Of a DNA stretch of 34,752 nt, positions 1-34,752 are shown one piece after another. A model generated the notes under the pieces. That model was not told the origin of the DNA. It saw only the letters and a list, made by a program, of their open reading frames with translations, and did not search any database. Position 1 is the stretch's first letter; the number at the start of each line of letters is the position of its first letter. Position numbers and translations under genes: made by a program. Origin of the DNA: Rhodothermales bacterium (lineage in GTDB: Bacteria > Bacteroidota > Rhodothermia > Rhodothermales > VXPQ01); assembly GCA_022825385.1 (NCBI GenBank), contig JAJDWX010000033.1, positions 64,680 to 99,431 of the forward strand, written 5' to 3'.

Positions 1-174
1 GGCCACGACGCGCCTTGCCTCGGCCAGCATGGCGCGCGCCGTCCCCGTTTTCTGCCGAAACTGGATCGCGTCCGCGCCGCCTTCCGCAGCGAGGCGGGCC
101 AGCTCCGCAGGACGAAAACGCTGCTGGAAACGCAGGTCCGTCAATACATGCAGTCTTCCGACGCGCTGGTTCAT
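1..174 (-). CDS. ThiE/TenI-like thiamine phosphate synthase, N-terminal fragment
   Basis: Reading leftward from the ATG at 174-172 gives 58 codons with no stop before the window edge, so only the N-terminus is present. The protein has LHVLTD near residue 8 and AAEGGADAIQFRQK near residues 29-42. This matches the first strand and second strand of the ThiE/TenI TIM barrel (family pattern L-Y-V-I-T-D, then G-A-x-x-I-Q-x-R-x-K). ThiE couples HMP-pyrophosphate and thiazole phosphate to thiamine phosphate; TenI-like relatives act as thiazole tautomerases, and the fragment cannot separate the two. It starts 39 bases after the stop of the upstream reductase gene on the same strand, so the two may be co-transcribed. 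The family call rests on a short stretch. Confidence 0.7.
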   Translation of the reverse strand, partial: MNQRVGRLHVLTDLRFQQRFRPAELARLAAEGGADAIQFRQKTGTARAMLAEARRVVA

Positions 175-213
175 AGGGCGATCAGGCCTTGCGGCGAGCA
201 TTTTCCCGAACCA

Positions 214-1245
214 TCAGCCTGCGCCAGGAAAACAAGCGAACGCGCGCGGGACGGGAAGGTCCATCATGGTTTTGAGGCCCGGCGAGGCATGCAGGACCAG
301 CGGGATCGCATTCACCAGCGCAGCCACCGTGGCCGTATCCCCGAATATGCCCCCGCGAATCTCCAGATCGACCGGCGGATCGCCCGCCACGCGCACGGCG
401 TCGCGCGGATTTTCGGCCCCGACGAACATTTTCAAGTCCAGGGAAAGCACAGGACGCTCCTTCGCGTAGCCCGTGATGGCGTGATGGATCCCCGCCACGC
501 TTCCCGCCTCGACGGTCACGAAGGGCGTAGTGATTTCCCGATCCGCCAAAACCGGGTCCAGCCGCTCGTCCACGCGATCCAGGGACCAGCCGAGCCCCTT
601 CGCCACGAAAAGCAGCGATTCGCGCAGCCCGATATGCCCGAACATCCCCGTCGCCTTTTTCTCCTCGAACGCCGCCGCCGAGAGTCCGGCGCCTACCTTG
701 ATCTGAAGCGGCCGGCGACGCTTTCCTGCATCCACCACGCGCACGGCATGCACCTCCGAAACGTCGCAGCAAACGCCAGTCGCCATCAGCGCCAGCGTAT
801 CCATGGCATAGCCAGGATTTACGCCCGTGCCCACGACCGCCACGCCATGCGCCACGGCTTCCTCGTGCAGGCGGCGGCTGATTTCGGGGCGCCGGTCGTA
901 CGGAAAGGCCAGTTCTTCGGTAGAAGAAACCACCGGCGCGCCAGCCCGAATGCATTCCTCGAGCTGTCCGTGCATCCGGTCCAGAAAAGACGAGGTGGTA
1001 TGCAGCACGACGTCGGGCGCGATCTCGGCCAGCGCGGCGCCCGCATCGTCCCGCACCGTAACGCCGGTGGCGGGCGCATCCCCTCCCAGCAACTCCGCCA
1101 CGTCGCGGCCCGCCTTATCCGGATCTACGTCTACGGCGCCCGCCAGCGCCAACGAACCTGTAGCCTGTTTGGCCAGAATCGTTCGAATGCACGCCAGCCC
1201 GATCGGGCCGACGCCGTATTGAAGAACGCGTATGGGGGAAGACAT
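214..1245 (-). CDS. Dihydrodipicolinate reductase-fold NAD(P)H dehydrogenase, 2,4-diaminopentanoate dehydrogenase-like
   Basis: A 343-residue protein starting at MSSPIRVLQYG. The Rossmann nucleotide loop GVGPIG is at residues 11-16, SSTEELAFP at 107-115 and GTGVNPGY at 139-146, followed by a long C-terminal dimerisation/substrate domain. The SSTEEL and GTGVNPG motifs are typical of the Ord family (2,4-diaminopentanoate dehydrogenase, an enzyme of oxidative ornithine breakdown), which shares the DapB fold. True DapB enzymes are shorter, about 240-270 residues, and lack this C-terminal part. The ATG at 1245 was preferred because the nucleotide-binding strand begins five residues later; the frame stays open further upstream without family similarity. 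The gene lies 153 bases downstream of pruA on the same strand, so a role in amino acid catabolism is plausible. The substrate is inferred, not shown. Confidence 0.75.
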   Translation of the reverse strand: MSSPIRVLQYGVGPIGLACIRTILAKQATGSLALAGAVDVDPDKAGRDVAELLGGDAPATGVTVRDDAGAALAEIAPDVVLHTTSSFLDRMHGQLEECIRAGAPVVSSTEELAFPYDRRPEISRRLHEEAVAHGVAVVGTGVNPGYAMDTLALMATGVCCDVSEVHAVRVVDAGKRRRPLQIKVGAGLSAAAFEEKKATGMFGHIGLRESLLFVAKGLGWSLDRVDERLDPVLADREITTPFVTVEAGSVAGIHHAITGYAKERPVLSLDLKMFVGAENPRDAVRVAGDPPVDLEIRGGIFGDTATVAALVNAIPLVLHASPGLKTMMDLPVPRAFACFPGAG

Positions 1246-1333
1246 TGACAATTCGAATGGGTTGAGGTATCGGTTCCGGTTACGGGTTTGCCCGCCAGGC
1301 GCAAGCGCAATCCGACGCAGCGACAGCGCCTTG

Positions 1334-1341
1334 CAAACGTA
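1334..1341 (-). promoter_or_regulatory. Candidate Bacteroidota -7 box upstream of the reductase gene
   Basis: On the minus strand this reads TACGTTTG, an exact match to the TAnnTTTG -7 consensus of the Bacteroidota primary sigma factor. It lies about 90 bases before the start at 1245. I see no convincing TTTG -33 element at the expected distance, so this is a weak call. Confidence 0.25.
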
Positions 1342-1398
1342 TTGCATCCTGCCGATCTTTTCAGCGTCAGCACGGCGCGTTGCGGCGAGCGGTACAAG

Positions 1399-3024
1399 CT
1401 ACTTCATAAAGGGATAGGCAAAGTGGGTCGGCGGCGACAGATTCTCCTTGACGGTCCGGGGAGACGTCCAGCGCGTCAGATTGAGCGGCGAACCCGCCTT
1501 GTCGTTGGTGCCCGACTTGCGCGCGCCGCCGAAAGGCTGCTGGCCAACCACGGCCCCGGTCGGCTTGTCGTTGATATAGAAGTTTCCGGCGTTGTCCAGG
1601 AGCCGATCCGAGGTCTTGCGAATGACGTCCCTGTCCGTCGCGAACACAGCCCCCGTCAAGGCATAGGGGGAGGTCTGGTCCACCAGGTCCAGCATTTCTT
1701 CGTACCGGGCGTCCTCGTACGCAAAAACCGAAACGACCGGCCCGAATATCTCTTCCCGCATCGTTTCGTGCAAGGGATCCCGGACCTGAAACACAGACGG
1801 GGCAATAAAATACCCTTGTTCGTCGGCGTACGTCCCGCCATGCACCAGGTCTGTATCCGGGTGGGCGAGCGCCCGGTCGATATAGCCTGCAATGCGCCGA
1901 AACGCCGCCCGGTCAATCACCGCATTCACGAAATTTCCGAAGTCTTCGACCGGTCCCGTCTTGACTTCGTCCAGTTGCTCCGTCAAGGCTTGCCGGATGG
2001 CGGGCCAGCGCGAAGCGGGCAGGTAGACGCGCGACGCCGCAGAACATTTCTGCCCCTGGTACTCGAAACCGCCGCGCACGATGGCCGTGGCCACGGCAAG
2101 AGGCGGGGCGGAAGGATGCGCAATGACGAAATCCTTGCCCCCGGTTTCCCCCACGATGCGCGGATAGGCGCGGTATCGGTGGATGCGCTCGCCAATCATG
2201 CGCCACATATGCTGAAACGTCTTCGTCGAGCCGGTAAAATGCAGCCCGGCCAGATGCTCGGAGGCCAGCATGGGCGCGCCCGCCTCCGGGCCATCGCCGG
2301 GGAGCAAATTGACCACGCCCGGCGGCAACCCGGCTTCCTCCAGCAGGCGATACGTATGCCAGGCCGACAGGAGGGCGGTCGTGGCCGGTTTCCACAGAAC
2401 CACATTGCCCATCAGAACGGGGGCCGTCGCCAGATTCGCCTGAATCGCCGTAAAATTGAACGGCGTGATCGCCGCCACGAATCCCTCAAGCGCCCGGTAT
2501 TCCATACGGTTTCGGACGCCTTCCGAAGAAAGGGGCTGATCCGCTGCGATGCGCTCCGCGTACGCCGCATTGAATCGCCAGAAGTCGATCGTTTCGCAGG
2601 CCGCGTCGATTTCCGCCTGAAACGCGTTTTTGCTCTGCCCCAGCATGGTGGCGGCGTTCAGCGTATCCCGCCAGGGGCCGGAAAGCAGGTCGGCGGCCTT
2701 TCGGAAAATGCTCAGGCGCTCCGCCCAGGGCGTCCGCATCCATTCCCGCCGCGCCTTCAGCGCGCAACGTATGGCTTCCTCCACCTCGTCCGGACCGCAA
2801 CAATGCGCAACGGCGAGCAGCGCCTGGTGGTCGTGGGGCGCCCGGATTTCTACGGTTTTTCCCGTGCGCACGGCGCGGCCCCCGATCATCGCGGGAATTT
2901 CTATCGTTTCGCCCCGGAGCGCGACCAGTTTTTCCCCAAGGCGCCGACGCTCCCCGGAGCCGGGCGCGTACGCAAGCACAGGCTCGTTTGGGGGCAATGA
3001 AATTTCCGGCACGTTCGTATCCAT
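1399..3024 (-). CDS. pruA: L-glutamate gamma-semialdehyde (1-pyrroline-5-carboxylate) dehydrogenase
   Basis: A 541-residue aldehyde dehydrogenase that oxidises glutamate semialdehyde/P5C to glutamate with NAD+, the second step of proline catabolism and the exit of arginine/ornithine breakdown. The active site is complete: PFN at 188-190 (oxyanion Asn190), WKP with Lys212 for cofactor binding, FTGS at 263-266, general base Glu293 in GETGGKD, and nucleophile Cys327 in GQKCSAASR. Length and the EYQGQKCSA motif fit the stand-alone P5C dehydrogenase group of about 530-545 residues, not the bifunctional PutA. A GGAGG ribosome-binding site at 3034-3038 (minus strand) lies nine bases before the ATG and supports this start. 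No proline dehydrogenase gene is in the window. Confidence 0.95.
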   Translation of the reverse strand: MDTNVPEISLPPNEPVLAYAPGSGERRRLGEKLVALRGETIEIPAMIGGRAVRTGKTVEIRAPHDHQALLAVAHCCGPDEVEEAIRCALKARREWMRTPWAERLSIFRKAADLLSGPWRDTLNAATMLGQSKNAFQAEIDAACETIDFWRFNAAYAERIAADQPLSSEGVRNRMEYRALEGFVAAITPFNFTAIQANLATAPVLMGNVVLWKPATTALLSAWHTYRLLEEAGLPPGVVNLLPGDGPEAGAPMLASEHLAGLHFTGSTKTFQHMWRMIGERIHRYRAYPRIVGETGGKDFVIAHPSAPPLAVATAIVRGGFEYQGQKCSAASRVYLPASRWPAIRQALTEQLDEVKTGPVEDFGNFVNAVIDRAAFRRIAGYIDRALAHPDTDLVHGGTYADEQGYFIAPSVFQVRDPLHETMREEIFGPVVSVFAYEDARYEEMLDLVDQTSPYALTGAVFATDRDVIRKTSDRLLDNAGNFYINDKPTGAVVGQQPFGGARKSGTNDKAGSPLNLTRWTSPRTVKENLSPPTHFAYPFMK

Positions 3025-3073
3025 GACAGCGAGCCTCCATGTTTACGGGATGCAAAAGGGGGCGCAGCGAATA

Positions 3074-3097
3074 GTCTGCGGATACATACCCGCAGAC
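3074..3097. promoter_or_regulatory. Perfect 8-bp inverted repeat in the pruA/lolC divergent gap
   Basis: GTCTGCGG and CCGCAGAC are perfect inverted arms separated by ATACATAC. The site is 50 bases upstream of pruA and 143 bases upstream of the permease gene, inside the 215-base gap between two divergent genes. It could be an operator for a dimeric regulator of pruA or a hairpin in the pruA leader. No binding protein can be named from the sequence. Confidence 0.4.
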
Positions 3098-3239
3098 GGC
3101 CCGCAGGTTTTGCGCGGGGCGGGCCCGATTTTCGATTTTCTGCGAAAAAGCGAGGCAAAACATCTTGAGAACCAGCAAAGGCCCCGGCAAGTATCAAATG
3201 TTTCCCGTCCCTCTGCCATGGTAGTCCGCCGCCCGCGCT

Positions 3240-4496
3240 ATGCCTTCCCGTTTCGAACGTTTCATGGCGATGCGCTATCTCCGGTCCGTCCGCGGACAAG
3301 AGGAGGGAAGCCGTTTTGTCCGGTTTATTGCCTGGATCGCCGTAGCGGGGGTGGCCCTCGGCACGGCGGCGTTGCTGCTGGCGCTTTCGGTCGTGCGCGG
3401 ATTCGGCAACGAAATCGAAGCCAAGATCACCGGATTCGGCGCGCATGTGCAGGTGGAAACCTTCCGGGACGCGCCCATCGATCAGTCGTCGGCCATCCGG
3501 GATACGCTGGCCTCCATGGACGGCGTGGCGGACGCCGCCGTGGTTGTGCAGGAATTTGCGCTGCTTCGCAAGTCGCGGGAACATATCGAGGGCGTAGCGA
3601 TCCGGGGCACGGCCGCGCCGCCTGCCTGGTTTCTGGGGCAAATGACGGAAGGCGCTTTCGATACGGCGCCGGACAGCGCCGGACGCGCAGGCCTTGTCGT
3701 CGGCAAGGAACTGGCCGATTTGCTTCAGGTGCGGCCGGGGGACACGGTGACGTCGTTTTCCATGCGCGCCGCCTCCGGGGAAACCACGCCTTCCATGATG
3801 GGCCTGCCCGCGCCTCGGGCGAAAACCTTCCGCATTGCAGGCGTCTACGAAACGTCCCTGGCGCATTTCGATGCGCTGTACGTCTTTACGTCCCTCGGCG
3901 CCGCGCGGGCATTGCTTGCCTACGGCCCGGACCAGGCCACCCGCTTCGACGTCACGCTCGCCGCGCCGGGCAAGGCGCGCGAAGCCGCCGCAAGGATAGA
4001 AAACCGCCTGGAATTTCCCCTCATGGCGCGCAGCATCTATGACGTATACGGCGGGCTTTTCGCCTGGATTAACTTGCAGCGAAGCATTATCCCCGTCGTA
4101 ATCAGCATTATCGTTATCGTGGCGGCGTTCAACATCGTCGGGACGCTGCTGATGACCGTGCTCGAAAAAACGCGGGAAATTGGCGTACTCAAAAGCATGG
4201 GCGCTTCCATGCGATCCATCCGAAAACAATTCGTATGGTCTGGCCTGCTGATTGGCGCGACGGGCGTCGCCGCAGGGGAAGGCCTTGCCCTGATTCTGGT
4301 GCTGCTACAGGACAAGTACGGCCTCGTTTCGTTGCCAGAAGAGGCGTACTACCTGACGACGGCCCCCGTAGCACTGCATGTTTTCGACTTTCTGATCGCC
4401 GGCGCGCTCGCCATCGCGCTGTGCGCAGGAGCGGCGTACGCGCCGGCGCGCGCGGCGTCCCGCATCGAAGCCATTCGCGCCATCCGATTTCGTTAA
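3240..4496 (+). CDS. LolC/LolE-type lipoprotein-releasing ABC transporter permease
   Basis: A 418-residue inner membrane protein with the FtsX/LolC layout: one transmembrane helix at about 28-50, a large periplasmic domain at about 55-275, then three helices at about 284-308, 332-356 and 382-403. The signature KTREIGVLKSMGAS at 310-323, just after the second helix, is diagnostic for the family. These permeases work with a LolD-type ATPase to extract lipoproteins from the inner membrane for delivery to the outer membrane. No ATPase gene is adjacent. The TAA stop (4494-4496) is formed by the first bases of a MITE-like repeat. The end AIRAIRFR still resembles the usual family C-terminus, so at most a few residues were changed. 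Confidence 0.88.
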   Translation: MPSRFERFMAMRYLRSVRGQEEGSRFVRFIAWIAVAGVALGTAALLLALSVVRGFGNEIEAKITGFGAHVQVETFRDAPIDQSSAIRDTLASMDGVADAAVVVQEFALLRKSREHIEGVAIRGTAAPPAWFLGQMTEGAFDTAPDSAGRAGLVVGKELADLLQVRPGDTVTSFSMRAASGETTPSMMGLPAPRAKTFRIAGVYETSLAHFDALYVFTSLGAARALLAYGPDQATRFDVTLAAPGKAREAAARIENRLEFPLMARSIYDVYGGLFAWINLQRSIIPVVISIIVIVAAFNIVGTLLMTVLEKTREIGVLKSMGASMRSIRKQFVWSGLLIGATGVAAGEGLALILVLLQDKYGLVSLPEEAYYLTTAPVALHVFDFLIAGALAIALCAGAAYAPARAASRIEAIRAIRFR

Positions 4497-4754
4497 GGAT
4501 ACTCTGATCAAAGCCGCTTCGCTCAGCGCGTCACTATTGCGCGCAAAGACCGTCATGCCCGGATCATTGAAATCAGCAGAAAACACCGTAGATTCGTACC
4601 GTTGGGGACGTGACGCGCCCTTCGGGAGGCTGCGAGGGGCACGCTGGCTGTGTCATTCCTCATTATGTGGGGCCTGCCACATCGCTTCGTCATTCCTTGC
4701 CAGCGCACCCCTCGCATGCCTCTGAGCTTCGCGGATTTAATCAGAGTATCCTAA
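4494..4754. mobile_element. MITE-like repeat with imperfect terminal inverted repeats (copy 1)
   Basis: The left end (TAAGGATACTCTGATC, continuing to about 4525) is matched in inverted form by the right end (about 4720-4753, reading AGGATACTCTGATTAAATCC on the minus strand). Nested inside are a perfect 9-bp inverted pair GCGCGTCAC/GTGACGCGC (4526-4534 and 4610-4618), a 17-bp stem (4632-4648 with 4699-4715) and an inner 6-bp stem ATGTGG/CCACAT (4665-4670 and 4677-4682). GTCATTCCT occurs twice as a direct repeat. No convincing coding frame is present, so it would be non-autonomous. A near-identical copy of the right 143 bases, inverted, is at 34611-34752. Target duplication is unclear: TTA on the left, TAA/AAA on the right. 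The element fills almost all of the 303-base gap between the permease and the next gene. Confidence 0.75.
4632..4715. repeat. Long hairpin inside MITE-like copy 1
   Basis: GCGAGGGG-CA-CGCTGGC at 4632-4648 pairs with 4699-4715; apart from two positions that would be wobble or mismatched pairs the 17-bp stem is complete. A smaller stem, ATGTGG with CCACAT, sits in the loop. The structure could form in either strand and may act as a transcriptional or mRNA-stability element between the permease and the trp gene run. Confidence 0.6.
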
Positions 4755-4799
4755 AGGATATGCCGAACTAAAACCGCGCCTGCAACGCATTTTGCCGTT

Positions 4800-5276
4800 A
4801 TGCCTTCGATCATGGGAATAAAGGACCTGTTTCTGAACAAGGGATGGGCCGGAAAAACACGCTCCCGAGCGGAAACCGCCGCCCGGATCAACCCCCTTAT
4901 TCGCGCCCATTGCGCGTTGAATCATGCGCATGAACGCGCTGTGCGCGCCCTAGAAAACCGGGAAGCCGCGGGCGAACTGGCCGCGTTGCAGCGCATGGCC
5001 CGCATGGATACGGGCAAACTGAGCGAAATCGTGCTGAGCGCCGGGGGCGCGCCATTCAACGGCGCCGCCAGGGCGCCGGAGGCGTTCGGCCCCGGAGCAA
5101 GCGACCGCGAGATTGCGCAAGCGCTGGGCAAACTGGAAGGCGACTTCGAGCGCCTCCTCCGCGACGAAATGGAGATAGCGCACCAGATGCGTACGCGCGC
5201 CATCCTGTCCGCGGTGCTGAAAAACAGCAGCCATCGGCGGAAGTATGTGCGAAAACTGGCCATGCAGCGCCGTTAA
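4800..5276 (+). CDS. Small helical protein of unknown function at the head of the trp gene run
   Basis: A 158-residue, charged, cytoplasmic protein with no signal peptide or transmembrane helix. It looks nearly all-helical: helix-rich stretches at about 25-75 and 100-155 are separated by a Gly/Ala/Pro-rich linker at about 80-98. The pattern of paired helices with Glu and His at spaced positions (HCALNHAHER, RDEMEIAHQMR) recalls ferritin-like four-helix proteins such as DUF2383, but I cannot confirm the metal ligands and do not assign the family. A second in-frame ATG at 4812 is an equally possible start; neither has a clear ribosome-binding site. It ends 30 bases before trpS on the same strand, so it is probably co-transcribed with the trp genes. 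Confidence 0.65.
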   Translation: MPSIMGIKDLFLNKGWAGKTRSRAETAARINPLIRAHCALNHAHERAVRALENREAAGELAALQRMARMDTGKLSEIVLSAGGAPFNGAARAPEAFGPGASDREIAQALGKLEGDFERLLRDEMEIAHQMRTRAILSAVLKNSSHRRKYVRKLAMQRR

Positions 5277-5306
5277 TTCCCCAACCCCGCCTTGCGCCGC
5301 GCGCCC

Positions 5307-6374
5307 ATGCCTTCCGAACGCACCCGCTCGAACCTGTCTGATCCCGGCCTGTCCGCCCCTGGCCTGCCCGCAAGCAGCGAGGTGATCGTTTCTGGCATTC
5401 AGCCGTCGGGCGCGTTGCATTTCGGGAATTATTTCGGCGCGCTCCGGCAGCACATCCAGCTGCACAAAACGCACGAAGCCTGGTACTTCATCGTCAACTA
5501 CCACACGTTGACCACGCTTCGGGACCGGGACAAACTGAGGCGATACACGCTGGACGTGGCGCTTGATTACCTTGCTTTGGGCTTCGACCCCAAGGCCGCC
5601 TGCCTCTTTGCGCAAAGCGACGTCCCGGAAGTCACGGAACTGGCGTGGATTTTCAATAACCTGACCACGGTGTCCCAACTGGAGAAAGGCGTAGCCTACA
5701 AGGACAAGGTGGCGCAAGGCATCGCGGCCAACGCCGGGCTGTTTACCTATCCCGTGCTGCAGGCGGCGGACATTCTGATCTACGGGGGTACGCTGGTCCC
5801 GGTGGGGGCGGACCAGAAACAGCATATAGAAATGACGCGGGTCCTGGCCGAGCGGTTCAACCGTACGTATTGCCCGGAGGACGACCCGGTCTTTCCCGTG
5901 CCAGAACCCTGGATTCTGTCCGACGTGGCGGTCGTGCCGGGCCTGGACGGACGCAAAATGTCCAAAAGCTACGACAACGCCATCGGCATCTTCGAGGAGG
6001 GCAAGGCGCTCCGCAAAAAAGTGATGGGCATCGTGACGGATTCTACGCCGCTCGAAGCGCCGAAAGACCCGGAGCGCGACCATGTGTTCACGCTCATCCG
6101 GCTGTTTGCCGACAAGGAAACGCGGACGCGCATCGCCGAGGCGTACCGGGCCGGAGGATACGGATATGGGCACGCCAAAAAGGAACTGCTCCAGCTCGTC
6201 GACGAACATTTCGCGGAAGCGCGCCTGCGGAGAAAAGACCTGGCCCGCCGCCCGGACGACGTGTTCGACGTCTTGCGCGAAGGCGGACGCAAGGCCCGGG
6301 AACGCGCCTGCGAATACATGGAGCGCGTCCGGGAGCGCGTTGGATTGATCACCACGTATCGGGACGCCCCATGA
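5307..6374 (+). CDS. trpS: Tryptophanyl-tRNA synthetase
   Basis: A 355-residue class I aminoacyl-tRNA synthetase that charges tRNA-Trp. The HIGH-type motif appears within PSGALHFGNYFG (33-44), followed by GADQKQHIEMTR around 167-178 and the KMSKS loop intact at 217-221. Length is slightly above the usual 330-345 because of a Pro/Ser-rich N-terminal tail of about 23 residues. The ATG at 5307 was chosen over an upstream in-frame TTG at 5292. The gene overlaps trpG by four bases (ATGA, 6371-6374), so synthetase and biosynthetic genes are translationally coupled. This places charging and synthesis of tryptophan on one transcript. Confidence 0.95.
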   Translation: MPSERTRSNLSDPGLSAPGLPASSEVIVSGIQPSGALHFGNYFGALRQHIQLHKTHEAWYFIVNYHTLTTLRDRDKLRRYTLDVALDYLALGFDPKAACLFAQSDVPEVTELAWIFNNLTTVSQLEKGVAYKDKVAQGIAANAGLFTYPVLQAADILIYGGTLVPVGADQKQHIEMTRVLAERFNRTYCPEDDPVFPVPEPWILSDVAVVPGLDGRKMSKSYDNAIGIFEEGKALRKKVMGIVTDSTPLEAPKDPERDHVFTLIRLFADKETRTRIAEAYRAGGYGYGHAKKELLQLVDEHFAEARLRRKDLARRPDDVFDVLREGGRKARERACEYMERVRERVGLITTYRDAP

Positions 6375-6997
6375 TTCTCGTCATCGACAACTACGATTCG
6401 TTTACCTATAACCTGGTGCACCTCGTGGGGCGGCGCGCGATCGACCTGGAAGTGGTCCGCAACGACGCGCTGGACGTAGACGCCATACGCGAGCGGGCGC
6501 CTTGGGGCATCCTGATTTCGCCCGGACCCGGTCGTCCCGCCGAGGCGGGCGTCACGGAGGCCGTGGTGAAAGCGCTGGGGGCCTCCGTGCCGATCCTCGG
6601 CGTATGCCTCGGCCATCAGGCGATCGGCGAAGCGTACGGCGGCCGCATCGGGTACGCGCCGAGGCTCATGCACGGCAAGACGAGCGAAATAGCGCACGAC
6701 GGACGCGGCGTGTTTCGGAACGTGCCCAATCCGTTCACCGCCACGCGCTACCATTCCCTTGTGGTGGATCGCGCCAGCGTACCCGCCTGCCTGGACGTCT
6801 CCGCGGAAACAGACGACGGCGCCATTATGGGGTTGCGGCACCGGGAGCATCCGGTAGAAGGCATTCAGTTTCATCCGGAAAGCGTCCTGACGACGGAGGG
6901 GCCCCGCATCGTCGATAATTGGCTGGAAGACATCCTGGGCGACGTAGCGAAGGGCGCAGCAAGCGACGCCATGAAAGATGCGGCCGGCGCATCCTGA
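6371..6997 (+). CDS. trpG: Anthranilate synthase glutamine amidotransferase subunit
   Basis: A 208-residue class I glutamine amidotransferase that supplies ammonia to the TrpE chorismate-converting subunit. The N-terminus DNYDSFTYNLV (6-16), oxyanion loop PGPGRP (51-56), nucleophile Cys79 in GVCLGHQAI, and His168/Glu170 in FHPES are all present. It starts inside the trpS stop (ATGA overlap), and trpD follows after 20 bases. The partner trpE is not in the window; the subunit could also serve PabB in folate synthesis, as dual-use TrpG/PabA proteins do. The position directly ahead of trpD favours the tryptophan role. The C-terminal 15 or so residues are Ala/Asp-rich and probably disordered. Confidence 0.93.
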   Translation: MILVIDNYDSFTYNLVHLVGRRAIDLEVVRNDALDVDAIRERAPWGILISPGPGRPAEAGVTEAVVKALGASVPILGVCLGHQAIGEAYGGRIGYAPRLMHGKTSEIAHDGRGVFRNVPNPFTATRYHSLVVDRASVPACLDVSAETDDGAIMGLRHREHPVEGIQFHPESVLTTEGPRIVDNWLEDILGDVAKGAASDAMKDAAGAS

Positions 6998-7017
6998 CCC
7001 CGTTCCGCCCCGAAATC

Positions 7018-8058
7018 ATGCAAAAATACCTGAACATTCTTGCCGGCGGCGATGCGCTGCAAAGCGAAGAGGCCGAGCAGGCCATGCGCCTGTTGATGGA
7101 AGGCGCCTCGGAGCCGGAGTGCACGGCGGCCTTTTTGATGGGCCTCCGTACGCGCGGCGAAACGCTGGACGAACTGGTCGCGTTCGCGAAGGTCATGCGC
7201 GCCTGCGCCATCCCGGTGGAAACAGGGGACCCGGACGCCATCGACCTGTGCGGGACGGGCGGAGACGGCGCAGACACGTTCAACATCTCTACCGCCGCCG
7301 CGCTCGTATGCGCCGGGGCGGGCGTTACCGTAGCCAAGCATGGGAACCGATCCGTATCGTCGCAATGCGGCTCGGCGGACGTGCTGGAAACGCTCGGCGT
7401 AAAAACGGCGCTGGGCAAGGCAGGCGTCGAATATTGTTTCGAGAAGGCGGGCATTGCGTTCCTTTTCGCCCCGCTTTTTCATCCCGCCATGAAGCATGTC
7501 ATGCCCGTGCGCAAAAAACTCGGCGTCCGCACGTTTTTCAATATTTTGGGGCCTTTGTGCAATCCGGCCGGGGTGCGGCGGCAGTTGACCGGCGCCTTCG
7601 ACGAACAAACCGCCCAAACCATGGCGGCCATTCTGGCGCGCCTCGGCGCCCGCCGCGCGCTTGCCGTACATGCGCGAGACGGCCTGGACGAGGTGTCGCT
7701 TGCGGACGAAACGGCGGCCTTCGAAGTACGGGAGGATGCAGAAAGCGCGGCAGGCGCCGGTCCGGCGAAACGCACGCTCCGGCCCGAAGACCTGGGTTTC
7801 GCCCGCTGCGACCCGCGCGCGCTGAAAGGCGGCGACCGCCATGAAAACGCCCGCATCGTACAGGAGGCCCTGGCGGGCGAACCAGGACCGCGGCGCGACG
7901 CGGTCGCGCTCAATGCAAGCTATGCCCTGTGGGCGTCCGGGAAATTCGATTCGCTGGCCGCCTGCCGCAGCGCCGCCGATGAAAGCATCGATTCGGGCAA
8001 GGCGCAAGAGACGCTCCGGCGGCTGGCCCAGGCTTCGCACAACGCGCCCGCCTCATGA
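7018..8058 (+). CDS. trpD: Anthranilate phosphoribosyltransferase
   Basis: A 346-residue enzyme transferring phosphoribose from PRPP to anthranilate. The PRPP/pyrophosphate loop CGTGGDG is at 78-84, NISTA at 89-93, and the KHGNRSVSSQCGSAD signature at 107-121, with NILGPLCNP further on. These match the type III phosphoribosyltransferase family at its usual length. The start at MQKYLNIL fits the family N-terminus; an open frame upstream overlaps trpG and has no similarity. The stop overlaps the trpC start by four bases (ATGA, 8055-8058). Confidence 0.95.
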   Translation: MQKYLNILAGGDALQSEEAEQAMRLLMEGASEPECTAAFLMGLRTRGETLDELVAFAKVMRACAIPVETGDPDAIDLCGTGGDGADTFNISTAAALVCAGAGVTVAKHGNRSVSSQCGSADVLETLGVKTALGKAGVEYCFEKAGIAFLFAPLFHPAMKHVMPVRKKLGVRTFFNILGPLCNPAGVRRQLTGAFDEQTAQTMAAILARLGARRALAVHARDGLDEVSLADETAAFEVREDAESAAGAGPAKRTLRPEDLGFARCDPRALKGGDRHENARIVQEALAGEPGPRRDAVALNASYALWASGKFDSLAACRSAADESIDSGKAQETLRRLAQASHNAPAS

Positions 8059-8849
8059 CCATACTCGACCGCATCGTAGCGGATACGCGCGAAGTCGTGG
8101 CCGCCCGAAAAGCCGCCGCGCCGCCGGAAACGCTGGAAAGCAGCGCGGCGTTCGCCCAAAGCCGGCGCTCCCTCGAAAAGGCGCTGCGGACCCCCGGTCC
8201 GGCGATCATCGCGGAGATCAAGAAAGCCTCCCCGTCCCAGGGGGTCATCCGAAACGATTTTCGCCCGGTCGAAATTGCCCGGCAATACGAAGCCGGGGGC
8301 GCCTGCGCCGTTTCCGTCCTAACGGAACCCCGCCATTTTCAGGGATCGCTCGCCGACCTGCAGGCCGCCCGGCAAGCGGTGTCCCTGCCCGTATTGCGAA
8401 AAGATTTCATTATCGACCCGTATCAACTGACCGAGGCCCGGGCCTGCGGGGCCGACGCGGTGCTTCTGATCGCCGCCATCCTGTCCAGGACGCAACTGCG
8501 GGACCTGCTGCAAGCGGCGCATGCCCTGGACCTCGACGCGCTGATCGAAGTATACGCAGCGCAAGAACTGGACCGCATCGATTTCGACGAAGCGCGCATC
8601 GTGGGCGTGAACAATCGCGACCTGCGCACCTTCGACGTAGACATCCGCCATACCCTTCGGGTCTTCGAGCAGGTCCCGAACAGCGTGGTCCGGGTGTCGG
8701 AAAGCGGCCTTGCGTCGGGCAAGGAGGTGCGCTTCCTGCGCGAACGCGGCGTCGACGCCTTCCTGATCGGGGAAACCTTCATGCGGGCGAAACAGCCCGG
8801 AGACGCCTTGACGAAACTCTTGCGCGAAGCAAACCGCGCGGACGCATGA
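8055..8849 (+). CDS. trpC: Indole-3-glycerol phosphate synthase
   Basis: A 264-residue TIM-barrel enzyme closing the indole ring of carboxyphenylamino-deoxyribulose phosphate. The signature AEIKKASPS is at 53-61 (catalytic Lys and the family pattern), LRKDFIID at 114-121, then GVNNRDL, SESGL and the phosphate-binding LIGE near the C-terminus. It is a stand-alone enzyme, not fused to TrpF. It is coupled on both sides by ATGA overlaps, with trpD at 8055-8058 and trpF at 8846-8849. Confidence 0.96.
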   Translation: MTILDRIVADTREVVAARKAAAPPETLESSAAFAQSRRSLEKALRTPGPAIIAEIKKASPSQGVIRNDFRPVEIARQYEAGGACAVSVLTEPRHFQGSLADLQAARQAVSLPVLRKDFIIDPYQLTEARACGADAVLLIAAILSRTQLRDLLQAAHALDLDALIEVYAAQELDRIDFDEARIVGVNNRDLRTFDVDIRHTLRVFEQVPNSVVRVSESGLASGKEVRFLRERGVDAFLIGETFMRAKQPGDALTKLLREANRADA

Positions 8850-9529
8850 CGAAGACCCGACTGAAAATATGCGGGATCACGAGGCTGGAAGACGCCCGGT
8901 ACGCCGCCGCGGCAGGCGCCGATTACCTCGGATTCGTGCAGCACCCCGGCAGCCCGCGCTATATCGATCCGGAGCATGCGCGGGACATCGTCGAATGGAT
9001 TCATGGCCCGAAGCCGGTCGGGGTGTTCGTGAATACGCCGGCGGACGAGGTGAACCGGATCGCCGAAAAAGCGGGGTTCGACCTGGTGCAGCTCCATGGC
9101 GAGGAGCCGGTTTCCGAAGCCCTCCGGATCGAACGCCCGGTGATCAAGGCGTTTCGCGTCGCGCCGGGCGCAACCCCCGAAACCCTGACGGGCGCGATGC
9201 GGGCGTACGAACAGGCGGCGGCGTATTTTCTGCTGGACGCCTGGAGCGACGAGGTCTACGGGGGCAGCGGACAACCCTTCGACTGGCGCGTAGCCCCGCC
9301 TGCGGCGCAGGGCGCGGGCAGCCCCGAAGGCCCGGGTGTCTTTCTGGCGGGCGTCTTTCTGGCGGGCGGCCTCCATGCGGGCAACGTAGCGGAAGCGATC
9401 CGCGCGCTGCGCCCCTTTGCCGTGGACGTGTCCAGCGGCCTCGAATCGGCGCCGGGACAAAAAGATTTTTCCAGAATCGACGCTTTTATGGAAGCCTTCC
9501 GGGAGGCCCGGCTCCCGGCGGCCAACTGA
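8846..9529 (+). CDS. trpF: Phosphoribosylanthranilate isomerase
   Basis: A 227-residue TIM-barrel enzyme performing the Amadori rearrangement of phosphoribosylanthranilate. KICGITR (7-13) carries the catalytic Cys9, and Asp131 in FLLDAW is the general acid. GVFVNTP and VQLHG are also typical. Near the phosphate site the canonical FLAGGL is preceded by an extra copy: GVFLAGVFLAGGL, coming from a perfect 15-bp tandem duplication at 9338-9367. This adds five residues in frame just before a catalytic-face loop. The ATGA overlap with trpC sets the start. The next gene, trpB, begins after 60 non-coding bases. Confidence 0.94.
   Translation: MTKTRLKICGITRLEDARYAAAAGADYLGFVQHPGSPRYIDPEHARDIVEWIHGPKPVGVFVNTPADEVNRIAEKAGFDLVQLHGEEPVSEALRIERPVIKAFRVAPGATPETLTGAMRAYEQAAAYFLLDAWSDEVYGGSGQPFDWRVAPPAAQGAGSPEGPGVFLAGVFLAGGLHAGNVAEAIRALRPFAVDVSSGLESAPGQKDFSRIDAFMEAFREARLPAAN
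9338..9367 (+). repeat. Perfect 15-bp tandem duplication inside trpF
   Basis: GTCTTTCTGGCGGGC occurs twice in direct succession (9338-9352 and 9353-9367), in frame, duplicating VFLAG. The identity of the two units suggests a recent slippage event or strong codon constraint. Confidence 0.9.
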
Positions 9530-9589
9530 CGCAGGGTCCGCGCCGCGCGCGCCGCATTACGACGCATGACGATATAACACCGTACGCAT

Positions 9590-10780
9590 ATGGAAAAAAC
9601 GCGCCCCCTTCCAGACGAACGCGGGCATTTCGGGTCGTACGGCGGCATGTTCGTGCCCGAAACCCTGATTCCCGCCTTAGAGGAAGTCCGCGCGGCCTAC
9701 GACGCCGCCCGGCGGGATCCGGACTTCCAGCGGGAGCTGGACGCCATGCTCGGGGACTATGCCGGGCGTCCCACGCCTCTGACGTTTTGCGAACGCCTCA
9801 CCGACGCCATAGGCGGCCCGAAAATCTATCTCAAAAGGGAAGATTTGTGCCACACCGGCGCGCACAAGATCAACAATACGATCGGACAAATCCTGCTGGC
9901 CCGACGCATGGGCAAGATGCGGATCATCGCGGAAACGGGCGCCGGACAGCATGGCGTGGCCACGGCGACCGTTTGCGCGCGGTACGGCATGGAGTGCATC
10001 GTCTACATGGGAGAAGAAGACGCGCGTCGGCAACGCCTGAACGTGCTGCGCATGCAGCTGCTGGGCGCCGAGGTCCGGCCCGTATCCAGCGGCAGCCGCA
10101 CCCTGAAGGACGCCACCAACGAGGCGATTCGGGATTGGGTAACCCATGTGCGCGATACGTTCTACATTATCGGCTCTGTCGTGGGGCCGCACCCCTACCC
10201 GATGATGGTCCGGGACTTTCACCGGGTGATCGGGGAAGAATCCCGGCGGCAACTCCAGGAGGCAGAGGGGCGGCCCGCGCCCGACGCGGCGGTAGCCTGC
10301 GTGGGCGGCGGCTCGAACGCCATCGGGCTGTTTTACCCTTTCCTGCAAGACCCGAACGTCGCGCTGTACGGCGTCGAAGCGGCGGGCGAAGGACTGAATG
10401 GACGCCATGCGGCGACGCTTACGAAGGGGTCGCCCGGCATCCTGCATGGCGCCATGAGTTACTTGTTGCAGGACGCGGAGGGGCAAGTGCAACTGGCGCA
10501 TTCCATCTCGGCGGGGCTGGACTACCCGGGCGTGGGCCCGGAACATGCCTGGCTGCGGGACGCCGGGCGCGTACGGTATGTGTCCGCGACGGACGAAGAG
10601 GCCCTCGAAGGCGTACGATTGCTGTCCGAAACGGAGGGCATTATCCCGGCCCTCGAAACGGCGCACGCCATAGGCTGGATGGCGAAAGGCGTACGCGACA
10701 TGGCGCGCAGCGAAGTCGTCGTGGCGAATTGCTCGGGGCGCGGCGACAAGGATATGGGGACCATCGCAAAGCATCTCTGA
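9590..10780 (+). CDS. trpB: Tryptophan synthase beta chain
   Basis: A 396-residue PLP enzyme joining indole and serine. The PLP lysine is Lys93 in [18 protein letters not shown] is at 115-122, followed by the phosphate-binding VGGGSNAIG and the C-terminal CSGRGDKD. Length and the N-terminal [16 protein letters not shown] pattern identify the TrpB1 type that works with TrpA. It follows trpF after 60 bases and precedes trpA by 15 bases. Confidence 0.97.
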
Positions 10781-10795
10781 ATATCTCTGGACATC

Positions 10796-11629
10796 ATGCA
10801 ACGACTCCGGGACACGCTGGCGGCTTGCAAGGAGCGCGGCGAAAAAGCCATGGGCCTGTTTATGACCAGCGGCTTCCCCGACCCCGAAAGCACGCTGCCC
10901 GTGCTGCGCGCGATGGATCGCGGCGGCGCCGATTTCATCGAACTCGGCATGCCTTTCAGCGACCCGCTGGCGGAAGGGTTGCCTATCCAGCGCGCCAGCG
11001 AACGCGCCTTGCGCGCGGGCACGCGCATGCAGGATACGCTCCGAACCGCCGCCGCCTTCCGCGACGAAAGCGATACCCCCCTCCTCTTGATGGGATACGC
11101 AAACCCGATCCGGCAATACGGCGCGGCCCCCTTTTGCCGCGATGCGCGCGCGGCGGGCGTCGACGGGTTGATTCTGGCCGACGTACCCCTTGAAGAACAG
11201 GCTCCCTTTGCCCGCGAGGCCGCTTCCGCCCGCCTGGGATTCGTCAGCCTGATCGCCCCGAACACGCCGGACGAACGCATTCGGAAAATCGACGAAACCG
11301 CCACGGCGTTCGTGTACGCGGTCTCGATAACCGGACTCACCGGCTCGGGCCTCGGCGCCGTCGAGCGCGTGGAGGCCTACCTGAGGCGGGCGCGCGGCGT
11401 CGTGCGAAAAAACCCCCTGCTGGTCGGATTCGGCGTCCGCAACCATGCCGACGCCGCGCGCCTGAGTCGCCACGCCGACGGATTCATCGTCGGGTCGGCG
11501 CTCATCGAGCAGGTAGAAGCGCTGTGGGACGGCGAACCGCAACCCGCCGAAACGCGCTACGAAGCCATTCGCCGTTTCGTCCGCGCGCTGAAAACGGGCG
11601 ACGGCGCCGCGCAGGAAAAAACCCGATAA
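10796..11629 (+). CDS. trpA: Tryptophan synthase alpha chain
   Basis: A 277-residue TIM barrel that releases indole from indole-3-glycerol phosphate and passes it to TrpB. Residue numbering lines up with the enteric enzyme without gaps in this region: catalytic Glu49 is in FIELG, but the second catalytic residue, normally Asp60 in PLADGPTIQ, is Glu60 in PLAEGLPIQ. The active-site loop ITGLTGSG and the phosphate-site motifs VGFGV and GSALIE are present. The substitution keeps the charge and may be a lineage trait. This is the last gene of the trp run; 84 non-coding bases follow with no convincing terminator. Confidence 0.94.
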
Positions 11630-11713
11630 GCCGCTGGCGCGGCAACCGGAAACCGTTCCATGCGTTAGAAATAAACCCTTCCTTTGTTTTTGCACCGGAT
11701 TTTCGAACGGACC

Positions 11714-12844
11714 ATGATTGCATTCCCGGAAAACACGGCGCGGTTTCGCACCCCGATCGCCTGGTTGGCGGCAGGCCTTGTCGCGCTGGCCGGATGCGGC
11801 GGCGAAAGCGATTTTCGACCCAGGGCGGTCGGACAGGACGCCGAAATCCTTGTGGTGGCCGATTCGCTGGACTGGCATGGCGCCATCGGGGACGCGCTCC
11901 GCGAAACGGTCGGACAATTCATCAGCACCCTGCCCGCCCCCGAACGGCAGTTCGACTTGCGGCACGCGCCCCTTGCAACCGAACGCGACCTGGAAATGGC
12001 GCGGCGGCGCAAGAACGTGATCTTCGCGGCGGCCTTCAACGATTCCACCAACGAGGCGGAATACCTCCGAAACGTATTCGATCCGGCCACTCGGGAAACC
12101 ATTCGCGAGGAAGGCGGCGTGGCGGTGTCCCGCGAAAACATTTTTCGACGGGATCAGCAGGTATACTATATCGCAGGCGAAAACAAGGAAGACGTGGTAC
12201 AGGCCATCTATGATCGGGCGGAAGGGGTGTCCGGCCAGTTCAACCGGATCGCCCGCCGCCGACTCGCCGCAGAAATGTTCGACCGGGGGCGGCAGTTCGA
12301 AATCGAGGAGGAACTGGCCGCCATGTACGACTTCGCCGTGAACGTGCAGCACGATTATCTCATTGCGATCGATACAAGCGATTTCGTATGGCTCCGGCGG
12401 ATCCTGCCCGACACGTGGCGAAGCGTGTTCGTTCATTTTATCGAGAACGCCGACCCCCGGCTCTTGACGCCCGAATGGATTTACGACACGCGCGATTCCC
12501 TGGGTCGCCAGTACATTCAGGGCAACCTGGGCGGATGGGTAGAGATAGACCGCAGGGAGACGAGGCCGCTGGAAACCAGAAACATTAACTTCCTGGGCCG
12601 ATACGGCTTCGAAACGCGCGGACTGTGGCGCATGGTCGGCGACGAGGACGGTCGAAAAGTAGAATTCGGGATGGGCGGTCCCTTCGTTACCTACGCGTTC
12701 TACGACGAACCGACACGGCGGCTATACATGATCGACGGCATGGTTTTCGCGCCGGGGTACGACAAGAGAGAATTCCTTCGGCAGATGGAAGCGATCGCCT
12801 GGACCTTCCGCTCCGTGGACGCCGCCGCAGAAAGCAGCGGCTGA
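11714..12844 (+). CDS. DUF4837 family lipoprotein
   Basis: A 376-residue exported protein with a lipoprotein signal: hydrophobic stretch at about 14-25, then LAGC with the lipidated Cys28. The mature part begins with [22 protein letters not shown], the typical opening of DUF4837, a family found in Bacteroidota whose function is not known to me. The start at MIAFPEN was chosen because it puts the signal peptide at a normal distance; an upstream in-frame TTG has no support. It lies between trpA and hisG on the same strand, but the 84-base gap makes shared transcription uncertain. Confidence 0.8.
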
Positions 12845-12944
12845 TACGCCCCCGAAACATCTTTCCCCTGTCCGCTGTACGCCCGGCGCCCCGCCCTTTT
12901 TCTTGCAACGGCGCTCCGCGCGCGCATGCCCCGCAAACGTATCC

Positions 12945-13853
12945 ATGGCCACCGCTACCGATAACAAGGCGTCGCCTTCTCCCGTGTTGCGCCTCGGACT
13001 TCCCAAAGGCAGTCTGCAAACCGCCACGCTGGAGCTTTTGCAGCGCGCCGGCTACGCCTTTTCCACCCGCGAGCGATCCTATTTTCCGTCCACGGACGAC
13101 GAGGAAGTGCGGGCCATGCTGGTTCGGGCCCAGGAAATGGCGCGCTATGTCATGGACGGCGTATTCGACGCGGGCATTACGGGCAAGGATTGGGTGCTTG
13201 AAACGGAGGCGGACGTGCACCCGGTAAGCGACCTTGTCTACTCGAAAACCAGCATGCGCCCCGTGCGATGGGTCCTGGCCGTGCCCGAGCATTCCGATAT
13301 ACGGTCCGTACAGGATCTGCAAGGCAAGCGCATCGCCACGGAAGTCGTGCATATCGCAAGCGCATGGCTGCGCGAGCACGGCGTCGAGGCCGACGTGGAA
13401 TTTTCCTGGGGGGCCACCGAGGCCAAATGCCCCGATCTCGTGGACGCCATCGTCGAGGTGACCGAAACCGGTTCGTCGCTGCGGGCCAACAAACTGCGCA
13501 TCGTGGAGGTGCTGATGCACTCGAATACGCAGCTCGTCGCCAACCGGGAAGCCTGGAAAGACCCCTGGAAGCGGCGAAAAATCGAAAGCATCGCCATGCT
13601 GATGCAGGGGGCGATCCGGGCCGAGGGGCGCGTGGGCCTCAAACTCAATGCGCGGCGGGACCGCGTGGAGCAAATTATCGGATTGCTGCCCGCCCTGCGC
13701 ATGCCCACCGTGGCGCCGCTGGCGAACGGGGAAGACTGGGTAGCGATCGAAACGGTCATCGAAGAACGCCATGTGCGGGGGCTTATCCCCGACCTGAAGC
13801 GGCTGGGCGCCGAGGGCATCATCGAGTACGCCCTGAACAAAATCATTCCGTAG
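12945..13853 (+). CDS. hisG: ATP phosphoribosyltransferase, long form
   Basis: A 302-residue enzyme catalysing the first step of histidine synthesis from ATP and [14 protein letters not shown] near the N-terminus, DAGITGKDW, and the PRPP-binding segment [13 protein letters not shown] are present. The C-terminal 80 residues (from about 215) form the PII-like regulatory domain with the [14 protein letters not shown] ending, so this is the long, histidine-inhibited form that needs no HisZ. The ATG at 12945 was chosen; the frame is open to 12903 through a TTG. No other his genes are nearby. Confidence 0.95.
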
Positions 13854-13863
13854 CGATCCGGGC

Positions 13864-14238
13864 ATGACGCACCCGCTCCCCGCCTCGTCTCGCCCGCCCG
13901 CAACCGCCGTGCGGACCGGACGCCTTGCCCTCGTCGCAGCATGCCTTGCCTGGGCGATGCTCCCTGCGTGCGGCGGGGATGCGCGCCCGCCCGTCCCCGA
14001 CGACGCCATGGTGGCCGCGCTGGCCGAAATGCATCTCTTGCAAGCCCGGGCCGGGTACGCGGAAATCCCTTTCGAGGAAGCGCAGGATTCGCTTCTCGCG
14101 GCCCATGGACTCGACAGCGCGGCCTGGGCCAACGCCCTCGCCTGGTATACGTCCCGCCCGGAAATCCTGGCCGGGATATACGGGCGCGTGGTCGATACGC
14201 TTCAGGCGCAGCAAATCCCTCAGGTCGAAACAGAATAA
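13864..14238 (+). CDS. DUF4296 family lipoprotein
   Basis: A 124-residue protein with a lipoprotein signal ending AMLPAC (Cys36). The mature part has DDAMVAALAEMHLLQAR followed by a second helix and the WYTSRPEILAGIYGRVVDTL ending, the characteristic shape of DUF4296, a small Bacteroidota lipoprotein family of unknown role. It starts 10 bases after hisG and ends 11 bases before the convergent recQ. Confidence 0.75.
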   Translation: MTHPLPASSRPPATAVRTGRLALVAACLAWAMLPACGGDARPPVPDDAMVAALAEMHLLQARAGYAEIPFEEAQDSLLAAHGLDSAAWANALAWYTSRPEILAGIYGRVVDTLQAQQIPQVETE

Positions 14239-14249
14239 GGGTACGCCGA

Positions 14250-16214
14250 TCAGGACGCCGCCGCAAGCATCGCCGTGGCCTTCGCCGTAAGTTCGGGCGC
14301 GCCGCCCAGGGGCGTGGACGGCGCGAGATACCCCTCGTTGATGAGCCAGCCAAGCAACTGATCGACCCGGTACGCAGGCGTTCGCGTCCCTTCGAGCCAT
14401 TCCCGACGGGGCTTCCCCTCGGCGATCTGCCGAAGCAATTGCCGTACGACGGGGGATTCGAGAGGAGGCGGCCGGTAGGCTTCGTGCCGTCCGAGGCATA
14501 CGTCGCACGCGCCGCACCGCGCCGACGTCGCCTCGCCAAAATACGTCAGCAGAAAATGCCGTCGGCAGGTCGTCGAACGCGCAAAGCGGATCATCTGATC
14601 GAGTTGCGCCTCTGCCCGCTTGCGCGCGGCGGCGATCCGGTCCCCATCGATGGGAAGGCGGGCGCTGCGGGCATGCGTCAGCGCGACGCGCACCACCCGA
14701 TCCGGGGGAATCCAGTCGAGCCATTCCCCTTTTTGCAGGTACTCCATGCCTTTCAGGAGGCGGTCCGGGGCCAGCTCCGTCCGCCGCGCCAGCGCGCGAA
14801 CGTCGATTTCTCGCCAATCCGAAAAAGCGCCTGCGTCCACCGTACGCAATAGCGTCTGCAAAAACGCGCCGAGGGCCGTCTCCTCGTTCCGTTCGGCATA
14901 TTCCCGAAACGCCGGGGCGTCGCAGCGACAACGAATCAGTCCGGCTTGCTCCCGCTGCGGGAGGATGCGCCAGGCTTCCTGCCGTTCGAGCAGGGTCACG
15001 GCGGTGCGGATTTTCCCCTCGGCAAACCCCGTGAGGCGACGTACGGCATCGATCCGCACCGGCGCGGGGGCGTCCGCTTCGGCCCCCACGGCCACCTGCG
15101 CCAGGCTGCACACCGCGTCATAGACCTTGCGCACTTCTTTCGGCGCAGGATGGCTTTCCTCAATCAGCCTACGCGGCGTATCCTCGTCCCCCTGATGATA
15201 CAGCAGCGCGGCCCAGGACGTCTTCCCGTCTCTTCCCCCGCGCCCCGCCTCCTGATAATATCCTTCCAGCGTACCCGGCAAATCGACATGCACCACAAAG
15301 CGCACGTCCGGCTTGTCGATGCCCATCCCGAACGCGTTCGTGGCCACCATAATCCGCTGATCCCCGCGCACCCATCCGGTCTGCATCCGTTCCCGCACGG
15401 ACCCTTCCATCCCGCCGTGATACGAGGCAACGGACACATTGCGGCGGGCAAGCCAGGCAGCCCATCGTTCGACGCCCTTGCGGGTGCTCGAATACAAAAT
15501 GCCGGGACCCGGAACGCCCTCCAGCACGTCCAGCGCCTTGGACCGCTTGTTTTCTGTCTGGAAAACGGACCAGACGATATTCGAACGGTCGAACCCCCGG
15601 ATAATGCGTTCCGGCTGACGCAGCGCCAGCTGCTCGACAATATCCCTGCGCACGTGGGGCGTCGCGGTCGCGGTAAGGGCGATCGTCGGCGGATCGCCCA
15701 TGTGCTTGCGCGCAGCGGCGATCCGGAGATAGGAAGGCCGGAAATTATGCCCCCACTCGGAAATACAATGTGCCTCGTCCACGGCGAGCAAGGAAATATT
15801 CATCCGCGGGGCCCGCGCGGCGAACGCTTCCGACGCCAGCCGTTCGGGAGCGAGATACAGCAAGCGATACCGCCCATGCTCGGCGTCGAGCCATCGCTGT
15901 TCTATCTCGCGGCGCGACAAGGCGCTGTTAATGTAGGCTGCCTCGACGCCATGCGCATTCAGCGCCGACACCTGATCCTGCATGAGCGCGATCAGCGGAG
16001 AAACGACCAGCGTAAGCCCTTCGTACAACAGCGCCGGAACCTGGTAGCAAATGGATTTTCCCCCGCCGGTGGGCAGCACCGCAAGCACGTCCCGCCCTTC
16101 GACAATGGGCTGGACAATGTCCCATTGCCCGGGCCGAAAGTCGTCGTACCCCCAGTAGGCGCGGAGTACGCGACAAGCGTCTTCATACGATGGGTACTTC
16201 CCTGCCATGACCAT
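14250..16214 (-). CDS. recQ: ATP-dependent DNA helicase RecQ
   Basis: A 654-residue superfamily 2 helicase that unwinds DNA 3' to 5' in recombination and fork repair. Walker A TGGGKS is at 49-54, DEAH at 146-149, TATAT is motif III, and GRGGRDG belongs to motif VI. The RecQ zinc site has four cysteines, one in TTCRRHF and three in RCGACDVC. A winged-helix-like part follows, but I see no typical HRDC domain at the C-terminus. Two starts are possible, at 16214 and 16208; neither has a clear ribosome-binding site. It diverges from the glycosyltransferase gene across 105 bases. Confidence 0.95.
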   Translation of the reverse strand: MVMAGKYPSYEDACRVLRAYWGYDDFRPGQWDIVQPIVEGRDVLAVLPTGGGKSICYQVPALLYEGLTLVVSPLIALMQDQVSALNAHGVEAAYINSALSRREIEQRWLDAEHGRYRLLYLAPERLASEAFAARAPRMNISLLAVDEAHCISEWGHNFRPSYLRIAAARKHMGDPPTIALTATATPHVRRDIVEQLALRQPERIIRGFDRSNIVWSVFQTENKRSKALDVLEGVPGPGILYSSTRKGVERWAAWLARRNVSVASYHGGMEGSVRERMQTGWVRGDQRIMVATNAFGMGIDKPDVRFVVHVDLPGTLEGYYQEAGRGGRDGKTSWAALLYHQGDEDTPRRLIEESHPAPKEVRKVYDAVCSLAQVAVGAEADAPAPVRIDAVRRLTGFAEGKIRTAVTLLERQEAWRILPQREQAGLIRCRCDAPAFREYAERNEETALGAFLQTLLRTVDAGAFSDWREIDVRALARRTELAPDRLLKGMEYLQKGEWLDWIPPDRVVRVALTHARSARLPIDGDRIAAARKRAEAQLDQMIRFARSTTCRRHFLLTYFGEATSARCGACDVCLGRHEAYRPPPLESPVVRQLLRQIAEGKPRREWLEGTRTPAYRVDQLLGWLINEGYLAPSTPLGGAPELTAKATAMLAAAS

Positions 16215-16319
16215 AGCGCCCGAACGATACCGCGTTCAACTCGTTGGATAAGGATACTTTCTGTCCGCCCCGCCGGATTCGCAGCAAAATACGACCGCGC
16301 GCAACAAAGCCCAGTCGGC

Positions 16320-17378
16320 ATGGCCGAAATACGCCCTCGGGTATCCATTATTATCGTTACCTGGAACGCATTGCCGCTCCTGAAGCAATGTTTCCCTTCC
16401 GTTGCGGCCACCCGATACGAAAATCTGGAAATCGTGCTGGCCGACAATGCTTCGGACGATGGTTCCGCCGAATGGATCCGGGAGCGTTTCCCCGCCGTAC
16501 GGATCGTGCGCTATGCGGAAAACGCCCTGTTTTGCCGGGGCAACAACCAGGCTATTCCGCATGCTACGGGAAAATACGCGCTGCTGCTGAATAACGACGT
16601 CGCCGTGCCGCCCGACTGGCTCGACCCGCTCGTGGACGAAATGGAAGCCCACGACGACGTAGCGGCCGCGCAACCCAAGATATTGCAATACGAGGACCGC
16701 TCCCGGTTCGAATACGCCGGCGCGGCGGGCGGGTTCATGGATCGGCTGGGATACCCCTTTGCCCGCGGGCGCATTTTTTTCCGGCTGGAAAAGGACCGCG
16801 GACAATACGACGAACCCCGGGATATTTTCTGGGGGTCGGGGGCAGCCCTCTTGCTCCGCCGATCCGCCCTGAACGAGGTGGGGTTGCTGGACGAGCGCTT
16901 CGGCATGCACATGGAAGAGATAGACCTGTGCTGGCGACTCCAGCGAGCCGGGTACCGGATCCGCGTACAGCCCGCCAGCGAAGTCTATCATATCGGGGGC
17001 GGCACGTTGCAGCGAGGCAGCGTTCGCAAAACCTATCTGACGTTCCGGAATAACCTGCTGATGCTGTACAAAAATCTTCCGGAATCCGAATGGAAACGGG
17101 TGTTCGCCGCGCGATGCGCCCTGGACGCGGCGGCGGCGGCGCGAACGCTGGCGCAGGGACGGCCCGCAGAAGCCGCGGCCATCATGCGGGCCTATACCGA
17201 TGCGCATCGCATGAAGGATTCCTGGACGCACGGCGGCGCGCGACCCGCGACGCTTGCGGAAACCGTGCTGCCTTCCTACCGAAACAGCATCGTCGTCGAT
17301 TATTTCGCGCGCGGTCGGCGGCGCTTCGACGCGTTGCCGCAAAAAGCCTTCGCTTCGCCGCCGCGCGACGCCGCATAA
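16320..17378 (+). CDS. Family 2 glycosyltransferase, WbbL/rhamnosyltransferase-like
   Basis: A 352-residue GT-A fold enzyme. VSIIIVTWNALPLL opens the fold, the nucleotide-binding DNASDDGS is at 42-49, and NND at 91-93 takes the DxD metal-binding place. Further on are FWGSGAALLLRRSA and HMEEIDLCWRLQRAGYR, which contain the usual acceptor and catalytic motifs, then HIGGGT and the TFRNNLLML segment. This layout is shared by rhamnosyl and related transferases of O-antigen and cell-surface polysaccharides. The donor and acceptor cannot be told from the sequence. No other polysaccharide genes are adjacent. Only three bases separate its stop from the convergent EamA gene. Confidence 0.88.
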   Translation: MAEIRPRVSIIIVTWNALPLLKQCFPSVAATRYENLEIVLADNASDDGSAEWIRERFPAVRIVRYAENALFCRGNNQAIPHATGKYALLLNNDVAVPPDWLDPLVDEMEAHDDVAAAQPKILQYEDRSRFEYAGAAGGFMDRLGYPFARGRIFFRLEKDRGQYDEPRDIFWGSGAALLLRRSALNEVGLLDERFGMHMEEIDLCWRLQRAGYRIRVQPASEVYHIGGGTLQRGSVRKTYLTFRNNLLMLYKNLPESEWKRVFAARCALDAAAAARTLAQGRPAEAAAIMRAYTDAHRMKDSWTHGGARPATLAETVLPSYRNSIVVDYFARGRRRFDALPQKAFASPPRDAA

Positions 17379-17381
17379 GGG

Positions 17382-18311
17382 TCAGTCCGCGTCCGGAACC
17401 GCCGCCTGCCCGCGACGGCGGTATAGCACGACGAACGAAATAGCGACGAGCGTAACCAGCATGCCCGCTATGGCGACGGGGCCCGGGGCTTCGTCGAATA
17501 TGGCGTAGGCAAGCAGCGAAGCCCCGACAGGCTCCACAAGCCCCAGCAATCCAATCAGGGTGGCAGGCGCGTAGCGAATGGCGTAATTAAACGCCCCGTG
17601 CCCCATGATTTGCGGTCCGAGGGCCAGGCCCGCGCAAAGCAAAAAAAATAGCGGGTCGAACCCCCACAAGGGCGTATCGAGCACGAGGGCCGCGCCAAGC
17701 AGGGTAAAGGCGGCGATGGCGTACAAGGGAAACACATAGGCCAGCCAGGAATGCTTCTGCCGTACGACCCGGCCTATCAAAAGGTACACGCTGAACACCA
17801 GCGAAGCGAACAACGCCAGGCCATTGCCGAAAAGCGTTCCGGCGGCGCCCGCCTCGAACATATCCACGCCGCCGATGAACGCCGCGCCCGCCACGGCCAG
17901 GGCAATGGCCCCGTACACGGGTTTGGAGAGCCGCTCGTTCAGGAAAAAGCGCCCAAGCGCCGCAAGAAATATGGGGCTGGTGGTAACGAGCACGGACGCC
18001 GCCGCCACCGTAGTATGGTACAGGGATTCTATCCATAGCGCGAAATGCAGCCCGAGCAAGAGGCCTGCGGGCACGATCAGGCGCCATTCGCGGGGCCGGA
18101 TCGCTTTGATTTCGGTTCGCGCGCGCGCCCAGGCAACAGGCGCCAGCGCTACGGTCGCCATCATGGTGCGCCAGGCGGCCACCGCCAGGCCCGGCGCCTC
18201 CCCTCCCGCCGCGCCGCCCGCAAACCGAATGAGAATCGGGCTGAACGAAAAACTGAATATGCCGCAGGCAAGCACGCCATACACCCAGGCCGACCCGTTT
18301 GCGTTGCGCAT
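17382..18311 (-). CDS. EamA/DMT-family transporter
   Basis: A 309-residue membrane protein with about ten hydrophobic helices in two EamA repeats (roughly 8-145 and 160-300). LVTTSPIFLAALGRFFLNERLS in the first half and LVEPVGASLLAYAIFDE in the second are the hallmarks of drug/metabolite transporters of the RhaT/YdcZ-like group. The substrate is unknown. The start MRNANGSAWVYG was chosen because upstream codons are Arg-rich and non-membranous. It is the last gene of the exbB run, 25 bases after the DUF4293 gene. Confidence 0.87.
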   Translation of the reverse strand: MRNANGSAWVYGVLACGIFSFSFSPILIRFAGGAAGGEAPGLAVAAWRTMMATVALAPVAWARARTEIKAIRPREWRLIVPAGLLLGLHFALWIESLYHTTVAAASVLVTTSPIFLAALGRFFLNERLSKPVYGAIALAVAGAAFIGGVDMFEAGAAGTLFGNGLALFASLVFSVYLLIGRVVRQKHSWLAYVFPLYAIAAFTLLGAALVLDTPLWGFDPLFFLLCAGLALGPQIMGHGAFNYAIRYAPATLIGLLGLVEPVGASLLAYAIFDEAPGPVAIAGMLVTLVAISFVVLYRRRGQAAVPDAD

Positions 18312-18336
18312 GGCGCTCGGTCCCCTGTCGCAAGCC

Positions 18337-18729
18337 TTAGCGAATCCGATCCGCCGAACGCGCCAACGCGCTGTCCGCCCGGATGGCCCGCCGCGCCAGC
18401 CAGAAGAAGCCGTACGCGCATACAAGCAGCGCCAGCGGAAGAAGACTGCCGGGCGCGGCGCCGTCCGTACGCGCAAGCGCCACGGTAAAGAGGCCCATCC
18501 ACGTCAGCGTGCACAGTTGCGCCACAAGCGTCGCCAGATGCTGGCGATCCCGGTTCCCGTACAGGAAAATGGCGACGATCCCCAACAGACCAGCCAGCGC
18601 CCCCGCGCCGGATACGACCGGAGCGTATCCGCCAAACACAGCGGCGACAGGGGCGGCCCAGAAGAAAAACACGACGGCAAGCGCCAGCGACCCCAAAAAG
18701 AGGTAGGCCGATTGTTTGCGCTGAATCAT
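18337..18729 (-). CDS. DUF4293 family membrane protein
   Basis: A 130-residue protein with four predicted transmembrane helices (about 8-28, 35-56, 65-83, 93-112). The N-terminus MIQRKQSAYLFL is the family hallmark of DUF4293, a small membrane protein of Bacteroidota without an assigned role. It sits 28 bases after exbD in the same run. Confidence 0.75.
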   Translation of the reverse strand: MIQRKQSAYLFLGSLALAVVFFFWAAPVAAVFGGYAPVVSGAGALAGLLGIVAIFLYGNRDRQHLATLVAQLCTLTWMGLFTVALARTDGAAPGSLLPLALLVCAYGFFWLARRAIRADSALARSADRIR

Positions 18730-18757
18730 GGCTGCGTATACGCAGGCCGCGAACAGC

Positions 18758-19210
18758 CTACGACAGCTCGGGCTTGCTGGAATAATTGATGCGCAACGTG
18801 CCCGCCTCTCGCAATTCCTGCTGCACGTCGATCACAATGCCCATTTCCGAGGATTCGTCCGCGCGAATGGACACAATGAGTTTGGGTTGCTCAAGCAGCT
18901 TGCGGTACATAATGTTGCGAATCGACGGCATATCGTCGATCAGCACGTCGTCGATCTGCACGGAGGTGTCCCCCAACTGGTTGTCGGGCAGTTTGATCGG
19001 CCCCAGATACACATAGGACACCAACCGCTTCTGGTCGATCTTGGTCAGGGCCTCGGCGCGCGGCAAGGTGGTGCGCACCTGAATCTCCGTTTCGCGCAAG
19101 ACGGTCGTCACCATAAAGAAGATGATGAGCATAAAGATGATGTCCGGCATGGACGCCATCGGAATGCTGGGACTCGACTTTGCGCTTTTTTTCTGAAAGT
19201 GCGTGGACAT
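18758..19210 (-). CDS. exbD: ExbD/TolR-type biopolymer transport protein (second copy)
   Basis: A 150-residue protein with a short cytoplasmic N-terminus, one transmembrane helix at about 20-40 and a periplasmic domain. The helix carries the conserved Asp (SMPDIIFMLIIFFMVTT) that takes part in the proton path of Exb/Tol motors. The periplasmic part ends ELREAGTLRINYSS, as in other ExbD proteins. It differs clearly from its neighbour exbD, so the two may form a mixed dimer or serve different partners. Confidence 0.9.
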   Translation of the reverse strand: MSTHFQKKSAKSSPSIPMASMPDIIFMLIIFFMVTTVLRETEIQVRTTLPRAEALTKIDQKRLVSYVYLGPIKLPDNQLGDTSVQIDDVLIDDMPSIRNIMYRKLLEQPKLIVSIRADESSEMGIVIDVQQELREAGTLRINYSSKPELS

Positions 19211-19261
19211 AATGACCGCTTGGCTACGTGTCGTGCTGCAAGGAAAAGGCCGAATCGCCGC

Positions 19262-19825
19262 TTAGCCCGCGTCCGGCTCCGCGATGGAAATCTGCGCCTT
19301 GATCTTCTTGCGAATCAGGTTCTCTGCGTCGTTCTCGTCGATGTAGTCCCGATACGTGGCGTAATCGGGATACCCCATGGCGCGCGCCTCGGCGTCCCAC
19401 ATCTCGAAATACGCCATCCAGATCTCGTCGATCACGTCGATATAGATCTCGTACGGCGTTTGCCGATCCGTTTTGAAGGAAACGACCGCCTGGGCCATCG
19501 ATTCGGCGTATCGGGGATCCTCGCCTTCGTTCAGGGTATGCTTCTTGACTTCCTCGCGCACCCTCGGAACCGCCGACGGAATGTCTTCGATCAGCACCCG
19601 CCCCTCGGCGTTGACGAGAATCTTGAGCATGTTGCGCTCCTTGACCGGAGGCGGCTCCTGGTTCTCGTCCAGTTTGGGGGGCAAGGTCATGCCGATGCCC
19701 GTATCCACGTTGATGGTCGTCGTAACGAGGAAAAAGATGAGCAGAAGGAAGGCGATATCCGCCATGGAAGCGGTGGGTATCTCGCCCCCTTCGCGCTCCT
19801 TTTTCTTTTTAAGCAATCCAGCCAT
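19262..19825 (-). CDS. exbD: ExbD/TolR-type biopolymer transport protein (first copy, extended)
   Basis: A 187-residue protein with a lysine-rich N-terminus (LLKKKKERE), one transmembrane helix at about 20-40 with the conserved Asp in SMADIAFLLLIFFLVTT, and a longer than usual periplasmic domain. It includes an acidic and aromatic insert of about 25 residues (around MWDAEARAMGYPDYATYRDY, in part) before the C-terminal strand. Typical ExbD is about 135-150 residues, so this copy is about 40 longer. It is 80 bases downstream of the small membrane protein gene. Confidence 0.9.
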   Translation of the reverse strand: MAGLLKKKKEREGGEIPTASMADIAFLLLIFFLVTTTINVDTGIGMTLPPKLDENQEPPPVKERNMLKILVNAEGRVLIEDIPSAVPRVREEVKKHTLNEGEDPRYAESMAQAVVSFKTDRQTPYEIYIDVIDEIWMAYFEMWDAEARAMGYPDYATYRDYIDENDAENLIRKKIKAQISIAEPDAG

Positions 19826-19905
19826 GACGCAGTGCGTATTGGTGCTTGAACATGCCCTGGTTCAGCGCGCAGCCCGGCGCAGCGGACTGCGGCGAACGAG
19901 GATCG

Positions 19906-20181
19906 TCAGTTGTTGAACAGGCCCCGGATTCCGGATACCAGCAGGCCCGTGGTCGCCAGCGCGAACATAGTGACCAGCGTCCAGACGCCCGCGATGGCCC
20001 AATCCCCAAGGATCAGGCCAAGGATAAGCAGCAGAATCACGGGAACGAGTATGATCGCGCCGGTAACCAGGTTGATCTTCCCGTTTATGATGCTTTTGAC
20101 GCCGAACAGCAACATGCCGAGCAAGCCGAGGCCCAGAATAACCGCAGCGATCCAGATAGCGATGGGAACTAAGGTGTCCAT
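19906..20181 (-). CDS. Small membrane protein between exbB and exbD, unknown function
   Basis: A 91-residue, very hydrophobic protein with probably three transmembrane helices (about 5-28, 38-60, 66-85) and few charges. It has no recognised domain. Its placement between the ExbB-like and ExbD-like genes, 20 bases after exbB, suggests it belongs to the same motor complex or its assembly; this is inferred from position only. Confidence 0.75.
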   Translation of the reverse strand: MDTLVPIAIWIAAVILGLGLLGMLLFGVKSIINGKINLVTGAIILVPVILLLILGLILGDWAIAGVWTLVTMFALATTGLLVSGIRGLFNN

Positions 20182-20201
20182 AGTCTAAAGAACGTTTGCG
20201 G

Positions 20202-20936
20202 TTAGTCGGAATCGCCGGAACCTTCCAGCGGGGCAGCCTCTGGCGCTACCGGACGGCCCGCCTGCAACAACACCAGCGAATCGATCAGCTCGATGGAGGC
20301 GTCTTCCATTTCCACGACGATGCGGTCGATCTTCGACACCGCGTAGTTATAGAAGAATTGCAGGATGATGGCCACGATAAGGCCAAACGCCGTCGTCAGG
20401 AGCGCCACCTTGATGCCGCCCGCCACGAGGCTCGGGGAAATATCGCCCGCCGACTCGATGGCGTCGAACGCCTCGATCATGCCGACCACCGTTCCAAGGA
20501 ACCCGAGCATCGGGGCCAGGCTGATGAACAGGGAGAGCCAGACCAGTCCGCGCTCCAGAAAGCTCATTTCGATGGAGCCATAGGAAACCACGGCCTTCTC
20601 CACGGCCTCGATCCCCTCTTCGTGGCGCAAGAAGCCCGCCTGGAAAACGGCGGCGACCGGGCCGCGCGTCTTCGCGCAGATCTCCTCGGCGGCGGAAACG
20701 CCGCCGTCGTCAAGCGAATGCTTGACGTCGACGATGAATTTGCGGGTATTGATGTCGGCCCGGTTGAGCGTGATAATGCGTTCGAACGCAATAGCAAGCC
20801 CAATGATCAAACAGATCAGAACAGGCCACATCCAGTCGCCGCCCTCGTTAAAGCGCTCTACAAGAACGTTGATGAAGCCTCCGTTTGCGGAGGCCGCGTC
20901 TTGCAAAAGCAATACCATCAAGTTAGGAAGAGTCAT
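20202..20936 (-). CDS. exbB: ExbB/TolQ/MotA-type proton channel protein
   Basis: A 244-residue protein with three transmembrane helices: about 35-52, a central one in the FISLAPMLGFLGTVVGMIEAF segment at about 130-155, and about 170-195. The APMLGFLGTVVGMIEAF motif is the family signature of the ExbB/TolQ stator. With ExbD it converts the proton gradient into work on outer-membrane transporters (TonB) or envelope integrity (Tol). No tonB, tolB or pal gene is nearby, so the partner is open. A GGAGG site at 20946-20950 (minus strand), nine bases before the ATG, supports the start. It heads a six-gene run down to the EamA gene. Confidence 0.92.
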   Translation of the reverse strand: MTLPNLMVLLLQDAASANGGFINVLVERFNEGGDWMWPVLICLIIGLAIAFERIITLNRADINTRKFIVDVKHSLDDGGVSAAEEICAKTRGPVAAVFQAGFLRHEEGIEAVEKAVVSYGSIEMSFLERGLVWLSLFISLAPMLGFLGTVVGMIEAFDAIESAGDISPSLVAGGIKVALLTTAFGLIVAIILQFFYNYAVSKIDRIVVEMEDASIELIDSLVLLQAGRPVAPEAAPLEGSGDSD

Positions 20937-20990
20937 GGATTGGTTCCTCCGAAGAACACGGTGTGTCGATTACAAAGTATGTCATGTTGC

Positions 20991-21072
20991 GAGGGACGGC
21001 GCGCAATGCGCCAGGCCCTCCGATATCCGGCGTCTGCGCCTTGCCGCGCGGGGCGCGCAGGATGCAAGGCGC
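20991..21072 (-). promoter_or_regulatory. Structured 5' leader of the exbB run
   Basis: Two inverted repeats lie between the predicted promoter and exbB. One is at 20991-21020, with GAGGG/CCCTC outer arms and GGCGC/GCGCC inner arms. The other has perfect arms GCGCCTTG (21036-21043) and CAAGGCGC (21065-21072). With a start site near 21113 the leader would be about 175 bases, long for this genome. It may control translation or mRNA stability, but no known riboswitch is recognised. Confidence 0.4.
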
Positions 21073-21119
21073 GGGCCGGACGTCGCATTTTCCGGCATCC
21101 GAAACCGCCGTACCGGTCA

Positions 21120-21148
21120 AGTATACCCATTGCAAACCGAAGTGTCAA
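21120..21148 (-). promoter_or_regulatory. Near-consensus promoter for the exbB run
   Basis: On the minus strand TTGACA (21148-21143) is followed after exactly 17 bases by TATACT (21125-21120). The same site also reads GTTG, 20 bases, TATACTTG, close to the Bacteroidota pattern TTTG-N19-21-TAnnTTTG. It points toward exbB, about 185 bases away. Confidence 0.6.
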
Positions 21149-21202
21149 CGCGGAAACGCCAAACATTGCAATTTCCTGCATTTTTTTCTTCGGATACGGG
21201 GT

Positions 21203-21221
21203 AAAAAAGGCGTCGCGACGC
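21203..21221 (-). terminator. Weak candidate terminator after the S41 protease gene
   Basis: The palindrome GCGTCGCGACGC (21210-21221), overlapping the end of the stop codon, is followed on the minus strand by C then six T. The hairpin is only four to five base pairs, so efficiency is doubtful. Confidence 0.3.
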
Positions 21222-22936
21222 TATTTCAGGGGCGTTTTCGCACCCCGACCCCACAACGCCATGGCTTCGTGCAGCGCCGAATCGACCTCGCCGATCGTCC
21301 GGTACCACATGCTCCGGTCGTACGTCCGCTGCCCGATGCGCGCCTTCACGCGCGTCATCAGCAACGCCCGGTCGGCCTCGGCCTCCGAGCGGCTGAACCA
21401 CTGCCCCTCCCGGTCAGGTTCGTCCTCGCGGGCCAGTTCCGGGCTGTCGTCCGGGACCACATGGATGCCCTGCGGGCCAAGAAACGCCAGAAACGCCTCG
21501 AATTCGTCCGGGGCGAACGTAAATTCCCCGACGAACTCTTCGCGCCGCGCCAGCCATGCTTCCTGAAAAGCGGCCCCGCTCCGGTCGAGCCACGCCCGCG
21601 CGTAGGCGTTATCCTGCGACTGCCCGATAACCGTTCGGGCAAAAGACGACAGGGAATCCGGATAGACAATTACGTCCGGCAAGACGCCGCCGCCGCCGAA
21701 TACGGTGCGCCCCCCGGCGGTCGTATATTTCAGCGAGTCGGGCATTTCGTCCTGGATTTCCGATAAGGTCAAGGTCCTGTCGCGCCGATAGCGATCCAGT
21801 TTCGACGCATAGTAGTCGTCCAGTTCGCCCAGGGCGTACGGCGTCTGGATAAGGCGGCCCGACGGCGTGTAAAAACGCGAAATGGTAATGCGCAGCGCGC
21901 TTTCGTCCCGCAGGGGAAACTGCTTCTGAACCAGGCCCTTGCCAAACGTACGCCGCCCCACCACAAGCCCCCGGTCGTGATCCTGCACCGCGCCGGCCAC
22001 GATTTCGCTGGCCGAGGCGGAATTTTCGTTGACCAATACGATGAGCGGGCCCTCCTCGAAAAGACCTCCGTCGCGGGCGTAACTTTTGTGGCTGTGCTCG
22101 GCGTGGCGGCCCCGGGCCTCGACGATCATTTGCCCGCCCGCCAGAAATTCGTCGGCGATCTGCACCGCCATTTCCATGAAGCCGCCCGCGTTGTCGCGCA
22201 AATCAAGTATGAGGCGCTGCATCCCTTGCAGCTGCAAGGCGTCCACGCCTTCGGAAAATTCGTCCCAGGTCGTGCGCGCAAACCGATTCAGCCGAATATA
22301 CCCGGTCTCCTCGTCCAGCATGTACTGCGCGTCCAGGGTCCAGAAAGGAATCTTGTCGCGGGTAATCTGGAAATGGAGCGGCTCCGCGTATCCCGGACGC
22401 TGCACCGTTACCTTGACCCTGGTGCCCCGCGGCCCCTTCAGCGTGCGCCCGACGTCTTCCGCGGAAAAGCCAATGGCCGACGAATCGTCCACGGCCACGA
22501 TCCTGTCCCCGGAAAGCATGCCCGCGGCTTCGCTGGGCCCGCCCGGCAAGGGATTGAGCACAGCCACCGTGTCCCTGTCGTTCGGACCGGGAATGATCTC
22601 GAACGCAATCCCGATTCCGTCGAACGAGGCGTCGAAATCCTCCTGCACGCGCTTCATCGCCTCGGCGTCGATATACATCGAATGGGGGTCGAGCTCCTCC
22701 AGCATCCCGTGGATGGCGCGCTCGGTCAACCGCGGCGCGGAAACCTCCTCAACGTACCGCTCATTGATCATGAGATACGCATCTTCGAGTTTTCTGAGGG
22801 ACTCCGCCGTCGTAGTCCGAAAGACCACGGCGTTCAGCTCGAACCCGAGGACGATGCCCACAACCAGAACGACCGCGCCGAAAAGGTATAGCTTCCGATC
22901 CTGTTTCCTGCCCGATCCGGGCGTTCTTTCAGCCAT
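21221..22936 (-). CDS. S41 family C-terminal processing protease (CtpA-like)
   Basis: A 571-residue protease anchored by one transmembrane helix at about 16-37 with the rest in the periplasm. A PDZ domain spans about 105-190, with DGIGIAFEI and GGPSEAAGMLSGDRIVAVDD. The protease core has the catalytic Ser in NENSASASE (Ser in 306-310) and Lys333 in RRTFGKGLVQ. These enzymes trim or degrade periplasmic proteins from the C-terminus. The C-terminal 170 residues are a longer extension than in minimal CtpA but common in Bacteroidota members. The start MAERTPG was chosen since the helix follows closely; the open frame upstream is non-coding in character. Confidence 0.92.
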   Translation of the reverse strand: MAERTPGSGRKQDRKLYLFGAVVLVVGIVLGFELNAVVFRTTTAESLRKLEDAYLMINERYVEEVSAPRLTERAIHGMLEELDPHSMYIDAEAMKRVQEDFDASFDGIGIAFEIIPGPNDRDTVAVLNPLPGGPSEAAGMLSGDRIVAVDDSSAIGFSAEDVGRTLKGPRGTRVKVTVQRPGYAEPLHFQITRDKIPFWTLDAQYMLDEETGYIRLNRFARTTWDEFSEGVDALQLQGMQRLILDLRDNAGGFMEMAVQIADEFLAGGQMIVEARGRHAEHSHKSYARDGGLFEEGPLIVLVNENSASASEIVAGAVQDHDRGLVVGRRTFGKGLVQKQFPLRDESALRITISRFYTPSGRLIQTPYALGELDDYYASKLDRYRRDRTLTLSEIQDEMPDSLKYTTAGGRTVFGGGGVLPDVIVYPDSLSSFARTVIGQSQDNAYARAWLDRSGAAFQEAWLARREEFVGEFTFAPDEFEAFLAFLGPQGIHVVPDDSPELAREDEPDREGQWFSRSEAEADRALLMTRVKARIGQRTYDRSMWYRTIGEVDSALHEAMALWGRGAKTPLK

Positions 22937-22973
22937 GCTCGTAAAAATCCGTAAGATCGTTCCTGTATTTTCG

Positions 22974-22981
22974 CAAAAGTA
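22974..22981 (-). promoter_or_regulatory. Candidate -7 box for the S41 protease gene
   Basis: The minus strand reads TACTTTTG, an exact TAnnTTTG match, 37 bases before the start at 22936. A good -33 element is not visible. Confidence 0.35.
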
Positions 22982-23114
22982 AAACCTGTTGCGCGGAAAA
23001 GCGTGAACTGTTCCCCCGCCTCGGCATACTACGCTATCGAAGGCAGCCCCGCGACGCAGGAAAGATACAAGAAGCGGGGACACAGGATCCCAAAAGTTCG
23101 TTCCCGGACGTTTT

Positions 23115-24806
23115 ATGAACACCAATCAGGACATTGCGCGCCTGCTGAAGGAAACCGCCGCGCTCATCGAGATTACGGGCGGCAACGCATTCCGGGCCCG
23201 CGCTTTCGCCAAGGCCGGCCGCCTGATAGGCGGGCTGGAAGAAGAAGCGGCCGCGCTGGCCGAAACGAACTCCCTCGAAACGTTGCCCGGCGTCGGCGCA
23301 GGCCTTGCGGGGCAGATACGGGAGATTCTGGACCGGGGCTCCTTCGACCTGTACGAAACGTTGCGGGCCGACATTCCGCCCGGCCTGCCCGACCTCTTGC
23401 GCGTCAAGGGGCTGGGCGCCCGGAAAGCGCGGCGGCTGTGGAAGGAACTGAACGTCGTCTCCCTTGAGGAACTGGAGGAGGCGGCCCGGAGCGGACGGCT
23501 TGCCGACCTGAGCGGGTTCGGTCCCAACATGCAAGCGTCCATCCTCGAAAACATCGGCCTCCTGAAAGAATACGCCGGACGGCTTCGATACGACGAAGCC
23601 CTTGAAGAGTCCCTGCAGTGCATGGAGGCCATGCAATCGATACGCGAAGTACTCGAAGTGCGGCTGGCGGGCGCGCTTCGCCGAAATCTCGACACCGTGG
23701 ACTGCGTCGAACTGGCGGTTGCGGCGCATAACCCCGAAGCAGCGCGGCGGGCGCTGGCTGCGTGGCGCATGCGCGAGGAGCGACAGGCGGACGGAACGTA
23801 CGTCCTGCACGCTGCGCTGGAAGACGGATTCCCCCTGCGCATACATGTCGCGCCGCCGGAGCGATTCGGAACGACGCTATGGAAGGCCACCGGATCTGCG
23901 GCGCATGTCGCCGCAGTCGAGGCCCGCGGCCCGCTTCCGGGCGAAGCAGATTCCGAACAGGCCTTGTACGAGGCCGCAAACCTGCCGTTCGTGGACCCGG
24001 CCCTTCGGGAAAATACGGGCGAAATCGAGGCGGCGGCCCAAAACGAACTGCCTGACCTTATAGCTTACGAGGATATTCGGGGAACGTTGCACAACCATTC
24101 TACCTGGAGCGACGGAAAACATACGCTGCGCCAAATGACCGAGGCCGCGCTCGCCCGCGGCTACGCGTATTACGGCGTATGCGATCACAGCCAGTCTCTG
24201 GCTATCGCCAACGGACTCAGCATTGAGGAGGTATACGCGCAACAGGAGGAGATTCGCGCGCTGAACGAGGCGTACGGAGACCGTTTGCGGGTGTTCAGCG
24301 GCACGGAATGCGATATTCTTGCAGACGGATCGCTGGATTATCCGGACGACGTGCTGGCTACGTTCGATCTGGTCGTGGCGGCCATCCATACCCGGTTCGA
24401 AATGTCCGAAAAGGAAGCGACCGACCGCCTCGTACGGGCCATCGAGCACCCGCGCGCGACGATCCTGGCGCATCCGACCGGGCGCTTGCTGCTGAAACGG
24501 AAAGGCTATCCCGTCCGACACGAAAAAGTCATCGACGCCTGCGCGGCGAACGGCGTGGCCCTCGAACTGAACGCCAATCCCTACCGACTGGATATCGACT
24601 GGCGCTGGATACGGTACGCAACGGAGCGGGGCGTTCTGATCTCCATCAACCCCGACGCGCATGCGATCGGGCAACTGGACTACATGAAAATCGGCGTCCT
24701 CGCGGCCCGGAAAGGATGGCTTGCGCCCGAACAATGCCTGAACGCCCGAAGCCTGGAGGAATTTTCGTCCTGGCTCGACCAAAAAATATCCCGGCGCAGT
24801 CCATAG
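23115..24806 (+). CDS. polX: PolX-type protein with degenerate polymerase site and intact PHP exonuclease domain
   Basis: A 563-residue protein with the bacterial PolX layout: helix-hairpin-helix motifs (LPGVGAGLAGQI at 57-68, VKGLGARKARRLW at 97-109), a Pol-beta-like palm at about 180-300, and a C-terminal PHP domain at about 320-555. PHP metal ligands look complete: H326, H328, D333, H358, E398, H425, H453, D514, H516. In the palm the usual GSxRRGxETVGDxD reads GALRRNLDTVDCVE, so the two catalytic Asp become Cys197 and Glu199, and the third (VDLRVVPPE in relatives) becomes Arg242 in LRIHVAPPE. The polymerase is therefore probably dead while 3'-5' exonuclease/AP-type nuclease activity may remain. 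It leads a three-gene run, ending 13 bases before the acylase gene. Confidence 0.88.
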   Translation: MNTNQDIARLLKETAALIEITGGNAFRARAFAKAGRLIGGLEEEAAALAETNSLETLPGVGAGLAGQIREILDRGSFDLYETLRADIPPGLPDLLRVKGLGARKARRLWKELNVVSLEELEEAARSGRLADLSGFGPNMQASILENIGLLKEYAGRLRYDEALEESLQCMEAMQSIREVLEVRLAGALRRNLDTVDCVELAVAAHNPEAARRALAAWRMREERQADGTYVLHAALEDGFPLRIHVAPPERFGTTLWKATGSAAHVAAVEARGPLPGEADSEQALYEAANLPFVDPALRENTGEIEAAAQNELPDLIAYEDIRGTLHNHSTWSDGKHTLRQMTEAALARGYAYYGVCDHSQSLAIANGLSIEEVYAQQEEIRALNEAYGDRLRVFSGTECDILADGSLDYPDDVLATFDLVVAAIHTRFEMSEKEATDRLVRAIEHPRATILAHPTGRLLLKRKGYPVRHEKVIDACAANGVALELNANPYRLDIDWRWIRYATERGVLISINPDAHAIGQLDYMKIGVLAARKGWLAPEQCLNARSLEEFSSWLDQKISRRSP

Positions 24807-24819
24807 GGATACGCTGAAT

Positions 24820-26886
24820 ATGCGAAAACGGATCGTCCTCCCGGCGGTCGCGGCCTTGTGCCTCGTCGTCGCTTGCGGAACTGTCTTGTATTTGTCGTAC
24901 GGCCTGCCCGCCTCGCCGGGGCAAGCCGAAATACCCGGGCTGGGGGCGCCCGCCCGCCTCGTCGTGTACGAAAACGGCTCGGCGGCCATAGACGCCGCCT
25001 CCGCGCGCGACGCCTATGCGGGGCTCGGGTATCTGCATGCGCAGGAACACGCCTGGGCCATCGCCTTGCGGCAACGAACCGCCCGCGGCGTCCTGTCGCC
25101 GTGGCTTGGCCAGGAACTGCTGGCCATAGACCGGTTCGCCAAACGCCTCCGGCTCGCCTCCATGAGCCAGGCCGCCTACGCCGCCCTGTCGCCGGAGCAC
25201 CGGGACCTGCTACGCGCCTATGTGGACGGGGTGAACGCCGCGCTCGCCCGGCGCCAAACCGAACGATTGCCGGAATTCCTCCTGCTTGGCGTCGCGCCAC
25301 AGCCATGGGAACCCTGGTTTCCCCTGGCGATCGAGCGGTTGCTGGCGTGGCTTTCCGTTACGTTGCCGCCATCGGACACGGCGTCCGACGCAGCGCTACA
25401 CGCTTCGCCCGCCCTGAACGCGCTGCGGGAAGAGCATCGCCTGCTGCAAGAATGGCTGCACCTGCACGGATTCGACCACAGCATGGCCTGGGCCAGCGCG
25501 GACAGCGCCGGCGCGCGCCTCGCCCAGCGGCAGGTGTACGGCGCCTCGGCGTTGCCCCTGTTTCAGGAAGTAACCATGACCTGGCCCGGCGAAACGGCGA
25601 TGGGAGCGACCTGGATCGGCGTCCCGTTCATGCCTGCGGGCCGCACCACGGCCCGCGCCTGGTCGATCTTGCCTGCAAGCGCCGCCTCCGTGCGGGTTGC
25701 GGCGGACGATACGACGGCCTTTACGTTCGAATACGAAAAATGGACGGTGGCCGAGGGGCAGGAAACGATTGCGCGTTTCCGGCGAGATCCGGGCGCGCTG
25801 TTCCTTGGAACCGATTCCCTTTCGGCCAGCGAGGCGAGCCGGATGCCCCATGCGCCTCCGGATACGCTCGACGGGCAAGACGGCGTAGCGGTCAGCCTGT
25901 ATCTGACCTGGCCGGGATGGGAACCGGTCAGCGACGCGGCGGCCTGGTTCGGATTGCTGTCCGGCTCGGACGCGCCGTTCGCGCTGCAGGATGGAGACGG
26001 GCTAATAGCGCCCCGGCAGGCTGCTCCGTACGTAACCGGTACGCCCCTGTTCGCTGCCCGGTATCCCGGCGGCGTAGCCGTCGGCAACAATCCCTGGTCC
26101 GCGCTGGCGGCCGAACGCCTGGGCGCGCGCGCGGAAAGCGCATCGAACCGTTCGGACAACCCGGCGGATGCGGACGATTTGCGCAGCGCATGGGCCGCAA
26201 GCATAACGCCCCGGCTTATCGAAACCCTGTCGGCGCCCCCGGACGATGCCTCCCCTGCGCTTTTCGAGGACGCCCTGGCCTATCTGCGAAACTGGGACTA
26301 CGCCTTCGACGCAGCCAGCATTCCGGCCACGATCGCAGACACATGGGCCAGGTTGTATTTCGAGCGCCTGGGCGCATGGCCGGGGCTGCCGGCGGACAGC
26401 GCGGCGGCGGGCCTCGCCCGGCCGGAAACACGCGGCATCGAACGAGAAATCATGGAGCGAACCGTGAACGCGCTCGCCGAACGATTCGGAGCGAACCCGC
26501 AAGGGTGGCGCTGGGAAAACGCGCAGCCGCACGCCTATTATTTTCCCGTATGGTCCGCGGGCCATGCGTCCATCGGGAAAACGGGGGCGGCAGCCGGGCG
26601 CTACGCGCCGATACAACTCCCCGGAGCCGGGCATGTAACCACGTTGCAGTACGGCGTATCGCAGTCCGAAGGAGCATTGCCTGCGCCTGCCCGGTGGGAA
26701 GCCTGGATTTCCGCCTCCGCATGGGAGGTCCTGCGCTACCGCGCCCGGCGGTTCCCGGTTCATCGTCCCTTTGGAAGGTACCTGGTCCCCAAAAGCCTGC
26801 CCCCCTCCGCCGTTTTGCGCGCAGAAAAGCGCCGCGAAGAAGACGGGGAACCGATCCGATACGTAACCACGCTTCTGCCCGAGTAA
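24820..26886 (+). CDS. Penicillin acylase family (Ntn-hydrolase) protein, divergent active site
   Basis: A 688-residue exported protein with an N-terminal hydrophobic signal/anchor at about 5-27. GLGYLHAQEHAWAIALRQ (from about 68) and LSPWLGQELLAIDRFAKRL (about 92-110) match the A-chain of penicillin acylases, and FMPAGRTTARAWS and RYPGG-type segments match the B-chain. These enzymes are cut autocatalytically before a Ser, normally in GSNNW. Here the aligned motif is HSMAW with Ser221, and the following DPHL motif is not recognisable. The nucleophile may be kept, but self-processing and substrate are uncertain. It lies between polX and a BadF-type kinase. The family usually hydrolyses amides such as beta-lactams or acyl-homoserine lactones. 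Confidence 0.8.
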   Translation: MRKRIVLPAVAALCLVVACGTVLYLSYGLPASPGQAEIPGLGAPARLVVYENGSAAIDAASARDAYAGLGYLHAQEHAWAIALRQRTARGVLSPWLGQELLAIDRFAKRLRLASMSQAAYAALSPEHRDLLRAYVDGVNAALARRQTERLPEFLLLGVAPQPWEPWFPLAIERLLAWLSVTLPPSDTASDAALHASPALNALREEHRLLQEWLHLHGFDHSMAWASADSAGARLAQRQVYGASALPLFQEVTMTWPGETAMGATWIGVPFMPAGRTTARAWSILPASAASVRVAADDTTAFTFEYEKWTVAEGQETIARFRRDPGALFLGTDSLSASEASRMPHAPPDTLDGQDGVAVSLYLTWPGWEPVSDAAAWFGLLSGSDAPFALQDGDGLIAPRQAAPYVTGTPLFAARYPGGVAVGNNPWSALAAERLGARAESASNRSDNPADADDLRSAWAASITPRLIETLSAPPDDASPALFEDALAYLRNWDYAFDAASIPATIADTWARLYFERLGAWPGLPADSAAAGLARPETRGIEREIMERTVNALAERFGANPQGWRWENAQPHAYYFPVWSAGHASIGKTGAAAGRYAPIQLPGAGHVTTLQYGVSQSEGALPAPARWEAWISASAWEVLRYRARRFPVHRPFGRYLVPKSLPPSAVLRAEKRREEDGEPIRYVTTLLPE

Positions 26887-26894
26887 ATAACGCC

Positions 26895-27830
26895 ATGCCC
26901 TCCAGCGAACGCATCTATGTCGGCGTCGACGCCGGCGGCTCCAAAACCGAGTTGCTGGCCGCGAAAACGCAGGAAGAAGAACTCCTGAACCTGTTTGGCC
27001 CTTGCGGAAACCCCGCCCGCGCGGGGTTCGAGGAATCGGCGGAGGTGCTTGCCCGGCTGATCCTGCAAGCCGTCGAGCGTTTCGGCGCGGAGCGCATCGC
27101 CTCTGTGTGCGCCGGGGTGGCCGGCGCCGGGCGCGCGCAAGACCAGCAACTGCTTTACGAAGGCGTCCGGGAGCGCCTGCCCGCCGCCACGCGCGATATT
27201 CCGATCCATATGACGCACGACAGCCGCATCGCCCTCGAAGCCGCCTTCGAAGGCAAGAGCGGCGTCATGGTGATCTCCGGCACCGGCACCGTATCGCTGG
27301 CCCGCACCCGGACGGACGAATTCCTGCGGGGCGGGGGGTGGGGCTATCTTATCGGGGACGAGGGAAGCGGATACGCCCTGGGCGCCGCCGGGCTGCGCGC
27401 TGTGGCGCACGCATTCGACGGAGGCCCGGACACGGCGCTTCGGCCCCTGCTCGCCGCGTCGGGAGCGATCACGCGCCGGGAAGACCTCTTTGAAGTGGCG
27501 TACAAGACCAGAACGCCCCTGCAAAAATTCGCCCGAACCGTGATCGAGGCCGCGGAATCCGGGGACGCCGTCGCAGCGGAGATCGTCCGTAAAAATATCG
27601 CCCTGCTTGCCGAACAAGTGGGCTGGCTCGTCGCAAGATGCGGGGATATACGCCCCTTGATTACCCTGCTGGGCGGCCTGTCGAACAACGCGCATTATCG
27701 CGAGCGCCTCGAGCGCGCCCTGCTCGAACGCCTGCCCGGATGGGAATGCATGAAGCCGCTGAACCGACCCGTCGCGGGCGCGTGGCGCATGGCGCGGGAC
27801 GCGGCGGCGGACCCGGCCCGGACACTATAG
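26895..27830 (+). CDS. BadF/BadG/BcrA/BcrD ATPase family, N-acetylglucosamine kinase-like
   Basis: A 311-residue ASKHA-fold ATPase. The phosphate-1 loop VGVDAGGSKTEL is at 9-20, THDSRIALEAAF is the phosphate-2/connect region, VISGTGTVSLAR the adenosine-side loop, and GWGYLIGDEGSGYALG the typical sugar-kinase segment; LLGGLSNN lies near the C-terminus. This pattern is that of N-acetylglucosamine kinases, which phosphorylate GlcNAc released from cell wall or chitin. It starts eight bases after the acylase gene. Beside an amide hydrolase, a role in recycling amino-sugar material is conceivable but unproven. Confidence 0.85.
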   Translation: MPSSERIYVGVDAGGSKTELLAAKTQEEELLNLFGPCGNPARAGFEESAEVLARLILQAVERFGAERIASVCAGVAGAGRAQDQQLLYEGVRERLPAATRDIPIHMTHDSRIALEAAFEGKSGVMVISGTGTVSLARTRTDEFLRGGGWGYLIGDEGSGYALGAAGLRAVAHAFDGGPDTALRPLLAASGAITRREDLFEVAYKTRTPLQKFARTVIEAAESGDAVAAEIVRKNIALLAEQVGWLVARCGDIRPLITLLGGLSNNAHYRERLERALLERLPGWECMKPLNRPVAGAWRMARDAAADPARTL

Positions 27831-27867
27831 TCTGGACCGGAGCCCATCACGGGCGCCGGGACGCGCG

Positions 27868-27897
27868 GCGCAAAGGGCCGCTGCGCAAAGAGCCGCT
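27868..27897. repeat. 15-bp tandem duplication in the gap after the kinase gene
   Basis: GCGCAAAGGGCCGCT and GCGCAAAGAGCCGCT follow each other directly with one difference. They lie in the 136-base gap between convergent genes. Confidence 0.85.
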
Positions 27898-27926
27898 GGC
27901 GGCGACGGACGCGGACCCCGACGCGC

Positions 27927-27960
27927 GGGCGATCTGTTCTCTGGGGCGATCTGTTCTCTG
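27927..27960. repeat. Perfect 17-bp tandem duplication next to the symporter stop
   Basis: GGGCGATCTGTTCTCTG is repeated exactly at 27927-27943 and 27944-27960, six bases beyond the symporter stop codon on the minus strand. Either unit is too short to be coding. Confidence 0.9.
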
Positions 27961-27966
27961 GCCGCG

Positions 27967-29610
27967 CTATTCCTTCGGATACCGAACCCGCTCCACCATA
28001 TCCCGGACGGAAACCGGGGAATCCGGGGTGCATAACGAAACGACGGTCGTAACGGCGAAATTAAGCAGCATGCCCACAACGCCGACGCCTTGCGCGCCGA
28101 TGCCGAGGAACTGCTCGATCACCGGCTCCTCCATCCCGGGAATCACGTTTTGCGCCCGCATCAGCGCAATCATTACGAAGGTAAAGACCAGGCCCACGCT
28201 CATGCCGGCGATGGCGCCTTCCCGGTTTGCGCGCTTCCAGAAAATACCGAGAACGATAACCGGGAAAAACGACGCGGCGGCCAGGCCGAACGCAAACGCC
28301 ACCACCTCGGCCACGAACCCCAGCGGATACACCCCGAAGACGCCCGCCACGATCACCGCAAGGAAAATCATGAGCCGACCTATGAAAAGACGCTGTTTTT
28401 CGGACGCTTCGGGACGAATCACCGATCCGTAAATGTCGTGCGCCAGCGCCGAGGAAATCACCAGGAGCAGCCCGGAGGCCGTAGACAACGCCGCCGCCAG
28501 CCCGCCCGCCGCCACCAGGGCCACGACGATCGCAGGCAGCCGGGCGATTTCGGGCGTCGCCAGCACAATGATGTCCCGGTTGATCGCCTCAAGGAGTTGC
28601 TCTGCGGTCTGAATCCCTCCTTCGGGAATGGAAATCAGGCCGGTCGCCGCCCAGTTTTGCATCCAGCTCTCCTCTGCGATGGCCGGGCCCAGTTCCGCGA
28701 ACTGCTGCAGGATGTGGTATTTGGCGAACATGGCCAGGGCGGGCGCGGTGGTGTAGAGTATCCCGATAAAAAGAAGCGCCCAGAACGCCGACCAGCGCGC
28801 CGCTTGCACGTTCTTGACCGTGTAGAACCGGACGATGACGTGCGGAAGCCCGGCGGTCCCGGCCATGAGGCAAAGCGTGATGGCGAACACGTTCAGCTTC
28901 GAAAGCCCGGTGAACGGGTTCGAATAACTCGACAGCCCCAGATCCTGCTGGATGGCGTTCAGTTTGGGAAGAATCTCTTCCATAGCCAGCTGGGGCACGG
29001 GATTCCCCGTAAGCAAGAGCGCAATGGCGATGGCGGGCGCCATGTAGGCGAAAATCAGCACGCAGTACTGCGCCACCTGCGTGTACGTGATCCCTTTCAT
29101 GCCGCCCAGCACCGCAAAAAACGCCACGACCACCATGCCAATGCCCACGCCCAGTTCGAACGGAATCTCCAGAAAACGCCCAAACGCCACCCCGACGCCC
29201 GCCATCTGCCCGGCCACGTACGTAAAGGAAACGAAAATGGCGGCAATAGCGGCGACGACCCGCGCCGCCCTGGAATAATACCGTACCCCCACGAAGTCCG
29301 GTACGGTGTATTGTCCGAACTTGCGCAGGAAAGGCGCCAGGAGCAGCGCCAGCAACACATAGCCCCCCGTCCACCCCATCAAATAGACCGCGCCGTCGTA
29401 GCCCATGAACGAAATCAGCCCGGCCATGGAGATAAAAGACGCCGCGCTCATCCAGTCCGCCGCGGTCGCCGCGCCGTTCGCGATGGCGGGGACGCCCTGT
29501 CCGGCCACGTAAAACCCTTTGGTGGACTGGACGCGACTCCGGTACCCTATATATAAATAGAGCGAGAACGTAAGGCCGACCGTAACCCAGGTCCAGGCTT
29601 GAATATCCAT
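27967..29610 (-). CDS. Sodium/solute symporter (VC_2705 / ActP-like)
   Basis: A 547-residue LeuT-fold membrane protein with about 13 transmembrane helices. FYVAGQGVPAIANGAATAADWMSAASF near the N-terminus and LVAAGGLAAALSTASGLLLVISSALAHD in the second half carry the residues around the sodium sites in SSSF transporters. The paired DUF4212 gene directly upstream (three-base gap) is typical of the VC_2705 subfamily, related to the acetate permease ActP. With acs in the same operon, acetate or a similar short acid is the likely substrate. It is the last gene of the operon. Confidence 0.9.
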   Translation of the reverse strand: MDIQAWTWVTVGLTFSLYLYIGYRSRVQSTKGFYVAGQGVPAIANGAATAADWMSAASFISMAGLISFMGYDGAVYLMGWTGGYVLLALLLAPFLRKFGQYTVPDFVGVRYYSRAARVVAAIAAIFVSFTYVAGQMAGVGVAFGRFLEIPFELGVGIGMVVVAFFAVLGGMKGITYTQVAQYCVLIFAYMAPAIAIALLLTGNPVPQLAMEEILPKLNAIQQDLGLSSYSNPFTGLSKLNVFAITLCLMAGTAGLPHVIVRFYTVKNVQAARWSAFWALLFIGILYTTAPALAMFAKYHILQQFAELGPAIAEESWMQNWAATGLISIPEGGIQTAEQLLEAINRDIIVLATPEIARLPAIVVALVAAGGLAAALSTASGLLLVISSALAHDIYGSVIRPEASEKQRLFIGRLMIFLAVIVAGVFGVYPLGFVAEVVAFAFGLAAASFFPVIVLGIFWKRANREGAIAGMSVGLVFTFVMIALMRAQNVIPGMEEPVIEQFLGIGAQGVGVVGMLLNFAVTTVVSLCTPDSPVSVRDMVERVRYPKE

Positions 29611-29613
29611 CGC

Positions 29614-29910
29614 TTATCCCTCCGGGGTCGGCGGCGACGCCGCGTCGTCTTCGGCGTCGGGTTCGAGGATCGCTTCGCGGTCCGCGCGCCCGCTGAGCAG
29701 CGCATACAGGAAGATGAGCAGAATGAATACGTAAATAGACCCCTGCTGCGCCATCCAGAATCCGAATGGCATATCTCCGAAAGATATTCGGTTGAGCTGC
29801 TCCACGAAGAGCACGCTGCATCCCAGACCGGCCACGGCCCAGGCGACAAGCAATAAACCGGTCCGCCGAAGTTGCCGGCGCCAGTAGGCTTTGGCGACAT
29901 GCATGGGCAT
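29614..29910 (-). CDS. DUF4212 symporter small subunit
   Basis: A 98-residue protein with two transmembrane helices (about 16-36 and 52-70) and an acidic C-terminal tail. YWRRQLRRTGLLLVAWAV and FGFWMAQQGSIYVFILLIFLYA are the family pattern of DUF4212, which is found almost always next to VC_2705-type sodium/solute symporters and is taken to be their small subunit. It starts three bases after the preceding isomerase-like gene and ends three bases before the symporter. Confidence 0.88.
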   Translation of the reverse strand: MPMHVAKAYWRRQLRRTGLLLVAWAVAGLGCSVLFVEQLNRISFGDMPFGFWMAQQGSIYVFILLIFLYALLSGRADREAILEPDAEDDAASPPTPEG

Positions 29911-29913
29911 TCG

Positions 29914-30831
29914 CTATCCTTGCAGCGTCTCGAGATACTCGCGGCCTTGCTCGATGGAAATCAGCGCGTCCTCGTATTCGTACTCGATGATGTACTGTTC
30001 CACGCCGTTCGCTTCGGCTGCCTGGACGATGCCCGGAAAGTCGATCATCCCCTGGCCAAGGGGCACATTCGTTTCGAGCGGCGCATGCCCGCTCAAATCG
30101 CCGAGTTCGGTGCCTTCCCGCATGTCTTTCATATGATACAACGGAAAGCGTCCCGGATATTTTTCAATCAGCGCCACCGGATCGAACCCGGGCCACTGGA
30201 CCCAGAACACGTCCATTTCCACATCCACCACGCCCGGCTCGGTGCGCTCCATGAATCGGTCGAAAAGCGTGCCGCCTTCCTCCGCCGGGCGAAATTCGTA
30301 GCCGTGGCAATGGTACGCAAAACGCAAGCCTTCCGACCGGAGCGCCTCGCCCGCCGCCGTAAAATCGGCGATGGCCTGATCGATATGGCTTGCGCCGAAC
30401 TCGCCCTCGTGCGGAATCCACGCCACCGCAACCCAGGGAGAACCCAGCGCATGCGCTTCCTCGGCCACCGCGCCAATATCGTTGGCCACCCGTTCGTACG
30501 GGGCGTGCACGCTCCCCACCGTAAGGCCCGTATCGTCCAGCAAGGCCCGATACTCCGCAACGGACATATCGTGCAGGCTATAGGTCTCTACCCGGTCGAA
30601 CCCCGCCTCGCGCACGGCCCGCAACGTGCCGGGAACGTCTGCGTCCAGCTCGTTGCGCACGCTATACAACTGTACGCCAATGGGCGTGGCGGACTCGGCG
30701 GGCGCCGCCATGTCGGCTTCGGAAACCGGCGCGGCGCTTTCTCCCTGCCCGCCGCAACCGGCGAGGGGCAGTACGGCCGGCGCAGCCATCATGGAGCCCA
30801 TGCGGGCAAGGAATTTTCTTCGGGAAGTCAT
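29914..30831 (-). CDS. Exported sugar phosphate isomerase/epimerase-like TIM barrel (Tat lipoprotein)
   Basis: A 305-residue protein with a twin-arginine signal, SRRKFLAR at 3-10, that ends in a lipobox LAGC (Cys26), so it should be exported folded and lipid-anchored. The mature part is a xylose isomerase-like TIM barrel: IGVQLYSVRNEL at the first strand, AYHCHGYEF and DVEMDVFWVQW providing metal-binding Glu/His/Asp, and YHMKDMREG later. Such proteins act on keto-sugars or inositol derivatives; the substrate is not known. Its position in the acs-symporter operon is unusual. Confidence 0.85.
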   Translation of the reverse strand: MTSRRKFLARMGSMMAAPAVLPLAGCGGQGESAAPVSEADMAAPAESATPIGVQLYSVRNELDADVPGTLRAVREAGFDRVETYSLHDMSVAEYRALLDDTGLTVGSVHAPYERVANDIGAVAEEAHALGSPWVAVAWIPHEGEFGASHIDQAIADFTAAGEALRSEGLRFAYHCHGYEFRPAEEGGTLFDRFMERTEPGVVDVEMDVFWVQWPGFDPVALIEKYPGRFPLYHMKDMREGTELGDLSGHAPLETNVPLGQGMIDFPGIVQAAEANGVEQYIIEYEYEDALISIEQGREYLETLQG

Positions 30832-30859
30832 GGCGAAAGGGATGGATGGTTAAGGGGTT

Positions 30860-31723
30860 CTATACGTCGCAAAGCGCAACGGCTTCGCGCAAACTGACGA
30901 GCGGCGTCCGGGAGGGGATGAATTCCTGGCCGACATAGCCGTCGTATCCCGTCTCGCGAATCGCGCGCATAATGGCCGGATAGTTCAATTCCTGGGTTTC
31001 GTCGATCTCGTTTCGCCCGGGGTTACCTCCGGTATGGTAATGTCCGATGTATTCGTGGTGTTCGCGGATGGTGCGAATGACGTCCCCCTCCATGATCTGC
31101 ATGTGATAAATATCGTACAGCAGCTTGAAGCGTTCGGAGCCGACGCGCTTCGCCAGTTCGACGCCCCATTCCGTTCTGTCGCACATGTAATCCGGGTGGT
31201 CCACCTTGCTGTTGAGCAATTCCATGCAAATGGTGACGCCGTGTCGCTCCGCGTCTCCCACGATCTGGCGAATGCCCTGAACGCAATTTTCCAGCCCTGT
31301 TTCGTCGTCCATGCCCCGGCGATTCCCCGAAAAACAGATGATACCCGGAAAACCGGCGGCGGCCACCCGCGGAATCAGCTCCTTGAACCCGGATATGAAT
31401 TTTTCGTGAAATTCCGTACGGTTGAACCCGTCGGGAATTGAGGAGGGACCGAACGCCATCGCGCAGGTGAGTCCGTAGTCCTTGACGACGTCGAATTCCT
31501 CCGGGTTCAGCAATTCCACGGAGTGCATGCCGATGGCCCGGGCGCCTGCGCACAATTCCTCCAGCGTAAGGCCGGAATAGCACCATCGGCAAACCGAATG
31601 CTTGAGGCCCGCGCGGGGCGCGGCGGACGCAAGGCGGGGCGCGGCTTCGAGTGCGGCGGGCGCGCCCAGCGTAGCGCCTGCGGCGACCGCGGCGCTCTTT
31701 CCAAGAAATGTTCTTCGTTTCAT
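30860..31723 (-). CDS. Hydroxypyruvate isomerase-like TIM barrel with Tat signal
   Basis: A 287-residue protein with a twin-arginine signal (KRRTFLGK at 2-9, then Ala-rich). The mature domain resembles hydroxypyruvate isomerase: HSVCRWCYSGLTLEEL, then CMELLNSKVDHPDY, with a metal-ligand Glu, LLYDIYHMQIMEGD, HYHTGGNPGRNEIDETQELNY, and YVGQEFIPSR with the final Glu. Hydroxypyruvate isomerase interconverts hydroxypyruvate and tartronate semialdehyde. Export by Tat would place it outside the cytoplasm, unlike Hyi of enteric bacteria. It starts 11 bases after acs and is followed by the second isomerase-like gene after 28 bases. Confidence 0.85.
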   Translation of the reverse strand: MKRRTFLGKSAAVAAGATLGAPAALEAAPRLASAAPRAGLKHSVCRWCYSGLTLEELCAGARAIGMHSVELLNPEEFDVVKDYGLTCAMAFGPSSIPDGFNRTEFHEKFISGFKELIPRVAAAGFPGIICFSGNRRGMDDETGLENCVQGIRQIVGDAERHGVTICMELLNSKVDHPDYMCDRTEWGVELAKRVGSERFKLLYDIYHMQIMEGDVIRTIREHHEYIGHYHTGGNPGRNEIDETQELNYPAIMRAIRETGYDGYVGQEFIPSRTPLVSLREAVALCDV

Positions 31724-31734
31724 GCGGTATGCCT

Positions 31735-33708
31735 TTACCTGTTTTGGCGGCTTGCGACCAGTTCCTCGACCACGCCTGGATCGGCGAGCGTGGACGTATC
31801 GCCGAGGTCCTGATATTCGTTGGCTGCTATTTTACGAAGAATTCGGCGCATAATCTTGCCGGAGCGCGTTTTTGGCAACGCAGGCGCGAACTGAATGCAG
31901 TCGGGCCGGGCGATCGGGCCGATTTGCCGGCGCGCATGCTGCACGAGTTCGGCGCGCAAGTCCTCGCTCGGCGCAACGCCTGCGACAAGCGTTACGAATC
32001 CGTAAACGCCTTGCCCCTTGATCTCGTGCGGAAACCCCACGACGGCGGCTTCCGCCACCTCGCCGTGCGACACCAGCGCGCTCTCGATCTCCGCCGTCCC
32101 CATCCGATGACCCGATACGTTGAGCACATCGTCCACGCGCCCCGTGATCCAGTAATAACCGTCCTCGTCGCGGCGACATCCGTCTCCCGTAAAATACTTC
32201 CCCTCGAACCGGCTGAAATACGTCTGGACGAATCGGTCGTGATTCCGGTACACCGTGCGCATCTGGCCCGGCCACGAACCCGCGATGGCCAGCAAACCGG
32301 CCCCCGGACCTTCCAGTACGGCGCCCTCCGTATCCAGTAATTCGGGACGGATCCCGAAAAAAGGAAGCGTGGCCGAACCGGGTTTCTGATCGATGGCGCC
32401 CGGCAACGGGGCAATCATGATCCCGCCCGTCTCGGTTTGCCACCAGGTATCGACCACGGGGCACCGCCCCTCCCCCACGATATCGCGATACCATTTCCAT
32501 GCTTCCGGGTTAATGGGTTCGCCTACGGTGCCAAGCACCCGAAGCGAACGCCGGTCCGCGCGCGTAACGTATTCGTCGCCTTCCCGCATGAGCGCGCGAA
32601 TGGCGGTCGGGGCCGTGTAGAAAATGGTGACCCCATGCCGATCCGCCACGTCCCAGAACCGCGACGGGCTGGGCCAGGTGGGCGTACCCTCGAAGAAAAC
32701 CTGGGGGACGGCGTTAAGCAGCGGGCCGTACGCCATGTAGGTATGTCCCGTAATCCACCCCACGTCCGCCGTGCACCAGAATATATCGTCCTCATGGCAA
32801 TCGAATACGTACTGGTGCGTAAGGGAGGCGTAGGTCAGGTAGCCTCCGGTGGTGTGCAAAACGCCTTTCGGCTTGCCGGTCGAACCCGACGTATACAGAA
32901 TGAACAGCGGATCTTCCGCATCCATTTCTTCCGGGTCGCAGCGGGCGTCCACCTGCTTGCGCGCCTCGCGATACCAGTGGTCGCGTCCTTCCGCCATGGG
33001 AACGCCCGAGCCGGTTCGCTCCACCACGACCACGGAGGAGACGTCCGGGCACCGCGCCAGCGCCTTGTCGGCATTCTGCTTGAGCGGTACGCGCTTGCCG
33101 CCGCGCACCCCTTCGTCGGCGGTAACCAGCGTTTTCGAATCGCAATCGAGCATGCGGTCCGCAAGGGAATCCGGGGAAAATCCCGCAAACACCACGGAGT
33201 GCACTGCGCCGATCCGGGCGCAAGCCAGCATCGCATAGGCCGCCTCCGGGATCATGGGCAGATAGATCGTCACGCGGTCGCCCTTGCGCACCCCGACGCG
33301 CTTCAGCACGTTGGCGAATACGCACACCTCATGGTGCAATTCGCGCCAGGAAATAGCCCGCGGGGCGTCGTTCGGATCGTCCGGCTCGAAAAGAAGCGCC
33401 GGGCGGTCTCCATGTTCGGCTAAATGCCGGTCCACGCAATTGTAGCAGGCGTTCAGCGTACCGCCCTCGTACCACCGAATGTACAGATCGTCGCTCGCCC
33501 AGGATACGTTCCGAACGGTATGGAAGGGACGAAACCAGTCGATGCGCGTAGCCTGCTCCTTCCAGAATCCTTCGGGGTCGGCTATGGATCGGCGATACAG
33601 GGCGTCGTATTGTTCGCGAGACGAAATCCACGCTCTTTTTCTGAAATCGGCGGACGGCGGATATACGTCGGCCTGGCCGGAATAGGCAGCGCTTACTTGA
33701 TCGCTCAT
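31735..33708 (-). CDS. acs: Acetyl-CoA synthetase (acetate-CoA ligase, AMP-forming)
   Basis: A 657-residue ANL-superfamily enzyme that activates acetate to acetyl-CoA through acetyl-AMP. The phosphate-binding loop [35 protein letters not shown], and the hinge region [20 protein letters not shown] are all present. The C-terminal [10 protein letters not shown] holds catalytic Lys618, the site commonly silenced by acetylation. Length fits Acs (about 650). It is the first gene of the operon ending with the sodium/solute symporter, linking uptake to activation. Confidence 0.97.
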
Positions 33709-33745
33709 TATAAAATCGTTCGTCCGGTTGGTTGGGCAAAGCGAT

Positions 33746-33777
33746 ATAAGGTACTAAAATATGAAGGATTCGGCAAC
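33746..33777 (-). promoter_or_regulatory. Possible acs promoter
   Basis: On the minus strand GTTG (33777-33774) is followed after 20 bases by TACCTTAT (33753-33746), six of eight matches allowing for TAnnTTTG. It lies 38 bases before the acs start. Spacing fits the Bacteroidota pattern but the -7 box is imperfect. Confidence 0.3.
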
Positions 33778-33811
33778 GGGAGCCGGACGCGATCAATCTA
33801 CAAGGGCGAAT

Positions 33812-33898
33812 AACGGGGACTGGGACGCGCCTTTCTTGACAACGGGGACTGGGACGCGCCTTTCTTGACAACGGGGCCTGGAGTGCGCCTTTTCACGA
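33812..33898. repeat. Three tandem 29-bp units
   Basis: Units are 33812-33840, 33841-33869 and 33870-33898. The first two are identical (AACGGGGACTGGGACGCGCC then TTTCTTGAC); the third is diverged (AACGGGGCCTGGAGTGCGCC then TTTTCACGA). The repeat count may vary between strains. Confidence 0.9.
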
Positions 33899-33978
33899 AT
33901 ACATAAGGGCGCGACAGACGATGGGTTTGCATGTTTATTCGGGGCCCGATGTTTCGTGAAAAGGCACACTCCAGCCCC
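33873..33978. repeat. Long inverted repeat sharing an arm with the third tandem unit
   Basis: The left arm 33873-33899 (GGGGCCTGGAGTGCGCC then TTTTCACGAA) pairs with the right arm 33953-33978 with one bulged base and one mismatch. The loop is 53 bases. It can form a hairpin of about 25 pairs in either strand. Confidence 0.85.
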
Positions 33979-33990
33979 CTGAATCAGTCT

Positions 33991-34038
33991 CGCCTTAATT
34001 ATTTAACCTCGAAATTTTCGCGCCTTATTATTTTAACC
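33991..34038. repeat. Two AT-rich 18-bp direct repeats spaced three helical turns apart
   Basis: CGCCTTAATTATTTAACC (33991-34008) and CGCCTTATTATTTTAACC (34021-34038) start 30 bases apart, with the small palindrome CGAAATTTTCG (34010-34020) between them. The spacing would place the repeats on the same face of the helix, as for cooperative regulator sites. Confidence 0.55.
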
Positions 34039-34111
34039 GACCTTTCCGGGGAGGCGCGCCCGCAAAGGGGCTATGCCGCCAAAAAGCCAGGCGACGCGGG
34101 CAGGAGGCGGG

Positions 34112-34471
34112 TTACTCCGATTCGAGGACGGACAAAGCCACGGACTCCGGGCCGGCGCGGGGCGCAAGCGTGGAATCCGATTTCACAGAGACGGGCGGAG
34201 CAGGAATGCCAAGCCGATCTTCAACGACGGCCAAGCGCTTGTCTATGTTGGCCAACTTGTCGTTCACTTCCTTGAATTGTTCCTTTACCGACTCGTTCAC
34301 TTCCTTGAATTGCTCGTTCACCGACTGGAATTGCTCGTCCATGGATTCCTCCAGCCGGTTCAGGTCGCCATGCAGCAATACGTACGGGAAATACGCGATA
34401 GCCATTACGGCGGCCAACGCGCCTATGGCTTGCCATATCCCTTTCCAGGGCCATGCGTTTATGTTTCTCAT
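34112..34471 (-). CDS. Small membrane-anchored coiled-coil protein, unknown function
   Basis: A 119-residue protein: a short N-terminus, one transmembrane helix at about 14-34 (IGALAAVMAIAYFPYVLL), then a coiled coil at about 37-86 made of near-heptad repeats such as EQFQSVN, EQFKEVN and EQFKEVN, ending in DKRLAVVEDRLG, and a Ser/Pro/Glu-rich tail. No domain is recognised; it resembles small bacterial coiled-coil membrane proteins of the DUF1640 kind in shape only. The ATG at 34471 was chosen because CGGAG lies seven bases upstream and the hydrophobic helix follows; the frame is open further upstream to 34600. It is bordered by the repeat-rich gap and the MITE-like copy 2. Confidence 0.65.
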   Translation of the reverse strand: MRNINAWPWKGIWQAIGALAAVMAIAYFPYVLLHGDLNRLEESMDEQFQSVNEQFKEVNESVKEQFKEVNDKLANIDKRLAVVEDRLGIPAPPVSVKSDSTLAPRAGPESVALSVLESE

Positions 34472-34610
34472 TGCGCGCTCCGTTTGAGGTTTACAGATGG
34501 CTTGCAATGCTTGCCGCGTCTGTTCCGTACGCATCGCCGCCTGGATCGTTTCCGCGCAGGAGGCGCCGCGACGGCGATTTTCTCTCGTAATCACGGGCAA
34601 GGCAAGCCGT

Positions 34611-34752
34611 TAAGGATACTCTGATTAAATCCGCGAAGCTCAGAGGCTGCGAGGGGTGCGCTGGCAAGGAATGACGAAGCAGCGTGGCAGGCCCCACGTA
34701 ATGAGGAATGACACAGCCAGCGTGCCCCTCGCAGCCTCCCGAAGGGCGCGTC
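34611..34752. mobile_element. MITE-like repeat, copy 2, inverted and cut by the window edge
   Basis: The 142 bases match the reverse complement of 4612-4754 with about six differences, including the terminal TAAGGATACTCTGATTAAAT. The same 17-bp stem forms (34649-34665 with 34716-34732) with an inner stem at 34682-34687 and 34694-34699. Relative to copy 1, one inner pair changes from T-A to C-G on both sides. The rest of the element lies beyond the window. Both copies are preceded by CGT directly before TAAGGATAC. Confidence 0.8.

Follow-up and report, generated by a model that had tools for sequence, protein, structure and literature searches.

A probable polymerase-dead PolX with a complete PHP nuclease site, and the alternation of PolX with exonuclease III in Rhodothermales

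The PolX gene and its neighbours

The window analysed here is a 34,752-nucleotide stretch of contig JAJDWX010000033.1 from a Rhodothermales bacterium. Its PolX reading frame is complete, starts with ATG and encodes 563 aa which align end to end, over residues 4–555, with the PolX of Thermus thermophilus (3B0X/3AU2; phmmer, E ~1e-96); the Deinococcus radiodurans enzyme (2W9M) likewise aligns end to end. The protein scores above the cut-off of the NCBIfam PolX model PRK08609, and the layout of bacterial PolX (PolX1) is complete in one chain, with an 8-kDa helix-hairpin-helix (HHH) domain, thumb, palm, fingers and a C-terminal PHP domain. An AlphaFold2 model (pLDDT 93, pTM 0.86) finds its best structural match in T. 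thermophilus (Tth) PolX 3AU6 (Z 45.6, rmsd 3.4, 539 residues). The alignment to the Thermus enzyme confirmed the triad substitutions described below.

PolX is flanked by a divergent S41 (CtpA-like) peptidase gene and, 13 bp downstream, by a gene of the penicillin-amidase family (Table 1). These two genes adjoin most PolX genes across Rhodothermales, which argues that PolX has been vertically inherited in the order. Read by eye, the amidase has SMAW where SNNW is usual, and its active site may be altered.

Table 1. Features of the PolX locus, in window coordinates
Feature	Position	Strand	Basis
Divergent S41 (CtpA-like) peptidase gene; start codon placed by eye	21221..22939	-	Pfam PF03572; synteny
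Noncanonical PolX gene (probable), 563 aa	23115..24806	+	Alignment with Thermus and Deinococcus PolX over the full length; NCBIfam PRK08609; AlphaFold2 model
8-kDa helix-hairpin-helix domain (HHH_8), residues 2-76	23118..23342	+	Pfam PF14716, 59 bits
Second helix-hairpin-helix (HHH_5), residues 93-137	23391..23525	+	Pfam PF14520
Degenerate palm domain, residues 178-249	23646..23861	+	AlphaFold2 strands, homologue identity, dN/dS
Cys197 replacing Tth Asp198	23703..23705	+	Alignment
Glu199 replacing Tth Asp200	23709..23711	+	Alignment
Arg242 replacing Tth Asp240	23838..23840	+	Alignment
Shortened fingers region	23862..23981	+	Alignment
PHP nuclease domain; 9/9 metal ligands present, together with F428, R457, R462, N486, R491, K533	24072..24794	+	Alignment; residue roles from PMC6616362
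Penicillin-amidase-family gene, 13 bp downstream of PolX	24820..26886	+	Pfam PF01804; synteny

The polymerase and nuclease sites

The palm motifs align to those of Tth PolX without gaps, DTVGDLD corresponding to DTVDCVE in the window and VDLRVVPPE to LRIHVAPPE, and the letters given for them in the initial annotation were read correctly. The catalytic triad D198/D200/D240 is replaced by Cys197/Glu199/Arg242 (CER). The accompanying claim that three polymerase aspartates had been lost holds for the aspartates themselves, but Glu199 is still acidic, so that two of the three carboxylates are gone and two of the three positions are non-acidic; the 2022 classification of noncanonical PolX counts either Asp or Glu as an acceptable triad residue (PMC9226535). 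The neighbouring Asp196 stands where canonical PolX has Gly and where the whole genus has Asp or Glu. With both Glu199 and Asp196 acidic, a complete loss of metal binding is only putative.

Could the polymerase still work, its metals held by these two acids or by others in a shifted register? Besides the acids themselves, this reading has on its side an earlier report of some activity in the D. radiodurans enzyme (AEE), but neither the AEE nor the ARE enzyme had polymerase activity when re-tested in 2022 (PMC9226535). The third triad position is Arg, the dNTP pocket is gone along with some 15 residues of the fingers, and congeners with RVR, SVH or DVR keep no in-register acid triad. A register shift that would rescue the triad is ruled out by the ungapped flanks and by the lack of such a triad in same-genus orthologues, and we regard a working polymerase as very improbable. 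The substitutions are neither chance nor a sequencing slip: CER recurs in a 95%-identical congener, four further congeners are altered, and the motifs on either side are conserved. Triads within the genus, whose named members are Rhodothermales MAGs, read CER, CER, RVR, RVR, SVH and DVR; the triad drifts within the genus.

The dNTP motif YLTGSKAHS of Tth has become KATGSAAHV and GSARR has become GALRR, and the steric-gate Tyr, the Lys and the Asn/Ser of the pocket are gone. Between the dNTP motif and the linker lie 33 residues, compared with 48 in Tth and 48–57 in canonical homologues, a shortening of the fingers by about 15 residues; the palm is not reduced in length, and its strands (181–185, 198–203 and 240–246) are retained in the AlphaFold2 model despite the lost site. 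Mean pairwise identity in the palm is 25% among altered PolX and 47% among canonical rows, with a dN/dS of ~0.27–0.36 between the window species and 73%-identical congeners. The palm is under relaxed yet still purifying selection, and so appears to be retained for some purpose, plausibly DNA binding.

A complete PHP nuclease site, as initially annotated, is present, with 9/9 metal ligands (H326, H328, H358, E398, H425, H453, E484, D514 and H516) and six residues of the DNA path. In Bacillus subtilis PolX, mutagenesis identified F440, R469, R474, N498, R503 and K545 as needed for AP-endonuclease and exonuclease activity, and mutating such residues lowers AP-endonuclease efficiency 257- to 1674-fold (PMC6616362). 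With identical spacing, all six correspond to F428, R457, R462, N486, R491 and K533 of the window. Among the 76 altered proteins of our alignment (below), the PHP consensus HHHEHHEDH is invariant, as are R457, R462, N486 and R491, and K533 is found in 74. Mean pairwise identity in the PHP domain is 59% among altered and 49% among canonical rows. Decay towards a pseudogene, with no function under selection, would fit the drift of the palm and the different triad letters among species, but this reading is barely credible given the invariant PHP ligands, a frame that is open in every same-genus genome, the conserved gene order across Rhodothermales, and dN/dS values (again with 73%-identical species) of ~0.10 in PHP and 0.14–0.2 in HHH.

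Compared with the canonical enzymes of T. thermophilus (3AU2/3AU6/3AUO) and B. subtilis, the window PolX shares fold, domain order, PHP site and DNA-path residues, whereas their triad and dNTP motif are intact and their fingers longer.

Relatives and the noncanonical PolX class

Our alignment holds 94 sequences, including Tth and D. radiodurans PolX, drawn from order, class and phylum searches and from 40 further stretches; 76 are altered and 18 canonical. The window PolX groups with the 54 Rhodothermales orthologues of the alignment in a single clade of 55 rows, all of them altered. On the tree, a single change divides altered from canonical PolX (SH-aLRT 100). When palm and fingers columns are left out, two label changes are needed, and well-supported branches force just one of them.

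Two Rhodothermales genomes (G024 and G107) carry a canonical DDD PolX (L066, L067) besides the altered copy, and these canonical copies group with Thermus PolX, apart from the altered Rhodothermales copies. Relatives of other families have a separate ORF (L086, L087, L088, L089 and L090; roughly 180–350 aa) that resembles the N-terminal half of PolX, with HHH_8 and HHH_5. No palm or PHP match was found in these ORFs, and a full PolX is present besides.

Noncanonical PolX was defined and assayed by Prostova et al. in 2022. It makes up 27.5% of prokaryotic PolX, comes mostly from Bacteroidetes and Deinococcus, with Rhodothermaeota also named, and is recognized by non-acidic triad substitutions, a degraded dNTP motif and a retained PHP HHHEHHEDH; deletions in palm and/or fingers are common, not universal (PMC9226535). 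A 2026 survey reports the same bias toward PHP conservation (PMC12926913). The window PolX has the altered triad, the degraded dNTP motif, a fingers deletion and 9/9 PHP ligands, and falls in the main altered clade; it is a further member of this published class. Taken as a whole, the evidence is best explained, with high probability, by a gene for a noncanonical, polymerase-dead bacterial PolX that keeps its PHP nuclease.

The assayed members closest in kind are the PolX proteins of D. radiodurans (AEE) and D. gobiensis (ARE), which are inactive as polymerases and have a strong Mn-dependent 3′-5′ exonuclease (PMC9226535). Like the window protein, they have five domains and an altered triad, their dNTP pocket is degraded and their PHP site complete, and they lie on the same side of the tree (D. 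radiodurans structure, 2W9M). The window protein differs in having CER, a palm of 71 residues compared with 63 in D. radiodurans, and its deletion in the fingers. By analogy with these relatives, we infer that it lacks polymerase activity and is active as a 3′-5′ exonuclease. The PolX-like PHP proteins of Actinobacteria (for example M. tuberculosis Rv3856c; PMC12926913) have also kept the PHP nuclease and lost polymerase function; there the polymerase region is deleted, whereas in the window PolX it is present and folded.

The initial annotation had predicted a nuclease that binds DNA through HHH, possibly an AP endonuclease or repair exonuclease that fills no gaps. This prediction agrees with the sequence, with the model and with the biochemistry published for relatives. 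On such a scheme, HHH and the degenerate palm and fingers would bind DNA that is gapped or abasic. The PHP domain at the C-terminus, through its Mn-dependent multi-metal site, would trim 3′ ends and probably nick abasic sites, and another polymerase would fill the remaining gap.

PolX, exonuclease III and Ku in Rhodothermales genomes

HMM searches found neither exonuclease III nor endonuclease IV in the window's own genome, a further difference from the Deinococcus case. Two EEP proteins of this genome (L106 and L107) were rejected as exonuclease III, scoring 24 and 19 bits where the cut-off is 99. A window gene at 30860–31723 (- strand) with the Pfam AP_endonuc_2 TIM barrel was rejected as endonuclease IV; its best NCBIfam matches are sugar isomerases/epimerases, with nfo unlisted among them.

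We surveyed 60 Rhodothermales genomes (G000–G059), 44 with PolX and 16 without, counting exonuclease III where TIGR00633 scored above its cut-off and endonuclease IV by TIGR00587. Endonuclease IV was found in 0/60, and the control was found in 10/14 genomes. Exonuclease III is present in 15/16 genomes without PolX and in 8/44 with it (Fisher test, 1.2e-7; 2e-4 at genus level; 0.027 in a one-sided test stratified within families; 0.035 for families uniform in PolX). All but one of the 60 (G030) hold exonuclease III and/or PolX, and the catalytic residues NNEYDNDDH are kept in each of the 22 exonuclease III genes read. Exonuclease III (Xth) has an EEP-family fold unrelated to PolX, and the two share no homology. 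Their complementarity is a comparative result and partly phylogenetic: PolX varies internally in two families only, and kinship is controlled for only in part. The eight PolX-bearing genomes that retain exonuclease III indicate that any replacement is non-obligatory. We found no mention of Xth/exonuclease III in Prostova et al. (PMC9226535), and our literature searches returned no report of the complementarity. In D. radiodurans, a polX xth double mutant is H2O2-sensitive and the polX single mutant is not (PMC7548837).

The published guess for the role of noncanonical PolX in vivo is end joining. Genome-wide, altered PolX is associated with NHEJ genes (46.5% compared with 24.9%) and co-occurs with Ku/LigD, and the phenotype of the D. 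radiodurans polX mutant lies in radiation recovery (PMC9226535). The window PolX might accordingly serve as a nuclease that processes ends in end joining or in the repair of double-strand breaks. In the window's own genome (97% complete), however, Ku and the LigD polymerase domain were not found; Ku is absent from all genus members searched, and in the survey it occurs in 1/44 genomes with PolX and 7/16 without, the opposite of the proposed link. Break repair by a Ku-independent route may still be compatible with the window PolX, but on balance we hold an end-joining or break-repair role to be unlikely. Ku-bearing genomes lack PolX in seven of eight cases and belong mostly to one family (f2); extending the Ku search to the class contributed little.

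The alternation of PolX with exonuclease III, together with the lack of endonuclease IV in all 60 genomes and the near-absence of Ku where PolX is present, suggests a stand-in for exonuclease III over end joining. We infer, with less assurance than for the protein itself and at a little under an even chance, that the main job of PolX in Rhodothermales is base-excision repair, as an AP endonuclease and 3′-end cleaner in place of exonuclease III; the complementarity lends indirect support to the AP-endonuclease part of the original reading. A broader and somewhat more tentative proposal is that polymerase-dead PolX took the place of exonuclease III across the order, becoming its principal AP endonuclease and 3′-end cleaner, with most lineages keeping one of the two. 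If true, a former polymerase would have been repurposed as the core nuclease of base-excision repair, and the Rhodothermales pattern points to that pathway where the published guess was end joining. The pattern of exonuclease III and PolX in Rhodothermales is a new hint at function; the PolX protein is ordinary for its class.

Three other PHP matches in the window's own genome were looked at by eye as candidates for endonuclease Q: L001 has a PHP match of DnaE strength, L003 is a secreted protein, and L004 (G000:C2, ORF from base 1306), whose PHP domain is followed by a long C-terminal region, resembles a PHP-ATPase.
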